Source: Saprospiraceae bacterium
GTDB lineage: Bacteria > Bacteroidota > Bacteroidia > Chitinophagales > Saprospiraceae
Direction: 5' to 3'
Length of the DNA: 64,000 nt
NCBI GenBank assembly: GCA_020630735.1
Contig: JAHDIP010000001.1
Span: 1-64,000, forward strand
Numbering within the stretch: the first letter of the stretch is position 1; the number at the start of each line of letters is the position of its first letter. Positions 1 to 64,000 of the stretch are shown piece by piece. Under the pieces are notes generated by a model that saw only the letters and a program-made list of their open reading frames with translations, searched no databases and was not told where the DNA came from. The position numbers and the translations under genes were made by a program.

Positions 1-284
1 AATTTATAGAGGTTTGGAAATTTAAATTTATCATGTACTAGTATTTCTATTCTTTTATTTTCCTCTATTTTTATAATATCTGCTATTAATAATTCTATCT
101 GTTCGCTACTCTCTAACATTATTGAAGATAGTCGCTCTGCTTCTACTTCTGTAGTATTAGGCTTTGTACGAAGATGTTGAATGAGTCGTATAATCTCTGC
201 TAGAGGTTTATTGATCTCTTCTGCAATCTGCGAAAGCACTCTTTGTGAGTTCCAATCAATTGTGGAGGTTTTTGTTTTTTGCAT
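1..284 (-). CDS. Histidine-kinase-like HisKA domain protein, partial
   Basis: The reading frame is open from an ATG at 284 down to the window edge (94 codons), so only the N-terminus is visible. Residues about 15-80 look like the two-helix dimerisation/phosphoacceptor (HisKA) domain of sensor kinases. The segment around IAEEINKPLAEI matches the H-box pattern HE(I/L)xxPL, but the phospho-accepting His is replaced by Glu. The protein starts directly with this domain, without a sensor or membrane segment. It may be a degenerate kinase, a dimerisation module on another output domain, or a regulator; the missing C-terminal part would decide. The fold call rests on pattern only. Confidence 0.5.
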   Translation of the reverse strand, partial: MQKTKTSTIDWNSQRVLSQIAEEINKPLAEIIRLIQHLRTKPNTTEVEAERLSSIMLESSEQIELLIADIIKIEENKRIEILVHDKFKFPNLYK

Positions 285-741
285 TTTCAAGATGTTTGTT
301 ATCGTGCATAAAATAAAAAGGCTTTATATAGGTTCTCTTTTTTACACTTTATAAAAGAGTCTCCCTCAGATCAAAGACATCAACTTGCCTTATCTGTTTC
401 TCCAATTAACCTTTTAGTGTTTTATTTGTAATAAACTATATCCTCTACTTATTACATGGTATACATATACTGAAACCGAAATATTCGTCGGATTGCTAAA
501 GATTTTAGCTACCAATAATAATCCTTGAATCAAATAATGGTAAGTATATTATCAATCTTAAATAATGGTCAAAACACATCAAAGTATTACAGAAAAGTCA
601 TTTTACCATATTGAAATACCTAGCTTAGATATTCATTGTATTTATGCGCTGTGTTTTCGGTAATTAATATATCTATTCTAAAAATAATGTATTTATTAAA
701 GATAAAAATGCCAGAAAAACTGATAAATATTTTTTTACACC
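285..741. other. Intergenic region with a diverged family II repeat
   Basis: No convincing gene is seen on either strand. The stretch is very AT-rich and holds a diverged family II repeat at 466-530. A short motif near 563-575 (AATAATGGTCAAA) resembles a family I repeat end but has no partner end. Confidence 0.5.
466..530 (-). repeat. Family II intergenic repeat, diverged copy
   Basis: Read on the minus strand this matches the copy at 33577-33670. It has the TATACTGAAACC end, then CGGATTG, then TTTTAGCTACC-ATAATAATCC in the same order, with small deletions. It is the most degenerate of five copies in the window. Confidence 0.45.
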
Positions 742-1161
742 CTATAATTGAAATCGTATACTGAGTAACGTGTCAGAAAGATTAATGTTATATTCTCCTG
801 TAGATATCATTATTGGTGAATTACTTATATCTATATTGGTGCAATAAGTTTCTTCTACTTTGAAAATACCGCTTTGGAAATGATACTTAAATATTGTATC
901 TGGAATAGATTTCCGTTCAAATACCAGTTCAAAATAATCACTTTCTTTGTAACAGGCTAATGCAAACAATTTCTTTGATGATGGGCATGAAGTTGGTTCA
1001 TTATGATGGGTATCATTTGAGTATATACTTTCTATCTTACATATCCCCAAGTGTTTACATTTTGCACTTGGTCGTCCCAAAATAACTTCTACAAAAGCTT
1101 GATTAGTAGAAGCTATACCTTTCCTTTTTGTAAGAAGTGCCTTGGCTTGTGTAGATGTCAT
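742..1161 (-). CDS. Hypothetical protein, 139 aa
   Basis: I do not recognise this protein. It has no signal peptide or membrane segment. The N-terminal third is basic, and five cysteines are spread through it, two of them close together in CKHLGIC near residues 35-41. The C-terminal half alternates hydrophobic and polar residues, suggesting beta strands. It lies alone between long non-coding stretches, so context gives no clue. The codon use is ordinary for the window and the frame is clean for 139 codons, so it is probably a real gene. No function is proposed. Confidence 0.5.
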   Translation of the reverse strand: MTSTQAKALLTKRKGIASTNQAFVEVILGRPSAKCKHLGICKIESIYSNDTHHNEPTSCPSSKKLFALACYKESDYFELVFERKSIPDTIFKYHFQSGIFKVEETYCTNIDISNSPIMISTGEYNINLSDTLLSIRFQL

Positions 1162-1642
1162 GAAAGAAGATTTTTTATATCATAAAACTTAATACAACAA
1201 ATATATAGCTAATAAGTACAACAGGGATATGACATTTTTATCGATAAAGTTAGACACAAAACAGACAACAACTCAGTTAAAAAAATTAATTAAAAACTGA
1301 TTATCAAATATTTATGACATCAAAAATATTATTTATTCGGAGAAGCCATACTTTCATTAATCAATTTTTTTCGGTAAATTTGAACTACACAACAATGAAA
1401 TTGTTTTTTAATGTGTCTTTTTTACTTTAGGTAAAGATCGTATAAAGCTTACCATAGTTTAAATAGTCATTTTTTTTTGTGTCAAAAGACTATTAAATTA
1501 TGGATGCACATTTATTTTTTCTGATGTTTTTCTGAAAGCAACTAATCTGAAATGATCATCGCCTTATGTGACCCCATAGTTAATCGTTTATGTATGGTCT
1601 CTTCATTTTAATGTAGCAAAAGGCGACTATTTACTTTTAGAA
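1162..1642. other. Intergenic region, mostly featureless
   Basis: AT-rich DNA without a convincing gene. A TAAATTTG at 1375-1382 on the plus strand fits the Bacteroidota -7 element, but the only ORF just downstream (1395) encodes 11 residues. A hairpin with arms near 1458-1468 and 1488-1497 (TTTAAATAGTC / GACTATTAAA, one bulge, T-rich loop) could be a terminator for the minus-strand micro-ORF at 1643-1777. Confidence 0.4.
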
Positions 1643-1777
1643 TTATAAATCTGCTGAGTCGTCAATAATTATTTCTTCGTAATAATCGCGTTGAGCTTGA
1701 TCTAAATTATTGTATTCTGATTCCGAAGAAATGAAACCAAATAAAATCATTAGAGAAATTAATATTGAAGTAATCAT
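1643..1777 (-). CDS. Small ORF, 44 aa, hydrophobic N-terminus and acidic tail
   Basis: The ATG at 1777 opens a 44-codon frame. Residues 2-16 are hydrophobic (MITSILISLMILFGF), like a signal peptide or single membrane helix. The rest is hydrophilic and acidic (DYYEE, IDDSAD). The layout is that of a small secreted or membrane-anchored peptide. It stands in otherwise empty DNA, has no recognisable homologue, and could be chance, although hydrophobic-then-acidic composition is unusual for random AT-rich sequence. Confidence 0.35.
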   Translation of the reverse strand: MITSILISLMILFGFISSESEYNNLDQAQRDYYEEIIIDDSADL

Positions 1778-2122
1778 GACATAAGGGTTTTATTAAATTC
1801 GGGAACCAAATCGAACCGAATTTTTCTAATTAAAAAAAAGATTGAAAGATCAATTTTACCAGATAAGGAGAAAAACTAAAATTGATTATAATTAAGAGTC
1901 TCTGTGGTAAATTGATATTACAAATATAGGTTGTATTAATACATTAGGGTAGGACAATAATTCTATTAATATGGGGAGGGAATCTAGCATATACCTTACT
2001 AGCTAAAATCGCAAGTCACTATATATCAATATGTTAAAAAAAACAAAATAGTTTTCTTTGTTAGAGAAAGCTTCTGTTTTTGAAATATAATCACCCTTTT
2101 TCTTGAGCTCAAAACTAGAATA
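1778..2122. other. Intergenic region upstream of the 513-aa gene
   Basis: No gene seen. It must hold the promoter of the gene at 2123, but no clear TAnnTTTG element could be placed at a good distance. Confidence 0.4.
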
Positions 2123-3664
2123 ATGGAAGAACTACAAGAACTCGCTTACATTTTAACTAAACACAAAACTCGATCCATAGAAATCATTGGAGATGATTCT
2201 AAGCAGTACGATTCCAAACTTTACCACCTTTATCAGGCTATAAAAAATGGCGATGTAAAGAATGATGCCCAAGCCGTTTTTGCAATTTATGGCGAAAAGA
2301 AAATATCAGGAAAATATCGCAACCTAAAACATGAACTAAAAAAAAGACTATTCAATACCGTTCTATTTATTGATACTAACTCTCAAAAAAGTAAAGATGA
2401 AGTTTACTATCAATGTTGGAAAGAGTGGGCTGCTTGCCGAATTTTAGTAGAAAAGTCTGCTAGAAAAGTTGCCATAAAATTAGCCGAAAGAATTTTAAAA
2501 AAATGCGTGCAATATGAATTCCATGAATTGGTCATTTCCATTTCTATTTTGCTTCGCAGCCACTACGCCTTAAGGGAAAAGAATAAAGAAAAATTTGAAT
2601 ACTATGATAGTCTATATAACTTTTCGAAAAAACAGGAAAAATATAAAAATCTTGCACATAAGTATTACATGAAGTTGATCCTTGATTATGCAACAGAAAG
2701 TGTCACCGCTAATCCATTAATTGAAGATGATGCTAAAAAGTATTACCAAGAATTATCCAACTTAAAAAACAAAACTAACAATCTTAAATTCCATTATTAT
2801 TTATTCCAAATTCAATTAATTGGTGCGATGGGAATTTTTGATTACAAAAGAGCTAAAGATATTTGTACTGAAGCTATTTCTTTCTTACATCATTCCAATG
2901 GTTTTGATTTTGAAGGAGGTATCAGAAATATTTTACTAAACAAACTCGTTTGCCATATTCAGCTTAAAGAATTTGAAGAGGGTATCATAACAGCTTCAGA
3001 ATGTAAAAATTTTGTATCAGAAGGAACATTTAATTGGTTCAAGACCAATGAATACTTATTCATGCTTTCTATTCACACCACAAACTATCAGGATGCCTAT
3101 GAAATTTATCATGCAAACATTTCTCACCCAAGATTCAAAACATATAAAGTGCTCCACGAAACATGGTTACTCTATCGCATATATCTACATTTCTTATTCT
3201 TAGTCGGAAAAATTACTCCGCTAAAAAAAGATAAAAGCTTTAATACTATTCGGTTAGGTAAATTCCTAAATGATGTTCCATCCTTTTCAAAGGATAAACA
3301 CGGCATGAATATTCCTGTCTTAATCGCTCAAATGGCTTTCCTTATTTTACAGAGAAAATACGATGCTGCAGCTGAAAGAATTGATGCACTCAACAAATAT
3401 TGTGATCGTTATTTGAAAACTAACAATCCCAATTTTAGATGCAATTGTTTTATAAAAATGTTATTGCAAATTCCTATTTCTGGTTTTCATAGAACTGGTG
3501 TAAAAAGAAGGGCACATAGGTATTTAGAAAAATTAAAAACTATAGATATAAATTTTAGTAACCAAGCTCATGAAGTAGAGATATTACCTTTTGAAATAAT
3601 GTGGGAACTTATTCTCGATTCGCTCCAAAACAAAAACTTTAAACTCAAAAAAAGATTTACTTAA
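2123..3664 (+). CDS. Conserved-looking helical protein of unknown function, 513 aa
   Basis: I do not recognise a named family. The protein is soluble, strongly basic, lacks a signal peptide, and is almost entirely helical. The N-terminal 75 residues form a separate unit rich in charged residues (KYRNLKHELKKRL). Residues about 110-470 consist of helix pairs with TPR-like spacing (for example the stretches around LAERILKKC and FDYKRAKDICTEAI), which suggests a protein-binding solenoid. It is a single transcription unit ending at the bidirectional hairpin 3697-3733. A cytoplasmic scaffold or regulator is likely, but no reaction can be assigned. Confidence 0.6.
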   Translation: MEELQELAYILTKHKTRSIEIIGDDSKQYDSKLYHLYQAIKNGDVKNDAQAVFAIYGEKKISGKYRNLKHELKKRLFNTVLFIDTNSQKSKDEVYYQCWKEWAACRILVEKSARKVAIKLAERILKKCVQYEFHELVISISILLRSHYALREKNKEKFEYYDSLYNFSKKQEKYKNLAHKYYMKLILDYATESVTANPLIEDDAKKYYQELSNLKNKTNNLKFHYYLFQIQLIGAMGIFDYKRAKDICTEAISFLHHSNGFDFEGGIRNILLNKLVCHIQLKEFEEGIITASECKNFVSEGTFNWFKTNEYLFMLSIHTTNYQDAYEIYHANISHPRFKTYKVLHETWLLYRIYLHFLFLVGKITPLKKDKSFNTIRLGKFLNDVPSFSKDKHGMNIPVLIAQMAFLILQRKYDAAAERIDALNKYCDRYLKTNNPNFRCNCFIKMLLQIPISGFHRTGVKRRAHRYLEKLKTIDINFSNQAHEVEILPFEIMWELILDSLQNKNFKLKKRFT

Positions 3665-3696
3665 TAAAAGCATATATCTTTACAAAAGTGAAAATC

Positions 3697-3733
3697 AAAA
3701 ATGGCGATTGAGTATAACCCAATCGCCATTTTT
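3697..3733. terminator. Bidirectional intrinsic terminator
   Basis: A perfect 14-bp stem (AAAAATGGCGATTG with its complement, loop of 9 nt) with A- and T-rich outer ends lies between the convergent genes ending at 3664 and 3754, so it can end transcription in both directions. Confidence 0.8.
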
Positions 3734-3753
3734 AATCTAACTAAATATAAAAC

Positions 3754-4821
3754 TTACTGTTCTTGTCCTTTCAATTTTTCTGCATTTTCAGCTACTTGTA
3801 AGGCCTCGATAATTCCTTTAATATCTCCTTGGACAATTTTGTCGAGACTATATAAAGTGAGATTTATTCTATGATCTGTTACTCTATTTTGAGGATAATT
3901 ATACGTGCGTATTTTTCCAGAACGGTCGCCCGTACCTACTAGTGAACGACGACTTGCAGCTACTTCCGATTCGTGTTGTTCGCGTTGAATATCATACATT
4001 TTTGCATACAATCGTTCTAGTGCAATTTCTCTATTTCTCAATTGATTTCGGCTCTCTTGGCTTTCTGCAACGACTCCTGAAGGTAAGTGCGTAATCCGTA
4101 CTGCCGATTCTGTTTTATTGACGTGCTGACCACCAGCACCACTCGCTCGGTAAGTATCTATTTTGAGGTCTGCTTTGTTGATATTTACATCTTCGATATC
4201 AAGCTTTGGCATAACGACAACCGTTGCAGCAGAAGTATGCACACGACCTTGCGATTCTGTTTTGGGTACTCGTTGAACACGATGAGCTCCCGATTCAAAC
4301 TTTAGGTTTCCATATACATTGTTACCTGTAATTTCTAACACTAACTTACTAAAACCTCCCGCTGTCCCTTCATTTTCATAAATAACATCAACCTTCCATT
4401 TTTGGTCTTCAAAATATTTAGAGTACATTCGAAATAAATCACCAGCAAATATACTTGCCTCATCGCCACCTGTTCCTGCACGTATTTCAAAAATCACATC
4501 TTTCGAATCTTCTGGATCTTTTGGTATTAATAGTATTTTTATTTCTTCTTCTAGCCGTGTTTTTTCTGGTTCTAACCCTTCGAGTTCCTCCTTCGCCATT
4601 AGCCGCATTTCTTCATCTGACTCCGAAAGCATCTCTTTAGCAGTATCTATATTGCCCAAAACATTTTTGTACTCATGGTAGTGTTCTACCAGTACCTTTA
4701 GCTCCTTATATTCTTGGCTTACTTTTTTGAAACGCTTCATATCCTTATGAATTTCAGGATCAGATAATTGTTCCTCTAAATGGATATATCGCTCGTGAAT
4801 AGCTTCTAGTTTATCTAACAT
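3754..4821 (-). CDS. prfA: Peptide chain release factor 1
   Basis: Class I release factor, which reads UAA/UAG in the ribosomal A site and triggers peptide hydrolysis. From the chosen start the protein is 355 aa, the normal RF1 length. The codon-recognition tripeptide is PKT (186-188) in RVPKTESQGR. The catalytic GGQ is at 230-232 in SGAGGQHVNKT, and the C-terminal GDRSGKIRTYN and DHRIN motifs are typical. The frame is open to 4860, but the RF1 family starts at MLDKLEAI, 13 codons inside, so the ATG at 4821 is preferred. It shares terminator 3697-3733 with the convergent gene. Confidence 0.95.
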   Translation of the reverse strand: MLDKLEAIHERYIHLEEQLSDPEIHKDMKRFKKVSQEYKELKVLVEHYHEYKNVLGNIDTAKEMLSESDEEMRLMAKEELEGLEPEKTRLEEEIKILLIPKDPEDSKDVIFEIRAGTGGDEASIFAGDLFRMYSKYFEDQKWKVDVIYENEGTAGGFSKLVLEITGNNVYGNLKFESGAHRVQRVPKTESQGRVHTSAATVVVMPKLDIEDVNINKADLKIDTYRASGAGGQHVNKTESAVRITHLPSGVVAESQESRNQLRNREIALERLYAKMYDIQREQHESEVAASRRSLVGTGDRSGKIRTYNYPQNRVTDHRINLTLYSLDKIVQGDIKGIIEALQVAENAEKLKGQEQ

Positions 4822-5017
4822 AATCTGTTGTTTTTTGAAAAAAGAAAAAGAATAGGGCAATGCTGTATAGCAGGTAAGAATAATAAAGCTAGATGAAGTG
4901 ATGAATAGTACAGTACATTCTATTTTATGTGTTAATGCTGCAAAAAACGTATTTTCTGTTTAATAAGGCGATTGAACCGACTTAACTACTTAAGGTTTTT
5001 ATATAAGTCAAGTTAAA

Positions 5018-5055
5018 AATAAAGCCTTGTAAACTAGATATTTACAAGGCTTTTT
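5018..5055 (-). terminator. Intrinsic terminator of tRNA-Met
   Basis: A 13-bp perfect stem (5021-5033 with 5041-5053, AAAGCCTTGTAAA) starts right after the tRNA 3' end on the minus strand and is followed by a T-rich tract. Confidence 0.8.
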
Positions 5056-5056
5056 G

Positions 5057-5130
5057 TAGCGAGAGGGAGACTTGAACTCCCGACCTCAGGATTATGAATC
5101 CTGCGCTCTAACCAGCTGAGCTACCTCGCC
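5057..5130 (-). tRNA. tRNA-Met (CAT), elongator type
   Basis: Read on the minus strand, a full cloverleaf can be drawn. The acceptor stem GGCGAGG pairs with TCTCGCT (first and last pairs G-U). The D arm is GCTC/GAGC, the anticodon stem CAGGA/TCCTG with loop TTCATAA gives anticodon CAT, and the T stem is GGGAG/CTCCC with loop TTCAAGT. CCA is not encoded. The first acceptor pair is a wobble pair. Initiator tRNAs have an unpaired 1-72 and GGG/CCC anticodon stem pairs, which are absent here, so this is the elongator or, less likely, the lysidine-modified Ile2 tRNA. Confidence 0.9.
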
Positions 5131-5146
5131 ATTTTCTAAGCGACTG

Positions 5147-5181
5147 CAAATATACAGTTTTTTGCATTTTTTATAAACAAT
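5147..5181 (-). promoter_or_regulatory. Promoter of tRNA-Met
   Basis: On the minus strand TATATTTG (5147-5154) matches the Bacteroidota -7 consensus TAnnTTTG, 16 nt before the mature tRNA 5' end. A TTG at 5178-5180 is a possible -33 element with slightly long spacing (23 nt). Confidence 0.55.
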
Positions 5182-5221
5182 ATTTGAAGATATTTCTTTT
5201 ATTGATGAAAAGAATCTAATT

Positions 5222-5605
5222 ATGACAGATAGAGACCAATATTTACTGGGTATACGTCCACAAATTCTTACAGACCAAATAACTGTAAGTAGCTCTGAAA
5301 AGTTCCAAAATGAGGTGCTACGACCGATTTTGAAGCTACAAAATGATTTATTGTTACTATTATTCAAGCAATATATCGTCCAGCGAAAAAATACGTTCCA
5401 TAATAAGACTAAAACAGAGCGCCTAGCTTTTATCCAACAGAGTATCCAAAAAGATATGAAATTTAAAAACTTGATGGTCGGTTGTATTATTGGACATTTT
5501 ACAAGCGACGAATGGGCCACTTTCTGCACAGAAAAGGAAGAAATAGGACGGCGCATTAGTACATTATTAATACAGCGCCTACAAAGTCAAATGACTGAAT
5601 TTTAA
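5222..5605 (+). CDS. Conserved hypothetical protein, 127 aa
   Basis: A small soluble helical protein with a central stretch of leucines and an amphipathic pattern (QNDLLLLLFKQYIV), ending in a basic helix. It resembles short Bacteroidota proteins that start near ...IRPQI and contain FQNxxLRPILKLQNDL; some databases label these 'glyoxalase', but I see no metal-binding or active-site motif to support that name. It starts 92 nt beyond the divergent tRNA gene. It is probably a monocistronic housekeeping protein of unknown role. Confidence 0.6.
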   Translation: MTDRDQYLLGIRPQILTDQITVSSSEKFQNEVLRPILKLQNDLLLLLFKQYIVQRKNTFHNKTKTERLAFIQQSIQKDMKFKNLMVGCIIGHFTSDEWATFCTEKEEIGRRISTLLIQRLQSQMTEF

Positions 5606-5964
5606 CTACATAATTGAAAAAGACACTTAACACTTTCTAAAAATAGGTAAAACAAAAACGTCTAAACAAGCTCATAGATTCACACCATAAGCCACATAGG
5701 ATAAGCAACTAATTAGTAATCAATTGCCTCATTTAATAGCCTTTTCTAACAAATAAGCTGATTATCGGCAGACGCATATATTACAGTTTTTTCTGGATGC
5801 ATCTCTGATAATAAATCTTTTTTTTCATTCAAAATACTCACATTTATTTTTTCTGAAGTCTTATCATTGAAATTATTCAAGAATGCATTCTTTGCGCAGA
5901 GAAACATTTATATAATTGTTAAGTAGTACGGATTAATAACAACTTTCACAAAAAACTTTTAATT
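5606..5964. other. Intergenic region upstream of the double-glycine peptide
   Basis: No gene seen. A possible promoter for the peptide gene at 5965 is TTTG at 5891-5894 with TATAATTG at 5911-5918, one mismatch from TAnnTTTG and with a short 16-nt spacer. Nothing else stands out. Confidence 0.4.
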
Positions 5965-6096
5965 ATGAAAAAGTACAATTTAAATGAATTAAAGACATTG
6001 AAATCTTTGAAAAAAAACATAACTCTTATTTCTGAACCTAAGAAAATTAAGGGAGGAAACGTTGTAGGTGATTTATATGATCATCTATTGTCATAG
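5965..6096 (+). CDS. Putative double-glycine leader peptide precursor, 43 aa
   Basis: The frame encodes a basic leader of 31 residues ending in ISEPKKIKGG, followed by a 12-residue tail NVVGDLYDHLLS. The GG pair, Ile at -4 and Glu at -8 match the leader rule recognised by C39 peptidase-type ABC exporters. Bacteroidota precursor families share this Lys-rich leader form. In those families the exporter cuts after GG and releases the core peptide. The core here lacks Cys, and Ser is only at the last position, so lanthionine or thiazole modification is unlikely. No exporter or maturase is encoded in the window. The next gene starts 48 nt downstream on the same strand. Confidence 0.55.
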   Translation: MKKYNLNELKTLKSLKKNITLISEPKKIKGGNVVGDLYDHLLS

Positions 6097-6144
6097 CTAC
6101 TTTTTGAGTCTAAAATTATTTTTAATTAAAACATTTCACTTATT

Positions 6145-6447
6145 ATGAAAACGATTAAATTAATCACATTAATCCTACTAACTGGATTCTCCTATAGTGT
6201 TCAAGCTCAACTACTAGATGATCTTGATTGTGGCAAAACCCACAAACGTATTTCTATTGATGGTAATGTTAAAGAAACTGTAAAGATTCCTGTTATAGAA
6301 GTTTATTCGGATAAGGGAGAATTAATTGCTACAGGAAATACGAATAATTTTCCAAGTTTAGTTACTACATTAACTAGAGGAAAGTATACTATTGTTTATC
6401 GCCAAGAAGATCAGTTTATCCGAACCGAAAGAGTACACATTAAGTAA
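6145..6447 (+). CDS. Small secreted protein with a T9SS-tail-like fold, 100 aa
   Basis: A clear signal peptide (residues 1-21, cleavage after VQA) is followed by about 25 polar residues with one Cys. A C-terminal part of about 50 residues has the strand pattern of type IX sorting domains: VIEVYSDKGELI, then LTRGKYTIVY, then a basic end (RTERVHIK). The likeness is to pattern, not to a signature I can prove. If right, the mature protein is little more than a sorting domain. It follows the double-glycine peptide by 48 nt and may be co-transcribed. Its stop codon lies inside a family I repeat, so the original C-terminus may have been longer. Confidence 0.5.
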   Translation: MKTIKLITLILLTGFSYSVQAQLLDDLDCGKTHKRISIDGNVKETVKIPVIEVYSDKGELIATGNTNNFPSLVTTLTRGKYTIVYRQEDQFIRTERVHIK

Positions 6448-6658
6448 TGGTCAAATAATAACTTCCCGATTTGTGGTTGGCACTTTAGAGTTGCAGACCC
6501 GACCGCTAGCGGTTCATTTCGTTGAAAAGATTTCCAAAATCTTTTCTGCTTTGCACCACTGCATTCATGTCGAAAAGCCTCGTGATAGCTAGGCTAATTC
6601 CTTGTCTAAACTCAAAATTCCCTAGCCAAAATACGGAACTTATTTTTCGGCCATTACT
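6443..6658 (-). repeat. Family I MITE-like repeat, copy A (216 nt)
   Basis: Nearly identical, in inverted orientation, to 8617-8844 apart from a short indel. The ends form imperfect terminal inverted repeats (AGTAATGGTCAAATAATAA / ...TTTTTCGGCCATTACT). It contains an internal hairpin GAAAAGATTT/AAATCTTTTC and the palindrome ACCGCTAGCGGT. It carries no ORF of its own that looks coding. It overlaps the stop codon of the gene ending at 6447. Confidence 0.8.
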
Positions 6659-6949
6659 AAATACATTGTAAACTAATTAAAGTTCATTTTTGGTGGTCTA
6701 GTTTTGAATACATTTTTCGTTATTTTTTTTGACAATCCAAGGAGGATTCTCGCAAAAAATGCCTCAACTTTATCCAAAATAGCCTCGACCAAAAAAGGAA
6801 CTAATTTAATTTACAATGTACTAAATAAAAAATGTAAAAAGCATTCTACTAGTTAGGATGCTTTTTTTTTCACAAAAAATCAATGTATTTTACAACATTA
6901 ACCTTGGAAGGAAATAGATAAAAAGTCAGCTATACTAAATTAATCGTTA
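6448..6949. other. Intergenic region made of family I repeat and terminator
   Basis: Holds family I copy A to 6658, then AT-rich DNA with a short TGACAATCC motif near 6730 that recalls family II, then the hairpin at 6836-6870. No gene seen. Confidence 0.6.
6836..6870 (+). terminator. Intrinsic terminator
   Basis: Stem AAAAAGCATTCTA/TAGGATGCTTTTT with one wobble pair, followed by a run of T on the plus strand. It can end transcription from the 5965-6447 genes and also acts toward the convergent TPR gene. Confidence 0.7.
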
Positions 6950-8446
6950 CTAGCCAGCAGATTTGTCTAAGCGATTTAGACCTGCCTTTGCCTTTTGGTG
7001 CAAACTACTTTTGTACTCATCTGGCTTGATTGACAAACAGCGATTGAAGTACTCTGTTGCTTTTTTGTTACTCCCTTGTTGTTCGTAGATTAGACCTATC
7101 TGAAGTGCCGCATTACATGCAAAATAATACCCTTCATATTGTCCTACATCTATTGTTTGCTGATAATAGTTGATTGCTTTTTGGTGTTCTTTTAGGCTGT
7201 GCGTAATACGACCAAGTCGATAGCTGAGTTCTAGCTTTGAACGATTATCTGAAAAATTAGCTGTAGAATAATTACTTAATAAATCATATGCTCGTTGATA
7301 GTATCCGCCGTCAAAAAGTAGTCGTCCTTGTAGAAGTTTTGCGTTAGGAGCAACACCTGAACGTGCTTCCTTCAATGCTGTTTTGTCTCCGCCTATAATA
7401 GATGATCCTTTGATTTTACATTGGTTCATATTATAGTGGTAGCCCTCGTCATTCCCCATCAATAAGTGAAACCAAGCAATTTTTTGATAGGCTTCTTTTA
7501 CATAATTTTGACCATTAAATTTGGTAACATAATCTTCCAAATGGACTTCAGCATCTTCATCTAGTCGATACAATTTACACAATCCAAGCATGTAATCTAA
7601 GTAATAAAAATTTTGTATTTGTTTGCTTTTAGGACGATTTTCTAGTAGTCGAATAGCTTCGTCATTGCGCCCTGTACGCATAGCTACATTAGCTAAAACA
7701 AAACAAGCTAAAGGATTTTCGGCAGCTCGAAGTTTTCCGCTATTAATAATCTTCCAAGCTTCTTCGCTTTTATTGTTGAGGTGCAACATCAAAAAGGCAT
7801 ACATCACTAGTGTTTCTTCTTCGAACAAAAATTCGTTGTACTTCGCATATTCGATTACTTCTTCGATTTCTTTTCGACCTTGTTCAATACTTCCTGTTAG
7901 ACTACTCAGTAAAGAAACTCCCCATTTGTAATTATCGGGAATCGTTCCAACCATAGCATGAAGAATGCCAAGACTTTTCTTGTTTGCAATAAAATCAGGA
8001 AATTTTTCTTGATTTTTTGTCAATAACTTGTGAGCAGAGTTTACTTCTTTGAACGCAGCAAAGTATTCTTCAAATTTTAGACGAGCAAGTGCCCATTGCA
8101 ATTTTATTTCAGCTTGTAAAAATAAATAATACGGAGATGCTTTGTCACCTGCTTTTATCTTATCGAGACGTTTACTTTTATTGTTTTCTAACTGATCGAA
8201 TTCTGCCTTATTTTCATTGATGAAAATTTTGAAAAAATCGATATAATTTTCAATGTAATGAACGATGAGGTTATTCGGTTCTTCTGCTTTGAGTTTTATC
8301 AATAGAGTTTCCGCTTCCCCAAAACGCAGATTCAAGACCTTATCATAAGCAGCCTTAGCATTTTCGCTAAACACAAAATTACCTTGAGCCAAGTTTTGGC
8401 TTATGATAAATAAAAAGCAGAAGAAAAAGGTATAATATTTTTTCAT
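6950..8446 (-). CDS. Secreted TPR-repeat protein, 498 aa
   Basis: The signal peptide is MKKYYTFFFCFLFIISQNLAQ, so start residue 3 of the longest frame (8446) is chosen. The mature protein is helical throughout, with tetratricopeptide-like helix pairs. The clearest are near the C-terminus (GYYFACNAALQIGLIYEQQG, then KKATEYFNRCLSIKPDE), plus several in the middle such as NPLACFVLANVAMRTGRNDE. TPR solenoids bind partner proteins, here in the periplasm. The gene is monocistronic and flanked on both sides by inverted family I repeats. No enzymatic motif was seen. Confidence 0.75.
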   Translation of the reverse strand: MKKYYTFFFCFLFIISQNLAQGNFVFSENAKAAYDKVLNLRFGEAETLLIKLKAEEPNNLIVHYIENYIDFFKIFINENKAEFDQLENNKSKRLDKIKAGDKASPYYLFLQAEIKLQWALARLKFEEYFAAFKEVNSAHKLLTKNQEKFPDFIANKKSLGILHAMVGTIPDNYKWGVSLLSSLTGSIEQGRKEIEEVIEYAKYNEFLFEEETLVMYAFLMLHLNNKSEEAWKIINSGKLRAAENPLACFVLANVAMRTGRNDEAIRLLENRPKSKQIQNFYYLDYMLGLCKLYRLDEDAEVHLEDYVTKFNGQNYVKEAYQKIAWFHLLMGNDEGYHYNMNQCKIKGSSIIGGDKTALKEARSGVAPNAKLLQGRLLFDGGYYQRAYDLLSNYSTANFSDNRSKLELSYRLGRITHSLKEHQKAINYYQQTIDVGQYEGYYFACNAALQIGLIYEQQGSNKKATEYFNRCLSIKPDEYKSSLHQKAKAGLNRLDKSAG

Positions 8447-8531
8447 GAGCAAATATCAATTCGTTGATATAGACATATTCTTAACGCTAAAAGGAGACTT
8501 ACCGTTGTCAGTCGAAAGGCATTTAATTTAT

Positions 8532-8607
8532 GCCTACTGATATTCAGTTTTAAGATCATCGTTTGGAATAATTTTTTGGTTATCCAAAACCTCTTCGTTT
8601 TCAGTAT
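8532..8607 (+). repeat. Family II intergenic repeat, copy
   Basis: Matches the copy at 10758-10862 at both ends (CCTACTGATATTCAGTTTTAAG-ATCATC and ATCCAAAACC-TCTTCG-TTTTCAGTAT) with an internal deletion of about 30 nt. Confidence 0.55.
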
Positions 8608-8616
8608 CTTCCATTA

Positions 8617-8844
8617 AGTAATGGCCGAAAAATAAGTTCCGTATTTTGGCAAGGGAATTTTGAGTTTAGACGAGGAGAAAAACGTAGGGATAGCCTAGCT
8701 ATCACGAGGCTTTTCGACATGAATGCAGTGGTGCAAAGCAGAAAAGATTTTGGAAATCTTTTCAACGAAAAGAACCGCTAGCGGTCGGGTCTGCAACTCA
8801 AAAGTGTCAACCACAAATCGGGAAGTTATTATTTGACCATTACT
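8617..8844 (+). repeat. Family I MITE-like repeat, copy B (228 nt)
   Basis: The longest copy. Same sequence as copy A in opposite orientation, with extra bases near 8690-8705. The ends are AGTAATGGCCGAAAAATAAG and CTTATTATTTGACC-ATTACT type inverted repeats. No coding capacity. Confidence 0.8.
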
Positions 8845-8882
8845 AAAAAACCCTGAAGAATTTGATTTCTCCAGGGTTTTTT
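8845..8882 (-). terminator. Intrinsic terminator of the zinc-ribbon gene
   Basis: Stem AAAAAACCCTG/CAGGGTTTTTT extended by AGAA/TTCT past one mismatch, with T-runs on both outer ends, 22 nt after the minus-strand stop at 8904. Confidence 0.75.
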
Positions 8883-8903
8883 ATTTTCATTTTAATAAAT
8901 ACC

Positions 8904-9677
8904 TTATTCAGCCGTTGGTTCTGTTTCAGCTACTGGTTCTACTAAAATATCTTGATCAACCAAGATTCTACCACAATGTTCGCAAACGAGTACTTTTTTG
9001 TGTAGACCAATTTCTAATTGTGTTTGAGGTGGTATTTTGTTAAAACAGCCCCCACAACTATTACGTTCTACCGTAACTACTGCTAAACCATTACGGTAAC
9101 TTTTCCGTAGTTGATTGTATGCTTTTAGCAATCGATCTTCGATCTTTTTCTTAGCTTTTTCAGATTTTCTTGCTAATTTTTCTTCTTCTTTTATCGTCTT
9201 TTCGATAATTTTTTCCAGCTCAACTTTCTTAAGTTCTAAGTCTTTCTTTTTAGCATCAAGACGTTCTTCAGAAACTTTTAATGTTTCTTGCTTATTAGAT
9301 ATAAAGTTTTGACCTTCTCTAATCTTTTTATTAGATAATTGAATTTCAAGCTTCTGAAGCTCTAACTCTTTAGTTAGGGCATCATATTCTCTATTATTCT
9401 TTACATTATCCATTTGCTTTTCATACCGCTCAATCAAGCTTTCAGCCTCTTTGATATTGGCGTGATGGTTAGCCACTGTTTTTTCTAGATCAGTTATACT
9501 GTCTTTTAGTTTATTTAAACGAGTATCTAAACCCACTATTTCATCTTCAAGATCACTAACCTCTATAGGAAGTTCTCCTTTGAGGATTGCTATTTCATCG
9601 ACTTGAGAATCTATTAATTGTAATTCGTATAAACTTTTGAGCTTGTCAAAAATTGAAGAGTCTACTTTTTTTGCCAT
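8904..9677 (-). CDS. CdsZ-type coiled-coil zinc-ribbon protein
   Basis: A 257-aa protein with a long coiled coil (residues about 10-190, charged heptads such as EERLDAKKKDLELKK) and a C-terminal four-cysteine zinc ribbon CGGCF ... CEHCGRIL. This is the family once named DUF164, found across bacteria. The ribbon probably binds nucleic acid, and the precise cellular job is unsettled. It is encoded 6 nt after the Nif3-family gene on the same strand, a pairing often conserved in Bacteroidota, so the two are likely co-transcribed. Terminator 8845-8882 follows. Confidence 0.85.
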   Translation of the reverse strand: MAKKVDSSIFDKLKSLYELQLIDSQVDEIAILKGELPIEVSDLEDEIVGLDTRLNKLKDSITDLEKTVANHHANIKEAESLIERYEKQMDNVKNNREYDALTKELELQKLEIQLSNKKIREGQNFISNKQETLKVSEERLDAKKKDLELKKVELEKIIEKTIKEEEKLARKSEKAKKKIEDRLLKAYNQLRKSYRNGLAVVTVERNSCGGCFNKIPPQTQLEIGLHKKVLVCEHCGRILVDQDILVEPVAETEPTAE

Positions 9678-9683
9678 AATCGC

Positions 9684-10739
9684 TTATAAATATTTTATTG
9701 GATTAGTGTTTACTTCTGTAGAATAAACCGCAAATCTACGAAATTTATTTCTTATTATGTTATATAATAAATTTATTGTAAATTGTTCGCTCTCATAATG
9801 GCCAATATCAGCAATAACAATGCGACTATCTGCATCAAAAAATTCATGGTATTTATAGTCTGCCGTGATAAAGATATCTGCCTTTTGCGCTATAGCTTTA
9901 TTCAATAAAAACCCTCCAGAGCCGCCACAAACGGCTATTTTAGATATTTTTCGTCCTCTCAGCTTTGTATACCGAATGCAGCCGACTTTCATTGCTTTTT
10001 TAACAAATTCTAAATAAGGCTTCTCATGTATCGGTAATTCTAATTCTCCTATTATACCTGACCCTACTTCCGTATTATTTGCTTCAATTGAAATAATATC
10101 ATACGGAATCTTTTCGGAGGGGTGCGTTTTTTTCAATGCCTGAACAACGCTTCGTTCTTTATCTGCTGCAAAAGAAACTTCTAAACGTACTTCAGCATTG
10201 CTTCCGCTACCATTATTAGTCCCAACACCTAAAGAAGCATGGCTTCGATGCTCAAAACCTGATACGCCTCCTGCTCCTTGCTTGAATAAAGCTGCACGTA
10301 CTTTATTTGCATGGGTAGCTGGTACAAAGGTGTAGAGTTTCTTTACACCTTTTTTGGGTGCAAGTATCTTGGTATTGACTAGTCCAATTCGTTTGGCTAT
10401 TTCAGCATTAACACCATTGTGAAAGACATTATCTAAATTGGTATGAATGGCATAAATGGCAATATCATGTTTAATAGCCTTCATCACTACTCGCTCTACA
10501 TAGTTAGTACCATTAAGTCTTTTTAATCCCTTAAAAACTATTGGATGGTGTGCTATTACAAGATTACATTTTTTCTTTATTGCTTCGTCAAGAACTGCTT
10601 CAGTAGAATCTAAGCAAATAATAGCTCCTTTTATTTTTGTGTCTGGATGCCCGACGATTAAGCCTGAGTTATCATAACTTTCCTGATAGGAAGAAGGAGC
10701 AATTGTTTCTAGGTAATTGATGATCGTTTTTAATTTCAT
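9684..10739 (-). CDS. Nif3-like dinuclear metal centre protein
   Basis: A 351-aa member of the NIF3/YqfO family (also annotated GTP cyclohydrolase I type 2 homologue), which forms toroidal hexamers with a two-metal site. Metal-site motifs are visible: VIAHHPIVFKGL, HTNLDN, and near the C-terminus GGSGGFLLNKA and IADIGHYESEQ. The length shows that it has the extra central PII/CutA-like domain (about residues 130-230) seen in the longer members. It is the first gene of the pair with the zinc-ribbon protein. A family II repeat ends 18 nt upstream of the start codon. The physiological reaction is not established for the family. Confidence 0.9.
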   Translation of the reverse strand: MKLKTIINYLETIAPSSYQESYDNSGLIVGHPDTKIKGAIICLDSTEAVLDEAIKKKCNLVIAHHPIVFKGLKRLNGTNYVERVVMKAIKHDIAIYAIHTNLDNVFHNGVNAEIAKRIGLVNTKILAPKKGVKKLYTFVPATHANKVRAALFKQGAGGVSGFEHRSHASLGVGTNNGSGSNAEVRLEVSFAADKERSVVQALKKTHPSEKIPYDIISIEANNTEVGSGIIGELELPIHEKPYLEFVKKAMKVGCIRYTKLRGRKISKIAVCGGSGGFLLNKAIAQKADIFITADYKYHEFFDADSRIVIADIGHYESEQFTINLLYNIIRNKFRRFAVYSTEVNTNPIKYL

Positions 10740-10757
10740 AAAGCTGCAATATCTGAG

Positions 10758-10862
10758 TATACCTACTGGTATTCAGTTTAAGGATCATCATTGGTAGCTA
10801 CCCTTTGATTCTCAGTAGCTTTAATCGTTTGACAATCCCAAAACCACTTTGGTTTCAATATA
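10758..10862 (+). repeat. Family II intergenic repeat, copy
   Basis: One of the two fullest copies. It starts TATACCTACTGGTATTCAG, holds ATCATCATTGGTAGCTACC and CAGTAGCTTTAATCG, and ends ACCACTTTGGTTTCAATATA. Its outer segments are imperfect inverted repeats of each other. It lies directly upstream of the Nif3-family gene. Confidence 0.65.
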
Positions 10863-10881
10863 AAATACAAGTTATTCGATT

Positions 10882-10905
10882 TCTACATATTATGCAATAT
10901 GTAGA
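10882..10905. promoter_or_regulatory. Palindrome, possible operator or hairpin
   Basis: Perfect 10-bp arms TCTACATATT/AATATGTAGA with a 4-nt centre, in the gap between the Nif3 promoter region and the 3' end of rfaE2. It could be a protein-binding site or a weak terminator; it has no T-run on the minus strand. Confidence 0.35.
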
Positions 10906-10986
10906 TACATAGGCAATAGTCGTACCTTTTATTGTAAAAAACATAAAAATATAATTGGTTTTGTGACCTAAAAAAGTATGTATTTT

Positions 10987-11481
10987 TTAAGAATTCTTTA
11001 TTTTTTGTTCAATATTAGTCGTAGAATAGCCTTCTATAAAAGGTAATGACATAACTTTACCGCCATTAGCTAGTACGATATCTGAACCTACAATTTGGTG
11101 TGCTTGCCAGTCGCCACCTTTTACTAAAATATCTGGTACAACTAACTCTATCAACTTAAGGGGGGTATCTTCTTCAAACACAACCAAGGCATCTATACAT
11201 AACAATGCAGCAAGTAGGTGTAAGCGAGTGGCTTCGTCGTTGATTGGGCGATGAGGACCTTTTAGTCTTTTAACAGATGCCGCAGAGTTAATTCCTACAA
11301 TTAAATGTTGACCTAAAGATCGGGCTTCCGACAAATAGTGCAAATGGCCATAATGTAAAATATCAAAACAGCCATTGGTGAAGACAATGGTTTCTCCATT
11401 TGCTTTCCATTCTTCTACTTGCTCTTCGAGCAAATTCCAAGTAAAAATTTTTGCTTTTATCTTTGTTAGAAATGCTGACAC
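10987..11481 (-). CDS. rfaE2: D-glycero-beta-D-manno-heptose 1-phosphate adenylyltransferase
   Basis: Cytidylyltransferase-superfamily enzyme making ADP-heptose from heptose 1-phosphate and ATP for the lipopolysaccharide core. Signature motifs are FTNGCFDILHYGH (HxGH nucleotide site), then IVGINSAASVKRLKG, and the C-terminal EGYSTTNI. At 164 aa it is the stand-alone adenylyltransferase half, not the fused HldE. It is the last gene of the ade-hydrolase-rfaE2 operon, 7 nt after the hydrolase gene. The other heptose genes are not in the window. Confidence 0.9.
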   Translation of the reverse strand: MSAFLTKIKAKIFTWNLLEEQVEEWKANGETIVFTNGCFDILHYGHLHYLSEARSLGQHLIVGINSAASVKRLKGPHRPINDEATRLHLLAALLCIDALVVFEEDTPLKLIELVVPDILVKGGDWQAHQIVGSDIVLANGGKVMSLPFIEGYSTTNIEQKIKNS

Positions 11482-11488
11482 TTTATTT

Positions 11489-12358
11489 TTAGATTTTATT
11501 GCTTTGGTTCAATATTAACTGTTCTACCTTCTTGTTATTTGCTCTAGTTTGTACATGTTTAGAATCCTCCAATAAGATACTTTCTTTTAATGAAGGGAAT
11601 ATTTTTTTGGCTCGTTTTAATAACTTTTCTCCTGGGAAAAAGAGATCGTTTTTTGCTGCTACTATTGTTATTGGCGTAGTGATATCTTTAGCATCACGAT
11701 CTTTGATCGTTGGTATTGGAGAAAAATCCATATCGAAATGAAGGAGTACTTTGGAAAGAAAGGCCTGTGCAAATTCATCTTTTTCAGAAAACATTCCACT
11801 CAAAAAACGTTCTAAGTATTTTTCTTTTTGAGTACTCATGTACCGCTTCATCGGAATAAATATTTTGAATAATCCCTTTAACGGATTTCCATTTACAATA
11901 CCTGCAGGAACGATCATATAAGCTGCCTTTATTCTAACATCATCTTCGATGAGTGTTTGCCAAATTACTAAGCCTCCTAACGAAAAACCTGCTAAAGTAA
12001 CTTTCTCAAGATCAAGCTTTGATAAAACCTCTTTTAGCCATTTACCATATTCGTTCGCTTTTTTATTCATTCGTCTACCTGCACTTAGATTTGGTTCGCC
12101 AACTACATCTACCGCATAAACTCGGTACTGCTTTGCCAAGTTTGGATATACATCTAAAGCTACAGGCGCACAGCCATTGGCACCATGTACTAAAACTAAA
12201 GGTGGATTTGTAGGATTGCCTGTAACGATAATATTGGTTTCGCCAAAGGCTGTATTGACTTTTTGTGTTTCGTAAGAAATCGCTAAATCTTTTAGCTTTT
12301 GTTGATAGACTGCCAACACCGCTTTTTTACCCTCTTCTGTTTTAAATAATGATTCCAT
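11489..12358 (-). CDS. Alpha/beta hydrolase
   Basis: A 289-aa alpha/beta-hydrolase fold protein. It has the oxyanion-hole motif VHGANG near residue 80, the nucleophile elbow GFSLGG near residue 125, and a C-terminal catalytic His in DSKHVQ; the acid is probably in AAKNDLFFPG. No signal peptide, so it acts in the cytoplasm. The substrate cannot be told from sequence. It lies 3 nt after adenine deaminase and 7 nt before rfaE2, an operon whose members have no obvious common pathway. Confidence 0.85.
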   Translation of the reverse strand: MESLFKTEEGKKAVLAVYQQKLKDLAISYETQKVNTAFGETNIIVTGNPTNPPLVLVHGANGCAPVALDVYPNLAKQYRVYAVDVVGEPNLSAGRRMNKKANEYGKWLKEVLSKLDLEKVTLAGFSLGGLVIWQTLIEDDVRIKAAYMIVPAGIVNGNPLKGLFKIFIPMKRYMSTQKEKYLERFLSGMFSEKDEFAQAFLSKVLLHFDMDFSPIPTIKDRDAKDITTPITIVAAKNDLFFPGEKLLKRAKKIFPSLKESILLEDSKHVQTRANNKKVEQLILNQSNKI

Positions 12359-12361
12359 TTT

Positions 12362-13993
12362 CTAGGCTTCTTCTACAAAAAGGTTAGTAAATTGAAAGGA
12401 TTTGCCATCAAACAATCCTTTGTCACTAAGTTTGAGTTGAGGGATGACGAGTAAGGCCATAAATGATAACGTCATGAATGGAGCGGTCAAGGTACAACCT
12501 AAAGTTTCTTTGACTAGTTTATCTATTTGTGAATAATTTTTAGCGACTTTATACCCATCGTGATTGGTCATAATGCCTGCTATCGGCAAAGGTAAGGCAG
12601 CTTCAATATCGCTAGTTACAGCACTAATGCCTCCTTTGTTTTCTATAATTAAATTGACTGCTTTGCACAGTAATTCATCATCTGTTCCTACTGCAATAAT
12701 GTTGTGTGAATCGTGTCCGACACAAGAAGCAATTGCACCATTTTTCAGATTAAAGTTATTGATAAATGCAATAGCAGGTGCACGCTCTTGATAACGATTA
12801 ACGACAACCATTTTCAGGTTATCATTTTCCATATCGGATACCACAAGTCCAGCATCAATTCTAGCCGATGCGACAAAACTATCAGTTACAATTTCACCAT
12901 CTATTGCTTTGATAACTTGTATCTTATCGCTAGTCGCTGGAACATTAAAGTCCTTTGATTCTTTTAAGCTAGTATCAAAATTATTAATGATCGTAGACTC
13001 TACTGTTTCAATATTTGTCTTACCATTCTCGGCTACTAATGTACCGTCTATATAAGTTGCTTTGATCTTAAAATCTATCAAATCGTTTGTTATAATAAAA
13101 TCTGCTGGATCGCCTTCTTTCAATAAGCCTACATCCAAATTGTAATGCTTCACTGGATTGATACAGGCTGCCTTTAATACATCAAAAAGATCGCATCCTT
13201 TTACTAAAGCTCTTGCAACAAGTTGGTTGATATGACCTAGGATAAGATCATCTGGATGTTTATCATCCGAACAGAGCATCATACGATCTGCATATTGAGG
13301 CAATAAACCAATAAGTGCTTCAAAATTTTTGGCAGCACTACCTTCTCGTATAAGTATCTTCATTCCATGTTGCAACTTCTCCAATGCTTCTTCATACGTA
13401 AAGCACTCGTGGTCGGTGCTAATACCTGCATCAATATATTTTTTGGCATCATCGCCTCTCAGACCAGGAGCATGACCATCGATGGGTTTATTATATTTTT
13501 TGGCAATAGCCAATTTTGCCATCACCTCACTATCTTCGAAAAGCACTCCTGGATAATTCATCATTTCCGCTAAATACTTAATCGCTGGATTTTGCATCAT
13601 TTCCTCTATTCCATCTACTCCTATAACGGCGCCTGCCGTTTCGAAAGTCGTAGCAGGTACACAGGATGGTGCCCCAAAATTAAATTTGAATGGTACTTTA
13701 TTTCCGTTTTCGATCATATAGTTTACCCCATCAATACCCATTACATTTGCTATTTCGTGTGGGTCTGAGACAGTCGCTACGGTACCATGAACAACAGCCA
13801 TACGAGCAAACTCAGAAGGAATAAGCATGGAACTTTCGATATGTACATGCGCATCTACAAATCCGGGCAAAATATAATCGTCACTTTGTCCGTCGGTTTT
13901 TGTGATGCGATGTATTTTTCCATCCTTTATTTCAATAATTCCAAATGAAATGGTTTTATTTTCTATATCTATTATGTTACCTTGTACAGTCAT
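12362..13993 (-). CDS. ade: Adenine deaminase
   Basis: Amidohydrolase-superfamily enzyme converting adenine to hypoxanthine and ammonia in purine salvage. At 543 aa it has the usual Ade length. Metal-site motif [10 protein letters not shown], followed by [12 protein letters not shown], and GHAPGLRG and [11 protein letters not shown] further on are typical. [10 protein letters not shown] carries the active-site Asp region. The C-terminal third, with [11 protein letters not shown] and [10 protein letters not shown], belongs to the Ade-specific domain. First gene of a three-gene operon on the minus strand, divergent from the MscS channel gene with 62 nt between starts. Confidence 0.95.
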
Positions 13994-14055
13994 ATAAAAG
14001 CTTTTTGTAATTTTAGCATATTTTTAGAACATTATCTACGAATTTATAAATATAA

Positions 14056-15393
14056 ATGAACCTAAACGACTTTTTCCAATATGTTTTATTCAATATCGGA
14101 GGATATGAATGTACTATCGGTCAGATGGTAGCTACTGTTTTTGTCGTATTCATTAGTTATTTTCTCTATTTTTTCCTTTCAAAAAGACTATTACCGAAAG
14201 CATTTAAAGATGCTGCGAATAAGCCCGAAGAACAAAAAAAAATTAAACGTATCATACGGAATATTTTTGGTCTAATAGCCTTGCTTGGTTGTGTTTTTAC
14301 CTTAGGTTTAAATTATGTTTTTTATTCTGCAAATAACTTCGATTTTAGTATCAGTACGATCCTTGAAGGATTATTGATTATACAAATTGCAAGAATATTA
14401 GATTGGATTATCGCCAAAGTTTTATTGTATAATTATCGCCAAAGTCGAACTCAAGTAGATTTAGGTAGTACGGTAGCGCCTCAAGTGTCAGAAGAAAAAA
14501 GAGATGCAAGAGCTAGTCGAATAGTACAATATGTCGTTTATGTTTTTGCGATTATTTTGATTTTACGAAACTTCCGACTGGATTATACTTTATTTTCTTT
14601 TGAAACTTACGACTTTCGGGTTTCAAATATTTTTGGTGCTTTACTCATTATCTTAGTTGCTCAACTCATTATTTGGGTACTTACTCAACTCATCTTATTT
14701 GGATACTATAAACGTGAAAAAGTTAATGTAGGTTCACAATATGCCATTAATCAACTCCTAACTTATATCATTTATATTATCGCCTTTTTTATGGCCTTCG
14801 AGAGTTTGGGTATAAAAATGACTGTTCTATGGGGTGGTGCTGCCGCTTTATTAGTTGGGATTGGATTAGGATTGCAACAAACGTTTAATGATTTCTTTTC
14901 AGGGGTTATTTTACTATTTGAACGTTCAGTAGAAGTGGGAGATACCGTAGAAATCAATAGTCTAACTGGAGTTGTCAAACGCATTGGGCTTCGTACTTCA
15001 ATTGTAGAAAGTAGAGATAATGTTACTGTCGTTGTTCCTAATTCTAAACTCGTAACCGATAGTGTTATCAACTGGAGTCACTTCGATGATAAAGTTCGAT
15101 TTAAAATTAATATCGGTGTAGCTTATGGTTCTGATACGGAGTTGGTAAAAAAGCTTTTACTAGAGTTGGCTTCGGATAATATCTACATCATGTCGCACCC
15201 TGCGCCTATTGTTCGATTCACAAATTTCGGCGACTCTGCTCTTGATTTCGAATTACTTTTTTGGTCTCGCAACTTTATTGTAATCGAAGATATCAAAAGC
15301 GATATGCGCTTTGAAATTGATAAACTGTTTAGGGATAATAATATTGAGATTCCTTTTCCTCAGCGAGATGTTTGGATACGCAAACAGGGATAG
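14056..15393 (+). CDS. MscS-family mechanosensitive channel
   Basis: Inner-membrane channel that opens on membrane tension and releases solutes during osmotic downshock. The 445-aa protein has about six hydrophobic segments. Pairs lie near residues 20-45, 70-115, 155-175 and 195-260, and the pore helix is near 265-300 (GGAAALLVGIGLGLQQ). The beta domain follows, with FFSGVILLFERSVEVGD, TGVVKRIGLRTS and VVVPNSKL, then the alpha/beta C-terminal domain ending with FPQRDVWIRK. The extra N-terminal helices make it longer than E. coli MscS. Monocistronic. Confidence 0.92.
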   Translation: MNLNDFFQYVLFNIGGYECTIGQMVATVFVVFISYFLYFFLSKRLLPKAFKDAANKPEEQKKIKRIIRNIFGLIALLGCVFTLGLNYVFYSANNFDFSISTILEGLLIIQIARILDWIIAKVLLYNYRQSRTQVDLGSTVAPQVSEEKRDARASRIVQYVVYVFAIILILRNFRLDYTLFSFETYDFRVSNIFGALLIILVAQLIIWVLTQLILFGYYKREKVNVGSQYAINQLLTYIIYIIAFFMAFESLGIKMTVLWGGAAALLVGIGLGLQQTFNDFFSGVILLFERSVEVGDTVEINSLTGVVKRIGLRTSIVESRDNVTVVVPNSKLVTDSVINWSHFDDKVRFKINIGVAYGSDTELVKKLLLELASDNIYIMSHPAPIVRFTNFGDSALDFELLFWSRNFIVIEDIKSDMRFEIDKLFRDNNIEIPFPQRDVWIRKQG

Positions 15394-15475
15394 ATACACG
15401 GCTTTCTCTACTTTAGTCTGGTCTTTTACTCTCTCTTTTTCGGTTTAGCTTGCAGCCTTTTTTTTCTCTACCTTT

Positions 15476-16021
15476 CTATGGAAATACTATAAAAGTTATT
15501 GGTACTTCTTCTGTTAACCAAACGCCATTTTTAGATTGGAAAAACTCATATCCTAACTCGTGCATTTCTTTTGACTTCACTTCTAATATAACGGGTTTGC
15601 CATGTCGTGAACCTACATCTTTTGCAGTGGCTAATTCCGAAGATAAATGAACGTGGTGTCGATTTCTTTTTTGCAAACCACTTTCGGCAATACTTTCAAT
15701 AAATCGAGAAGCAGTACCATGGTATAATATCGTTGGTGGCTCTATAGCCTCATAAGCCAAATCAACTTTGATGGAGTGCCCTTGGTTGGCTCTTATTTTC
15801 GAACCATCTTCGCTGAAGGCAAAACGTTTTTTGTTATTATCGGCGACTACTTTTTGGAGGGTAGGTAAATCTAATCGTCGCCTGTTGGCATTACATTTAT
15901 TGATGAGGACTTCGGTGTCAACCCATCCTTGGGGATCAAGTTCGATCCCTATTGTTTCGGGTTTATGTCGTAATACAAGACTGAGAAACTTGCTTATTTT
16001 TTTGAGTTGTTGATCATTCAT
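15476..16021 (-). CDS. kptA: RNA 2'-phosphotransferase KptA/Tpt1
   Basis: Transfers the internal 2'-phosphate of RNA to NAD+, giving ADP-ribose 1'',2''-cyclic phosphate; in eukaryotes this completes tRNA splicing. The 181-aa length and motifs are typical: SLVLRHKPETIGI and the NAD-binding YHGTASRF, then VHLSSELATAKDVGSRHG near the C-terminus. The bacterial substrate is not established. The gene is convergent with the MscS gene and has no RNA ligase neighbour in the window. Confidence 0.92.
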   Translation of the reverse strand: MNDQQLKKISKFLSLVLRHKPETIGIELDPQGWVDTEVLINKCNANRRRLDLPTLQKVVADNNKKRFAFSEDGSKIRANQGHSIKVDLAYEAIEPPTILYHGTASRFIESIAESGLQKRNRHHVHLSSELATAKDVGSRHGKPVILEVKSKEMHELGYEFFQSKNGVWLTEEVPITFIVFP

Positions 16022-16090
16022 AATGATTACAGAACCACGTTTATTATCAAAAAGTTCCTAGTATCTTGATTTCTGTTCATCCTTAAACAA

Positions 16091-16125
16091 CAAAATCCCT
16101 TGCTCTACAAGAACAAGGGATTTTG
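16091..16125 (-). terminator. Intrinsic terminator of the Nfu gene
   Basis: Perfect 12-bp stem CAAAATCCCTTG with its complement, loop of 11 nt, 25 nt after the minus-strand stop at 16151; moderately T-rich afterwards. Confidence 0.65.
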
Positions 16126-16150
16126 GGTATCATCAAATAAAGAAAAGGAA

Positions 16151-16762
16151 TTACCCCATTTCTGCTACAACTTCTTTTACTTCAGGCACCATACGTTTCA
16201 ACATCCCTTCGATACCTGCTTTTAAGGTAACTGAAGATGATGGACAGCCACTACACGAACCTTGTAGAACAACGGTAACAATACCTTCCTTGAAGGATTT
16301 AAATTCAATATTACCACCATCCATTTCGACAGCTGGTTTTACGTAGGTATTAATTAAATCTTTTATTTTTGCTACGATCTCTATTTCTGCTTCAGAATAT
16401 TCATAGCCTGCACCTTGCTCTGCTTCGATTTTAGCCATCGCTTCTGCAAAACCATCTTTTAAGATTTCGCCATCGTCCTCTATATATTTTTTTATAAATT
16501 CTTTAAGCTTTAACTGAATATCTTCCCAAGCGTAGTTGAATTCCTTTGTGATTGTCACAAAATTATTGCACACATAAACACCTTTCACATATGGAAGATC
16601 AAATAAAGCAGATGCGATAGGTGACCACTCTCTAGCTAAAGGCTCTTCTCTAAAATCAGCCGTACCTTTATAAAGCATACGATTTGTCACATACTTTAGT
16701 GATTCTGGATTTGGTGTTTGCTCTGTGTAGAGCATGACCGGACTTTTTGTAGTTGTATCCAT
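16151..16762 (-). CDS. Nfu/NifU-type Fe-S cluster carrier
   Basis: A 203-aa protein with the N-terminal Nfu domain (residues about 10-100, starting at TEQTPNPESLKYV) and the C-terminal NifU domain (about 130-200). The latter carries the cluster-binding CxxC in GSCSGCPSSSVTL. Such proteins receive assembled 4Fe-4S or 2Fe-2S clusters and hand them to client enzymes. It lies 73 nt after the ferredoxin reductase gene and has its own -7 element, so it may be expressed separately from the mevalonate operon. Confidence 0.9.
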   Translation of the reverse strand: MDTTTKSPVMLYTEQTPNPESLKYVTNRMLYKGTADFREEPLAREWSPIASALFDLPYVKGVYVCNNFVTITKEFNYAWEDIQLKLKEFIKKYIEDDGEILKDGFAEAMAKIEAEQGAGYEYSEAEIEIVAKIKDLINTYVKPAVEMDGGNIEFKSFKEGIVTVVLQGSCSGCPSSSVTLKAGIEGMLKRMVPEVKEVVAEMG

Positions 16763-16789
16763 TATTTTTCCTTATTTAGAATTATTCTA

Positions 16790-16797
16790 CAAAGATA
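16790..16797 (-). promoter_or_regulatory. Possible -7 element of the Nfu gene
   Basis: TATCTTTG on the minus strand matches TAnnTTTG exactly, 27 nt before the start codon. No good -33 TTG was seen at the expected distance. Confidence 0.4.
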
Positions 16798-16835
16798 ACA
16801 CAAATTTTGTTGTAATGTTTTAACCAGTAGCAATT

Positions 16836-17570
16836 TTATCCATAAAGTTCATAATGAACTTGTGATTTGTCATAACCTAGTTCTACGATTAGTTTTGCTA
16901 CAGCATCATCTATCATATTACTCCATCCACAAAGATAGAAATGAACATCAGACCGAACTTCCTTATAGGCTGCTTCATAAATTTGATGTACATAGCCTTT
17001 ATAGAAATCCTCACCTTCGATATTTTCTTCTCTAGACAAAGCAATCGAATACGAAAAATTTGAAAGCTTTGTTTTCAACTCCTCTAACTCTTGTTGGTAT
17101 AATATTCCTTCCTGATAACGAGTCCCCATTATCAGATGGATGTTTTTATGTTCTTTATTTTGATGGTATAAATCCCAAACCATACTTCGAAAAGGCGCAA
17201 TACCTGTACCTGTACAAATGAGCACTAAATCATCTTTAATCTCTGAAGGCAAAACAAAAGTACCTGATGGACCTTTAAATCGTATCGGCGTTCCAATCGT
17301 CGCTTCATTAAATAGATATTCTGTAGCTGCACCGCCTTCGAGTAATACAATACAAAATTCTAAAATATTGGTACCATCAGGATGATTCGCAATAGAATAA
17401 CTTCGCCAACGTTTCAATCGTTTTTCGTGGATAGGCAAATCCATTGTAACAAACTGCCCTGCTTGAAAATCTATTTTTTCTACATCTTTTACCTCTACCC
17501 AAAAACGTTTCGTAGTAGGCGATTCATCTTCTATTTTTATAATGGTGCTATCGTACCAAGTCCATGCCAT
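16836..17570 (-). CDS. Ferredoxin/flavodoxin--NADP reductase-like flavoprotein
   Basis: A 244-aa FAD-dependent oxidoreductase of the ferredoxin-NADP reductase superfamily, which moves electrons between NAD(P)H and a small carrier. The FAD site is RSYSIAN (about residues 54-60). The nucleotide site is CTGTGIAPFRS (about 120-130), and the C-terminal motif CGWSNMIDDA is typical. There is no fused 2Fe-2S domain. It is the last gene of the fni-mvaA-GYDIA kinase operon, only 2 nt after the kinase. Because type 2 IPP isomerase needs reduced FMN, supplying reduction to it is a plausible job, but that is inference. Confidence 0.85.
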   Translation of the reverse strand: MAWTWYDSTIIKIEDESPTTKRFWVEVKDVEKIDFQAGQFVTMDLPIHEKRLKRWRSYSIANHPDGTNILEFCIVLLEGGAATEYLFNEATIGTPIRFKGPSGTFVLPSEIKDDLVLICTGTGIAPFRSMVWDLYHQNKEHKNIHLIMGTRYQEGILYQQELEELKTKLSNFSYSIALSREENIEGEDFYKGYVHQIYEAAYKEVRSDVHFYLCGWSNMIDDAVAKLIVELGYDKSQVHYELYG

Positions 17571-17572
17571 AG

Positions 17573-18511
17573 TTATTCCTTTATCATTTGTTTATAAGGT
17601 AAACAAATATCGAAGCCTTTTTGATTAAAATAATCTTGTGTTTTTTCTACCGATTGTTGTGATGTGACTAATACAAAATCTCCTCCCCACGCACCTAACG
17701 ATTTTACTTCACCAGCATAATCATCAAAATAAAGTGTTTTAGCTCTGGGTAAGTCTAAGCTTGCGGATATCATTCGTTCATGTTCTTTTATACAGTGTTC
17801 AAAATCACCTATACTTTTTGCATGAAGTATTTCTTTCGTTAATCCCGAAATAGTATTTATTAAAAAAGGTTGTTCTTTTACTCGCTCTCGATAGCGTGCA
17901 ATTCCTTCTCTACTATTTTGTTTTTTCCCTAAATAAACAAAGTATAGCTGTTCTTTGAATAAAGGATTAAAAGTACAGGTTTCGAAGGTTGGTTCTCCAG
18001 ATTTGCGTTGGTAAAGTATTGCTTGATCAACTCCTGCACAGGCAATATCGTACCCTGAACCACCAAAAGTATCCGCTAGCAAAACAAATGGATCTATTCC
18101 TGCCCATTTCGCTATTGCATATATAAGTGTAGAACTGGTACCAAGCCCCCAATTCTTAGGAAAGGTCAATAGAGTTTCGACTATAAGTCCTGTTGATTTT
18201 TTCAAAAAATCAGGTGCTTGTTTTCTTACTGCGTTTAATATTTCTGTCAACCGATTAGAGGTAGATTCATCTGTACTTTTAAAACAAGTAAAGTCTTCAA
18301 AATCAAACTGAGCTTCAAACCAACATTGTTGATCTGCATCAAAACTTTTCCAATGCAAGTCTTTTGTAGCTGAATAAATCTGTAAGGATTGACCAAATTT
18401 TGTTGGTAAGGCTAGAGCAATAGCTCCATCTAATACAAAGTATTCGCCACTGATCAGTAATTTACCATTGGCGTGAAATTGATGTATAAGGTCAGGATGG
18501 ATCGTTTGCAA
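17573..18511 (-). CDS. GYDIA-family GHMP kinase (mevalonate-pathway kinase)
   Basis: A 312-aa GHMP-superfamily kinase of the Bacteroidota type named for its GYDIA motif, visible here as GGSGYDIACAG. The N-terminal substrate segment GEYFVLDGAIALALP and the phosphate-binding loop GLGTSSTL fit the superfamily. Position between HMG-CoA reductase (9 nt) and a reductase (2 nt) argues for phosphorylation of mevalonate or phosphomevalonate. The exact step is not proven by sequence. No other mevalonate kinase or decarboxylase gene is in the window. Confidence 0.85.
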   Translation of the reverse strand: MQTIHPDLIHQFHANGKLLISGEYFVLDGAIALALPTKFGQSLQIYSATKDLHWKSFDADQQCWFEAQFDFEDFTCFKSTDESTSNRLTEILNAVRKQAPDFLKKSTGLIVETLLTFPKNWGLGTSSTLIYAIAKWAGIDPFVLLADTFGGSGYDIACAGVDQAILYQRKSGEPTFETCTFNPLFKEQLYFVYLGKKQNSREGIARYRERVKEQPFLINTISGLTKEILHAKSIGDFEHCIKEHERMISASLDLPRAKTLYFDDYAGEVKSLGAWGGDFVLVTSQQSVEKTQDYFNQKGFDICLPYKQMIKE

Positions 18512-18520
18512 AGATTAGCG

Positions 18521-19891
18521 TTATTTCGTTTTCTTGTAAACAAGTGCGCCATTTTTAAGGGAATGATCACCACGTTGTTTTTCTATAAATTCTCTTACAG
18601 CCTGAAAAGAAACCACTTTATCATCAAAGTACTTAACAGCTTCTTTTTCTTCTGCCTGAGTAGCACCTAAATGGTTTAGAATGTTCAACAAATGCATTTT
18701 CATATGTCCTTGTTGAATTCCCGTCGTAACTAATGATTTTATCGCTGCAAAATTTTGAGCCAACCCTGTTGCGGCAATAATCATCATTAATTCTTTTGCA
18801 TTAGGATTGCCTAATAATTCTAAAGAACATTTTGCAATAGGGTGTAGATTCGTCAAACCACCAACAGTTCCTAAAGCAATAGGCAGGTCAATCCAAAATT
18901 TAAACACACCATTATCTATGGTACAGTGGCTAAGACTTTTATATTGACCATCTTTAGCTGCATAGGTATGACCACAGGCTTCGACTGCTCTAAAGTCATT
19001 TGCAGTAGCTAATACGACTGCATCTATTCCATTAAAAATACCTTTGTTGTGTGTAGCTGCACGGTAAGGGTCAATATGTGCAATCTTTATGGCTTTATAA
19101 AATTTGTTTGCAAACATCGTGGAATCCATGCCATCAGGAAAGGTCCCTAAATCTTTGATCGGACATTCTACAGAAACACGGACTAAACAATCAGGCGTAT
19201 AATTTGACAAAATAGACATGATAACAATCACATCTTTTTCATGATCATCAAAAATCGGATGTGTTGTTATAAATTGACGAAGCGTTGCACTAAACGATTC
19301 AAGTACAGAGTTGATAAAATTAGCACCCATTGAGTCACACGTTTCAAAAGATGCTTTGAGTTGGTAGTAATCCTTTTCTTTATCTGTCATATCGAGCAAC
19401 TCAATATCTAGTATTCCTCCTCCTCGTTTTCGCATATTTGCAGTGATATCTTCAGCATCTTTTTCTAATGCTGCTCTCAACTCATCAAAAACACTACGTA
19501 ATTTTTTTACATTGCCTGACCATGAAAAATGTACTTGTCCAATTTTTTGAGTATCAACAACCTCTGCCTTAAAGCCACCACGATTCATCCAAAATTTGGC
19601 ACCACTTGACGCCGCTGCCACCACCGAGCTTTCTTCGATAACCATTGGTATACAGTAGGTCTTTCCGTTAATAACAAAATTAGGCGCTACGCCATAAGGT
19701 AAGTAATAGTTACTAATTGTATTTTCACTAAAGCCATCAAAGACTCGTTGCTGTTCTTCGCTAGAATGCCAAAAACTCATCAATTCCCGCATGACATTTT
19801 CAGGGTCTTTGAAAAAGTTTTCTACAATCCATCGAAGCTTCTTTCTCTTAGAGAACTTCGAAAATCCTGTTATTGATTTTCTCTTATTCAT
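18521..19891 (-). CDS. mvaA: Hydroxymethylglutaryl-CoA reductase, class II type
   Basis: Reduces HMG-CoA to mevalonate, the committed step of the mevalonate pathway. At 456 aa it lacks membrane helices and aligns with class II (Pseudomonas-like) enzymes. It has the catalytic Glu in SENTISNYYLPYGVAP, the substrate motif VIEESSVVAAASSGAKFW, the catalytic Lys in HNKGIFNGIDAV, the Asp in ANDFRAVEA, and the C-terminal His in QQGHMKMH. Class II enzymes are called degradative in some species, but the operon with fni and a GHMP kinase shows a biosynthetic role here. It follows fni by 25 nt. Confidence 0.93.
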   Translation of the reverse strand: MNKRKSITGFSKFSKRKKLRWIVENFFKDPENVMRELMSFWHSSEEQQRVFDGFSENTISNYYLPYGVAPNFVINGKTYCIPMVIEESSVVAAASSGAKFWMNRGGFKAEVVDTQKIGQVHFSWSGNVKKLRSVFDELRAALEKDAEDITANMRKRGGGILDIELLDMTDKEKDYYQLKASFETCDSMGANFINSVLESFSATLRQFITTHPIFDDHEKDVIVIMSILSNYTPDCLVRVSVECPIKDLGTFPDGMDSTMFANKFYKAIKIAHIDPYRAATHNKGIFNGIDAVVLATANDFRAVEACGHTYAAKDGQYKSLSHCTIDNGVFKFWIDLPIALGTVGGLTNLHPIAKCSLELLGNPNAKELMMIIAATGLAQNFAAIKSLVTTGIQQGHMKMHLLNILNHLGATQAEEKEAVKYFDDKVVSFQAVREFIEKQRGDHSLKNGALVYKKTK

Positions 19892-19916
19892 ATCGTTATT
19901 CCTACGAACGTTAGGT

Positions 19917-20984
19917 TTATTTAACCTTTAAAAAACAAGATGCCAATTCTAATCCTTGGACTTGAGCATCTACATATTCGTGCAAGTCATCATAGCTACC
20001 ACGTGCATGTTTGAGGAAAGCCGAAGCCTGTCCGTACACACAGTTTACTGCTAATTTATTAATTAAATAGTAACCATCCAAAAAGTTTTGGATTCCTCCA
20101 GATATTATTATTTGCTTACAAAGCATTTTTTCGCCAAGTTCTGCTTTTATTTTATTCGTCATTTGTACCATATCTTCCGCATCATGCCCAACAAAAGCAA
20201 GTTGTTCATAGATGGCCTGTTTTAACGGATTGCTACGCAGTAACTCTAAACGAGCGAAATTAGTACCACCATTTGCAGCAAAATCAACAGCTTCTAAAGG
20301 TAACTGAAAAAGTGTTTTCAGGCTTTCGCACCCCATCCCTTGTCCTACCTCTTTGACAATAATTTTTAGGTCAACCTGTTCCATAAAATCAGTAATTGTC
20401 TGTAAAGGTGTACGCTTAAATCGATCCCCTTCAGGTTGTAGCCATTCTTGCATCGGGTTGACATGGATAATCAAGCCATCAGCTCTTAGTTTATGAACCA
20501 AATCTCTAGCGACATAAGCTTCCTTATTTTCGAGCAATTGTTCTAGCTGAGCAATACCTAGATTGGCATATAAAGGTAAATCGTCTCCTATCTGGTCTCT
20601 GACATCAAAGTCTTCGATATATTCATTCCCAAAAAGGAGTGAACGACAAGAGCCTAATCCCATGCCCATACCAAAATCTTTACAAGCTCGTGCAAGATTA
20701 TGATTAATCGTATTGGCTAGTTCCGTACCTCCTGTCATACTCGACACCCATAAAGGCGTGCGTATTTGTTTTCCTAAAAAAGAAAACGGTTTTAAGGCAT
20801 TGGTATCGGGATGTGCCGATAAAATAGGTTCATAGTAAAAACGCTTATCCAGTTCAGTCGATTTGATCTGTGATTGGAAGGCGAGTTCAATATGATCACG
20901 TTTTCGTGAAGAAGACGTTGGGTCATCGTCTGTAGACAATCGTTCCAAGTTTTGATCTATTTTATGGTCAATTTCTTTATTCAT
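19917..20984 (-). CDS. fni: Type 2 isopentenyl-diphosphate delta-isomerase
   Basis: FMN- and NADPH-dependent enzyme interconverting isopentenyl and dimethylallyl diphosphate. Motifs are SSRKRDHIELAF at the N-terminus, PLWVSSMTGGT, GMGLGSCR, IIVKEVGQGM and the FMN site DFAANGGTNFA. The open frame extends to 21077, but a -7 element at 21027-21034 places transcription start near 21020. Starts at 21077 and 21062 are therefore unlikely, and the ATG at 20984 (MNKEIDHKI) is chosen, giving 355 aa. It heads the mevalonate operon followed by mvaA, the GYDIA kinase and a ferredoxin reductase. Confidence 0.92.
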   Translation of the reverse strand: MNKEIDHKIDQNLERLSTDDDPTSSSRKRDHIELAFQSQIKSTELDKRFYYEPILSAHPDTNALKPFSFLGKQIRTPLWVSSMTGGTELANTINHNLARACKDFGMGMGLGSCRSLLFGNEYIEDFDVRDQIGDDLPLYANLGIAQLEQLLENKEAYVARDLVHKLRADGLIIHVNPMQEWLQPEGDRFKRTPLQTITDFMEQVDLKIIVKEVGQGMGCESLKTLFQLPLEAVDFAANGGTNFARLELLRSNPLKQAIYEQLAFVGHDAEDMVQMTNKIKAELGEKMLCKQIIISGGIQNFLDGYYLINKLAVNCVYGQASAFLKHARGSYDDLHEYVDAQVQGLELASCFLKVK

Positions 20985-21026
20985 TAAATCTAGATACAAT
21001 CTTAAATCCATATACAATCTTGTTTG

Positions 21027-21034
21027 CAAAGTTA
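21027..21034 (-). promoter_or_regulatory. Promoter -7 element of the mevalonate operon
   Basis: TAACTTTG on the minus strand matches TAnnTTTG and lies 43 nt before the preferred fni start. A clear -33 element was not found. Confidence 0.45.
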
Positions 21035-21145
21035 GACCTTTAAACGGACATAACCTATTCATTAAGAATGAATACAAAACAATAATATTGAAAAATAGTT
21101 TATGATTTTATAAGTACCCAGAATAGTAATTTGAGGAGGAAGATA

Positions 21146-21898
21146 CTAGAAGTTGCTAAAAACATCATCAAAACCAGGTCTAATAAATTTTTTGGCAAGA
21201 GGAAAAATTTGCTTTAACTCTTCTTGTATCTTATGTAATAATACGAAAATATCTATTAATTCGTCTGTTTTTTCGGGAAAATAAGTTCGAATAGTTTCCC
21301 AAGAGGTGATACTTTGTTCGATTGCGAGGAGGGCTACTTTAGCACTACCATTCGAATCATTTTGGGTAAAATGAATTTCTTCGAAGTTTTCTAGTTTTAA
21401 TCCGGCAAGGCTTCGGTGTATTTTAGCACTTATAAAGACTTGGTACCAGCGAATATTTTCAAAAGCTCTATTTATATGATCTAGTGCTTCTTCATCAACA
21501 CCTAGTTTAAGGGCTATTTTTTTACTAATTTCTTCTTCTCGTTCTTCAAAAAAGGCCTTATTAGATTTAAACCATTCATCAACCAGTTTAATATAAACAT
21601 TGCCTTTTTCTTTTAGAGTATTTCCTTGGTTATCAGATTGTTCTTCAATATAATCTTCTTCCGTTTCCTCCATATAACCCAATACTTCACGGTCTTCTAC
21701 CATTTTTTGTAATAGTTCGAAAGACTTTTTGAGTTCTTTTTCTATATCTGTACTGATTCGTTCATGGATAACATCAACTTTTTTAGTTTTCTTGGCTTCC
21801 AGATCTTCAGTATATACCCGACATCGTTTGGCAAAAGTACACCGCTCGCACCAACGATCACAATAGTTATAAATACCAGGTATAAAATCTGCTTTCAT
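21146..21898 (-). CDS. Conserved hypothetical with N-terminal four-cysteine motif
   Basis: I recognise no named domain. Starting at the ATG that encodes MKADFIPGI (21898; an earlier ATG exists at 21910), the protein is 250 aa. Within the first 30 residues is CDRWCERCTFAKRC, a CX3CX2CX5C pattern that could bind zinc or an Fe-S cluster. The rest is acidic and helical, with an acidic linker (EETEEDYIEEQ). The CX3CX2C spacing recalls radical SAM enzymes, but there is no barrel pattern after it. It is a single gene upstream of and divergent from the ribosomal cluster. Confidence 0.6.
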   Translation of the reverse strand: MKADFIPGIYNYCDRWCERCTFAKRCRVYTEDLEAKKTKKVDVIHERISTDIEKELKKSFELLQKMVEDREVLGYMEETEEDYIEEQSDNQGNTLKEKGNVYIKLVDEWFKSNKAFFEEREEEISKKIALKLGVDEEALDHINRAFENIRWYQVFISAKIHRSLAGLKLENFEEIHFTQNDSNGSAKVALLAIEQSITSWETIRTYFPEKTDELIDIFVLLHKIQEELKQIFPLAKKFIRPGFDDVFSNF

Positions 21899-21910
21899 AA
21901 AGTTTATCAA

Positions 21911-22210
21911 ATATTTTATAAAGAGGACACCCTAAAACGTATTACTTGTACGTAGATTTTTCTAAAATGATTTGCTTGTGAAGGATGAATTATAAAGTTC
22001 TCTATTTTTTTTAATAAAAAAAAGGCATTTTTTCATCCCATTATTTTTTTTGGGCGAAAATTTAACTGTTTTTCAGGGACTTATGAAACACACAAATTAT
22101 TTTTTATTAAAAAAAGCTTGGATTTTGATTTAAAGAAGCGTACTTTTGCAGTCGCAAATTGCGAACCTATTTATCGAAATAGATTTTTGTTATTCTAAAA
22201 TAGTTTCAAC
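21911..22210. other. Divergent promoter region before rplM
   Basis: 300 nt of AT-rich DNA between two divergent genes. It contains the rplM promoter at 22117-22148 and an untranslated leader of about 55 nt. No gene or autoregulatory hairpin could be recognised. Confidence 0.5.
22117..22148 (+). promoter_or_regulatory. Promoter of the rplM-rpsI operon
   Basis: TACTTTTG at 22141-22148 matches the -7 consensus TAnnTTTG, and TTG at 22118-22120 lies 20 nt upstream as the -33 element. It is among the best Bacteroidota promoter matches in the window. Confidence 0.7.
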
Positions 22211-22657
22211 GTGAATACATTAAGTTATAAAACAGTATCGGCTAACAAAGAGACGGTAGAAAGAAAATGGTTTATTGTTGATGCACAAGATCAAATTGTT
22301 GGTCGTATGTGTACTCATATTGCACACATGTTACGTGGCAAGCACAAACCATCTTATACGCCTCATGTAGATTGTGGTGATAACATCATTGTGATTAATG
22401 CTGATAAGGTACGTTTTACTGGTGCTAAGTGGGATCAAAAGACTTACCTAACCTTTTCTGGCTATCCAGGTGGTCAAAAAAGTAGAACGGCTAAAGAGAT
22501 GCGTGAGAAAAAACCTCATGCAGTAATCGAAAATGCAGTAAAAGGCATGCTTCCAAAAACAAAACTTGGTCGTGCAATGGTTAAAAAATTATTTGTGTAT
22601 GCTGGAGAAGAACACCCTCATGCAGCACAGAAACCAGAAGAATTAAAATTTAATTAA
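22211..22657 (+). CDS. rplM: 50S ribosomal protein L13
   Basis: A 148-aa large-subunit protein that binds 23S rRNA early in assembly. Motifs are [34 protein letters not shown] and the C-terminal HPHAAQKPE. Translation starts with GTG; the first codons encode MNTLSYKT, and no ATG lies nearby that would keep the family N-terminus. It heads the translation cluster and is followed 21 nt later by rpsI, the usual pairing. Confidence 0.97.
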
Positions 22658-22678
22658 GACATCCAAATTGTATTATAT

Positions 22679-23065
22679 ATGGAAATGATTAATGCTATCG
22701 GAAGAAGAAAAGCCTCAATCGCTCGAGTTTATTTAACAAAAGGCGACGGTAAGATCTTCGTTAATGGTAAAACGTTTAAGGAATATTTTCCTCAGCAACA
22801 CGTACAACACAATATCTTAGATCCTTTTGCTACTGTTGAAGCTGAAAATATCTACGACTTAAATGTAAAAGTAAATGGTGGAGGTTTCAAAGGTCAAGCT
22901 GAAGCTATCAGAATGGCTATTTCAAGAGCCTTAGTAAAGCTTAATGCTGACTTTAGATCACCATTAAAATCAAAGAAATACCTTATGCGAGATGCTCGTG
23001 TGGTGGAACGTAAGAAATACGGTAAACCAAAAGCAAGAAAGAGCTTCCAGTTCAGTAAGCGTTAA
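22679..23065 (+). CDS. rpsI: 30S ribosomal protein S9
   Basis: A 128-aa small-subunit protein whose C-terminal tail reaches the P site. It begins MEMINAIGRRKASIARVYL, carries NGGGFKGQAEAIRMAI, and ends KKYGKPKARKSFQFSKR, the conserved basic tail with the final Lys-Arg. It is co-transcribed with rplM (21 nt gap). Confidence 0.97.
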   Translation: MEMINAIGRRKASIARVYLTKGDGKIFVNGKTFKEYFPQQHVQHNILDPFATVEAENIYDLNVKVNGGGFKGQAEAIRMAISRALVKLNADFRSPLKSKKYLMRDARVVERKKYGKPKARKSFQFSKR

Positions 23066-23139
23066 TATTTCGCTGGTATGGCAGCTTTTGGCTGTCTTGA
23101 TTATCAAATTTTTTATCGACTTCAATCAGAATTTTAAAT

Positions 23140-23862
23140 ATGAAAAATCCGACTTATAAGGACTTACTAGATGCAGGGGTTCACTTTGGACACCTCAAGC
23201 GTAAATGGAATCCTAAAATGCGCCCTTATATCTTCATGGAGCGTAAAGGTATTCACATCATTGACCTTAACCGTACAACAGACTGCTTAACAGAAGCAGC
23301 TAGTGCTATGCGTCAAATCGCAAAGTCTGGTAGAAAAATATTATTTGTTGCCACCAAAAAGCAAGCTCGTACTATCGTGGCTGAAGCTGCACTTAGTGTA
23401 GGTATGCCATTCGTAACGACTCGTTGGTTGGGAGGAATGATGACTAACTTTGCTACTATTCGTAAGTCTATCAAAAAAATGAACAACATTGATAAAATGT
23501 TGGCAGATGGTTCTCTTACAAGTGTAACAAAAAAAGAACGTTTGACGTTAGAACGAGAACGCAATAAGATGGAAAAAGTATTAGGTGGTATTGCCAACCT
23601 AAATCGTTTACCTTCTGCAATTTTTATCGTTGATATTCATCACGAACATATTGCATTAGCGGAAGCTAAAAAATTAGGTATGCGTACTTTTGGTATCGTT
23701 GATACAAACTCTGATCCTACCACTATTGATTATCCAATACCTGGTAATGATGATGCTTCTAAAGCTATTGCTATTATCACTAACTGTATGGTAGAGGCAA
23801 TCAAAGATGGATTGAATGAGCGTAGACAACAAAAGACGGAGAAAGAAAGTGCAGGGGCTTAG
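23140..23862 (+). CDS. rpsB: 30S ribosomal protein S2
   Basis: A 240-aa small-subunit protein. Motifs are LLDAGVHFGHLKRKWNPKM at the start, ILFVATKKQAR, TTRWLGGMMTNF and GIVDTNSDPTTIDYPIPGND. It lies 74 nt after rpsI and 52 nt before tsf, as in most bacteria. Confidence 0.97.
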   Translation: MKNPTYKDLLDAGVHFGHLKRKWNPKMRPYIFMERKGIHIIDLNRTTDCLTEAASAMRQIAKSGRKILFVATKKQARTIVAEAALSVGMPFVTTRWLGGMMTNFATIRKSIKKMNNIDKMLADGSLTSVTKKERLTLERERNKMEKVLGGIANLNRLPSAIFIVDIHHEHIALAEAKKLGMRTFGIVDTNSDPTTIDYPIPGNDDASKAIAIITNCMVEAIKDGLNERRQQKTEKESAGA

Positions 23863-23914
23863 TAAGCAAAAAATTGATATATATTCTTTTGAAAACGTTT
23901 TAAATCATTAAATA

Positions 23915-24748
23915 ATGACTGTAAAAATCTCAGCTGCGGATGTTAAAAAACTTCGTGATGCTACAGGTGCAGGTATGATGGACTGCAAAAAAGCCTTATC
24001 AGAAGCAAACGGCGATTTCGATGCGGCTATCGAATATCTTCGTAAAAAAGGTCAAAAAGTTGCTGGAAAAAGAGCTGACCGTGATGCTAAAGAAGGTGTT
24101 GTAATTTCATTAGTATCTGACGATCATACTAAAGGTATCGTTGTAAAACTTAGTTGTGAAACTGATTTCGTTTCTAAAAATCAAGAGTTCATTAATTTAA
24201 CTAAAAGTTTTGCAAATATTGCTCTTGATAAATTTCCTGCATCTACAGAAGATTTATTAGCGCTTCCTTATGAAGATGGTGCAACAATTGGTGAAAAAAT
24301 TACTACTCAAATTGGTGTAATTGGTGAAAAACTAGAATTAACATATGCTTGTCTTGAAGCTCCTCAAGTAGCTCCATATATCCACATGGGTAATAAGGCT
24401 GGTGTATTAGTTGGTTTAAATAAAGATAATGGTGACTTCTTCGATGCTGGCCGTAATGTGGCAATGCAAGTTGCAGCGATGAAGCCTCTTGCTGTCGATA
24501 AAGATGGTATCGATTCTTCTATTGTAGAAAAAGAAATCGAAATTGGTAAAGATATCGCTCGTCAAGCTGGCAAGCCAGAAGAAATGCTTGAACGTATTGC
24601 AATGGGTAAGTTAAATAAGTTTTTCAAAGAAAGAACTTTACTTAATCAAATGTACGTAAAAGAAGGCAAACAAACTGTTGCTGAATATCTTCAAAAATTT
24701 GATAGCGACCTAACTGTCACTGCTTTTAAGCATATAACGTTAGGCTAA
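23915..24748 (+). CDS. tsf: Translation elongation factor Ts
   Basis: Nucleotide-exchange factor that releases GDP from EF-Tu. The 277-aa protein has the N-terminal UBA-like domain with VKKLRDATGAGMMDCKKAL and the EF-Tu-contacting segment KLSCETDFVSKNQEF. The C-terminal part contains KEGKQTVAEYL. It is followed directly by a strong terminator, so pyrH downstream must have its own promoter or rely on read-through. Confidence 0.97.
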   Translation: MTVKISAADVKKLRDATGAGMMDCKKALSEANGDFDAAIEYLRKKGQKVAGKRADRDAKEGVVISLVSDDHTKGIVVKLSCETDFVSKNQEFINLTKSFANIALDKFPASTEDLLALPYEDGATIGEKITTQIGVIGEKLELTYACLEAPQVAPYIHMGNKAGVLVGLNKDNGDFFDAGRNVAMQVAAMKPLAVDKDGIDSSIVEKEIEIGKDIARQAGKPEEMLERIAMGKLNKFFKERTLLNQMYVKEGKQTVAEYLQKFDSDLTVTAFKHITLG

Positions 24749-24761
24749 TATTTGAGCAATT

Positions 24762-24799
24762 AAAAAAAGCGAATTATTTATTTAATTCGCTTTTTTTTT
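24762..24799 (+). terminator. Intrinsic terminator after tsf
   Basis: A 15-bp perfect stem (24762-24776 with 24783-24797, GCGAATTA core) ends in a run of nine T, 13 nt after the tsf stop codon. Confidence 0.9.
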
Positions 24800-24896
24800 G
24801 CCTAAAATTTTATTCATCTGTTGTAGGCACTTTTTTTGCCTTAGGAATAAACAACCTTTTAATTACATCAATCTATTCCTACAAACTAAATATAGT

Positions 24897-25610
24897 ATGA
24901 CATTACGATACAAAAGAATTTTATTAAAACTTAGTGGTGAATCACTAATGGGTAAACAACAATTTGGTATTGATCCACAAATGTTGGTACATTATGCTGT
25001 ACAAATTAAAGAACTCGTGGCTGAAGGTGTAGAAGTCGCTGTAGTTATTGGTGGTGGAAATATTTTCAGAGGCCTTCAGGCTGCCGAATCGGGTATAGAG
25101 CGTGTTCAAGGTGACTACATGGGAATGTTGGCAACGGTTATCAATGGGATGGCATTGCAAAGTGCTTTAGAGAAAAAAGGTGTATACACTCGTTTGATTA
25201 CATCTATAGAAATGAAAGAAATTGCAGAACCTTATATTCGTCGACGTGCAATTAGACACCTCGAAAAAGGTAGGGTAGTAATCTTCGGAGGTGGTACTGG
25301 TAGCCCATATTTTACTACAGACTCAGCAGCTGCATTACGTGCAAACGAAATAGCTGCAGACGTAATTTTAAAAGGTACTCGTGTAGATGGGATATATTCT
25401 GCTGACCCTGAAAAAGATCCGAACGCAACCAAATTTGATAAAATATCTTTTGCTAAGGTCATTAGTATGGGGCTAAAAGTAATGGATATGACAGCATTTA
25501 CTTTATGCAAAGAAAATAATCTACCAATAATTGTTTTTGATATCAATAAACAAGAAAACCTTAAAGGAATTATTTCTGGCGAAATGATTGGCACTTTAGT
25601 AGAAGGCTAA
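24897..25610 (+). CDS. pyrH: Uridylate kinase
   Basis: Phosphorylates UMP to UDP in pyrimidine nucleotide synthesis; a hexameric amino-acid-kinase-fold enzyme. At 237 aa from the ATG at 24897 ([16 protein letters not shown]) it has normal length; the longer frame from 24798 overlaps the tsf terminator and is rejected. Motifs are [54 protein letters not shown] and DMTAFTLC. Unlike in many bacteria, frr does not follow; a family II repeat and a 62-bp palindrome come next. Confidence 0.96.
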
Positions 25611-25615
25611 TAATA

Positions 25616-25680
25616 TCGGATTTTGATTGCCGTTGATTGCTTCTCAGTAGCTTTAATCGTTGGCAATCCGAATACCACTT
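25616..25680 (+). repeat. Family II intergenic repeat, shortened copy
   Basis: Shares CTCAGTAGCTTTAATCG, GGCAATCCGAATACCACTTTG with the other copies. It begins 5 nt after the pyrH stop and runs into the palindrome at 25677. Confidence 0.6.
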
Positions 25681-25738
25681 TGTTTAAACTAAAAAGAGAA
25701 GTTGACATGTCAACTTCTCTTTTTAGTTTAAACAAAGT
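25677..25738. terminator. Perfect 62-bp palindrome between pyrH and comF
   Basis: Each 31-nt arm is the exact complement of the other with no loop; the centre is GTTGACA|TGTCAAC and the arms include AAAAAGAGAAG/CTTCTCTTTTT. Located between convergent genes, it probably serves as a bidirectional terminator, but its length and perfection are unusual. Confidence 0.7.
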
Positions 25739-25742
25739 CCTA

Positions 25743-25784
25743 AGTAATGGTCAAATAATAAGTTCCGTATTTTCGGCCATTACT
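25743..25784. repeat. Family I MITE-like repeat, copy C (42 nt)
   Basis: A minimal form with the two element ends joined almost directly: AGTAATGGTCAAATAATAAG then TTCCGTATTTTCGGCC-ATTACT. Its right end overlaps the stop codon of the comF gene. Confidence 0.75.
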
Positions 25785-26487
25785 AAATATGTTTGGCAAA
25801 AGCAATGGTTGCTAGGCTAATTTTTGTGTCGGGAACTTTCAAAATCTGATTAGCACAAGCCTCAAGTGTTGCACCTGTAGTTAATACATCATCGACTAAG
25901 AGGATATGTTTTCCTTTCAATGCACTCTCATCTTTTACTTGAAAGACTGATTGTACATTTTCAAAACGTTCCATTCTCGATTTTTTAGTTTGTGTATCCG
26001 TCATCTCAATTCGTTGAAGTGCATTTTTTGACCACGGTATAGACATGCTTTTCGAAAGCCCAATGGCAAACGCATCACTTTGATTATAGCCTCTTATCTT
26101 TTCTTTCCGAGGATGTAAAGGCACAGGAACGATGAGATTAACTTGATGGAAGTAAGGTGATGACTTTAAAGACGTTCCATATACTTCTCCAAGCTTTACA
26201 CCAATCTGCTGTTTACCTTTATACTTCAGGTTATGTATTAATTTTTGAGTACGACTGCCTCTAGTAAAAAAGTATAATGCAGCTCCACTATGTATATTTA
26301 CTCTTCCCCAAAAATGTTCTGTAAGTGGATTTTCTTTTTCTAAGTGAAAATTCGTTTTAGGTAAATGGTATTGGCAAGTAATACAAATATCGCCTTGATT
26401 GGCAGGAATATTTTGCCCACAGGCTAAACATAAACGAGGATAGAATAAAGACAAAAAGTCATCAAATATGCGTTTTCCCAACTTCAT
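25783..26487 (-). CDS. comF: ComF-family phosphoribosyltransferase-like protein
   Basis: A 234-aa protein with an N-terminal four-cysteine zinc finger (CLACGQ ... CITCQ, residues about 19-40) and a type I phosphoribosyltransferase domain with the PRPP loop LLVDDVLTTGATLEAC near residue 200. ComF proteins take part in uptake of transforming DNA in competent species; a biochemical activity is not settled. Signature VPVPLHPRKEKIRGYNQSD is present. The stop codon TAG overlaps the terminal ATTACTAAA of family I copy C, so the insertion may have set the present C-terminus. Confidence 0.9.
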   Translation of the reverse strand: MKLGKRIFDDFLSLFYPRLCLACGQNIPANQGDICITCQYHLPKTNFHLEKENPLTEHFWGRVNIHSGAALYFFTRGSRTQKLIHNLKYKGKQQIGVKLGEVYGTSLKSSPYFHQVNLIVPVPLHPRKEKIRGYNQSDAFAIGLSKSMSIPWSKNALQRIEMTDTQTKKSRMERFENVQSVFQVKDESALKGKHILLVDDVLTTGATLEACANQILKVPDTKISLATIAFAKHI

Positions 26488-26789
26488 TCTTAAAAATAGA
26501 TAAAACTATTGTAAAAAAAAACGTCCGTTCTGATAAAACAGAACAGACGTATCAAAACAAAACGAAAAACCAACTTTAAACAAGTTTCTTTATGTTATAA
26601 TAGCATCTTATAATTAATCTGCTATCTTCATTTAAATCATGTCTTATATACTAGTAACCAAAAAAAATATTTTTTTGTTGCAAGGTATATGTTAATTATT
26701 TCCTAATATTTATGTTAAGAAAAAATGGATAGACCTTTCAGATGATGATTACATAAATATAAAACGGCTATTTGATACTAAAATTGTAT
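26488..26789. other. Long 3' region after the DegP-type gene
   Basis: About 240 nt separate the protease stop codon from its likely terminator at 26512-26550. The stretch is AT-rich, has no ORF worth calling and no repeat of the two families. It may be an untranslated 3' region. Confidence 0.4.
26512..26550 (-). terminator. Intrinsic terminator, minus strand
   Basis: Stem ACGTCTGTTCTG/CAGAACGGACGT (one mismatch, loop of 6) followed on the minus strand by nine T. It lies upstream of comF and downstream of the DegP-type gene. Confidence 0.75.
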
Positions 26790-27950
26790 CTATCCTTCTT
26801 TTAACCGAACAGGGATTTCCTTAATGTCGCCTTTGCGGCTAATAAGAACTTTGACTGTATCGCCAACTTTTACACTACCGATTTGTTCTTGTAAATCAGG
26901 GAACGAACGGATTGCTTTGTTGTCCACTTTTAAAATTACATCATTAGGCAAGATACCTGCATACTGAGCAGCACCGCCATCAATCAATTCTTTGACAACA
27001 ACTCCTTGTACAATATCGATACCCAATTCGTCAGCTAACTCATTATCTAATTCCTGAATATAAACACCTAAGGTTCCTCTTTGGTAGCTTCCATGTTCAA
27101 TGATATCATTTACGATTGTTTGCATCATATTTACAGGAATAGCAAAAGAATAACCTACATATGAGCCTGTACGAGAAGCAATAGCCGTATTAATTCCGAT
27201 TAAATTGCCATCAGCATCTACCAATGCACCTCCACTATTGCCAGGATTTACAGCAGCATCTGTTTGAATAAATGCTTCAATAGCTCCCTTTTCATCTATT
27301 ATATCAATATCTCTACCTTTAGCACTAATAATACCAGCAGTAACAGTAGATGTCAAATCAAATGGGTTACCAATAGCGAGTACCCACTGCCCAACCTTCG
27401 CTTTATCAGAATCTGCATAAGACAATGTCGGTAAGTTAGTCGCTTCTATTTTTATAACTGCTAAATCTGCTTTAGGATAAGTACCTACAATTTTTGCTTG
27501 GTACTTTTTATTATCAAACAATGTTACTTCTACTTCGTCGGCAAAACCAACAACATGATTATTCGTAACAATATAACCATCTGAAGAGATGATAACGCCA
27601 GATCCCATACCTTGCTTTATTTGTGGCATATTAAATAAGTTTCCGCCAAAAAAATCACTTCCAAAAAAATCTTGTAAAGGATTTGATTCATTTTGTCTTC
27701 TACTTTTTGCCAAAGCATCACTTTCTGAAGCAGAAATGTGTACAACTGCAGGACGAGCCTTTTCAGCAGCAGTCGTAAAATCAAAAAGAACAGCGTTTGC
27801 ACTAGGTTTTACGTTCAGATTAGAACTAACCGTTTGAGCATAAGAATTTGGTGTGGTACTTGCATTACCTATTTCTAAGAAGTGCAAACCTCCCAATGTA
27901 ACGAGTCCTCCAATTATTCCTGCAAAAACTAAGGAGACTAAATTTCTCAT
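26790..27950 (-). CDS. DegP/HtrA-family periplasmic serine protease
   Basis: Periplasmic protease and chaperone for misfolded envelope proteins. The 386-aa protein has an N-terminal hydrophobic anchor or signal (residues about 4-24). The trypsin-like domain has catalytic His132 (NNHVVG), Asp162 (KADLAVIKI) and Ser239 (NPGNSGGAL). One PDZ domain follows (about residues 290-383). E. coli DegP has two PDZ domains; with one, this is closer to DegS in layout, but the triad and the linker-rich L1 region fit a broad DegP/DegQ family call. Monocistronic, with a -7 element upstream. Confidence 0.93.
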   Translation of the reverse strand: MRNLVSLVFAGIIGGLVTLGGLHFLEIGNASTTPNSYAQTVSSNLNVKPSANAVLFDFTTAAEKARPAVVHISASESDALAKSRRQNESNPLQDFFGSDFFGGNLFNMPQIKQGMGSGVIISSDGYIVTNNHVVGFADEVEVTLFDNKKYQAKIVGTYPKADLAVIKIEATNLPTLSYADSDKAKVGQWVLAIGNPFDLTSTVTAGIISAKGRDIDIIDEKGAIEAFIQTDAAVNPGNSGGALVDADGNLIGINTAIASRTGSYVGYSFAIPVNMMQTIVNDIIEHGSYQRGTLGVYIQELDNELADELGIDIVQGVVVKELIDGGAAQYAGILPNDVILKVDNKAIRSFPDLQEQIGSVKVGDTVKVLISRKGDIKEIPVRLKEG

Positions 27951-28026
27951 AATTTTTTTATTGAATTTTTATTGAAAAAAATGTTTTGTAAGAGAAAAAG
28001 CCTTTATTTTGTGCTTTATCTTTTTG

Positions 28027-28034
28027 CAAAATTA
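28027..28034 (-). promoter_or_regulatory. Possible -7 element of the DegP-type gene
   Basis: TAATTTTG on the minus strand fits TAnnTTTG, 76 nt before the start codon. No -33 TTG at the usual spacing. Confidence 0.35.
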
Positions 28035-28217
28035 ACGCTTGCATATATTCATTGTTTCTATCGAATAGTACTTTAACATGATATTAACTCCAAACAAGCG
28101 TTCTTTTCAGCCCCCCATCTGCTTAGCGTCAGGAAAACAAATGATTATACTCGTACACCTTTACATGTAATAACTGCTCTACTAAAGGGTATTTTTTTGA
28201 CGTATATATCAAATAAA

Positions 28218-28835
28218 ATGTATCTTGGTCGTGAATATAAATTGATGAGTATGAGGAATCCTCTAAAAGAGGATGCTGTTATAGAAACGCTATTGCGTCC
28301 TGAAACAGAATTGGAACAAATCATTCTGAAAAATGATACTTTCCGCAAAGGTCTTTTGTGGGGCAAACCTCGTTTTGGTCATCCTGAAGGGCAAGTCGCT
28401 CTTCACATTCGAGAAGTACTCGATAATGTAGATAAGCTAAATATATCGGCAGAAGACCGAAATCGTTTGCGCTTAATTACATTTGCACATGATACTTTCA
28501 AGTATAAAGAAGATAAGACTTCTCATCCGCGTGATTGGTCCAAACATCATGGAGTACTTGCCCGTAAGTTTATGGAGGCATATACTAAAGATGATTCGAT
28601 TCTTGAAATACTAGAGCTGCATGATGAAGCTTATTATTGCTGGAGATTGGAATATATCTATAGAAGAAAAGAAGATGGTCAGGAACGTTTATCTACGCTT
28701 TTGGCTAGATTAAAAAACTATCTGCAGTTATATTATTTATTTTTCAAATGCGATACTCGTACAGGCGATAAAAATCAAGCTCCTCTAAAGTGGTTTGAAA
28801 AAACGATTAAAAATATTGAGGTTGTCCATTTTTAA
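28218..28835 (+). CDS. HD-domain-like protein, 205 aa
   Basis: The protein resembles the HD metal-dependent phosphohydrolase superfamily. A conserved-looking early His lies in FGHPEGQVALHIREVL, the HD pair in ITFAHDTFK, then KHHGVLARKF and ELHDEAYY carry further His and Asp residues at suitable spacing. The substrate is unknown. The frame opens with TTG at 28197, but the ATG at 28218 (MYLGREY) is a better start. It is a single gene ended by terminator 28859-28895. The domain call is from pattern and moderately sure. Confidence 0.65.
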   Translation: MYLGREYKLMSMRNPLKEDAVIETLLRPETELEQIILKNDTFRKGLLWGKPRFGHPEGQVALHIREVLDNVDKLNISAEDRNRLRLITFAHDTFKYKEDKTSHPRDWSKHHGVLARKFMEAYTKDDSILEILELHDEAYYCWRLEYIYRRKEDGQERLSTLLARLKNYLQLYYLFFKCDTRTGDKNQAPLKWFEKTIKNIEVVHF

Positions 28836-28858
28836 TCAACCGATAATTAGATATAACT

Positions 28859-28895
28859 AAAAAGCCTTTCTACCCTGTTTTGAAAGGCTTTTTTT
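28859..28895 (+). terminator. Intrinsic terminator
   Basis: Stem AAAAAGCCTTTC/GAAAGGCTTTTT, loop of 11 nt, T-run on the plus strand, 23 nt after the HD-like gene. Confidence 0.85.
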
Positions 28896-28967
28896 ATTGT
28901 AAAAATAAAAAATTGAAAAAAAACGCCTTAAAGAAACTTTTTTAGAGAAAATAAAGTTTGAAGATAT

Positions 28968-28998
28968 AAGAACTTGGCTAAGTTTTAGACAAGTTCTT
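28968..28998. promoter_or_regulatory. Inverted repeat upstream of ECF sigma gene
   Basis: Arms AAGAACTTG and CAAGTTCTT (9 bp perfect, 13-nt loop) lie about 95 nt upstream of the sigma-factor start. It has no T-run, so it could be an operator or leader structure rather than a terminator. Confidence 0.3.
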
Positions 28999-29091
28999 AA
29001 CTATATATGGGTACTTCACTATTTTTTTGCCCAATTCATAGTAGCAAAGTCCATAAAATTGTAAACTCATTCATCAAATAATTTTATCTTT

Positions 29092-29685
29092 ATGATACAA
29101 ATGACAGACGAAAATACCACAAATGAGCTTTATGATAGGATATTTGAGGAAGAGTTCATGCCTCAAATAGAGGCTTTGTATAACTTTGCCTATCACCTCA
29201 CTTATAATGAGGCAGATGCCAATGATCTTGTTCAAGAAACTTATCTTAAAGCATATCGTTTTATTAAAAAATACGATCAAGGAACCAATGCAAAAGCATG
29301 GTTGTTTAAGATATTGAAAAATGCGTTCATTAACGATTATCGCAAAAAAAGTAAGCGACCTACACAAGTAGATTATGAAGAAATTGTTACCTATCACGGA
29401 GATGATGATTCAAACTACTCAAGTTATATGGACCTAAGGGAAGAGCTTTACCAGGGAATGATTGGAGATGAGGTAACAAATGCTATTAATGCATTACCTG
29501 TAGATTTTAGAGTGGTGATTCTTCTTTGCGATATTGAGAATTTTAAATACGAAGAAATTTCAAAAATTATAAATGTTCCTATCGGAACGGTTCGGTCGAG
29601 ATTGCACCGTGCTCGAAATTTATTAAAAGAAAAATTAAGAGAATACGCTAAGTCATTAGGATATAATGATGGCGATGACTCTTAA
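29092..29685 (+). CDS. ECF RNA polymerase sigma factor
   Basis: A 197-aa group 4 sigma-70 factor. Region 2 spans about residues 20-90 (NEADANDLVQETYLKAY, then KAWLFKILKNAFINDYR). Region 4 spans about 130-185 (LPVDFRVVILLCDIENF and the helix-turn-helix IGTVRSRLHRAR). It directs RNA polymerase to a stress or signal regulon. An alternative ATG three codons in is equally possible. Downstream on the same strand come a hairpin, a Cys-rich micro-ORF and a small anti-sigma-like gene (29927), the usual partner in Bacteroidota. Confidence 0.93.
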   Translation: MIQMTDENTTNELYDRIFEEEFMPQIEALYNFAYHLTYNEADANDLVQETYLKAYRFIKKYDQGTNAKAWLFKILKNAFINDYRKKSKRPTQVDYEEIVTYHGDDDSNYSSYMDLREELYQGMIGDEVTNAINALPVDFRVVILLCDIENFKYEEISKIINVPIGTVRSRLHRARNLLKEKLREYAKSLGYNDGDDS

Positions 29686-29729
29686 TATTTGTTAACCTCA
29701 CTACTCCAGTGAGATCATTTGAAAAGGTT

Positions 29730-29773
29730 ATTGCATCTAACTCTGTTTTTAATAAAAAAGAGTTAGATGCAAT
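29730..29773 (+). promoter_or_regulatory. Long hairpin between sigma and anti-sigma genes
   Basis: Perfect 15-bp arms (ATTGCATCTAACTCT with its complement) enclose a 14-nt loop that can pair further as TTTTT/AAAAA. There is no T-run after it, so it is not a standard terminator; RNA processing, stabilisation or attenuation is possible. Confidence 0.5.
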
Positions 29774-29798
29774 CCTCCATCAAATAAGGGGTGTCTTC

Positions 29799-29912
29799 AT
29801 GTCGAGAAAAACACAACATATAAGTAGCTTATTAGGCGGTAGACCGTGTGTCTGTACGCAAAGTTGCTGTATGTCAGAACATGTACGCATCTCGATGGTT
29901 GAGCTAGGGTAG
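29799..29912 (+). CDS. Cys-rich micro-ORF, 37 aa
   Basis: The ATG at 29799 encodes MSRKTQHISSLLGG followed by RPCVCTQSCC and a 13-residue tail. The CxCx3CC cluster after a GG pair is unlike the rest of the window, and the DNA is locally richer in GC. It lies between the sigma gene and the anti-sigma gene, ending 14 nt before the latter. It could be a small redox- or metal-sensing peptide or a leader peptide. Equally, the segment may be a structured RNA, since TAGCTTA and TGAGCTA near its ends can pair. A longer frame opens with GTG at 29709 across the hairpin and seems less likely. Confidence 0.35.
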   Translation: MSRKTQHISSLLGGRPCVCTQSCCMSEHVRISMVELG

Positions 29913-29926
29913 AAAAACTTAAAAAA

Positions 29927-30172
29927 ATGGGGAATCCGCAAAATTATCAAGATCTTTTAAAGAAAGTAAGCATGTATTTAGATAATGAGCTTACAAATGA
30001 AGCAGAAAGAGAACTTTTAACAGAAATAAAGCAAAACCCCAACTATTTTGAAATGCTCAATAAGGAGAAGTCCTTTAGAGATTTTATTAAAAGTAGAGTC
30101 CAACGCAAACCAGTCTCACCAAGTCTTATCCAGTCAATAAAAGAAAAGATTCGAGTTTCGCCTCCTGCCTGA
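29927..30172 (+). CDS. Anti-sigma-like protein lacking zinc ligands, 81 aa
   Basis: Position and pattern match the small anti-sigma factors that accompany ECF sigma genes in Bacteroidota. The segment LDNELTNEAERELLTEI, then NKEKSFRDFIKSRV, then SPSLIQSIKEKIR follows their layout. In the zinc-binding anti-sigma (ZAS) motif HxxxCxxC these positions read ExxxNxxY (EIKQNPNY). All three ligands are therefore missing and the protein has no Cys or His at all. It probably binds the sigma factor encoded upstream (29092) without zinc. Cytoplasmic, no membrane segment. The family assignment is inferred. Confidence 0.65.
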   Translation: MGNPQNYQDLLKKVSMYLDNELTNEAERELLTEIKQNPNYFEMLNKEKSFRDFIKSRVQRKPVSPSLIQSIKEKIRVSPPA

Positions 30173-30332
30173 TCTTAGTCAATACTTTACCAAACATATA
30201 ATAACGAACGATAAATAAGTTTCCTACATTAGGATGCTCTAAATCGTTTCATCAATTTTAGGACTTGCTATTAATTGATCAATAATTGTATGTCTTATGG
30301 TGAGGCAAAAATGCTTTCTGCTGCTAAAACAG

Positions 30333-30363
30333 TAGAGGCTAAATGTATTACATTTAGCCTCTA
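30333..30363. terminator. Bidirectional hairpin between convergent ECF operons
   Basis: Arms TAGAGGCTAAATG and CATTTAGCCTCTA form a 13-bp stem with a very short loop, between the stops at 30172 and 30404. T-runs are weak. Confidence 0.6.
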
Positions 30364-30403
30364 GTTCAATTATTTGTTTGTATAAACGAAGAATGCTTTA
30401 TGC

Positions 30404-30775
30404 TCACTCAACTCCTGCTTTGGCGAAAATAACTTGAAGTTCTTTTTCGATGGGAAATGATTTCAATGGTGGAACATTTGCTCCTCCAGGATTTCCTATT
30501 GGTACTTTTCCTACAAATGATTTGATACCCCCAAATAGAAGTCTAGGAAGTTGCCCTACTATTTCGTTTACATCTTTTATTTTAAATCCGAATTGTAACA
30601 TTTTCCAATGCACAAGGTTATGAGTCATTGGATATCGTTGACCGATGATATGTGCTCGCTCTAAATGCCTCCAAGCATTTCTTAAGTGACCATTTGTAAA
30701 AGCAGCTTGATAGTTTTTTAGCTCCTCTTCATAAAACGGTTTTAAAGATACAGGCATTTTGGTATAAAACTTCAT
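30404..30775 (-). CDS. DUF3703 family protein
   Basis: A 123-aa member of DUF3703, a small family of unknown function. Typical motifs are AWRHLERAHIIGQRYPMTHNL in the middle (here split as AWRHLERAHIIGQ and HNLVHWKML) and the C-terminal KVPIGNPGGANVPPLK. It has no signal peptide or membrane helix. It is the last gene of a four-gene operon headed by an ECF sigma factor, 9 nt after the LTxxQ-type gene, which suggests envelope or metal stress. That link is inference. Confidence 0.85.
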   Translation of the reverse strand: MKFYTKMPVSLKPFYEEELKNYQAAFTNGHLRNAWRHLERAHIIGQRYPMTHNLVHWKMLQFGFKIKDVNEIVGQLPRLLFGGIKSFVGKVPIGNPGGANVPPLKSFPIEKELQVIFAKAGVE

Positions 30776-30784
30776 GCTATTATT

Positions 30785-31240
30785 TTAATTGTTTCTCCTT
30801 TCTTTTTCTCCTCTACGTTCGCCTTTTGTTTTTAAACGATCGATAACTTTTCGTCTAAATTCTTTTTCTGCTTGCTGAAGTTTCCCTATTTTTCTAATCG
30901 GTAACACACGCTTAAATTCTTGAAAATACTTTCGTTTTAAGGCAATTTCTTTCTCTTCTCTTTCGAACGATTGAAGTATAAATGCTTCTATTTCTTCTTC
31001 AGACATTTCATCTACTTTTTTCTTCGGTCGTCGTGCTTTTTTAAGGGCTTTTTGTTCTGCTTTATACTCGTTATAAATGGGCCAAAATTTTTGAGCCTCA
31101 TCAGGAGTTAACTCCAATCGTTCAGTCAAAAAAGAGATACGTTGCGCCTCTAGTCTATCGTGCATAGCTCCTCTATCACGCTGTGCAAAACTTGTAAAAA
31201 CAATTAAGCTTAGTGCTACTGCTAATATTATTTTTCTCAT
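30785..31240 (-). CDS. Spy/CpxP-like LTxxQ periplasmic protein
   Basis: A small periplasmic helical protein. Starting at MRKIILAVAL (31240; four codons inside the longest frame), it has a signal peptide ending FAQ. The domain repeats the Spy/CpxP pattern: ERLELTPDEAQKFWPIYNEY, then charged helices, and a very basic tail. In Spy and CpxP this motif supports chaperone or stress-sensing roles. In many Bacteroidota a protein of this type is encoded next to an ECF sigma/anti-sigma pair, as here: it follows the membrane anti-sigma-like gene by a few nt. Confidence 0.8.
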   Translation of the reverse strand: MRKIILAVALSLIVFTSFAQRDRGAMHDRLEAQRISFLTERLELTPDEAQKFWPIYNEYKAEQKALKKARRPKKKVDEMSEEEIEAFILQSFEREEKEIALKRKYFQEFKRVLPIRKIGKLQQAEKEFRRKVIDRLKTKGERRGEKERRNN

Positions 31241-31254
31241 GTTAAATTTCATTT

Positions 31255-31770
31255 TTATAAAAGATCATCTAAAGTAGAATCATCTATTTCATCAATTATT
31301 TCATTAAGATATTCTTCGATATATTCACTTTCTAGTTCAGAATCTAAATACAAATCATCTCCCTCATCTAAACCTATTTCAAGTAATAACTCATCATCAA
31401 AATCATCTAAATTTTCAGCTAAATAGTATTCGGCTTCATCTACTGTTAATGCCAACTCAGTATTAGTTGTTGTACTTTTAGGGTATAAGTAGACTCCTGC
31501 CACAAGCAGTAAAGCTAATGATGCAAAAGCAACAGCAAATTGTGGTTGAAATAACGATACAATGCTCTCTGCTAATTGGTCAAACCACGAAACTTGTTTA
31601 GGTTTAGGTGCAGGTTCAGCGACAGTTTCGTTTTTCACCTGTTCTAATACTTTATCTGCTAACGATTCAAAGTAATTGACTGGTACAGTAAATCCTTCTT
31701 GCTTCTCTGTATCGGCCAAACGAGAAGAGAGTTCTTTTAATTCTTTTTGTATTTCTTCGTGACGATTCAT
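31255..31770 (-). CDS. Membrane-anchored anti-sigma-like protein
   Basis: A 171-aa protein with a cytoplasmic N-terminal part (residues 1-90), one membrane helix (about 91-110, FAVAFASLALLLVAGVYLY) and a very acidic periplasmic tail rich in Asp, Glu and Leu. No family signature is obvious, but the layout and its place 11 nt after an ECF sigma gene make it the probable anti-sigma factor. The N-terminal phrase VPVNYFESLADKVLEQV is typical of such Bacteroidota proteins. The acidic tail may sense cations or the LTxxQ protein encoded next. Confidence 0.7.
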   Translation of the reverse strand: MNRHEEIQKELKELSSRLADTEKQEGFTVPVNYFESLADKVLEQVKNETVAEPAPKPKQVSWFDQLAESIVSLFQPQFAVAFASLALLLVAGVYLYPKSTTTNTELALTVDEAEYYLAENLDDFDDELLLEIGLDEGDDLYLDSELESEYIEEYLNEIIDEIDDSTLDDLL

Positions 31771-31781
31771 TGTTCTTTTTT

Positions 31782-32345
31782 TTATAGATCAGAATCTTTA
31801 AAATAAGCCTCAATTTTTTTGACAGCATGATGATAAGAGGCTTTTAATGCTCCTACAGAAGTATCTAATATTTCAGAGATTTCTTGGTAACTCATTTCAT
31901 CGTAATAACGAAGATTAAAAACCTGTAACTGCTTTTGAGGTAAAGTACTTATTGCTTTTTTTAAGTTCAATTGTAGCTCATTCCCATCAAAATATTCATC
32001 TGCTTTAAGCGTGTTTGTCAAATCATATTCTTCGTTATCCATCGAAGTTGTAGGCTTTTTCTTTTTTTTATTCAAAAAAGTAATGGCCTCATTTGTTGCT
32101 ATCCGATACAACCAAGTATACAGTTTTGAATTTCCTTGAAACGATTTGATATTTCGATAAACCTTTATAAAGGTATTTTGAGTAACATCATTGGCATCTT
32201 CATGTTCAACAACCATTCTTCTGATGTGCCAATACAATCGCTCTTGGTACTTCTGCATTAAGGCTCTAAAACCTGCTTCTGTTTGATCGTCGCTACATAG
32301 TAGCGTGATTATTTGATCATCTGATATATCTTTAGTTGTTGGCAA
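31782..32345 (-). CDS. ECF RNA polymerase sigma factor (second system)
   Basis: A 187-aa group 4 sigma factor with region 2 (HEDANDVTQNTFIKVYR and YTWLYRIATNEAITFL) and region 4 (LPQKQLQVFNLRYYDEMSYQEIS, then GALKASYHHAVKKIE). Translation seems to begin with TTG at 32345. The codon just before it in frame is TGA, and the first in-frame ATG lies inside region 2, so TTG is the only start that keeps a complete protein. It heads an operon with the membrane anti-sigma-like, LTxxQ and DUF3703 genes, with gaps of 11, a few and 9 nt. Confidence 0.92.
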   Translation of the reverse strand: MPTTKDISDDQIITLLCSDDQTEAGFRALMQKYQERLYWHIRRMVVEHEDANDVTQNTFIKVYRNIKSFQGNSKLYTWLYRIATNEAITFLNKKKKKPTTSMDNEEYDLTNTLKADEYFDGNELQLNLKKAISTLPQKQLQVFNLRYYDEMSYQEISEILDTSVGALKASYHHAVKKIEAYFKDSDL

Positions 32346-32425
32346 TCATTCGATTTTAATACTATGACTAATTATTTCTTTAAAGGTTTAACCCGAATAA
32401 AGAATTTTATGTTTCAATAAATTCT

Positions 32426-33316
32426 TTAAATCATATCAGCCAACATTACCAGTTTGATTGCATAGTCTCGATCATCTTTTTCGTCTAAAACCTTTTTGGC
32501 TAGTTTATGAAGTCCTGTTTTAGCATCTGGAGAAGCTAATAGTTGTTGTACATGCTCATCGTTTTCCTTCAGAGCATTTATATCTGCTGCTGCTGGCAAT
32601 CCTTTAAGACCAGCTAACTGTCCAATATTATTCCCTGTTAGCGTTTCGCTCTCTCTCACACTAGAAGGCAATTGGTCAAAGCCAATGCTAATATCCATTA
32701 CAGATTGCACTATCGTATGAATCGCCTGCCCACTCGCTCGCACATAATACGCTCTTCCCATACGCCCCATTAAGTCAATTTTATGTGGATCAATTCTATT
32801 ATTGTCATCTATTACATCTTCACTAATGTGCATACGTACAACATTACAAATAATCAAATGTCCAGCGCCGCCTTCATTACCTAAGGTAATTATTTGGCTT
32901 ACTTTACACTCCATGTGAACAGGAGATTCTTTAATCCTATATGGCTTAACTAAATCGGAGGCAACAGGCGTAAGACCTGATTTTTCAAATTCGCTAACAT
33001 CTGTAGGAAATGATATACTGGAGATCGCCATTTGTCTCACTATTGCATGATTGACAACATTGATAACAACTTCGCCTGTTTCTTCAATATTGTGTAAGGT
33101 ATCCTTCGTTGTATTATCAGCAACTCTTCTATTGGAAGAAAAAACGAGTATTGGAGGATTAGAACTAAAAGCATTGAAAAAACTATACGGCGCTATGTTC
33201 TGGTTACCCTCCTTATCTACTGTACTCGCAAATGCAATAGGACGAGGGGCTACAGAACCAAGCAAAAATTGGTGTAAATCTTTTGTAGGAGTTGTCTTTG
33301 GATCAATAACTATCAT
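32426..33316 (-). CDS. Flavin reductase-like protein (FMN-binding split barrel)
   Basis: A 296-aa protein of the flavin reductase-like family, which reduces FMN or FAD with NAD(P)H, often for a partner oxygenase. The FMN-binding segment includes GSVAPRPIAFASTVD, NIAPYSFFNAFSSNPP and FSSNRRVADNTTKDT; HIVICNV-type strand and GRMGRAYYVR follow. The C-terminal 80 residues are an extra helical part. Single gene; no oxygenase lies beside it. Confidence 0.88.
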   Translation of the reverse strand: MIVIDPKTTPTKDLHQFLLGSVAPRPIAFASTVDKEGNQNIAPYSFFNAFSSNPPILVFSSNRRVADNTTKDTLHNIEETGEVVINVVNHAIVRQMAISSISFPTDVSEFEKSGLTPVASDLVKPYRIKESPVHMECKVSQIITLGNEGGAGHLIICNVVRMHISEDVIDDNNRIDPHKIDLMGRMGRAYYVRASGQAIHTIVQSVMDISIGFDQLPSSVRESETLTGNNIGQLAGLKGLPAAADINALKENDEHVQQLLASPDAKTGLHKLAKKVLDEKDDRDYAIKLVMLADMI

Positions 33317-33678
33317 TGGTTGTTAATATTTTATAAAAAATAAAATAATTGAAGTTGATAAGAAAGACTCTTGAAATTATAAAATTTGGCTTTTTGAACT
33401 AATTGAGGCTTTTTTAGAGTTTCATAGCAGGGCTATAGAAAGAGAAAAAACGAAAAGTAGTACAAAAGACTTTTTTAGAAGTCAGTAAACCATTTTTATC
33501 AACTCCAGTAAATAGCCGCACAATTTACGAACTTATCTCTTTCTTATTCTTTTAATAAACGATATTTGTAGTGTTTTATACCAGTTTTCGGGTCATCATC
33601 GGTAGCTAAGGTTTGATTTTCAGGTACTTTGAACGTTTGACAATCCGAAAACCACTTTGGTTTCAGTATATAAAAACA
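33317..33678. other. Divergent intergenic region with family II repeat
   Basis: 362 nt between divergent genes. The right part is the family II repeat 33577-33670; the left part is AT-rich with no recognisable gene. The promoter of the thioredoxin-like gene must lie within or before the repeat. Confidence 0.5.
33577..33670 (+). repeat. Family II intergenic repeat, fullest copy
   Basis: It begins TATACCAGTTTTCGGGTCATC and ends CCACTTTGGTTTCAGTATA. The segments CAGTTTTCGGGTCATC and GACAATCCGAAAACCA are imperfect inverted repeats. It ends 8 nt before the start codon of the thioredoxin-like gene. Confidence 0.7.
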
Positions 33679-34227
33679 ATGAAAATGGGATCTAAATTTA
33701 CTTTTTCAAAAATACTAAATGTATTAATCGTACTCGGAGTACTTTTTGTAATAGGTCGATACCTTTACATGAAACCTAAATACATTCAAGGCGAAGTAGC
33801 GCCTAATTTTATCAACTATCTCCCTTCAGGTGATTCTATTCAGCTATCTGATTTTAAGGGGCAATTTGTTTTACTTGATTTTTGGGGAAGTTGGTGCCCT
33901 CCTTGCCGAGCCGAAAGTCCCGATTTAGTAGCACTCTATAAAAAGTTTCACGATGCAAAATTTAAGGATATCAGTAACTTTGAAATAATAAGTGTAGGTA
34001 TCGAAAAAAGTAAAAAAAGATGGTTAGCTGCTATAAAAAAAGATAATCTATATTGGCCTTATCATGTGTCCGAACTACAACGCCTGAAATCAAAAACAGC
34101 AAGGCTATATGGTGTCAATGAAATTCCGACAAAGTATCTCATAAACAAGGATGGGTACATCATAAGTGTCAATCCAACCTTTGAAGAACTGGACAAAATA
34201 CTGACAAAGCACCTAGAACACTTCTAA
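33679..34227 (+). CDS. TlpA-like membrane-anchored thioredoxin-fold protein
   Basis: A 182-aa protein with one N-terminal membrane helix (residues about 10-28) and a thioredoxin fold facing the periplasm. The redox-active CxxC is in GSWCPPCRAESP, and the cis-Pro region is VNEIPTKYLIN. TlpA/ResA-type proteins reduce disulfides in exported proteins or cytochromes. The frame is open from 33613, but that part lies inside a family II repeat, so the ATG at 33679 (MKMGSKFTF) is used. Not in an obvious cytochrome operon; grpE follows after 61 nt. Confidence 0.85.
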   Translation: MKMGSKFTFSKILNVLIVLGVLFVIGRYLYMKPKYIQGEVAPNFINYLPSGDSIQLSDFKGQFVLLDFWGSWCPPCRAESPDLVALYKKFHDAKFKDISNFEIISVGIEKSKKRWLAAIKKDNLYWPYHVSELQRLKSKTARLYGVNEIPTKYLINKDGYIISVNPTFEELDKILTKHLEHF

Positions 34228-34288
34228 AAACTGACATTTTGGCTTAAAAAATAGGATGGCAAACAAATTGATATTATAAAAATAAAAA

Positions 34289-34915
34289 ATGCTAAAAAAA
34301 ATAAAAGATATAATGAGCAAAAAACAGAAACCTGTAGAAGATGAAAATCTAGATACAGACAACACCTCTGTAACTCAAGAAGACTCAACTGCAACTAATG
34401 ATGCTGAGCAGCCTGAAAAAAAAGAGAAAAAGGGCAAAAAAATGTCCAAAACCGAAAAACTTCAAGCTGAAAATGAAGAATTAACCATCCAAGTAGCAGA
34501 GCTAAAGGACAAACACCTTCGCTTATTTGCAGAGTTTGACAACTTCAAAAAACGCAATGTCAAAGAAAAACTAGAAATGATGAGTTCTGCTGCAAGAGAC
34601 ACCTTGTCAGCTTTACTGCCAGTTTTAGACGATTTTGACAGAGCCAAGAAAAATGCTGAAGATGAAAGCAGCACAGAGCCTTTTAGCGAAGGCGTTATGC
34701 TTGTCTATAACAAACTGCATAATACCTTAAAAAATAAAGGACTTCAGCCAATGGAATCTACCGGAGAAGTATTCGACCCAGAACTCCATGAAGCCATTAC
34801 AGAGATTCCTGCTCCTACAGAAGATATGAAAGGGAAAGTCATCGATACCATCGAAACAGGCTACCTGCTCAATGATAAGATTATTCGCTACGCTAAAGTA
34901 GTTGTAGGCAAGTAA
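34289..34915 (+). CDS. grpE: Nucleotide exchange factor GrpE
   Basis: Releases ADP from DnaK in the Hsp70 cycle. The 208-aa protein has a charged, disordered N-terminus (Asp/Glu/Lys-rich, residues 1-55), a long dimerising helix (LRLFAEFDNFKKRNVKEK), and the C-terminal beta domain with NKGLQPMESTGEVFDPELHEA and ETGYLLNDKIIRYAKVVVG. A second ATG eight codons in (34313) is an alternative start. dnaJ follows 120 nt later, with a family I repeat in between; dnaK is not in the window. Confidence 0.93.
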   Translation: MLKKIKDIMSKKQKPVEDENLDTDNTSVTQEDSTATNDAEQPEKKEKKGKKMSKTEKLQAENEELTIQVAELKDKHLRLFAEFDNFKKRNVKEKLEMMSSAARDTLSALLPVLDDFDRAKKNAEDESSTEPFSEGVMLVYNKLHNTLKNKGLQPMESTGEVFDPELHEAITEIPAPTEDMKGKVIDTIETGYLLNDKIIRYAKVVVGK

Positions 34916-34923
34916 TTTTATTT

Positions 34924-34983
34924 AGTAATAGGTGAAAATAAGTTCCGTATTTTGACTCTGGAAGTTATTGTTTAACCATTACT
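34924..34983 (+). repeat. Family I MITE-like repeat, copy D (60 nt)
   Basis: An internally deleted form. Its left part AATAAGTTCCGTATTTTG and right part GGAAGTTATTGTTTAACC match the two ends of copy B, bounded by AGTAATA and ATTACT. It sits between grpE and dnaJ. Confidence 0.75.
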
Positions 34984-35035
34984 TATCTATTTTAATAACT
35001 AGTATAGCTACTATAGCTAACGCCAAATAATAATA

Positions 35036-36205
35036 ATGGCAAAAAGAGATTATTACGAAATTCTCGGTGTTCCTAAAACGGCTGACGATGCGACTATCAA
35101 AAAAGCGTATCGAAAAATCGCCATGAAATACCATCCTGACCGCAATCCTGACAATAAGGAAGCTGAGGAAAAATTTAAGGAAGCTGCAGAATCGTACGAA
35201 ATATTAAGTGATAAAGATAAACGTGCTCGTTATGACCGATTTGGTCATGCAGGTGTCGGCGGTAATTCTCGTGGAGGATTTAGCGGTGGCGGTATGACAA
35301 TGGAAGATATCTTTGCCCAATTTGGTGATATTTTTGGAGAAGGTGGAAGTCCTTTCGAATCATTTTTTGGTGGCGCTGGTGGCGGAAGAGGTGGAACTCG
35401 TAGAGCAAGAGGTCAACGGGGAACAAACTTACGCATAAAAGTAAAGTTGACTTTAGAAGAAATCGCAAATGGAGTTACCAAAAAAATCAAGGTAAAGAAA
35501 AAGACGCCTTGTACTACCTGTAGCGGATCTGGAGCAAAAGATAGTACTTCTGTTGCTACTTGCTCTACTTGTAAAGGCTCAGGTTATGTTCGTCAAGTAA
35601 AAAGTACTTTTTTAGGACAAATGCAAACGACAATAAATTGTCCGTCTTGTAGTGGTTCTGGTCAAATGATTACAGCAAAATGTTCAAGCTGTAGAGGTGA
35701 TGGAACTATTCAGGGAGAAGAGACAATAGAATTAGAAATTCCTGCAGGTGTAGAAGCTGGTATGCAGCTATCTATGAGGGGTAAAGGAAATGCAGGTGCT
35801 AAAGGAGGTGCCAATGGTGATTTGTTGATTAATATCGAAGAAGTACCGCACGACCATTTGCATAGAGATGGCATGAATGTTATCTACGAACTATACCTCA
35901 ATTTTGCAGATGCAGCTTTAGGAACATCTATAGAAATTCCAACTATTACAGGTCGAGCAAAAATGAAAATACCTCCTGGTACACAGTCAGGAAAAATTTT
36001 CAGAATGAAAGGAAAAGGGCTACCATCTGTTCAGAATTACGGTGTTGGTGATCAACTTATACAAGTTAATATTTGGACACCAAAAAAACTAAGCAGTAAA
36101 GATCGTTCTCTTCTTGAACAAATGAAAGAAATGCCTAGTTTTAATCCAGATCCAGGAAAATCGGATGGGGGATTTTTTGATCGAATGAAAGATTTTTTTG
36201 CTTAA
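35036..36205 (+). CDS. dnaJ: Chaperone protein DnaJ
   Basis: Hsp40 co-chaperone that delivers substrates to DnaK and stimulates its ATPase. The 389-aa protein has the J domain with KYHPDRNP, a Gly/Phe-rich linker (about 75-130) and the zinc domain with four repeats: [24 protein letters not shown] and CSSCRGDG (the last with Asp for Ser/Gly). The substrate-binding C-terminal domains follow. Co-directional with grpE; terminator 36224-36265 ends the unit. Confidence 0.96.
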
Positions 36206-36223
36206 CTAAAAATATTAATATCG

Positions 36224-36265
36224 AAAAAAGAGCTAATAGATTGCTAATCTATTAGCTCTTTTTTT
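36224..36265 (+). terminator. Intrinsic terminator after dnaJ
   Basis: Stem AAAAAAGAGCTAATAGATT with its complement, 3-nt loop, T-run; 18 nt after the dnaJ stop. Confidence 0.9.
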
Positions 36266-36290
36266 AATCGGTTTTAACATTACTTCTTAG

Positions 36291-36298
36291 TACTTTTG
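36291..36298 (+). promoter_or_regulatory. Promoter -7 element of gldH
   Basis: TACTTTTG matches TAnnTTTG, 22 nt before the gldH start. It follows the dnaJ terminator, so gldH is transcribed independently. No -33 TTG at the best spacing. Confidence 0.5.
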
Positions 36299-36320
36299 CG
36301 TATCACTTTTATTATCGCCT

Positions 36321-36794
36321 ATGAAAAATTTAATGCTGCTTTCTATTATCTTTTTTGTGTTATCTGGCTGTGGTCCTAATTATATTTTTGATCAAAAAAA
36401 AGATATTCAAGATTTAGCTTGGAGTTATAATGATACCTTGAACTTTGAAATTGATATTCAAGATACTTTAAAAATTTACAATCTGTATTTAGATATTGAA
36501 CATAGTATCGATTATCCTTTCCAAAACATCTATACCCAAATTTATACTCAATTCCCATCAGGAAAACGAATCAAAGAACGGTTACCTATCGATTTTTCGG
36601 AAAAATCAGGAAAATGGATTGGAGATTGTAGCAATGATATTTGTACCCTCCGAGTAAATATTCAAAAAGGAGCTTTCTTTAATGCTCTTGGTAAGCATAA
36701 GATTACAGTAGAACAATTTATGAGAGACAATCCTTTAAAAGGCATAAAAAGTATTGCTCTTCGAATAGAAGAAACATCTAACAAAAGACAATAG
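36321..36794 (+). CDS. gldH: Gliding motility lipoprotein GldH
   Basis: Lipoprotein associated with gliding motility and the type IX secretion system of Bacteroidota. The 157-aa protein has a lipoprotein signal with lipobox LSGC (Cys17). The GldH pattern follows: LAWSYNDTLNFEIDIQD, then YNLYLDIEHSIDYPFQN, GKWIGD, and near the end RDNPLKGIKSIALRIE. The cell need not glide; GldH is also found in non-gliding species with T9SS. PorZ and a T9SS cargo protein elsewhere in the window support an active system. Confidence 0.85.
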   Translation: MKNLMLLSIIFFVLSGCGPNYIFDQKKDIQDLAWSYNDTLNFEIDIQDTLKIYNLYLDIEHSIDYPFQNIYTQIYTQFPSGKRIKERLPIDFSEKSGKWIGDCSNDICTLRVNIQKGAFFNALGKHKITVEQFMRDNPLKGIKSIALRIEETSNKRQ

Positions 36795-36862
36795 ACATGG
36801 CAATATTTTGTTAAAGAGCCTTTCCCAAAAAAAAAATGTAATTTTATAGCCCTCATTCTTAG

Positions 36863-36886
36863 CAAAAGATAATTAATTATCTTTTG
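36863..36886 (+). terminator. Palindromic hairpin after gldH
   Basis: A perfect 24-nt palindrome (CAAAAGATAATT and its complement) with T-rich 3' flank, 68 nt after gldH; weak but likely terminator. Confidence 0.5.
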
Positions 36887-36965
36887 TTAATCTTTAATAC
36901 GCTATAAACCTTATAACTTTTATCATCAATAATAAATATGTTTTTTCATTCAAATATTTTGCCTT

Positions 36966-38687
36966 ATGAATAAATACAAATGGTTATCCCATGCTTTTGT
37001 TGCCCTTATTTTGATGTGGACAACAAATCTACATGCTCAATCAACTTTCCAAGAAGTTTATAATATCATACAAACCAAATGTACAGGTTGCCATGGAGGT
37101 GACTCTCCTCAAGGAAATCTCGATTTAGACCTTTCAGAAGCGGGTGTATATAATGCTTTAGTAGGTACAAATCCAACCAATCCATCGGCTTTAAGTAAAG
37201 GCTACAAACTGGCTGACCCTGGTTATCCAGAACGCAGTTATCTTTTGCACAAATTGGCTACAGCTGATTGGGATAATAGTTTTTCGTTAGAAGTAGCTGA
37301 TGGTAATACAATGCCTCCATCTCCACTTCCTGCATTAAGTGAAGTAGAAATAGAACTTTTCCGACAATGGATTATGTTTGGTACTCCTCAATCAGGTACC
37401 GTTGTAGATCGTTCTGTTTTGGAAGACTATTATGAAAATGGTTTAGCTTTACCTGGTGTCACTGCACCACCTGCACCAGACCCATCGGAAGGCATTCAGA
37501 TACGTTTAGGTCCTATTTTTTTAGCACCTTTACAGGAAGAAGAATACTTTAAAAAACACTTACTTGATTTTGGTGAAAATGTGGAAGTAACTAAAACATC
37601 TGTAGATTTTAATGACGAATCGCACCACTTTATCTTATACCAATTGAGTAATGGTAATGCGCAAAGTTATGCTGAAGGTCTTCGGAATATAGATAGTGGT
37701 GAATTTTCCATGACTAGTAATTCTTCGATAGGTGTTTGGCAAAACAGTGATGAGTTTCGACTACCAGAAGGAGCTGCTTACAAATGGCCACAAGGCACTC
37801 ATCTGGATCTAAATTTTCATGTTAAAAATTATAGTCCTGAAGGCGTATTAGCTTGTGATGCTTATATCAATATTAATACTCAAGAGGATGGGATTGCAGA
37901 ACAAGAAATGTTTTCTGTTATCATACCTATCAATTTGTTTGAGACCTTTTTAGGAGAACCTATTGGGAATGGCTTAGTCATTCCAAACGATGGAGAAGAA
38001 CATGTATTTAGCGATCTTTTTGCAGTACCTCCAGTACCTGGTATTCCTTTTCCTTCAGGTGATTGGTATCTCTGGCAACTCTCATCTCATACGCATGCTC
38101 GAGGAATCGATTATGATATTTATATCTCCGATGGCGGCGAACCTGGTGAGCAAATCTATGAAGGCTTTTACAATTTCAACTATACCTTCAACCAAGGTTT
38201 TTTTGATTGGGAGCATCCAGCGATCCGATATTTTGAACCTTTAAAGAAAGTAGATATGTCTCTAGGTGGAGGATTAATACAAGAAGCTACCTATATAAAT
38301 GATGGTCCAGAACCTCTTGAGTGGGGCTATACAACCGACGATGAAATGATGCTAATGACTATTCAATTCACTGCTGGTCCATTATCCTCTTCTACTCCTG
38401 TTGTAGAAACGGCAAGTACTGATTTTTCTTTCACTGCTTCCCCTAATCCGTATCAAGGACATACAAGTATATCGTATCAACTAAACGAAAAAGCACAAGT
38501 GAGTTTAGAGGTTTTTAACGTATTAGGTGAACGAGTTCAGTTATTAGTTGATGAAAAACAAGCTGCTGGAAAATATCAGCAAACATTCAGTGCTGAAGCA
38601 TTGGGTTTACCAGCTGGAATGTATCTAGTAAACCTTACTATTGATGGTCAAAAGATCAGTAAAAAGATAATCGAAATGAATAACTAA
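36966..38687 (+). CDS. Secreted haem c / PHM-like copper monooxygenase fusion with T9SS tail
   Basis: A 573-aa exported protein in three parts. After a signal peptide (1-24) comes a c-type haem site CTGCH (39-43) in a short cytochrome-like domain of about 120 residues. Residues about 175-470 resemble copper type II ascorbate-dependent monooxygenases (PHM/DBM family). His220-His221 (SHHFILY) and His285 (NFHVKN) fit the first copper site. HTH at 375-377 and Met461 in DDEM fit the second. The C-terminal 85 residues are a T9SS type A sorting domain (SPNPYQGHTSISYQL, FNVLGERV, LPAGMYLVNL). Substrate unknown. Single gene ended by hairpin 38716-38754. Confidence 0.8.
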   Translation: MNKYKWLSHAFVALILMWTTNLHAQSTFQEVYNIIQTKCTGCHGGDSPQGNLDLDLSEAGVYNALVGTNPTNPSALSKGYKLADPGYPERSYLLHKLATADWDNSFSLEVADGNTMPPSPLPALSEVEIELFRQWIMFGTPQSGTVVDRSVLEDYYENGLALPGVTAPPAPDPSEGIQIRLGPIFLAPLQEEEYFKKHLLDFGENVEVTKTSVDFNDESHHFILYQLSNGNAQSYAEGLRNIDSGEFSMTSNSSIGVWQNSDEFRLPEGAAYKWPQGTHLDLNFHVKNYSPEGVLACDAYININTQEDGIAEQEMFSVIIPINLFETFLGEPIGNGLVIPNDGEEHVFSDLFAVPPVPGIPFPSGDWYLWQLSSHTHARGIDYDIYISDGGEPGEQIYEGFYNFNYTFNQGFFDWEHPAIRYFEPLKKVDMSLGGGLIQEATYINDGPEPLEWGYTTDDEMMLMTIQFTAGPLSSSTPVVETASTDFSFTASPNPYQGHTSISYQLNEKAQVSLEVFNVLGERVQLLVDEKQAAGKYQQTFSAEALGLPAGMYLVNLTIDGQKISKKIIEMNN

Positions 38688-38715
38688 TAGAATTAAGTTT
38701 CATAACTTCCTTCAG

Positions 38716-38754
38716 AATACCACGGTACAATTTCTAGTTTTGTATCGTGGTATT
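38716..38754 (+). terminator. Intrinsic terminator
   Basis: Stem AATACCACGGTACAA/TTGTATCGTGGTATT (one wobble pair), loop of 9 nt, T-rich 3' side, 29 nt after the oxidase gene. Confidence 0.7.
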
Positions 38755-38993
38755 TCCATTTTAATTTACTTATAAGTACTTCCAAACAAATATTTCTCTT
38801 CCTAGGAATCAATATTTGCACTTTATTTATTGATATTCAGCGTTTTTTGAACATAAATCTTTCCTTTTTACATAAATTTTGTTTTCTTTTGTGTTCGGTA
38901 TGCGTCTAAATGAAGGAATACTGATTTTTTATTTACTAAAATAGGAGAAAACGTAAAGGGTTGAAGAAATAAAACCCTATCTTCCTTTTCATA

Positions 38994-39142
38994 AGTAACA
39001 GGTCAAAAGTAAGTCCGTCATTTTGAAATAGAGATTTTGTTTCTATCAAAATAGCAAAAAACTAATAAGTTTTAAGGCTTTTTGAGAAAATATAGGAATA
39101 AGATCATAAGCAAAATGTGTTAGTTATTATTTGACCCTTACT
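38994..39142 (+). repeat. Family I MITE-like repeat, copy E (149 nt)
   Basis: The ends match (AGTAACAGGTCAAAAGTAAG left; TTAGTTATTATTTGACC-CTTACT right), while the interior differs from copies A and B. It ends 27 nt before the mreB start codon. Confidence 0.65.
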
Positions 39143-39169
39143 AAACTATAAATAGAGAGGCATTAATTA

Positions 39170-40201
39170 ATGAAACTATTTAACTTCTTTACACAAGAGA
39201 TAGCTATAGATTTAGGTACAGCAAATACGCTGATTATTCAAGATGGTGTAATCGTCATTGATGAACCTTCTATTGTTGCCATTGACCGACGGACAGGCGA
39301 AACGATTGCTGTAGGTAACAAGGCAATGCAAATGCACGAAAAAACACATGAAAATATAAAAACCATTCGTCCACTAAAAGATGGAGTGATTGCTGATTTT
39401 CAAGCTGCAGAAAGTATGATAGAAGGGCTAATCAATATGACTGGAAGCAGACGTAAGTTTTTCACACATATGAAAATGGTTATTTGTATCCCTTCTGGTA
39501 TTACTGAAGTAGAAAAAAGAGCCGTTTTTGACTCTGCTGATCACGTAGACTCCAAAGAAACCTATTTGATTCATGAACCAATGGCCGCAGCATTAGGTAT
39601 TGGTTTGGACGTAGAAGAACCAATTGGTAATATGATCATTGATATAGGTGGTGGAACAACAGAGATTGCAGTTATCGCTCTTTCTGGTATTGTATGCGAC
39701 CAATCGATCCGAACAGCAGGTGATGAGTTTACGATGGATATCATGAACTACATGAAACGTCAGCACAATATATTGATTGGTGAACGTACAGCTGAGCAAA
39801 TTAAAATACACGTAGGTTCTGCTTTGCATGAATTAGAAAATCCTCCAGAAGATTACGCTGTAAATGGCCGTGATTTGATGACTGGTATTCCAAAACAAAT
39901 TTCAGTTTCTTATGTAGAGATAGCTCATGCACTTGATAAGTCTATTTCTAAAGTAGAAGAAGCGATCTTAAAAGCACTAGAGACAACTCCTCCTGAGTTG
40001 GCATCTGATATATACAAAACTGGACTTTATCTTACAGGTGGAGGTGCCTTACTAAGGGGGCTTGATTACAGAATTCAACAAAAAACGAAATTACCTGTTC
40101 ATATTGCTGAAGATCCTTTAAGAGCTGTAGTAAGAGGAACGGGTATAGCCCTAAAAAATACAGATACATTTTCATTCTTAATTGATAGAAAGAGTGTTTA
40201 A
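39170..40201 (+). CDS. mreB: Rod shape-determining protein MreB
   Basis: Actin-like protein that forms membrane-bound filaments guiding lateral cell-wall synthesis. The 343-aa protein has the phosphate 1 motif IDLGTANTLI, phosphate 2 IIDIGGGTTEIAVI and adenosine motif LYLTGGGALLRG. It heads mreB-mreC-mreD-mrdA. A family I repeat ends 27 nt upstream of its start. Confidence 0.96.
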   Translation: MKLFNFFTQEIAIDLGTANTLIIQDGVIVIDEPSIVAIDRRTGETIAVGNKAMQMHEKTHENIKTIRPLKDGVIADFQAAESMIEGLINMTGSRRKFFTHMKMVICIPSGITEVEKRAVFDSADHVDSKETYLIHEPMAAALGIGLDVEEPIGNMIIDIGGGTTEIAVIALSGIVCDQSIRTAGDEFTMDIMNYMKRQHNILIGERTAEQIKIHVGSALHELENPPEDYAVNGRDLMTGIPKQISVSYVEIAHALDKSISKVEEAILKALETTPPELASDIYKTGLYLTGGGALLRGLDYRIQQKTKLPVHIAEDPLRAVVRGTGIALKNTDTFSFLIDRKSV

Positions 40202-40346
40202 TTTGCCACATTTTTATTGAGAAACTAAATTCATCAATTTTTTTTCCGATCTTTAAAGACTGCTTTGAAATGCCCGTCATCAAATCGTCGACCATTATTC
40301 AAAACAGTTTTTTATCATTCACTAAAGCAGGAAGTGCTTAAATGCT

Positions 40347-41177
40347 ATGCAAAATCTGATTTTATTATTTGTCAGGCATGGAGGCCTTATTCTTTTTATC
40401 CTACTTGAAAGTCTTTGTATGTACTTAGTGGTACAATACAATCAGAAACAAAATAGCATTTACTTTAGCTCCACCAACGTTTTATCGGGCACTCTTCACA
40501 ACCAATACGATGATTTTGTACAATATCTCTACCTTGCTAATGTAGCCGATAGCCTTGCTAATGAAAATGCAAAACTTTATGAGCAACTCGACGATGCAAA
40601 ATTCAATCGTTCTATTTGGAGGGATACCCTTAGAGCAGATACACTAGAACCACAATATATTTTTCAATCTGCCACCGTTATTAACAATTCCATCAACAAA
40701 TACCACAATCATATTACTATAGATCGAGGTAAAAATCACGGTATCCGACCAAGTATGGGCGTCATTAATGACGATGGAATTGTAGGTATTGTAAAAAGTA
40801 CTTCAGGCAATTACTCACTGGTCATGTCTGTACTACACAATCAAACCCGAATAAGTGCCGCAATAAAAAGAAACAATTATTTTGGTTCATTAGTATGGAA
40901 AGGAAGCGATCCTAAGCATGTCAACCTTAATGATGTACCCAAACACGCAGACTTAATAATTGGCGATACCATACAAACGAGTTCTTACTCTGCTGTTTTT
41001 CCGAAAGGTATTATGATTGGAAAAATAGATACTTTTTGGATTGAGCCTGGTAGTAATTTTTATTCTATAGACGTAAAATTAAGTAACAACCTTAGCAATT
41101 TACGCTATGTATATGTAGTCGAAAATATAATGAAAGGAGAGCAGCTAGAATTAGAGGAGGAGGTTCAAGATGAATAG
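40347..41177 (+). CDS. mreC: Rod shape-determining protein MreC
   Basis: A 276-aa bitopic protein that links MreB to the periplasmic wall-synthesis enzymes. One membrane helix (residues about 9-28), a short coiled coil (about 70-90), then the beta domain with TIDRGKNHGIRPSMGVINDDGIVG, here seen as DRGKNHGI and GVINDDGIVGIV. Later motifs are RISAAIKRN and FPKGIMIGKI. It overlaps mreD by 8 nt, showing translational coupling. Confidence 0.92.
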   Translation: MQNLILLFVRHGGLILFILLESLCMYLVVQYNQKQNSIYFSSTNVLSGTLHNQYDDFVQYLYLANVADSLANENAKLYEQLDDAKFNRSIWRDTLRADTLEPQYIFQSATVINNSINKYHNHITIDRGKNHGIRPSMGVINDDGIVGIVKSTSGNYSLVMSVLHNQTRISAAIKRNNYFGSLVWKGSDPKHVNLNDVPKHADLIIGDTIQTSSYSAVFPKGIMIGKIDTFWIEPGSNFYSIDVKLSNNLSNLRYVYVVENIMKGEQLELEEEVQDE

Positions 41178-41691
41178 TACTATTTTTAAAAATATAGTAC
41201 GGTTTGTATTATTGGTTTTAGTACAGGTTCTTGTATTTAGCCGTATCAATATTGGAGGCGATAATTTTAATTATGCTCAGGTATTTATTTATCCGATTTT
41301 CATAATGCTCTTGCCCATTCGAACCCTACATACCGTTAGTATTTTACTTGGTTTTTTACTTGGCTTTACTATAGATATTTTTTACAACTCTTTAGGAGTT
41401 CATGCAAGTGCCTGTGTTTTTATGGCATTTATTCGTCCATATGTATTAAGTGCTTTGGAACCAAGAGGAGGTTATAATGTTAATCTTAGTCCCACGAAAT
41501 CACACTTTGGTTTTCCTTGGTTTGCTATTTATTCTGGGATATTATTATTTGCTCACCTCTTTTTTTACTTCTCTGTAGAAGCCTTTACCTTTTATTATTT
41601 TTGGGAAATCATGCTACGTACTATACTTAGCTTTTTTATATCAGCGTTTTTTGTTATAATGTATCAATATTTATTTGATCCTAGAGAATAA
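41170..41691 (+). CDS. mreD: Rod shape-determining protein MreD-like
   Basis: A 173-aa integral membrane protein with about five hydrophobic helices. Its position directly between mreC (overlap of 8 nt) and the PBP2 gene (8-nt gap) identifies it as MreD, whose sequence is poorly conserved. The phrase LGFTIDIFYNSLGVHASACVF carries the family pattern GxxxDxxxxxxLGxHA. It works in the elongasome with MreC and PBP2. Confidence 0.85.
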   Translation: MNSTIFKNIVRFVLLVLVQVLVFSRINIGGDNFNYAQVFIYPIFIMLLPIRTLHTVSILLGFLLGFTIDIFYNSLGVHASACVFMAFIRPYVLSALEPRGGYNVNLSPTKSHFGFPWFAIYSGILLFAHLFFYFSVEAFTFYYFWEIMLRTILSFFISAFFVIMYQYLFDPRE

Positions 41692-41699
41692 TAGCCATA

Positions 41700-43550
41700 G
41701 TGAAAGATACTTTTAAAAGCCGGCAACGAACCATACAATTAGTATTTTTAATCGGAGCAATCTTGCTTTTGTTTAAAGCTATGCAATTGCAATTATTCGA
41801 TACGTCTTATCAAGCTAAAGCCAATGCTACCGCAATTGATAAAATTGTATTATATCCTTCCCGTGGTTTGATCTATGACCGAAATATGAAGTTGTTAATC
41901 AACAATAATGCAATGTATGATTTGAAAGTTACTTACAATCGCATTGACCCTGATATGGATACCTTAAAATTTTGTAACCTCTTAGGTATTGATAGAGAAA
42001 CATTCGAAAAAAACCTTGACAAGGACTTTAAAAGTGCTCGTTATAAAAAATATGCTCCCTTTATTTTTCTAAAGAAAATTTCTGCTGAACAATATGCTCG
42101 TTTTCAAGAACATTTGTATGAGTTTCCAGGATTTTATGTACAGATACGTAATGTAAGAGGTTATCCACACAGTCACGGTGCCCACGTACTAGGTTATATC
42201 AATGAAGTAAATCAAACTCAAATAGATGCTTCTGAGGGTAAATATGCAAGAGGTGACTATATTGGTGCTAGTGGTTTAGAATTGGCTTATGAAGATTATT
42301 TGAGAGGAAGCAAAGGAGTACAGTATGTTTTGAAAGATAACTTAGGTAGAGAAGTGGGGCCATACAAAGAAGGTGCGTTAGACTCGTCTGCCGTTTCTGG
42401 TCACGACTTGATCACTTCCATAGATTTGGGCTTACAAGAATATGGAGAATATTTAATGCAAGGCAAGACGGGCTCTATTGTCGCTATCGAACCACAGACT
42501 GGCGAAATACTCTCTATGATAAGTACCCCGACATACGACCCTAATTTGCTCACTATTAATCGAGATAGAGGCCATGCTTATGTTCGCTTATTACAAGATA
42601 CTCTCAAACCGTTCTTTGATCGTACAGTAATGGCAAAGTACCCTCCTGGTTCAATATTTAAAACAGTGATGAGTCTAGCAGCAATGCAAGAAGGCGTTAC
42701 TCATCCTGACCGTTATATCTCTTGCAGTGGTGCCTACTACTATAGAGACGATGTTTGGAAATGTCATGGTCATCCTGCACCTTTCAACTTACCCATAGCT
42801 TTACAGCATTCGTGCAACACTTATTTCTTCCAAATGTTAAGAGATGTAGTGGATAAAAATGGTTTTTATAATCCTCATGAGGGTTTGGATACTTTAGTTC
42901 AATACTTGCATGATTTTGGTTTGGGCAATACATTAGGTATAGATATTCCCAATGAGTCAAGTGGTAATATTCCTACATCAGAATATTACGACTATTTATA
43001 TCCTAAAAAGAAAGGTGGTTGGAAATCACCAACGATTATATCCATCGGAATTGGACAAGGTGAAGTACAATTAACAACTCTACAAATTGCTAACCTGGCA
43101 GCAATTATAGCTAATAAGGGAAAATACTATATTCCTCATCTTGCCAAAGGGTTTAAAAATCAAACAACTATCATTCCTGAAAAGTATCGAACACTCAAAC
43201 AAGTTAGAGTAGACGAACAATTCTTTGAGCCTGTAATAGAAGGAATGAGACGAGTAGTAGATAGTGGAACAGGTAATGCTGCTAGAGTAAGAGGCATTCC
43301 CGTTTGTGGTAAAACGGGTACTTCTCAAAATCCACATGGTAAAGATCACTCTGTATTTTTTGCTTTTGCTCCTCAAGACGATCCAAAAATAGCCATAGCC
43401 GTTTATGTCGAAAATGGTGGTTTTGGTTCTACTTTTGCAGCTCCTATAACTGGATTAATGATTGAAAAATATTTAAAAGGAGAAATATCTCCTGAAAAAG
43501 TTGCTATTGAAGAACGAATGAATAAAACAATTCTAAATGGTAGACCATAA
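41700..43550 (+). CDS. mrdA: Penicillin-binding protein 2
   Basis: Class B transpeptidase that cross-links peptidoglycan during elongation. The 616-aa protein starts with GTG, has an N-terminal membrane helix (about 12-30) and the PBP dimerisation domain (about 45-230). The transpeptidase domain carries the active-site Ser318 in GSIFK, the SCNT motif and KTG at 538-540. It closes the mre operon. RodA, the glycosyltransferase that often follows, is absent here. Confidence 0.95.
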   Translation: MKDTFKSRQRTIQLVFLIGAILLLFKAMQLQLFDTSYQAKANATAIDKIVLYPSRGLIYDRNMKLLINNNAMYDLKVTYNRIDPDMDTLKFCNLLGIDRETFEKNLDKDFKSARYKKYAPFIFLKKISAEQYARFQEHLYEFPGFYVQIRNVRGYPHSHGAHVLGYINEVNQTQIDASEGKYARGDYIGASGLELAYEDYLRGSKGVQYVLKDNLGREVGPYKEGALDSSAVSGHDLITSIDLGLQEYGEYLMQGKTGSIVAIEPQTGEILSMISTPTYDPNLLTINRDRGHAYVRLLQDTLKPFFDRTVMAKYPPGSIFKTVMSLAAMQEGVTHPDRYISCSGAYYYRDDVWKCHGHPAPFNLPIALQHSCNTYFFQMLRDVVDKNGFYNPHEGLDTLVQYLHDFGLGNTLGIDIPNESSGNIPTSEYYDYLYPKKKGGWKSPTIISIGIGQGEVQLTTLQIANLAAIIANKGKYYIPHLAKGFKNQTTIIPEKYRTLKQVRVDEQFFEPVIEGMRRVVDSGTGNAARVRGIPVCGKTGTSQNPHGKDHSVFFAFAPQDDPKIAIAVYVENGGFGSTFAAPITGLMIEKYLKGEISPEKVAIEERMNKTILNGRP

Positions 43551-43648
43551 AGAATTATTTTTAAACTTTTGTTAAAAAATAGTAAACCCAAAACAATCCT
43601 TATTTAAGATACGTCTAAGAGGTCTTAACCTTAAATAAAAATTGATAT

Positions 43649-44578
43649 ATGAAAAAAATATTGTTTTTTTTGCTTGTAGCTCCTCTACTAATCAGTTGCA
43701 ACAAAGATGATGACGATACTACAAATCCTAATGACACAGAAGCACAACTTAGCTTCCAATTTGAATTTGACGAAAATCAAGTACGGTTAAACAACATCGG
43801 AGGAGTAGCCGAAATACCGCAAGGAAACGCCGCACAAACACCTAATTTCAAACAATTAAGTCTTCATTTTATTGAACTCTCTCCTGACAAATGGACACCT
43901 TACAAAGATGGCTACGAAGCCTACAAAGGTGCCGAAACTATGGCTGGAGGTGATAATGCTATCGACTTCGAAAACGCCATAGTAGCAGAGGCTGGTCAAT
44001 TATTCAAATCGATACCGCTCAAAGACGTTACTCCTGGTACTTACGAATATATCAGAGCTTCGGTAGCTTATCAAAACTATGATGTAACCTACAACTTAAA
44101 AAATGTACCCCTAGTAGGAGATGTCGATAACCAAAATGGAACTATAGCTTCTTTTCTTGGCTTCAATACCTATATCAAAAGCATCAGCCCTCGCTCAATG
44201 TCTTTGGAGGTAAATGACGATAAACGACAAGGCTTTTGGGCATTCGAAACAGATTTAAGTACTCCCTTTGAAAGCTATAATCAATTGCTCAGTGGTGAAG
44301 CACCCGAAGGAGCAACAACAGTTGTTAACCCTATCGCAGGTTTTAGCGAAATCCCTGTAGGTTCTTGTGTCATTACTGGACGTTTTGACTCACCATTAGT
44401 CATCACTGGAGAGGAGACAGAAGATATAGATGTTACTCTTTCTTTTTCGATCAACAACAGTTTTGAATGGGTAGATGTTAATGGAAATGGAGAATTAGAT
44501 TTTGATATGGAAACTCCTACTAACTCCGACCAAATAGTCGATATGGGGCTTCGTGGTCTTATCGGTTCTTGGGAATAA
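43649..44578 (+). CDS. Lipoprotein of unknown function, 309 aa
   Basis: The signal peptide ends in a lipobox (LLISC, Cys16) and is followed by an acidic spacer (NKDDDD), typical of surface- or outer-membrane-linked Bacteroidota lipoproteins. The body is beta-rich with repeated acidic segments, and the end contains DVNGNGELDFDMETP, which resembles a calcium-binding loop. I could not place it in a family; a distant likeness to MbnP-type copper proteins is too weak to call. It lies 98 nt after the mre operon and ends at its own terminator. Confidence 0.65.
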   Translation: MKKILFFLLVAPLLISCNKDDDDTTNPNDTEAQLSFQFEFDENQVRLNNIGGVAEIPQGNAAQTPNFKQLSLHFIELSPDKWTPYKDGYEAYKGAETMAGGDNAIDFENAIVAEAGQLFKSIPLKDVTPGTYEYIRASVAYQNYDVTYNLKNVPLVGDVDNQNGTIASFLGFNTYIKSISPRSMSLEVNDDKRQGFWAFETDLSTPFESYNQLLSGEAPEGATTVVNPIAGFSEIPVGSCVITGRFDSPLVITGEETEDIDVTLSFSINNSFEWVDVNGNGELDFDMETPTNSDQIVDMGLRGLIGSWE

Positions 44579-44596
44579 GATATTCTATATAAGTAT

Positions 44597-44642
44597 AAAA
44601 GAAAGCACTAGTTTTTTTCGAAAAGCTGGTGCTTTCTTTTTT
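44597..44642 (+). terminator. Intrinsic terminator after the lipoprotein gene
   Basis: Stem AAAAGAAAGCACTAG/CTGGTGCTTTCTTTT (one wobble pair) with T-run; 18 nt after the stop. Confidence 0.85.
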
Positions 44643-44688
44643 CAATACTTGAAAATATTGCTTACTATTGTGTCCCTAATTTGTTTTT

Positions 44689-45864
44689 ATGAAAAGATTA
44701 TTACTCTTTCTTATTACCATTTTTTTTTTCTTCCATCTTGCAGCACAAGATAACGAACGTCAAATTACCTTATCTTTCGTAGGTGATATTATGGGACATG
44801 GTCCCCAGATAGAATCGGCAGAGGTTATTAAAAATGAAAAGTACGATTACACACCATGTTTCAAATATGTAAAACCAATAATCAGTGAAGCAGATCTAGC
44901 TATTGGTAATTTGGAATTAACCCTTCCTGGTAGACCGCCTTATCAAGGTTATCCTGTATTTAGGAGTCCTGATGAATTGGCATTTGCCTTGCACGATGCA
45001 GGCTTCGATTTTTTGACAACTGCAAATAACCATTCTTATGATGCTGGAAAACAAGGAATTATTGCTACGCAAAAGACGGTTAAAGGTTTGGGCTTTTACC
45101 AAACGGGAACGTTTAAAAATGCACTAGATCGAAAAATCCATTATCCTAAAATAATTTACAAAAATGGATTCAAATTGGTTTTTCTGAATTATACTTTTGG
45201 TCCTGAATCTTGGAAAGATATAACTCCTCCAATTATTAATACTATTGACACTGTAATGATCAAAGAGGATATGCGAGAAGCTAGAATGCTAAATGCTGAT
45301 GCTATTATCGTTTTGCTACATTGGGGAAAAGAATACCAACTAGAAGAAAATACTCGACAACGAAAACTTACAAAACGATTGGCACAATGGGGTGCAGATA
45401 TTATAGTAGGAGCACACCCACATGTAGTACAACCTATACGTGAAGAAACTGTGGTTTTGGAAAGTGGTAGAAAAAGAAAAATATTAGTAGCCTATTCTTT
45501 AGGTAATTTTATTTCGAATCAATTGAAGAAAAATACAGATGGAGGAATTATCTTTGAAATAGAATTATTGAAAAACATTAGAACAAAAAAGGTTAAGATT
45601 GCAAAGCATCAATATATCCCTATTTGGCGTTTTAGGCATACCGATAGAGATGGTAAAAAAACATTTTACACCGTTCCTATTTCTGCCTACGAGAATAATT
45701 CGTTTATGCTCAACATGAGCCATAAAGAACTACGAGCCATGAAAACATATGGAGATAACTTACGAAAACATTTAGCCAATAGCGATAGTAAAGAACGCGT
45801 TATTTCTATAGATCAAATATCAAAAGAAAACATTTTTGCACCTAAAATTTCTGCAAAACAATAA
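44689..45864 (+). CDS. CapA-family metallophosphatase-like protein
   Basis: A 391-aa exported protein with signal peptide (residues 1-20). CapA/PgsA family members have a calcineurin-like two-metal fold. Motifs are SFVGDIMGHGP, ADLAIGNLELTL, TANNHSYDAG, VLLHWGKEY and GAHPHVVQPI. In Bacillus such proteins are needed for poly-gamma-glutamate capsule synthesis; no other pgs/cap genes are nearby, so the role here is open. The stop lies 3 nt before folA and they are probably co-transcribed. Confidence 0.88.
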   Translation: MKRLLLFLITIFFFFHLAAQDNERQITLSFVGDIMGHGPQIESAEVIKNEKYDYTPCFKYVKPIISEADLAIGNLELTLPGRPPYQGYPVFRSPDELAFALHDAGFDFLTTANNHSYDAGKQGIIATQKTVKGLGFYQTGTFKNALDRKIHYPKIIYKNGFKLVFLNYTFGPESWKDITPPIINTIDTVMIKEDMREARMLNADAIIVLLHWGKEYQLEENTRQRKLTKRLAQWGADIIVGAHPHVVQPIREETVVLESGRKRKILVAYSLGNFISNQLKKNTDGGIIFEIELLKNIRTKKVKIAKHQYIPIWRFRHTDRDGKKTFYTVPISAYENNSFMLNMSHKELRAMKTYGDNLRKHLANSDSKERVISIDQISKENIFAPKISAKQ

Positions 45865-45867
45865 CAA

Positions 45868-46380
45868 ATGATTGTATCAGCCATCGTAGCAACTGCCCAC
45901 AATAATGTAATTGGTAAAGACAACGATATCCCTTGGTATTTGCCTGCAGATTTAAAGTACTTCAAAGCAACTACTTTGAATCACCATATCATTATGGGAA
46001 GAAAGTGCTACCAGTCGATTGGTAAACCTTTGCCCAAACGAACAAATGTCATCATTACACGTAATCCCTTTTTTATTGCAACCAATTGTTTAGTAACGCA
46101 TTCGATTGAAGAGGCTTTGACAATAGCACAAGATAATGGAGAAGAAGAAGCCTTTATTATCGGAGGTGGAGAAATTTACAAAATCAGCTTACCCTATCTT
46201 GATAGAATTTATTTAACAGAAGTTGACTTAAAAGTAGATGGTGATATTCTATTTCCTAAATTGGATGAAAAAGAATGGAAAGAGGTCGTCAATGATCCAC
46301 ATCTTGCAAATGGTAAAAACGAACATAATTATACTTTCAAAATATTCGAACGAATCGTTGATCAATCTAGCGAAGAATAA
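45868..46380 (+). CDS. folA: Dihydrofolate reductase
   Basis: Reduces dihydrofolate to tetrahydrofolate with NADPH. At 170 aa it has the usual length. Motifs are IVATAHNNVIGKDNDIPWYLP with the substrate-binding residues, HHIIMGRKCYQSIGKPLP, NVIITRNP, and FIIGGGEIYKISLPYLDRIYLTEV. The acidic active-site residue is Asp in NDIPW. It lies 3 nt after the CapA-like gene and is followed by a hairpin. Confidence 0.95.
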   Translation: MIVSAIVATAHNNVIGKDNDIPWYLPADLKYFKATTLNHHIIMGRKCYQSIGKPLPKRTNVIITRNPFFIATNCLVTHSIEEALTIAQDNGEEEAFIIGGGEIYKISLPYLDRIYLTEVDLKVDGDILFPKLDEKEWKEVVNDPHLANGKNEHNYTFKIFERIVDQSSEE

Positions 46381-46403
46381 CATCTACTTCTGTTCTAAGC
46401 ATA

Positions 46404-46435
46404 TGTTGTATTTTTTTGTTTAAAAAAATACAACA
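46404..46435 (+). terminator. Intrinsic terminator after folA
   Basis: 14-bp perfect stem TGTTGTATTTTTTT with its complement, 4-nt loop, 23 nt after the folA stop. Confidence 0.7.
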
Positions 46436-46459
46436 CATTGGAAAAATAAAAACAGACCT

Positions 46460-47728
46460 ATGAAAGAAGATTTCATACATTATCTATGGCGACTAAAACG
46501 GTTTGACCTCCATAACCTGAGCACTACAAAAGGAGAAAAAATCATCATTCAAAATGGAGGTGAACACAATACAAATGCAGGACCCGATTTTTTGAATGCT
46601 CGTATACAAATAGGCGAAACACTTTGGGCTGGCAATGTAGAAATTCATATCAAATCTTCTGAATGGACAAAGCATCAACACCACAAAGACAAAGCATATA
46701 ATAATGTCATTTTGCATGTTGTGTTTGAAGAGGATAAAACAGCTTTTCGTGAAAATGGAGAAGCTATCCCTTGCTTAGAATTGGCTAAAAGAATTCCTCC
46801 AAATCTATCTACTAGCTACATAAAGTTGGTGAATAATGAATATTGGATTCCTTGTCAACATCAATTCCATACTGTAAAAGAAATCACACGAAACATTTGG
46901 CTCGACCGTTTACTTGTCGAACGCTTAGAACAAAAAACAGCTTACATTAAGGAAGTACTAAACCGAAATAAAAATAACTGGGAAGAAACCTTTTATCAAA
47001 TACTAGCTCGCAACTTCGGTGTCAAAGTAAATGCTGATCCATTTGAGTTATTAGCAAGATCAATTCCATTGTTAACATTGGCAAAGCACAAAAGTAATCT
47101 CTTACAAATCGAAGCATTATTGTTTGGTCAAGCAGGTCTATTAGCTCAAGATTTTGAAGATGATTATCCAAATCAATTGAAAAAAGAATACGCTTTTTTA
47201 CAGCAAAAATATCAGTTGCAAGCAATCAACACAGCATCTTGGAAATTTATGCGGCTTCGTCCAGCCAACTTTCCCAGTATCCGTATTGCTCAATTTGCTA
47301 CGCTTATATACCAGTCTGTTCATCTCTTTAGTAAAGTATTAGCCGCTCAGAATGTAAAAGAGGTCGAAAATATGTTTGAAGTAAAATTATCCAACTACTG
47401 GCAAACACACTATGTTTTTGATAAGACGTCCGTCAAACGAAAGAAAACGCTCGGAAAAAGCACGATTCACTTGTTTGTCATCAACACGATTGCTCCTTTT
47501 ATTTTTTTGTATGGACAAGAAAAAGGAGAAGAGCGTTTTAAAGAGAAAGCACTACAATTTTTGGAAGAACTAAAGCCAGAAAAAAACAGCATCATTTCAA
47601 AATGGCAAGAGCTTGGTGTCGAGCCAACATCAGCCTACCAAACTCAAGCTTTGCTACAACTCAAAAACGAATATTGCAAACATAAACGTTGTCTTGAATG
47701 TTCTATAGGAAATGCCATTTTGAAATAA
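46460..47728 (+). CDS. DUF2851 family protein
   Basis: A 422-aa protein of DUF2851, a Bacteroidota family of unknown function. Early motifs: EDFIHYLWRLKRFD, NTNAGPDFLNARIQIG, WAGNVEIHIKSSEW, AYNNVILHVVFEED, which resemble a nuclease-like fold with D-(E)xK-type residues, though this is inference. The C-terminus holds two closely spaced Cys pairs (CKHKRCLECSIG). No signal peptide. It is transcribed after the folA terminator, probably on its own. Confidence 0.85.
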   Translation: MKEDFIHYLWRLKRFDLHNLSTTKGEKIIIQNGGEHNTNAGPDFLNARIQIGETLWAGNVEIHIKSSEWTKHQHHKDKAYNNVILHVVFEEDKTAFRENGEAIPCLELAKRIPPNLSTSYIKLVNNEYWIPCQHQFHTVKEITRNIWLDRLLVERLEQKTAYIKEVLNRNKNNWEETFYQILARNFGVKVNADPFELLARSIPLLTLAKHKSNLLQIEALLFGQAGLLAQDFEDDYPNQLKKEYAFLQQKYQLQAINTASWKFMRLRPANFPSIRIAQFATLIYQSVHLFSKVLAAQNVKEVENMFEVKLSNYWQTHYVFDKTSVKRKKTLGKSTIHLFVINTIAPFIFLYGQEKGEERFKEKALQFLEELKPEKNSIISKWQELGVEPTSAYQTQALLQLKNEYCKHKRCLECSIGNAILK

Positions 47729-47741
47729 TAATATACTTCTG

Positions 47742-47772
47742 ATTGAGGCTTAAAATCTTTCTACTATATTTG
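47742..47772 (+). promoter_or_regulatory. Promoter of the M23 peptidase gene
   Basis: TATATTTG at 47765-47772 matches the -7 consensus, with TTG at 47743-47745 as -33, spacing 19 nt; 60 nt before the start codon. Confidence 0.65.
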
Positions 47773-47832
47773 TAACTAATCAAACATCTGTTTTATCAAA
47801 AAAAACAAGATAACCTCACAACAAATACTTCT

Positions 47833-49545
47833 ATGCGTTTCTTACTGTTATTATTTATCTGTTTCATTGGTGGTGCCTTTACCTTATCGACTATAACTAA
47901 AAAAGACTATCCACAAGATTACTTTCGATCACCTGTTAATAAAACGATTCGTTTATCGGGTACTTTCGGCGAATTGCGTCCTAATCATTTTCATGCAGGA
48001 ATAGACATCAAAGGAAAAGTTGGTGAACAATTATTTGCTGTTGCAGATGGATATGTATCTAGAATAAAAGTGCAAGCGGGAAGCTATGGCAATGCACTCT
48101 ACATTAACCATCCCAATGGCTATACTTCTGTTTATGCACACCTCCAAAAATTCCCGAAGGCAATAGCAAATTACGTAAAACAAGAACAATATAATCGAAA
48201 CTCTTTTGATGTTGATTTATACCCAACTGCCAATCAGTTTGCTTTTTTGAAAGGAGAAGAAGTTGGGCGACTAGGAGTGTCAGGTCGTTCTTTTGGTCCA
48301 CATTTACATTTCGAAATTCGAGAAACAGATTCAGAAGTTCCTATTAACCCTTTATTGTTCGGCATCCATGTTACAGATACTCGTCGACCTAAATTGCATG
48401 AATTAAAAGTATATCACCTTAACGATAAACTAGAAACCACTAAAACTCAAAAACACAATTTAATTGATCTAGGAAAAAGCTATAAAATAAAAGGAGACAC
48501 GCTCATGATAGCTGCTTGGCGTGCTGGTTTTGGTCTGAAAGCTTACGACTTGATGAATGGTGCTTCTAATTGGAATGGTATTTATTCTTTGGATGTATAT
48601 AAAGACGATGAGCCTGTTTATAATTTTGAGATGGAGGCGATTTCTTTTTCAGAAACACGCTATATTAATGCACATCTCGATTACGAAGAACAGGTAGCTC
48701 ATAAAAGTTACTTCAATCGTTGCTATAAGTTACCTGGCAATCGCTTATCTATTTACAAACAGGAAAAAGAACAAGGAGTTATTACTTTGCATAAGGGTAA
48801 AGCTAGTAAGATAACAATGGTGGCAAAGGACGTAGAAGGAAATACATCCAAACTAGAATTTTGGGTAAAACGAGCAGAAGTGACTGCTTCTGAAAGTCCC
48901 ACGTTCAACTATATTCTGCCGTATAATGAAGATAATATTATTCAAAACAATGCCTTTTATTTGTTTTTCCCGAAAGGGGCTTTATACGAAAACTTATATT
49001 TGCAATACCATACTTCTAGCGACAAATCACATAACGTATATTCTGCTGTTCATCATCTCAACGATTTCAAAACGCCTATTCACCAATATTTTGATATAGC
49101 TATACAACCATACACAATACCTGAGCATTTGAGAAGCAAAGCCTTTATTGCTTACTGTGGAAAAGGCAATAAGGTAAAAACTTGTGGTGGCAAATGGCGA
49201 GATGGTAAGCTATGGAGTAAAGCCCAAAAGATGGGCGATTATTCTATTATGATTGATGATGTAAAACCAACTATCAAGCCAATTCATTTTAGTGGAAATA
49301 TGAATGGCTATTCTCGTATGAGCTTTGAAATTAAAGATAATTTTGAAGCGGCCAAAAATGTCGAATACCTTTCCTTTAATGCAACTGTTGACGGTCGATG
49401 GGTTTTGATGGAATACGATTCCAAAAAAGATTTGATTACTCATAAATTTGATGGAAGCATCGAAAAAGGAGAGCATTTGCTTCGTCTCGAAGTAGCCGAC
49501 AGTAGGGGAAATATTCGAGTATTTGAACGAACGTTTATTCGATAG
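47833..49545 (+). CDS. M23-family metallopeptidase, secreted
   Basis: A 570-aa exported protein with signal peptide and an N-terminal LytM/M23 domain (residues about 30-180). The zinc ligands are in RPNHFHAGIDIKG (HxxxD) and GPHLHFEIRE (HxH), and SYGNALYINHPNGYTSVYAH supplies the remaining typical strand. Such enzymes cut peptide cross-links of peptidoglycan. The remaining 390 residues form a large beta-rich extension without a recognised domain, possibly for surface binding or regulation. Single gene with a good promoter. Confidence 0.9.
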   Translation: MRFLLLLFICFIGGAFTLSTITKKDYPQDYFRSPVNKTIRLSGTFGELRPNHFHAGIDIKGKVGEQLFAVADGYVSRIKVQAGSYGNALYINHPNGYTSVYAHLQKFPKAIANYVKQEQYNRNSFDVDLYPTANQFAFLKGEEVGRLGVSGRSFGPHLHFEIRETDSEVPINPLLFGIHVTDTRRPKLHELKVYHLNDKLETTKTQKHNLIDLGKSYKIKGDTLMIAAWRAGFGLKAYDLMNGASNWNGIYSLDVYKDDEPVYNFEMEAISFSETRYINAHLDYEEQVAHKSYFNRCYKLPGNRLSIYKQEKEQGVITLHKGKASKITMVAKDVEGNTSKLEFWVKRAEVTASESPTFNYILPYNEDNIIQNNAFYLFFPKGALYENLYLQYHTSSDKSHNVYSAVHHLNDFKTPIHQYFDIAIQPYTIPEHLRSKAFIAYCGKGNKVKTCGGKWRDGKLWSKAQKMGDYSIMIDDVKPTIKPIHFSGNMNGYSRMSFEIKDNFEAAKNVEYLSFNATVDGRWVLMEYDSKKDLITHKFDGSIEKGEHLLRLEVADSRGNIRVFERTFIR

Positions 49546-49623
49546 CAAGTTCGGAATAATGAAGTAGTATATCTCAAATTAGATATTATCCTACATTTCT
49601 ATGCACAGAAAAACTTTAAGCAA

Positions 49624-50475
49624 ATGAAAGCTAAATTAGGGATACTAGTGGTCTTCCTTCTATTAGGAAGTATACATTTAGTAGCTCAAGAAAACGAAAA
49701 GAAAGGATCATTCTATTTATATTGGGGGTATAATAGAAGTTTTTTTTCTGAAACAAACCTACACTTTAATGGTCCTGATTATGATATTACTTTTTACGAT
49801 ATAAAAGGTACTGATCGACCTACAAAGTTTGGTTGGGTATACATCAATCCTACAACGATAACAATACCTCAATATAATTTCCGAATAGGTTATTTCTTAA
49901 CTAATAGATTTGTGCTTTCGTTTGGTATAGATCATATGAAGTATGTAGTAACTAAACATCAAGAGACAATAATATCAGGCGTTATTTCACCAAATATATC
50001 AGATAAATATGAAGGATCATTTTTAAATGAACCAATTATATTAGACCCCGACTTACTCATATTTGAGCATACAGACGGTTTTAATTTAGTTAGCTTTGAT
50101 GTAGAGTATCTCCAACCTATAAAACTAAAATTACACAAAAAGATATCAATAAATTGGAATACTGGAATAGGTGGAATTTGGATAGCAACAAAGACGAATG
50201 TAAGAGTTTTGAATGATGGCTTAGACAATGATTTTCATACAGCAGGATATACCTTAATAGCTAAAACAGGGCCAAGAATAGAATATAAAAATAGGTTGTT
50301 TTTTCTAGGAGAACTAAAAGGAGGATATGCAAGTTTACCTTCCGTTCTTATAAAAAATTCTGAACCAAAATTAGGCGATCACAATCTATCATTTTTAGAA
50401 TACTATTTTGCTGTTGGCGTAAATTTTAAATTCAAAAGGAAAAGAGAAAAAAATAGTACTTCAAAAACTCGCTAA
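49624..50475 (+). CDS. Outer-membrane beta-barrel-like protein, 283 aa
   Basis: A signal peptide (residues 1-21, ending LVAQ) is followed by alternating hydrophobic/polar strands with many Tyr, Phe and Gly residues, as in small outer-membrane barrels. Examples are FYLYWGYNRSFF, YNFRIGYFLTNRFVLSFGID and the final strand FLEYYFAVGVNFKFKRKR. It begins 78 nt after the M23 peptidase gene. The pore or binding role is unknown. It is convergent with porZ, only 7 nt apart. Confidence 0.75.
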   Translation: MKAKLGILVVFLLLGSIHLVAQENEKKGSFYLYWGYNRSFFSETNLHFNGPDYDITFYDIKGTDRPTKFGWVYINPTTITIPQYNFRIGYFLTNRFVLSFGIDHMKYVVTKHQETIISGVISPNISDKYEGSFLNEPIILDPDLLIFEHTDGFNLVSFDVEYLQPIKLKLHKKISINWNTGIGGIWIATKTNVRVLNDGLDNDFHTAGYTLIAKTGPRIEYKNRLFFLGELKGGYASLPSVLIKNSEPKLGDHNLSFLEYYFAVGVNFKFKRKREKNSTSKTR

Positions 50476-50482
50476 TATATTT

Positions 50483-52774
50483 TTAATTCATCAACAAAAT
50501 TTTGGTAACAATAGCATCAGTTTCATTTAAATTATCAGCGTTAGTACTCATTACTAAATATACCCCTGAGCTAGCTTTACGACCATTATAGTCTCGACCA
50601 TTCCAAACGGCTTGACCTCCTAATGCCTTCGTTTCATAAATCAACTGACCATTGACGTCTGTAATTTTTACGTTAGCGTCTCGTGCTAGTCCTTTTATTG
50701 CTATAGGACCATCATAGTCTGGACGAACAGGATTAGGATAAGCATAAGCATTTACATTATTATTGTCTCCACCTTCTATTGCGTCACTTCTGTATGAAAT
50801 CAGTCCTTTATTGGTAGCAATAAAAACATCACCTGTTGCTTGCATGATGGCAATATCAATAATAGAATTATCGAATAAGGGACTATTATCTTTATCAAAA
50901 AAGGCTATTTTTTCTTGACCATCTGCTGACTGTACAAAAACACCATTTGTTGTTCCAAACCATTTTCTATTCGCCCCATCTACTGCAATAGCTTGTACAT
51001 CTTCTGTTTCTAACAGATAAGCAGCTATCCCATCTTCTTCTACAATACGCCGAGCTCCTACACAACTAGCATCAAAAACACCAGCACCACATTCGAAGAC
51101 ATAAGTCCCTTGGCTTGTACCTACCCAAACATCTCCTTCAAGATCTACAGCAATCGAATTAATATTATTGGTTTCTAATACACTATTATTTGTCGTAATC
51201 GTTCGACAATCACTAGAGTTAAATTCATCACCTTCATAAAAAACGACTAGACCACCTCCGCCATTAATAAACCATTTATACCCATTTGGATCAACGACAA
51301 CATCAAGTAAATTTTTACTACTTCCACAGATATTATAACTCTGCCAAGTCCCATCATTTCGGTAAACTGAAATGGGTAGTGCTGTAGAATGATTACCTAT
51401 CCAAAGATCATTATTCGCATCAAAAGCAAGCCCACTCACTCTTGTACGACCTATATCACCAGCAGCATTCCCTAAATTCGAATTGCTATCGTCAAAAACT
51501 TTAAATGTTTCCCCATCAAACTCTACTAAGCCATCTAAGAAAGAACTCGCATATATTTTTCCATTGATAGGATGAATGGCTATATCATAAAAATCGACTA
51601 AGCCACTTAAATCATTTTGATTCGAACTATTATACACTTTCCATTTACCATCAATATAAGAGAAAAAGCCATCTTCTCTCCAAAGATATTCTTGATTCGG
51701 TTCTATACCACCAGAAGCAATCCATACTTGCTGATCAAAAATTCGAATTCTATTTACATTCTCCGAATAAGGAGTATTATAGGTCAACTTTGTACATGAT
51801 TCTTCAGGATTGTTCAACATTCTATAATCCCTATATTCATCTGCAAACCAAACTCGACCTCGCTGATCTTCAATCGCATAAATAGGCTTATTCACACATT
51901 GGCTTGTTGTTTCGAAATTTTCATTTTGATCAAAAATGTATAGATCAGAACTACATGTAGCCAAACTAATACAAGCAGCCCCCATTAATAAATGTTCTCC
52001 TTCAGCACTCAAATAGGCGATGTATTGGTCTGAAGGAACACTATAAATAGAATCGGTGTTATTTCCGTCATAACGATACAAGGAAGTATCATTAATACTC
52101 AAGTAAAGTTTATCATTATAGACCCTCATAGCATTAGCACTATAATCTGCTGGTAACCCCTCATTTTCTCCCATCAGTTCCCAAGTACCAAAATCAGCAG
52201 GGTTAGCATTCGATGTATTGGTACGATATATACCTTCTTCTGTCGTCAAATAAAAATATCCCTTAAAAATTTGAAAATTATAGGGTTTTGTACCTGTAAT
52301 TGTTGTGTATTCTATTTCCTTACGTTCCATGTTCATTTTTACCAACCCAAATTCATAGACGATATATGCATCATTTTCTTGAAAATAAATATCCTTAGCT
52401 GCTTTATTACCCAAGATAGAAGTTGCATTGAGCACAAAAGGAATATTTGTAATTTCTTGATATTTCCTCAAATCAATATTTCCATTTTGATACGTAATCA
52501 TTAAAGTACTATTGTAGGAATTATACTTTATAACACCTACTTCGATATCGCTCAACCCTGTAACCGTAGATAAATACCTTACTGAAAAATCCGTGCGATC
52601 TAGGATCATTACAGATAAGTTGGAAGCATAATAAATAGTATAATCACTTTGGGTAACATATGTTCCTTTTTGGAAAGGAAGATAAGACTGCCATTGTCCA
52701 ATTTTCAAATCGCCTTGAGCATTTGTACAACTTACCGAAATAAAAAGAAAGGAAAGTAATAAATAGAAGCGCAT
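50483..52774 (-). CDS. porZ: Type IX secretion component PorZ
   Basis: Surface-exposed part of the T9SS attachment complex, reported to deliver anionic LPS to the PorU sortase. The 763-aa protein (P. gingivalis PorZ is of similar size) has a signal peptide. It begins IGQWQSYLPF, has NSTLMITYQNGNIDL, then many propeller blades (repeated DxxGxxWxGT-like motifs such as DLEGDVWVGTSQGTYVF and GANRKWFGTTNGVFV). It ends with a sorting-type domain (YPNPVRPDYDGPIAI, GRKASSGVYLV). The match to PorZ is by overall pattern. Single gene on the minus strand. Confidence 0.82.
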   Translation of the reverse strand: MRFYLLLSFLFISVSCTNAQGDLKIGQWQSYLPFQKGTYVTQSDYTIYYASNLSVMILDRTDFSVRYLSTVTGLSDIEVGVIKYNSYNSTLMITYQNGNIDLRKYQEITNIPFVLNATSILGNKAAKDIYFQENDAYIVYEFGLVKMNMERKEIEYTTITGTKPYNFQIFKGYFYLTTEEGIYRTNTSNANPADFGTWELMGENEGLPADYSANAMRVYNDKLYLSINDTSLYRYDGNNTDSIYSVPSDQYIAYLSAEGEHLLMGAACISLATCSSDLYIFDQNENFETTSQCVNKPIYAIEDQRGRVWFADEYRDYRMLNNPEESCTKLTYNTPYSENVNRIRIFDQQVWIASGGIEPNQEYLWREDGFFSYIDGKWKVYNSSNQNDLSGLVDFYDIAIHPINGKIYASSFLDGLVEFDGETFKVFDDSNSNLGNAAGDIGRTRVSGLAFDANNDLWIGNHSTALPISVYRNDGTWQSYNICGSSKNLLDVVVDPNGYKWFINGGGGLVVFYEGDEFNSSDCRTITTNNSVLETNNINSIAVDLEGDVWVGTSQGTYVFECGAGVFDASCVGARRIVEEDGIAAYLLETEDVQAIAVDGANRKWFGTTNGVFVQSADGQEKIAFFDKDNSPLFDNSIIDIAIMQATGDVFIATNKGLISYRSDAIEGGDNNNVNAYAYPNPVRPDYDGPIAIKGLARDANVKITDVNGQLIYETKALGGQAVWNGRDYNGRKASSGVYLVMSTNADNLNETDAIVTKILLMN

Positions 52775-52899
52775 ATGTTGTTCTTTGATCTCTGTTTAGG
52801 AATGAGAATTGAATTATAAAATTAACTAAAAACTAACACTAATATTGTATATAAAGTAGACTATAACGTCTATTGTCCGCAAGGCTATAATCTAAAACT

Positions 52900-53475
52900 T
52901 TATTCTCTAAAAAGTCGACTTGAGTTAATATAGTTAAATACAGGTGTTGGTACAAGATACTGTATAGAGTGCCCTTCTCGTATACATTTACGAATATAGC
53001 TAGCCGAAATATCCATTAATGGAGCTTCAAATGTTTTTACCTTTGAATGATTCACTAAGTTACCTAGGTCATATTGCGGTCTTTTGTACACATATATATC
53101 GTGGTTTTCTAAAATCAATTCGTAGTTCTTCCACTTGTGCAAGGTTGCCAAATTATCTCCTCCCATTATTAGGACAAAATCTTTATCTTCATGTTTTTCT
53201 TTAAGGTATGTTAACGTATCGATTGTATATGAAGGTTGTGGCAAATCAAACTCTATGTTAGATGCTTGAAGGCCTACATTATCATCTATAGCCAACCGAA
53301 CTAGATGAAGTCGATCATAGTCTTTCGCCAAAGATTTTTTGGGTTTGTGAGGATTTTGTGGTGAGACCACCATCCATACTTTATCTAAATCTGTTTGGGT
53401 ATACATGTAATTGGCAATAATCATGTGCCCAATATGAACTGGATTAAACGATCCGAAAAATAAACCTATCTTCAT
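52900..53475 (-). CDS. nadD: Nicotinate-nucleotide adenylyltransferase
   Basis: Makes nicotinate adenine dinucleotide from nicotinate mononucleotide and ATP in NAD synthesis. The 191-aa protein has the nucleotidyltransferase motif FGSFNPVHIGHM (HxGH), then VSPQNPHKPKK, FVLIMGGDNLATLHKW and MDISASYIRKCIREG, all typical. It follows the small lipoprotein gene by 14 nt in the same direction. Confidence 0.95.
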   Translation of the reverse strand: MKIGLFFGSFNPVHIGHMIIANYMYTQTDLDKVWMVVSPQNPHKPKKSLAKDYDRLHLVRLAIDDNVGLQASNIEFDLPQPSYTIDTLTYLKEKHEDKDFVLIMGGDNLATLHKWKNYELILENHDIYVYKRPQYDLGNLVNHSKVKTFEAPLMDISASYIRKCIREGHSIQYLVPTPVFNYINSSRLFRE

Positions 53476-53489
53476 TAGTAGTCATTTTT

Positions 53490-53936
53490 TTATTGAAGCT
53501 CTCCATTTAGTAGCTTTTCAAAGTCGTCTGACATTTTTTCGATGGGGTCATTTTTTAGCAATTCTTCTTCTTCAGGTACATCTACTAGCCACTGACTATT
53601 TTCTTTTTGCAAGAAAAAACTATCCTGTATTTCTTCTCCACTTTCTATAATAATATAAGTACAAATCGCCTTATTTCCCTTTTCAGTACAAATCATTTCT
53701 TTAAAAACGGTGTTTGACTCTACTTCTTCTTCTATTTCTGTATATAAAACAGACTGAATCATATCAACCATTTCTATTGCCTGTTTAGTACTTAGTGTTT
53801 TTGCTTTATCAAAATGATTATTATCAATATATATTTGCCACTGTTTTGCTACCGTTTCGGGTGTATTAGGCAACTCCTTTTCTGGAGCACAGGCTCCAAT
53901 AGATAAAACCAATAGGAAGTATATTATTTTTTTCAT
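53490..53936 (-). CDS. Small lipoprotein with a DUF4878/NTF2-like layout
   Basis: A 148-aa lipoprotein (lipobox IGAC, Cys16). The body, with helix pattern ETVAKQWQIYIDNNHFDKAKTL followed by beta strands (AICTYIII, WLVDVPEEE), resembles the DUF4878/NTF2-like fold seen in many Bacteroidota lipoproteins. The Cys pair CTEKGNKAIC may form a disulfide. First gene of a pair with nadD; function unknown. Confidence 0.7.
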   Translation of the reverse strand: MKKIIYFLLVLSIGACAPEKELPNTPETVAKQWQIYIDNNHFDKAKTLSTKQAIEMVDMIQSVLYTEIEEEVESNTVFKEMICTEKGNKAICTYIIIESGEEIQDSFFLQKENSQWLVDVPEEEELLKNDPIEKMSDDFEKLLNGELQ

Positions 53937-54348
53937 CTATGGTATATTTCATGCGAAGATAGAACTTTTTACTTTTTAACAGAGTTCTATTGTTTAAAAT
54001 AACTTGGAATAGTCTTTCTTCCTAGATAAGGAAGCATAGTCCATTAAGAAACAAGCTGCTATAGCTTTACTATTTTATTAATATAGTAGAATAACATGTC
54101 ACTTTTCAATTTACCTTTTAAAATTGGCCTGATTTTAGCTGTTCAGAAAGAGACTCCCCCTACAAGTACGATCCTTTGTAATTTGGTAATGGTTAAATAA
54201 CCTCTTCAGTAATTGATTGATGTAATTTTTATTATCATTCATTTATATTTTTCAAGCTATGCTTAAAAAATAGACTGTCTGCAACTAAAAATTTATTCTT
54301 CAATTAAAGAAGCTATTTACACTTTTACTTACAATCAAACCCTATATC
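53937..54348. other. Intergenic region between divergent genes
   Basis: 412 nt without a convincing gene. A short hairpin CTTCCT/AGGAAG lies near 54018-54034, and TGGTAATGGTTAAATAACC near 54184-54202 resembles a single family I end. No exact promoter element was placed. Confidence 0.45.
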
Positions 54349-56082
54349 ATGCAAGTCATACGAATAACATTGCTATGCCTTTTCCTATTCCCTACAATTG
54401 TTTTTGCTCAGACAAAGAAAAATAGCATTCAGGACGCAAGGCAAGAAGCTATTAATCGAGTACTTAAAGCTCGTGGTGGAAAACCATTAGAAGCAAAAAA
54501 TAAGGAAGAAGAAAAAGTATACGAAGATGAAGCCATCTCTGTAGGTGATAGTATTGAGGCTCAAGAAAAAGCCGCCAAACAATCCAAAAAGGGAGGAACC
54601 AAAGTCGTTAAAAAGAAACGAAAACGGTTGGTTGATTTAGAAAGTGAACCAGAAGAAGAGGTGAAAGTCAAAAAGGAAAAGAAAAAAGATAAGGTGAAAA
54701 AAACATACACCAAGTCTACTCCTGTATCCACTTCCACTCCAAAGCCTAAAACTACAACTACTAGATCTAGTACGGTAATCACTAAAACAAGTGAAGAGTT
54801 AGAAAAGTCTGCTAATGCTTCTAAAGTTCAATTATCTGAGATGGAGTCTCAGCGTAAAGAAGAAGAACTTTACTTGCGTGAACTCGAAAAAGCTCGTGCT
54901 GAAGAAGAAGCCCGTCAGCGAACATTAGAAGCGGAGAAGAGACGTCTTGTAGAGATAGAACGAAAAAAGAAAGCAGAAGAAATCCGACTAGCGGAATTAG
55001 AGCATGCCAGAGAAATTGAAGAAGCGAACAAAAAAAGCTTAGAGGCAGAAAAAGCTTTATTAGCTGACTTAGAACGCAAACGTAAAATAGAAGAAGAACA
55101 ACTAAAGGCATTAGAACAAAAAAGAAAAGAAGAGGAAGCTCGTCAAAAAACGCTCGAACTAGAAAAAGAGCGTCTTGCTGAATTGGAACGCCAAAGAATA
55201 GAAGAAGAAAAACGTTTGGCTGAACTCGAAAAAGCTCGGGAAGAAGAAGAAGCTAATAAAAAAGCCTTAGCTGAAAAAACCGCTCTTCTTGAAGAACTAG
55301 CACAAACTCGTTTGGCAAAAGAAGCTGAACTCATAGAACTTGAACGTGCAAGAATTGCAGAAGAAGAACGTTTAGAAGCAATGGCTGAAGAAGAAAAGCA
55401 CTTAGAAGTTTTAGAAGCTCAACGTAAAGAAGAAGAAGAACGATTAGCCAAACTCCAACAAATAAAAGAGGAAGAAGAGGCTCGCCAAAAAACAGAACGA
55501 GAACTCAAAATGCAACTTGAAGAATATGAGCGTGCTAGAAAAACTGAAGAAGCTCGCCTTTCAAAACTTGAGCAAGAAAGAGCTGCTGAAGAGAAACGCC
55601 AACAAGCAAGCTTAGTTGAACAAGCTAGATTGATGGAATTAGAAAATAGACGTTTTGAAGAAGAGCAACGTTTAGCCGAACTAAAAATCGCTGGTGAAGC
55701 TGAAAGTGCTCGTCAAAAAGAGATTTTAGAGAAGCAGATCATGCTTGCCGAATTGGAGAAAAAACAGAAAGAAGAGGCTGCTAAAGCCAATGAAAAAATA
55801 AGAGAACGAGAAGCTAAAAAAGCTTTAGTTGAAACCAAACTTGAAGCAATTAGTAGAAAAAAACACCGTGAAAAAGAAAAATTAGCGGAATTAAAACGTA
55901 TACAAAAAGAGGAGAAAGCGCTTCAGAAGTTACTCAAAAAAGAAAAAGCAAGATTAGAAAAAATAGAAAAAGAACGTCGAGCTGAAGAAGCTCGCCTCGA
56001 ACAAATAAAACAGGAAGCTCCTGAAATTCTTCCTGAAATCGATAGTCAACCTTCTGAAGAATCGCTAGAAGGTGGTAGCTAA
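54349..56082 (+). CDS. Secreted coiled-coil protein with 38-residue repeats, 577 aa
   Basis: A signal peptide (residues 1-20, ending VFA) is followed by a charged region, a Lys-rich stretch (about 77-120) and a Ser/Thr/Pro linker (121-147). From 176 to 479 there are eight tandem units of exactly 38 residues with consensus LAELExAREEEEARQKTLE... and a closing part LAELERxRxEEExR. A half unit (162-175) precedes them, and about 98 more mostly helical residues follow. The composition (Glu, Lys, Arg, Leu, Ala) and lack of Pro or Gly indicate a long rod. It could span the periplasm like TolA, but it has no membrane anchor beyond the signal. Function unknown. Confidence 0.75.
   Translation: MQVIRITLLCLFLFPTIVFAQTKKNSIQDARQEAINRVLKARGGKPLEAKNKEEEKVYEDEAISVGDSIEAQEKAAKQSKKGGTKVVKKKRKRLVDLESEPEEEVKVKKEKKKDKVKKTYTKSTPVSTSTPKPKTTTTRSSTVITKTSEELEKSANASKVQLSEMESQRKEEELYLRELEKARAEEEARQRTLEAEKRRLVEIERKKKAEEIRLAELEHAREIEEANKKSLEAEKALLADLERKRKIEEEQLKALEQKRKEEEARQKTLELEKERLAELERQRIEEEKRLAELEKAREEEEANKKALAEKTALLEELAQTRLAKEAELIELERARIAEEERLEAMAEEEKHLEVLEAQRKEEEERLAKLQQIKEEEEARQKTERELKMQLEEYERARKTEEARLSKLEQERAAEEKRQQASLVEQARLMELENRRFEEEQRLAELKIAGEAESARQKEILEKQIMLAELEKKQKEEAAKANEKIREREAKKALVETKLEAISRKKHREKEKLAELKRIQKEEKALQKLLKKEKARLEKIEKERRAEEARLEQIKQEAPEILPEIDSQPSEESLEGGS
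54874..55785 (+). repeat. Eight in-frame 114-nt coding repeats
   Basis: Codons 176-479 of the coiled-coil gene. Units start at residues 176, 214, 252, 290, 328, 366, 404 and 442, each 38 aa. The first three are most alike; later ones are more diverged, and DNA identity is lower than protein identity. Confidence 0.7.
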
Positions 56083-56104
56083 AAACTACTTTACATAAAG
56101 ATTC

Positions 56105-56145
56105 AAAACCTGTTTAGACTTATGTTCTAAACAGGTTTTCTTTTT
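56105..56145. terminator. Bidirectional intrinsic terminator
   Basis: Perfect 14-bp stem AAAACCTGTTTAGA with its complement, 7-nt loop, T-run on the plus side; lies between convergent genes. Confidence 0.85.
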
Positions 56146-56842
56146 ATACTCGCAAAGAAGACAACCCTCCATCTACACCTATTATCTGTCCACTAATCCA
56201 ATTATCCTGACTCATCAAAAAGTATGCAACATTAGCTATATCTGTTGCCCTACCAATTCGTTTTAAAGGATGTCTGTTAGCGGCTGCTTCTTTTTTATCA
56301 TCTGATGATAACAGCTTTGCAGCAAGCGGCGTATCTGTCAAAGAAGGAGCAATACAGTTTACACGGATTCGAGGAGCAAGTTCAGCGGCAAGAGATTTGG
56401 TCAAACCTTCAACGGCTGCTTTAGCTGTAGCTATTGATGCATGAAAAGGCATGCCTTGTGCTACTGCTACAGTACTAAACAACACAATACTAGCCTTTTC
56501 TGATTTTTTCAAGCCTTTCAATGCTGCTTTAATCGTCTTTACTGCACCAAGTACATTAACCTCAAAATCCGCTCTGAACTGTTCTAATTTAAGCGAACGA
56601 AAAGGCTTAAGGTTTATACTTCCAGGACAATAAACTAATCCATCAATTGTTTCAGGCAAAAAATCTGTTGGAAACTCATCTCCCTTTACATCATAGTACT
56701 GGTGTTGAACATTGGGCAAACCAGATAGACCTTCATTTGTTCTAGAAAGCACATAGATTGTGGCTTCTTCTCTTCCTATTATTTTCACCAATTCTAGCCC
56801 TATCCCAGAACTACCTCCTACTATTAAATAATTTTTCTTCAT
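56144..56842 (-). CDS. Short-chain dehydrogenase-like protein lacking the catalytic Tyr
   Basis: A 232-aa Rossmann-fold protein of the classical SDR size. The nucleotide motif is GGSSGIGLELV near the N-terminus. VYCPGSINLK stands at the NNAG position, and the catalytic Ser is in VLFSTVAVAQG. In the YxxxK active-site motif the Tyr position is Ile (IATAK), while the Lys is kept. The end matches SDR folds (RVNCIAPSLTDTPLA, SGQIIGVDGG). Start chosen at MKKNYLIVGG, six codons inside the frame. It may be a non-classical reductase or a binding protein. Confidence 0.85.
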   Translation of the reverse strand: MKKNYLIVGGSSGIGLELVKIIGREEATIYVLSRTNEGLSGLPNVQHQYYDVKGDEFPTDFLPETIDGLVYCPGSINLKPFRSLKLEQFRADFEVNVLGAVKTIKAALKGLKKSEKASIVLFSTVAVAQGMPFHASIATAKAAVEGLTKSLAAELAPRIRVNCIAPSLTDTPLAAKLLSSDDKKEAAANRHPLKRIGRATDIANVAYFLMSQDNWISGQIIGVDGGLSSLRV

Positions 56843-56956
56843 TTTTTTTGTTTGATTCAACTAGCGATTATAACAAAATATAATTTCCAATGTTCAATCA
56901 AAACATCAATCATTGTTAAAATAGCACAGAACTAATTTTACCTTCATAAGAATATT

Positions 56957-56964
56957 TATCTTTG
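56957..56964 (+). promoter_or_regulatory. Promoter -7 element of the DUF5916 gene
   Basis: TATCTTTG matches TAnnTTTG, 71 nt before the preferred start at 57035. No -33 TTG at the usual distance. Confidence 0.45.
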
Positions 56965-57034
56965 GGAAATGAATTGCTATTGATTTCTGTATCATTATGC
57001 AATGTTTCGACTTGATAACGGAGACCTTATACTT

Positions 57035-59512
57035 ATGAAAAATATATTACTCTTATTATTTTTATTGTCTAACTTTTCTACCATTCTCGGTGCAACAGAC
57101 CCGCCAGATATAAAACAACTTTCCATCAATCGTATAAATAGCAATATAAAAATAGACGGACAACTTAATGAAGCTGAATGGCAACAAAGTAGCATTGCGA
57201 GCGATTTTATACAAAACAATCCAAGTCCAGGTAGTACTGCTTCTCAAAAGACCGAAGTAAGAGTTCTTTACGATAATACCGCCATTTACATCGGTGCAAT
57301 GATGTATGATACTTATCCAGATAGCATCTTGCGAGAACTAACTGAACGTGATCGATTTGGTAATACAGATTGGTTTGGTTTGTTAATTGATGCCTACCAA
57401 GATGGCATTAATGGCGTAGGTTTTTATGTAAGCCCCGCAGGTATACAAGTTGACATCAAGTATTCTGCACTTGGCGGCGGTGGTGGACCTAGTATTATTT
57501 TTAGAGGTGATACCAATTGGGACGCTGTTTGGGAATCTAAAACAACAACAACTGAAAATGGTTGGATCGCTGAATTCAAAATCCCTTATTCTGCTATTCG
57601 CTTTCCTAATATAGAAGAACAACAATGGAACATTAACTTTGCTCGCCAGATTCGTAGAAACCGAGAAGTCTGTTTTTGGAATGAAGTTAAACCCGAACAA
57701 AATGGTTTTGTCAATCAATCAGGAAGATTAAAAGGTATTTCTAATATCGAATCACCTGTTCGACTTTCTGCAACACCTTTTATTGCCTCCTATTTTGAAA
57801 ATTATCGAGACCAAAATAATAACCCTAAAAATAGTCAAGGTTATTCATTAAGCGGAGGGATGGATATCAAGTATGGTATAAACGATGCCTTTACTTTAGA
57901 CATGACTCTAATTCCCGATTTTGGTGAAGCACAGTCCGACAATCAAGTATTAAACCTTTCTCCTTTCGAAGTTCGTTTTGATGAAAACAGACAATTTTTC
58001 ACAGAAGGTACCGAACTCTTTAATAAAGGTGATCTTTTTTATTCTCGACGAGTTGGAGGAAGACCTCTGGGTTATTATGATGTTTTTGATTTGGAAGAAG
58101 ACGGTGATGAAATTTTAGAAAACCCCACTGTCTCGCAACTTTATAATGCTACCAAAGTTTCTGGTCGAACGAAAAAAGGTTTAGGAGTTGGTTTATTCAA
58201 TGCTACTGCTGCTGCTACTACTGCTACTATCCAAAAAGCAAATGGCAGTATTCAAGAAATAGAAACCAATCCGTTGACCAATTATAATGTATTAGTATTT
58301 GATCAAAATTTAAAGAATAATTCTTATATCACCCTTATCAATACCAATGTACTTCGAAGCGGTGTAACTTACGACGCTAATGTTACTGGTACCGAATTTA
58401 GTATTAGAAACAAAGCCAACTCTTATGCTTTAAATGGCGGAGCTGCTTTGAGTCAACAATACGCTACAGATGACACTGATCTTGGACATAGTTTTCAACT
58501 TTTTTTACTCAAGACAAGTGGTAATCTTACTTGGGAAGTCGGCTATAGACTAAAAAGCGACACCTACAACCAAAATGATCTAGGTTTTTTACAACGAAAT
58601 AATCAAAATTCTGCATCCGCTGGATTAACATATAGTATTTTCAAACCCTTTTGGAAATTGAATAATATTCGTTTTGGTACCAACTACTTTTATGAACGGC
58701 TTTACAACCCTAATACTTTTGCAACCTTTGGTTTCAACTTTTGGACCTTTGGTAATACCAAAAAATTTACCACTTTCAACTTTTGGACGTATATAGAACC
58801 CGTCAATGGATACGATTATTTTGAACCTCGTACCAACGATTTTAGTCGTTTCTATTTGTTTCCGACTACAGCAAGTTTCGGTGGTTTTATTTCTACTGAC
58901 TACCGCAAGACCTTTGCACTAGATGTATCAGGTGGTTTTTATAAATTCAATGAAAATGGTCGTCATAACTATGAAATTAGTATTCGACCAAGAGTGCGAG
59001 TAAACGATAAATTTTCTTTTAGAATAGGACCAGAATTTAGTAATAATTTTAATGAAGTCGGTTATGTTGATAATGAAGATCTTACTGATGCCATTATTTT
59101 TGGAATTCGTGATCGGATAACAATTGAAAATAGATTTGATGCAAGCTATATTTTTAACAACCGTATGGCGCTTACATTCAGACTTCGACATTATTGGTCA
59201 AAAGCTGTTTATTCTGCTTTTAAAGAACTTGGTGATGATGGTCGTTTATACCCCACGAGCTATAGCGAATACAATGATAATAGTTTCAATGCGTTCAATA
59301 TTGATACTGTTTTTCGTTGGCGTTTTGCTCCAGGCAGTGATATTTTGTTTATTTGGAAAAACATAACCAATAGTTATGCAAGTGAGCTAGAGAATGTTGA
59401 CTATTCATATAGGAATAGCCTTAATCGTTTGAATAATATCCCACAATTAAATAGTTTATCGCTTAAAATTATATACTTTCTTGATTACCTTTCTTTGAAA
59501 CGAAACAAGTAA
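57035..59512 (+). CDS. DUF5916 protein with CBM9-like domain, outer membrane
   Basis: The start at MKNILLLLFLLSNF (57035), eleven codons inside the longest frame, gives a proper signal peptide and 825 aa. Residues about 25-220 resemble a family 9 carbohydrate-binding-like domain (IDGQLNEAEWQQ, IYIGAMMYD, GWIAEFKIPYSAIRF). The DUF5916 domain follows. It is rich in Tyr/Phe beta strands as in an outer-membrane barrel and contains the typical VRFDENRQFFTEGTELF. The pair is common in Bacteroidota; the substrate or transport role is not known. Co-directional with the S9 peptidase gene 83 nt downstream. Confidence 0.85.
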   Translation: MKNILLLLFLLSNFSTILGATDPPDIKQLSINRINSNIKIDGQLNEAEWQQSSIASDFIQNNPSPGSTASQKTEVRVLYDNTAIYIGAMMYDTYPDSILRELTERDRFGNTDWFGLLIDAYQDGINGVGFYVSPAGIQVDIKYSALGGGGGPSIIFRGDTNWDAVWESKTTTTENGWIAEFKIPYSAIRFPNIEEQQWNINFARQIRRNREVCFWNEVKPEQNGFVNQSGRLKGISNIESPVRLSATPFIASYFENYRDQNNNPKNSQGYSLSGGMDIKYGINDAFTLDMTLIPDFGEAQSDNQVLNLSPFEVRFDENRQFFTEGTELFNKGDLFYSRRVGGRPLGYYDVFDLEEDGDEILENPTVSQLYNATKVSGRTKKGLGVGLFNATAAATTATIQKANGSIQEIETNPLTNYNVLVFDQNLKNNSYITLINTNVLRSGVTYDANVTGTEFSIRNKANSYALNGGAALSQQYATDDTDLGHSFQLFLLKTSGNLTWEVGYRLKSDTYNQNDLGFLQRNNQNSASAGLTYSIFKPFWKLNNIRFGTNYFYERLYNPNTFATFGFNFWTFGNTKKFTTFNFWTYIEPVNGYDYFEPRTNDFSRFYLFPTTASFGGFISTDYRKTFALDVSGGFYKFNENGRHNYEISIRPRVRVNDKFSFRIGPEFSNNFNEVGYVDNEDLTDAIIFGIRDRITIENRFDASYIFNNRMALTFRLRHYWSKAVYSAFKELGDDGRLYPTSYSEYNDNSFNAFNIDTVFRWRFAPGSDILFIWKNITNSYASELENVDYSYRNSLNRLNNIPQLNSLSLKIIYFLDYLSLKRNK

Positions 59513-59595
59513 GTGAGGTATATTATTTTTTAGCTCAAAAAATCATTCAACATATGATCTAATACCTTTCCTCAATAAAATAAAAACTAAAAACA

Positions 59596-62085
59596 ATGCA
59601 AACAATCACTTTTCTTTATCGTAAACACCTTGGAGCAACGTTTTTTTTATGCTTCCTTATTTTAATAAATATGTCTTTAACAGCACAAAATAATTTATCG
59701 TATCAGACACCGCCAAAGGCTATTGCTAATTTGATAAATGCGGCACCTACTCCAGCTGCTCGGCTTAGTCCCTCTGGAGAAATTATGCTGCTACTCGACC
59801 GTCCCAATTTGCCATCTATCGAAGAGGTTGCACAGGAAGAACTTCGACTAGCTGGCATTCGTATAAATCCTAAAACAAATGGCTCAAGTAGGTCTTACTA
59901 TTATTACGGAATGACGATCAAGTCTATAAAAGACATGAAGGAAACGAATGTAAGTGGTTTGCCTCCGAATGCGAAGATAGAAAATCTCAGTTGGTCGCCT
60001 GATGGATCAAAAGTAGCGTTCACCAATACCTTAATTAATGGAATCGAATTATGGATGCTTGATATTACATCAGCAAAAGCTAAACGATTAACTGACGCCG
60101 TTATTAATGATGCTATGTCTGGATTACCTTATAAATGGTTTTCTGACAATAATACAATCGTCTTTAAATCTATCCCAACTTCTAGAGGACAAAAACCTTC
60201 TAAATCAAGTGCGCCAAAAGGACCAACGATTCAGGAAAATAAAGGTAGTGTTGCACCTGTTCGAACGTACCAAGACCTATTGCAAAATCAATATGACGAA
60301 GAATTATTCGAATATTACACTTCTTCACAATTGATGTTGATAAATGTGAGTACTCTAGAAAAAACAACATTTGGAAAAGCTGGCATTATCAATAACCTAA
60401 GTATCTCTCCTGATGGTAAGTATGTTTTTGTTGCCACGATTCATAAACCTTTTTCTTACATCGTTCCTTATAATCGTTTTCCGTTTACTGCCGATATTTT
60501 AGATAAAAAAGGAATGGTCGTAAAACAAATAGCTGACATCCCTAGTGCTGAAACGATCCCTAAAGGATTCGGAGCTGTACGTACTGGCGCTCGTTCGTTT
60601 CAGTGGCGAACAGATCAAGCTGCCACACTTGCATGGGTAGAGGCTCAAGATGGAGGAGACCCTAAAAAAGAAGCTGCTGCAAGAGACAAATTATTTACCC
60701 TAAAAGCCCCATTTACAGGAAAAGCAGAAGCGGGTACTACTTTCAAACTTCGTTTTGGAGGAGTAGATTGGGGTACTGATGATATGGCGATTGTGTACGA
60801 ATGGTGGTGGCAATCTCGTCAGTTAATTACGAGTAAAATTAATCCATCAAACCCTACAGATAAACCCACTGTTTTATTTGATCGTTCATGGGAAGACAAG
60901 TATAATGATCCTGGCAATTTTGAAACAACACGAAATAAATATGGCAGAAATGTATTAATGACAACTGACAATAATCAATCGCTATACCTTCGTGGTCAAG
61001 GTGCATCACCTGAAGGCAATCGACCTTTTGTAGACAAGTTTGATTTAGCTTCCAAAAAAGCCACTCGACTATGGCGATCTGAAGCACCATATTACGAATA
61101 TCCGATCAGCATCCTTGATAAAAAAGAAGCAAGGGTATTGACTCGACGTGAATCGAATGATGAACCTGCGAATTATTTTGTGCGGGATTTAGATAATGGA
61201 AAAACTGACCAAATCACAGCTTTCCCTAATCCATATACATCATTAAAAAATGTCAAGAAAGAACTTATAAAATACAAACGTGCAGATGGCATTGAATTAA
61301 CTGGTACACTTTATTTACCTGCTGGTTATGATAAAGAAAAAGATGGTCGATTACCTGTTTTAATGTGGGCATACCCTAGAGAATTTAAAAGTAAAGATGC
61401 TGCTGGGCAGGTAACGGATTCTCCCTACGAATTTATTCGAATTGGTTGGTACTCGCCACTTTTTTGGGTAACACAAGGCTATGCGGTATTCGACGATTTT
61501 GGAATGCCTATTATTGGGGAAGGCGACGAAGAACCTAATGAGACCTTTGTAAAACAACTAGTAGCAGATGCAGAAGCAGCTATCAATAAGTTAGATGAAT
61601 TAGGTGTTGCAGATACAGATCGTTTAGCAGTAGGAGGGCACTCTTATGGTGCATTTATGACTGCCAATTTGATGGCACATTCTGATCTATTTGCGGCTGG
61701 TATTGCAAGAAGTGGTGCCTACAATAGAACCCTTACACCTTTTGGATTCCAGTCAGAAGAGCGTACTTTCTGGGAAGCTTCTGATACATATTTCAAGATG
61801 TCTCCATTTATGCATGCCGATAAAATTAAAGAGCCTTTATTGTTAATTCATGGTGAGGCTGATAATAATTCTGGAACTTATCCAATGCAAAGCGAGCGTT
61901 TTTATGCAGCTCTGAAAGGGCACGGCGCTAATGTTCGTTTAGTAATGTTACCTCATGAAAGTCATGGCTATCGTGCTAAAGAATCTGTAATGCATATGCT
62001 TTGGGAAATGACAGAGTGGCTAGATATACATGTAAAAAACAAAAAGGTAGAAAAGCCAGTCTTAGAAAAAGTTGAAAACAAGTAA
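59596..62085 (+). CDS. S9-family prolyl-oligopeptidase-type serine peptidase
   Basis: An 829-aa exported peptidase with signal peptide (ending LTAQ). The N-terminal two thirds form a beta-propeller (for example ENLSWSPDGSKVAFTN and NLSISPDGKYVFVAT). The C-terminal alpha/beta-hydrolase domain carries the nucleophile Ser683 in GGHSYGAF, the Asp in HGEADNNSGT and the His in HESHGYR. The architecture and the motif with NNSGT resemble glutamyl endopeptidase-like S9 members. It probably digests peptides in the periplasm or outside the cell. Confidence 0.9.
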   Translation: MQTITFLYRKHLGATFFLCFLILINMSLTAQNNLSYQTPPKAIANLINAAPTPAARLSPSGEIMLLLDRPNLPSIEEVAQEELRLAGIRINPKTNGSSRSYYYYGMTIKSIKDMKETNVSGLPPNAKIENLSWSPDGSKVAFTNTLINGIELWMLDITSAKAKRLTDAVINDAMSGLPYKWFSDNNTIVFKSIPTSRGQKPSKSSAPKGPTIQENKGSVAPVRTYQDLLQNQYDEELFEYYTSSQLMLINVSTLEKTTFGKAGIINNLSISPDGKYVFVATIHKPFSYIVPYNRFPFTADILDKKGMVVKQIADIPSAETIPKGFGAVRTGARSFQWRTDQAATLAWVEAQDGGDPKKEAAARDKLFTLKAPFTGKAEAGTTFKLRFGGVDWGTDDMAIVYEWWWQSRQLITSKINPSNPTDKPTVLFDRSWEDKYNDPGNFETTRNKYGRNVLMTTDNNQSLYLRGQGASPEGNRPFVDKFDLASKKATRLWRSEAPYYEYPISILDKKEARVLTRRESNDEPANYFVRDLDNGKTDQITAFPNPYTSLKNVKKELIKYKRADGIELTGTLYLPAGYDKEKDGRLPVLMWAYPREFKSKDAAGQVTDSPYEFIRIGWYSPLFWVTQGYAVFDDFGMPIIGEGDEEPNETFVKQLVADAEAAINKLDELGVADTDRLAVGGHSYGAFMTANLMAHSDLFAAGIARSGAYNRTLTPFGFQSEERTFWEASDTYFKMSPFMHADKIKEPLLLIHGEADNNSGTYPMQSERFYAALKGHGANVRLVMLPHESHGYRAKESVMHMLWEMTEWLDIHVKNKKVEKPVLEKVENK

Positions 62086-62097
62086 ATATATACTAAT

Positions 62098-62137
62098 GCT
62101 ACAGATTGTCATCCTAGAATGATAATCTGTAGCTTTT
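62098..62137. terminator. Bidirectional intrinsic terminator
   Basis: Stem GCTACAGATTGTCAT/ATGATAATCTGTAGC (one wobble pair) followed by TTTT, 13 nt after the S9 peptidase stop, between convergent genes. Confidence 0.8.
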
Positions 62138-62177
62138 AATTTTCATAGCATTATAGTCCAATATTGTTCAACCTATT

Positions 62178-63284
62178 TTACTCATTTTTTGTATAGAGGA
62201 TTTTTCCAATCTCCATTGATAAATAAGGAACCCATTTTCCTCCCGAGGAAGTCAGTATTATATAACCTTTTTGCAAGGCTGGGTTTATCGAATAGTCACT
62301 ACTAAAACCGTCCATATCTCCACCATGACCTAATGCTCCATTTCCCCAATCCGCAAAACCATAACCATAGTATAAATTGGTATTTGGATACCGAAGTCTT
62401 GTATCTTTAGTCAACATCAAAACATTCTTATGCTCCTTGTATGCTTCTAACTGAAATTGGATTAGCCTCGCTAAATCGGCAGTACTACTAAAAATACCTG
62501 AAGGTGGCGTAAGCTTACCCATTATCCAAGGAGAGGTTTCTATATATCTATTTTCCTTTCGGTAGGGAGTAACCAAATGCTGTACATCTTTCAAATCAAT
62601 GTGTGTTTCTGAAAGCTGATAGGGTGTTAAAATGTATTGTTCTAACAAACTTGCATAGGATTGGGCCGTTACCTGTTCTGCAATATAACCTAATACGGCA
62701 TAACCAAAATTTGAATACCTATACTCCTTCCCTGATGGACTCTTTATTTTTATTTTATCAAAATCTTTTTTGAAATCTTCCTCTGTATAGTCATAAATAA
62801 AGGCATCATTTCCTTTCTTTTTTCTTCGTAGAATTTTGCTATCCCTTGGCAATCCAGAGCGATGATGCAATAGATCCCGAACAGTTATTGCCCTTAACTT
62901 AGCCTGTGTTTTCTGACTATAATCTTTTGGTAAATAACGCACAATAGATTCATTAATATCTATCTTTTTTTCACTTATCAGATTATTTATGATAATCCCA
63001 GTAAACGTTTTACTCAACGAAGCTAATTGGAAGCTAGAATGTTCATCAATTTTTTCATTCGTTTTTCTGTTGTAGATTCCTTTTTTAATAAAAGTTGTTT
63101 TACCATCTACTACAATACCAATACTTATAGCTGGTATCTGATGTTCCTTTATGTATTTATCTACCACCATTTCTATCTGTTCCAATGTCGTTTTGATACT
63201 TGAATATTCATTGACGTTATTTTGAGCAATGGTGGCTGTTGAGAATAGTACTAGGAAGAAATACAATGCAAATTGCTTTTTCAT
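62178..63284 (-). CDS. Beta-lactamase-fold serine hydrolase
   Basis: A 368-aa exported protein (signal peptide ending TIAQ) of the class C beta-lactamase/DD-peptidase/esterase family. Active-site SxxK is Ser89-Leu-Ser-Lys92 in ASLSKTFTG, the second motif is YSN in YRYSNFGYAVLG, and the third is HGG in LGHGGDMDG. Members hydrolyse esters, D-peptides or beta-lactams, and sequence does not tell which. The gene is preceded by the ankyrin gene on the same strand, 32 nt apart. Confidence 0.88.
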   Translation of the reverse strand: MKKQFALYFFLVLFSTATIAQNNVNEYSSIKTTLEQIEMVVDKYIKEHQIPAISIGIVVDGKTTFIKKGIYNRKTNEKIDEHSSFQLASLSKTFTGIIINNLISEKKIDINESIVRYLPKDYSQKTQAKLRAITVRDLLHHRSGLPRDSKILRRKKKGNDAFIYDYTEEDFKKDFDKIKIKSPSGKEYRYSNFGYAVLGYIAEQVTAQSYASLLEQYILTPYQLSETHIDLKDVQHLVTPYRKENRYIETSPWIMGKLTPPSGIFSSTADLARLIQFQLEAYKEHKNVLMLTKDTRLRYPNTNLYYGYGFADWGNGALGHGGDMDGFSSDYSINPALQKGYIILTSSGGKWVPYLSMEIGKILYTKNE

Positions 63285-63316
63285 AATTATTATATTTTTT
63301 GAGTATTAGATTAAGA

Positions 63317-64000
63317 CTATCCTTTTGCTCCTTGGTTGATTAGATAGTTAATGATCTCCACATGATGATTTTGTTGGGCCACGTTCAAGGGCGTATATAA
63401 GCGGGAGTAAATAAAATATCCATCTCGAGATGACTTATTGACATCGGCGCCATTGGTTAGCAATAATTTCACGATATCAAAATGTCCTAACCTACATGCA
63501 TTGATAAGAGGTGTTTCATCTCCCATCATTTCATAATTGACATCAGCACCTTGCTCAATAAGAAATTGAATGATATTTTTATGCCCATGCTTAGCAGCCA
63601 CAATCATAGGATTTCCGTCACCTTTTACTCCTTCATTAATATCAGCTCCAAGGGCGATTATTGTTTTAACGATCTTTATGTTTCCGCTTTTCGAAGCCTG
63701 TATTAGGGCATTACCATCACCTTTAAATAATTGATTAATATTTGCACCTTTAGCAACTAACATTTGCAACAACTCACTATCATTTTTTGCAGCAGCTAAC
63801 CAAATTGGATAGCCGTCTTCCTTTGTACCAAGATTGGGATCAGCACTCTTTTCAAGTAATAATTTTGCAGTGGCTGTTTTTCCACAGTTAATAGCTTTCA
63901 TTAAGGCTGTTCCATCTTTCGAGACAACTTCATTAATCTCTGCACCTTTTTGTAGCATCTGTTGAATCAACTTTACCGAACCACTACAAGCTGCTGCCAT
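63317..64000 (-). CDS. Ankyrin-repeat protein, N-terminus outside the window
   Basis: At least six ankyrin repeats of about 33 residues are visible, with the pattern DGxxLxxAxxxGxxxIVKxLLxxGADIN (for example NIKIVKTIIALGADIN and HFDIVKLLLTNGADVN). Such repeats bind proteins. The frame is open at the window edge and the last in-window ATG falls inside a repeat, so the real start probably lies beyond 64000. No other domain is seen. It lies 32 nt before the serine hydrolase gene and may be co-transcribed with it. Confidence 0.88.
   Translation of the reverse strand: MAAACSGSVKLIQQMLQKGAEINEVVSKDGTALMKAINCGKTATAKLLLEKSADPNLGTKEDGYPIWLAAAKNDSELLQMLVAKGANINQLFKGDGNALIQASKSGNIKIVKTIIALGADINEGVKGDGNPMIVAAKHGHKNIIQFLIEQGADVNYEMMGDETPLINACRLGHFDIVKLLLTNGADVNKSSRDGYFIYSRLYTPLNVAQQNHHVEIINYLINQGAKG

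Follow-up and report, generated by a model that had tools for sequence, protein, structure and literature searches.

We propose that the small open reading frame at positions 5965-6096 of the window, by which we mean the whole 64,000-nucleotide stretch analysed here (the first 64 kb of contig C354, in a genome of 6.64 Mb and 434 contigs), encodes a C39-exported peptide signal that has been orphaned from its receptor gene and belongs to a family working like the Rgg/SHP pairs of streptococci, a reading whose chances we see as evenly balanced. Once expressed, the precursor would be recognised by a C39 ABC exporter whose gene lies in another part of the genome, and this exporter would cut the leader after Gly-Gly during export and release a 12-residue acidic core. 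This core would act as a signal, returning to the cell by some form of uptake and binding a cytosolic TPR-like protein to trigger a response, as SHP pheromones do with Rgg. Having no receptor gene as a neighbour, this copy would target one from another locus, perhaps the K protein encoded 2.3 kb upstream. The set of precursors to which it belongs appears common in this Bacteroidota family (probably Saprospiraceae), many of them beside presumably cytosolic TPR-like proteins. More broadly, and at somewhat less than an even chance, Saprospiraceae-like Bacteroidota may possess a multi-copy peptide signalling that is independent of, or far diverged from, Gram-positive RRNPP systems, in which acidic-hydrophobic peptides with I-I-I-(x)-E/D-D cores would leave the cell by the GG/C39 route or through a signal peptide and each act on a matching cytosolic TPR-like receptor of one of two families that we name SPFFN (convergent with the peptide gene) and K (divergent from it). 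The window would then contain a pair of this kind (1643-1777 with 2123-3664) as well as an orphan signal (5965-6096).

An earlier sequence-only reading had described a 43-aa frame with a basic 31-residue leader ending in GG, preferred residues at -4 and -8, and a short core without Cys and with a single Ser, and the DNA agrees with it exactly. The frame runs from an ATG to a TAG and translates into a lysine-rich leader of net charge +7 (MKKYNLNELKTLKSLKKNITLISEPKKIKGG) and a core of 12 residues and charge -2 (NVVGDLYDHLLS). The leader carries Ile at -4, Lys at -3, Glu at -8, Pro at -7, Leu at -11 and Thr at -12; its GG at -2/-1 with a hydrophobic residue at -4 (IKGG) is the mark of C39 double-glycine leaders. 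Hydrophobic residues at -7 and -12, which together with -4 contact the groove of the C39 protease LahT (PMC6363468, in excerpt), are absent from it, and position -12 is Leu or Ile in 77 of the 83 leaders of the GG peptide set. These two positions are a preference rather than a definition, because LahT is described as tolerant (PMC6363468, in excerpt). Pfam and NCBIfam scans of the peptide matched no family, and the promoter motif TAnnTTTG was not found 5' of it. The features discussed here are collected in Table 1.

Table 1. Features of the window, with positions counted from its first letter, and three sister peptides from other contigs of the same genome.
Feature	Position	Strand	Remarks
GG-leader peptide precursor, 43 aa	5965-6096	+	ORF reading and profile scores
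Leader of the precursor	5965-6057		
Predicted core of the precursor	6058-6093		
Stop codon of the precursor	6094-6096		
100-aa protein, signal-peptide-like N-terminus	6145-6447	+	48 bp downstream of the GG ORF; no family match
tRNA gene (context only)	5057-5130	-	between the K gene and the GG ORF
K family protein, 513 aa, helical, TPR-like, candidate receptor	2123-3664	+	homologs divergent beside GG peptides elsewhere
44-aa ORF, hydrophobic signal-peptide-like N-terminus	1643-1777	-	C-terminus EEIIIDDSADL; divergent from the K gene
Sister peptide, contig C282			MKTSLKNFEQLNKNTLNKDARTKIKGG/DGDTTPIIIEDQTDL
Sister peptide, contig C365			MKKNSKKKLQDLQKQSISKVQQKQLKGG/QGIVTTEVIDG
Sister peptide, contig C213			MKKQKFNAIRDLNNNPTFSKNSISDNQLIEIKGG/NDFIVIDDVNGF

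Small frames such as this one can arise by chance, with no gene behind them. Against a gapped profile built from 75 GG peptides, itself not among them, the ORF scores 22.3 bits; the runner-up among the window's small ORFs scores 6.1 bits, and none of 90,800 ORFs in 6.4 Mb of random sequence from a third-order Markov model reaches its score (maximum 10.9). When 30 members were left out in turn, one fell below it (18.3 bits) and the remainder scored 24.0-48.0. The membership test was repeated with a model free of the ORF, because the relatives had first been collected with an alignment in which it was one of 10 rows: under this own-genome model 72 of the 73 relatives score 7.9 bits or more and 71 of them 12 bits or more, and against a stricter profile made of the 71 relatives so recognised the ORF reaches 15.4 bits, of which its leader by itself accounts for 12.8. 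A profile of ten other peptides of its own genome also places it top among the window's small ORFs, narrowly (7.9 versus 5.0 bits), and its closest single relative is MKQLNLNSIRELKPKVLDSEEQKKVKGG/STIIVDIIGP, at locus L085 (15.9 bits). A chance frame would accord with the want of an ortholog and of an upstream promoter match and with an ungapped leader-only profile, which gave no separation (4.2 bits, with 515 of 91,312 random ORFs equally high), but the gapped profiles set the ORF clearly apart from random ones, and we find this explanation very unlikely. From its sequence, we read the ORF as a real gene and a real but outlying member of the GG peptide set.

The sequence-only reading had proposed a search of this genome for more GG leaders, and there are indeed at least 13 others. 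They come from four DNA pattern searches and a profile search, to which a scan of gene flanks added the one on contig C95; the profile search gave 13 matches, including the ORF itself and two lanthipeptide-like precursors on C363. Pattern counts alone are not decisively above those of reversed-pattern controls (13+13 versus 8+11; 9+7 versus 7+11; 23+16 versus 21+9; 30+15 versus 22+15), and the evidence lies in the in-frame translations. Among relatives, 69 loci of same-family genomes (29 from the profile search, 40 fetched) yielded 73 distinct GG ORFs, with none in four of these loci (L096, L109-L111), and 51 of 120 family genomes have GG matches at E <= 1. Cores of the set have a median length of 14 aa, are negative in 73 of 83 cases and contain Cys in 10 of 83. 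The early view of the core as unlike known lanthipeptide and bacteriocin cores calls for a broader frame, for the peptide is not unique: it is one of a large and apparently uncatalogued set of precursors, many of which adjoin a TPR-like gene. Four loci (L158, L165, L175 and L184) hold two to four GG peptides each, with like leaders and varied cores, and on C74 of the window's own genome (39832-39913) there is a likely frameshifted GG-leader ORF (MKNLSLKTSNKKLEN* ... TIKGG), the product of decay or of an assembly error.

The neighbours of these peptides are among the arguments for signalling. SPFFN proteins, of about 475 aa and with a start like MxKSKLIxLL...SPFFN, adjoin several sister peptides; they are found at 27 places in this genome and in 117 of 120 family genomes at E <= 1e-10. 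Calling a partner at a distance of at most 500 bp and a score of at least 50 bits, 34 of the 73 GG ORFs in the 69 loci lie beside an SPFFN gene (27) or a K gene (7). The orientation differs between the two: 26 of the SPFFN-linked ORFs are convergent (23 within 100 bp) and one is divergent, whereas all seven K-linked ORFs are divergent, six of them at 117-183 bp. The 39 ORFs left without a partner include all four at L158, which lie 1.5-2.3 kb from an SPFFN-like gene, as well as those of L176 and L182, where the adjoining genes do not reach 50 bits. Assuming 80 SPFFN genes per genome, convergent adjacency by chance would be below 1% per peptide, so that the 26 convergent cases among 73 have a binomial p near 1e-37, for loci that are not independent draws. 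In the genome of the window, three of the 13 profile matches adjoin SPFFN (C282, C365 and C175) against about 0.03 by chance; together with the peptide on C95 this makes four GG peptides convergent with SPFFN, and on C267 a small ORF without GG is convergent with SPFFN and carries the core motif (...STRKIIITDENMGI). Presence of the core motif is itself associated with that of a partner (26/8 versus 13/26, Fisher p = 0.0004, for a motif defined after looking).

This pairing is not general to the SPFFN family, because only four of 26 SPFFN genes of this genome adjoin a GG peptide and a scan of the flanks of the others revealed none. SPFFN proteins must therefore have some role without such peptides, being present in 117 of 120 genomes as compared with 51 of 120 for GG matches. 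As to what the partners are, the SPFFN profile finds only generic TPR proteins in the PDB (best E 9e-15, to a short stretch of an engineered consensus TPR protein), and so, weakly, does the K profile (best 0.027, kinesin light chain). The commonest Pfam TPR model matches nine of 26 SPFFN members (best E 7e-4) and two of 10 K members, NCBIfam gives nothing consistent for the two families, and no DNA-binding or effector domain was recognised in either. Homology between SPFFN and K is unsupported (hhalign probability 1, E 0.054, over 124 N-terminal columns). At L113-L139, many SPFFN genes have a large divergent neighbour (> 390 aa) in place of a GG peptide, that of L008, the one inspected, having a secreted look. 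At L176 and L182, the 3' ends of the GG peptide genes overlap a convergent gene that is weak to both profiles and possibly represents a third TPR-like partner family.

The K family occurs at 10 places in the genome, eight of them full length, the window's gene included; the protein of the latter is related to the K partners at L092 and L097 (phmmer E 3e-31 and 8e-15) and has no match in Pfam or NCBIfam. A single-sequence structure model of it (pLDDT 45) was too poor for a fold search. Upstream of the gene, at 346 bp, lies the divergent 44-aa ORF (MITSILISLMILFGFISSESEYNNLDQAQRDYYEEIIIDDSADL), and the K genes on C299 and C285 have divergent ORFs that can be aligned with it (MLALLLSQLLFLGVFNSSNDFQNLTTQEQMEYYIIIEDDFQI and MTTSFIALLILLGFFNSADEVNNLSEQEQQNLIEIVIVDDQGL), while that on C397 has a longer, lipoprotein-like one. 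Divergent ORFs that combine a signal-peptide-like N-terminus with an I-I-I-(x)-D-D core thus accompany four of the eight full-length K genes of the genome, and the other four loci have none. A search for a hydrophobic N-terminus followed by the core motif returned just those four in 305 kb of loci from this genome, and 6 per 6.4 Mb in random sequence. The same core motif hence stands behind two export signals, a GG leader or a signal-peptide-like N-terminus, and we see this as our best hint that activity resides in the core and that exit from the cytoplasm is important. It also bears on the idea that the peptide at 5965-6096 acts inside the cell, or that its leader serves another protein as a docking tag, with no export at all. 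The C39 contacts at -7 and -12 (PMC6363468, in excerpt) that are lacking here would agree with this idea, but GG and Ile -4 are retained, and the K-linked peptides of this genome point to export as the shared step; we hold it to be the least probable of the readings considered.

An exported signal remains our preferred reading of the ORF at 5965-6096, which is nevertheless the least certain part of the whole picture, because no SPFFN or K gene lies within 2 kb of it, its core is loose, it has Pro -7 and Thr -12, and no ortholog was found. The window's K gene, 2.3 kb upstream, is separated from it by a tRNA and by a gene that we take to be release-factor-like, and its proximity may be a coincidence. 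Read as a list, the 51 long ORFs of the window are presumably for the most part housekeeping genes. In the core, VVGD stands in place of the strict IIxD/IIIxD (VVGDLYDHLL as compared with IIEDFLDL in L088). Conservation of the leader in related genomes, for which a similarity search had been advised, did not emerge: no ortholog was found in 99 other same-family genomes, the genus being represented by this genome alone. Searched with the 43-aa protein, 17 of 100 family genomes, its own among them, showed a match at E <= 1, and the 16 non-self matches were rejected as orthologs (E >= 0.1; their translations are pieces of longer frames or lack a GG leader). Synteny through the TPR protein encoded at 6950-8452, whose best named relative is from an uncultured Saprospiraceae bacterium (47% identity), which is our ground for the family assignment, led to three named loci, and in none of them was a GG ORF convincing. 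An operon with the downstream 100-aa protein, a possible partner, is without support, its homolog being absent from every fetched locus. The 3' end of the gene for that protein is overlapped by the first of two inverted copies of an element of about 230 bp (6438-6662 and 8613-8847, 92% identity over 232 bp), which has the look of a dispersed repeat and only short matches in other fetched loci.

These observations could also mean that the ORF is a decaying or silent copy, a formerly paired GG peptide whose receptor gene is gone and which is drifting. Its low family score, with one of 30 left-out members lower, its atypical -7 and -12 and its loose core would fit such a history, as would the failure to find an ortholog. 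Yet the frame is intact, GG, Ile -4 and Lys -3 are kept, and partnerless GG ORFs are common (39 of 73, within 500 bp), which makes decay quite unlikely. The original suggestion of an exported peptide, possibly a signal, gains from the exporters of the genome, the sister peptides and their short acidic cores, but no ortholog came to its aid.

C39 domains above the Pfam cut-off are encoded at four places of the genome, all outside contig C354 (C399, C202, C55 and C105). It is therefore correct, as had been stated, that the window encodes no exporter, and a C39 exporter of the kind that the earlier reading had wanted to see in the genome does exist, in four genes. The exporter gene of C55 is convergent with an SPFFN gene; both it and that of C105 are followed by what we take to be HlyD-like genes. 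The exporter of C202 neighbours a presumably LanB-like protein, and that of C399 adjoins a longer GG precursor, presumably of the nitrile-hydratase-leader type. The same C399 locus (L006) holds two ABC exporters beside this precursor, which we would label NHLP-like. In L183, about 750 bp separate a GG peptide with core AATGVNIIIERDLCW from an ORF of 140 aa that contains a C39 domain and may represent a truncated exporter.

Such exporters would equally serve a RiPP or bacteriocin precursor, whose core would be modified by an enzyme encoded elsewhere or be antibacterial as it is. The cores of bacteroidetocins and class II bacteriocins are cationic and usually contain Cys, and pore-forming bacteriocins are usually larger and cationic; the core at hand is acidic, short, free of Cys and has one Ser. 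Lanthipeptides combine Cys and Ser/Thr in the core with a Lan synthetase nearby, and here what we take to be LanB- and LanC-like genes are found only on other contigs. One is the neighbour of the C202 exporter; on C363 (L068) there is a lanthipeptide-like cluster with two GG precursors, a presumably LanC-like protein of 390 aa and a presumably LanB-like one of about 1060 aa. These clusters favour the bacteriocin alternative, and GG leaders in Bacteroidales are usually tied to RiPP or bacteriocin clusters (PMC10352776, in excerpt). Our peptide shares with those of Bacteroidales, bacteroidetocins included, the phylum, the GG leader and a C39 exporter in the genome (PMC10352776, PMC6671954, both in excerpt), but differs in its Cys-free, 12-residue acidic core and in that no immunity gene and, on a reading of the ORF list, no maturase gene was recognised nearby. 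We consider this alternative unlikely. The C39/PCAT double-glycine peptides, such as CSP exported by ComA, resemble ours in the GG leader, Ile -4, Glu -8 and the presence of C39 exporters in the genome, and are unlike it in that ours has no adjacent exporter, no hydrophobic -7/-12 and no two-component system seen alongside.

The closest parallel to the signalling that we favour is found in streptococci, where shp and rgg genes are divergent in groups I and II and convergent, with shp downstream, in group III; SHPs have a conserved Glu or Asp, occur in several copies per genome, and are secreted, matured (to forms such as DILIIVGG and EGIIVIVVG) and re-imported (PMC3679016, in excerpt). Short hydrophobic peptides with an acidic residue, encoded in multiple copies divergently from, or convergently downstream of, a cytosolic receptor gene, putative in our case, are what the two have in common (PMC3679016, in excerpt), while ours come from Bacteroidota, not Bacillota, and would be exported through a GG leader or a signal peptide. 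The adjacency of propeptide and TPR receptor gene that characterises RRNPP systems is seen in 34 of 73 GG ORFs and in the window's 1643-1777 and 2123-3664, with nothing of the sort within 2 kb of the ORF at 5965-6096. No RRNPP model (Rap, Rgg, NprR, PlcR or PrgX) is among the listed Pfam and NCBIfam matches of SPFFN and K. Layout and peptide character are strikingly like Rgg/SHP, and because the SPFFN and K proteins are not recognisably homologous to those receptors we speak of a system that may work like Rgg/SHP, not of a member. Reviews and surveys place peptide signalling through intracellular TPR receptors in Gram-positive bacteria (PMC10075063, PMC13220807, both in excerpt), and in the literature covered, by title and the start of the abstract and mostly outside subscription journals, there was no description of such an arrangement in a diderm phylum. 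The pairing of peptides and putative receptors outside Gram-positives hints at an undescribed signalling system. If true, a diderm phylum would possess signalling comparable to RRNPP, present many times over in each genome and with its export route exchanged but its core motif preserved, and this would offer a new system in which to study producers, listeners and the re-entry of peptides through two membranes.

Another kind of conserved pair was met along the way. At L072 (C113 of the window's own genome; MKKMNRLDAIQQAMDALKKQ...EIKGG) and at L186 (MKKDLKKDLMIQKAMDALEKQ...IKGG), a GG peptide is followed on the same strand by a Cys-rich protein, and the two Cys-rich proteins look homologous, of the type CPSxxxxKGAxLLGIxN. 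L159 has a peptide that resembles these two.

Follow-up and report, generated by a model that had tools for sequence, protein, structure and literature searches.

A cytochrome c, PHM/DBM-type copper monooxygenase and T9SS tail fusion predicted to act at the cell surface of Bacteroidota

The window, a stretch of 64,000 nt from a Saprospiraceae bacterium, contains a gene for one secreted chain that combines a c-type haem domain, a PHM-type dicopper domain and a T9SS export signal, and this unit is conserved across a large family. The combination had been proposed in a sequence-only reading, and the residues named there (CTGCH at 39–43, HH at 220–221, H285, HTH at 375–377 and M461) were all found in place. 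The favored interpretation, to which we assign a probability of roughly 0.6, is that the protein is a cell-surface dicopper monooxygenase of the PHM/DBM fold that has its own c-type haem electron-transfer domain and is reduced in cis. The features of the gene are compiled in Table 1. The layout was matched by relatives of 541–607 aa, and the opposite strand of the gene is devoid of open reading frames of 80 aa or more.

Table 1. Positions of the gene and its features in the window
Feature	Position	Strand	Basis
Whole gene, secreted fusion of cytochrome c, PHM/DBM-type copper monooxygenase and T9SS tail, 573 aa	36966..38687	+	ORF with ATG start and its own stop
Sec signal peptide, about residues 1–25 (MNKYKWLSHAFVALILMWTTNLHAQ), without lipobox cysteine	36966..37040	+	Sequence reading; cleavage site predicted
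Mono-haem cytochrome c domain, residues 26–162	37041..37451	+	PSCyt1 match; model; PDB matches
Haem c attachment motif C39-T-G-C42-H43	37080..37094	+	Conservation: C39 in 71/71, C42 and H43 in 70/71 homologues
M116 of MPP motif, probable second axial haem ligand	37311..37313	+	Met in 62/71; ligand role predicted
PHM/DBM-type double jelly-roll copper monooxygenase domain, residues 165–474	37458..38387	+	Foldseek, structure superposition
H220-H221, CuH ligands (= PHM H107-H108)	37623..37628	+	Profile alignment; invariant 71/71
H285, CuH ligand (= PHM H172)	37818..37820	+	Alignment; invariant 71/71
H375-T-H377, CuM ligands (= PHM H242, H244)	38088..38096	+	Alignment; invariant 71/71
M461 in DDEM, CuM ligand (= PHM M314)	38346..38348	+	Alignment; invariant 71/71
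T9SS type A C-terminal sorting domain, residues 493–569	38442..38672	+	TIGR04183, PF18962

Fold and ligands of the copper domain

Searches with the single sequence against Pfam, NCBIfam and the PDB sequences did not detect the copper domain, which was recognized only with a profile of the family and a modelled structure. The earlier recognition of the motifs was therefore a real find and not a restated annotation. The window protein has no score with PF03712, and 20 of 23 aligned relatives matched this family at E ≤ 0.1, with a best value of 1e-7. A profile of 55 copper domains from relatives retrieved PHM by sequence at E = 1e-4. Proteins of the fusion type are thus easily overlooked, as the window member lies under the Pfam copper-monooxygenase threshold.

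The AlphaFold model of the full protein, built with 23 relatives, had a pLDDT of 77 and a pTM of 0.70. Its best 30 PDB matches were exclusively DBH or PHM (Foldseek, E 7e-12 to 2e-7; Z 16–21), and the E-values were 7e-12 for human DBH and 3e-11 for rat PHM. Superposition of the catalytic region of the model, residues 165–474, with VIA-align yielded a Z of 20.7 for PHM (6ala_C; 256 residues, 3.4 Å) and of 19.2 for human DBH. The next fold was PNGase, which is also a double jelly-roll, at a Z of 9.0. The sequence-only reading had asked whether the listed His and Met residues cluster in a predicted structure, and at the level of the fold the outcome agrees with this, as the model superposes on PHM across both jelly-roll domains and each of the six residues is aligned with a copper ligand of PHM by the profile. 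Specifically, HH aligned with H107/H108, HyvN with H172, HtH with H242/H244, and DEM with M314. The PHM site numbering agrees with the titles of PDB entries ('H107A (no CuH bound)', 'H172A (CuH absent, CuM present)' and 'M314I mutant'), and the spacing between H221 and H285 is 64, the same as between H108 and H172 of PHM.

All six copper ligands were invariant in the 71 aligned homologues, many of which have 26–30% identity. E460, W135, P267, N288 and N302 were also invariant in the 71 members. The motif set is far beyond chance, because the copper ligands are present in 71/71 and the Cys/Cys/His of the haem site in 70/71 homologues. Membership in the PHM/DBM-type (copper type II) monooxygenase superfamily is well supported by the modelled fold and by the aligned CuH and CuM sets. 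Metal loading and monooxygenase chemistry are predicted properties of the fusion protein.

Haem domain and routes to the cell envelope

The N-terminal domain matched PSCyt1 at E = 2.7e-4 and 21.9 bits, just under the Pfam cut-off of 22. Residues 26–162, modelled alone with 67 relatives, reached a pLDDT of 95.7. All PDB matches of this model were c-type haem proteins, with modest scores (best Z 7.8, best Foldseek E 0.24), and the top matches were the haem domain of hydrazine synthase (Z 7.8) and FoxE (7.6). The attachment motif was found in 70 of the 71 homologues, and its spacing varied between CX2CH, CX3CH and CX4CH, depending on the member. An MP motif follows the attachment motif in 56 of 67 haem domains, and the probable axial Met is absent from about one eighth of the homologues. 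His/Met ligation of the haem is thus likely in the family, but not universal. Covalent loading of haem at C39/C42 is predicted.

TIGR04183 recovered the claimed sorting tail at residues 492–569 with 42.2 bits (cut-off 23), and the tail also matched PF18962 at E = 6e-10. The genome of the window encodes the SprA translocon (2447 bits), the lipoprotein GldH, a CcmF_C-type cytochrome c assembly protein, and 44 further stretches that resemble a T9SS tail. A signal peptide, a TIGR04183 domain and a T9SS in the same genome, the characteristics of T9SS type A cargo, were therefore all present.

Export signals were not uniform across the family. By simple pattern, a tail without a lipobox was recognized in 47 of the 71 members and a lipobox without a tail in 17, whereas six have both and one has neither; the members without a tail are nearly all lipoproteins. 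The tail label switches only three times on the tree. Because tail and lipobox mostly replace each other and tail changes on the tree are few, the same enzyme appears to reach the cell envelope by two different routes.

Distribution of the fusion and its split and haem-less relatives

A search for the same fusion in other genomes had been suggested as a check, and it revealed that the fusion is not peculiar to the window protein but common within the order and present again in a second subfamily of Bacteroidota. A sample of 395 genomes from the phylum contained 26 with a match, which in a few cases was limited to the haem domain, and of 120 close relatives, 40 had a match, about one third of those sampled. 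A query with the copper domain matched in 87 of the 249 genomes screened from the order. Multiple or tandem copies are common, with two each in L001, L114, L123, L125 and L137. Other genomes have up to five copies of the fusion gene, and one locus (L136, G495:C3, 6718–14323) contains a tandem array of four genes with the cytochrome-PHM-T9SS layout, next to a SUF-like cluster. The copy in the window clusters with those of G473 and G477, which belong to other families (SH-aLRT 99), apart from the copies of its own family. This position on the tree suggests that it may be an old paralogue or the result of a transfer.

The second subfamily (L061–L090) was found by a search with PF03712 (Cu2_monoox_C). 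It shares with the window family the N-terminal CxxCH domain, the PHM domain and, mostly, the tail-length extension; among 16 aligned proteins, 15 have CxxCH, the remaining one being cut by the contig, and 14 have the extension. It differs from the window family in its QVHY and HMHL motifs and in scoring clearly with PF03712. The two subfamilies are homologous end to end, as the hhalign profile match (E = 3e-39) spans both domains. One member (L090, 1447–3246) has, by eye, an extra N-terminal thioredoxin/redoxin-like region before the cytochrome and PHM domains. No study of bacterial members was found in the open literature searched, which was screened for bacterial PHM, for PF03712/PF01082 proteins and for T9SS cytochromes. 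The fusion family is common in Bacteroidota and yet appears to be unstudied.

The haem and copper domains are on one chain in all but five of 90 tree rows, and such joint travel is as expected for a pair of domains that would exchange electrons. One of the five exceptions is cut by the end of a contig, and another has a separate adjacent cytochrome gene. In the latter (L153, G411:C24), the cytochrome (5002–5532) and the PHM domain (4037–4972) are encoded by separate, adjacent and co-directional lipoprotein genes. The split form is nested within the fused clade on the tree, and therefore, it is best read as a gene fission. The two genes belong to a co-directional run (1490–5532) that continues with genes for a small protein resembling outer-membrane proteins, for MbnP (E = 1e-46) and for a CCP_MauG-like protein (MbnH-like; di-haem peroxidase-like). 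In L133, the haem motif was lost and the six copper ligands were kept. This gene (7236–9425) encodes a natural haem-loss variant of 729 aa with a T9SS tail. L154 and L155 have no haem motif and no cytochrome gene nearby. A few relatives thus have a copper domain but no haem site. Taken together, a haem in cis is not essential in every lineage, because L133 lost the motif, L153 has it on the adjoining gene, and L154 and L155 have none nearby.

Electron supply, substrate and comparison with known systems

In the proposed mechanism, the chain would leave the cytoplasm by Sec and receive its haem at C39/C42 in the periplasm; once folded, it would cross the outer membrane via the T9SS and be anchored or released there. 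Electrons from a respiratory or extracellular donor would enter at the haem (H43/M116) and would be passed on to CuH (H220/H221/H285) and then to CuM (H375/H377/M461). O2 would be activated at CuM for the C-H hydroxylation of an external substrate other than the glycine-extended peptides of PHM. That the haem replaces ascorbate as the electron donor, as the sequence-only reading had considered, is plausible, and the flow from haem to CuH is a prediction. More tentatively, and with slightly less than even odds, the family might be a large group of bacterial enzymes at the cell surface, each a PHM/DBM-type dicopper monooxygenase with a c-type cytochrome as its built-in reductase. The activation of O2 on external substrates would then be coupled to the respiratory chain or, via haem proteins exported by the T9SS, to extracellular electron transfer.

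The existence of L133, L154 and L155, in which the six copper ligands are still invariant, and the variation of the distal haem ligand in some members would also fit a copper monooxygenase that receives its electrons from a diffusible reductant, be it ascorbate-like, a quinol or a thiol. The haem would then have another task, as an electron exit, in the sensing of O2/peroxide or redox state, or in docking to other surface cytochromes. However, the haem site is kept in 70/71 and 15/16 members of the two subfamilies, nearly as strictly as the copper ligands, and the adjacent separate genes in L153 point to a joint function. A diffusible reductant is therefore regarded as unlikely.

The gene neighbourhoods were clustered for 20 and then for 42 loci, and no recurrent functional partner emerged; the conserved neighbours at the clustered loci were housekeeping genes only (ParA-like, SUF genes). 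In the window, the gene for the GldH lipoprotein (PF14109, 5e-31; 36321–36794) lies directly upstream of the fusion gene, with dnaJ on its other side, and is an ordinary neighbour. Genes for MbnP and MbnH-like (CCP_MauG) proteins were found beside the family gene in L153 and L042, two of about 62 loci. The MbnP/MbnH-like module is linked to copper binding, and this adjacency would be in line with a copper-handling protein or cuprous oxidase that binds and oxidises surface copper, while the haem takes the electrons away. However, about 0.3 such adjacencies are estimated to occur by chance, and the CuH and CuM sets, including the Met ligand, are invariant, which would not be needed for copper storage. 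We thus consider a role in copper handling improbable. Most carriers have one to four MbnP genes per genome, and with two loci only and MbnP being common in these genomes, the adjacency is regarded as a lead. In L042 (G190:C17, 8020–12186), a fused cytochrome-PHM lipoprotein gene lies near the CCP_MauG and MbnP genes on one strand. The genome of the window (G000) has four MbnP (PF20243) genes on C74, C78 and C79, which are unlinked to the fusion gene, and MbnP seems to be expanded in its group.

The animal PHM-type fold is used to finish peptide hormones, and R240, N316 and Y318 of PHM hold the carboxylate of the substrate. These residues align with S373, L463 and T465 of the window protein, and in the 71 homologues the three positions are variable (T/M/S/F, I/V/L and F/V/I/Y). 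The position of PHM Q170 is occupied by Asn in 69 of 71 members (N283 in the window protein, before the third CuH histidine). The chain has no further catalytic domain, and PAL was not found among the recurrent neighbours. The designation 'PHM-type' thus holds for the fold and the copper sites, but not for the equivalents of the substrate-binding residues. As these are replaced and variable, peptide amidation is not expected, and the substrate is probably not a glycine-extended peptide of the PHM type. Amidation was rejected on the substrate residues. A true peptidylglycine hydroxylase, acting on peptides at the surface by amidation or cleavage, would have the same fold and copper ligands, but with the three residues not conserved and PAL neither fused nor recurrent nearby, it is very improbable. 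A decayed or non-functional relative, to which a missing conserved genomic partner and the PSCyt1 score below the cut-off might point, is hardly credible, as the ORF is intact, the active-site residues are invariant, and the gene is kept in many genera with tandem duplications.

The route of electrons to and between the two distant coppers of PHM/DBM enzymes has long been argued and has been studied in ascorbate-using animal enzymes. In the haem-dicopper fusion, a covalent haem in the same chain would serve as an optical reporter and supply a third electron internally, and transfer from haem to CuH and CuM could be followed directly. With the fusion, Bacteroidota would gain an O2-activating copper enzyme in their surface repertoire. 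The fusion also implies that the T9SS exports matured c-type cytochromes, and the family points to new substrates.

Compared with rat PHM (1phm/1sdw), the protein has the same two-domain jelly-roll over 256–265 residues and the six copper ligands in register. In contrast to PHM, to which its identity is about 15%, it lacks R240/N316/Y318 and PAL, has N283 for Q170, and carries a fused haem c and a T9SS tail. DBH (4zel) shares the catalytic fold and also has an extra N-terminal domain ahead of the copper domains. This domain is a DOMON domain in DBH, for which ascorbate is the donor, whereas it is a c-type cytochrome in the window protein. The haem domain resembles those of PSCyt1-type proteins, hydrazine synthase and FoxE in being a mono-haem c domain with CxxCH, an MP motif and a C-terminal helix with an invariant Trp; however, the sequence similarity is weak, and the window domain is fused to a copper monooxygenase. 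A haem domain that reduces an extracellular copper monooxygenase is known from cellobiose dehydrogenase, which feeds LPMOs, but there the haem is of the b type and the proteins are separate, whereas the window protein unites a haem c with a dicopper enzyme in one chain.
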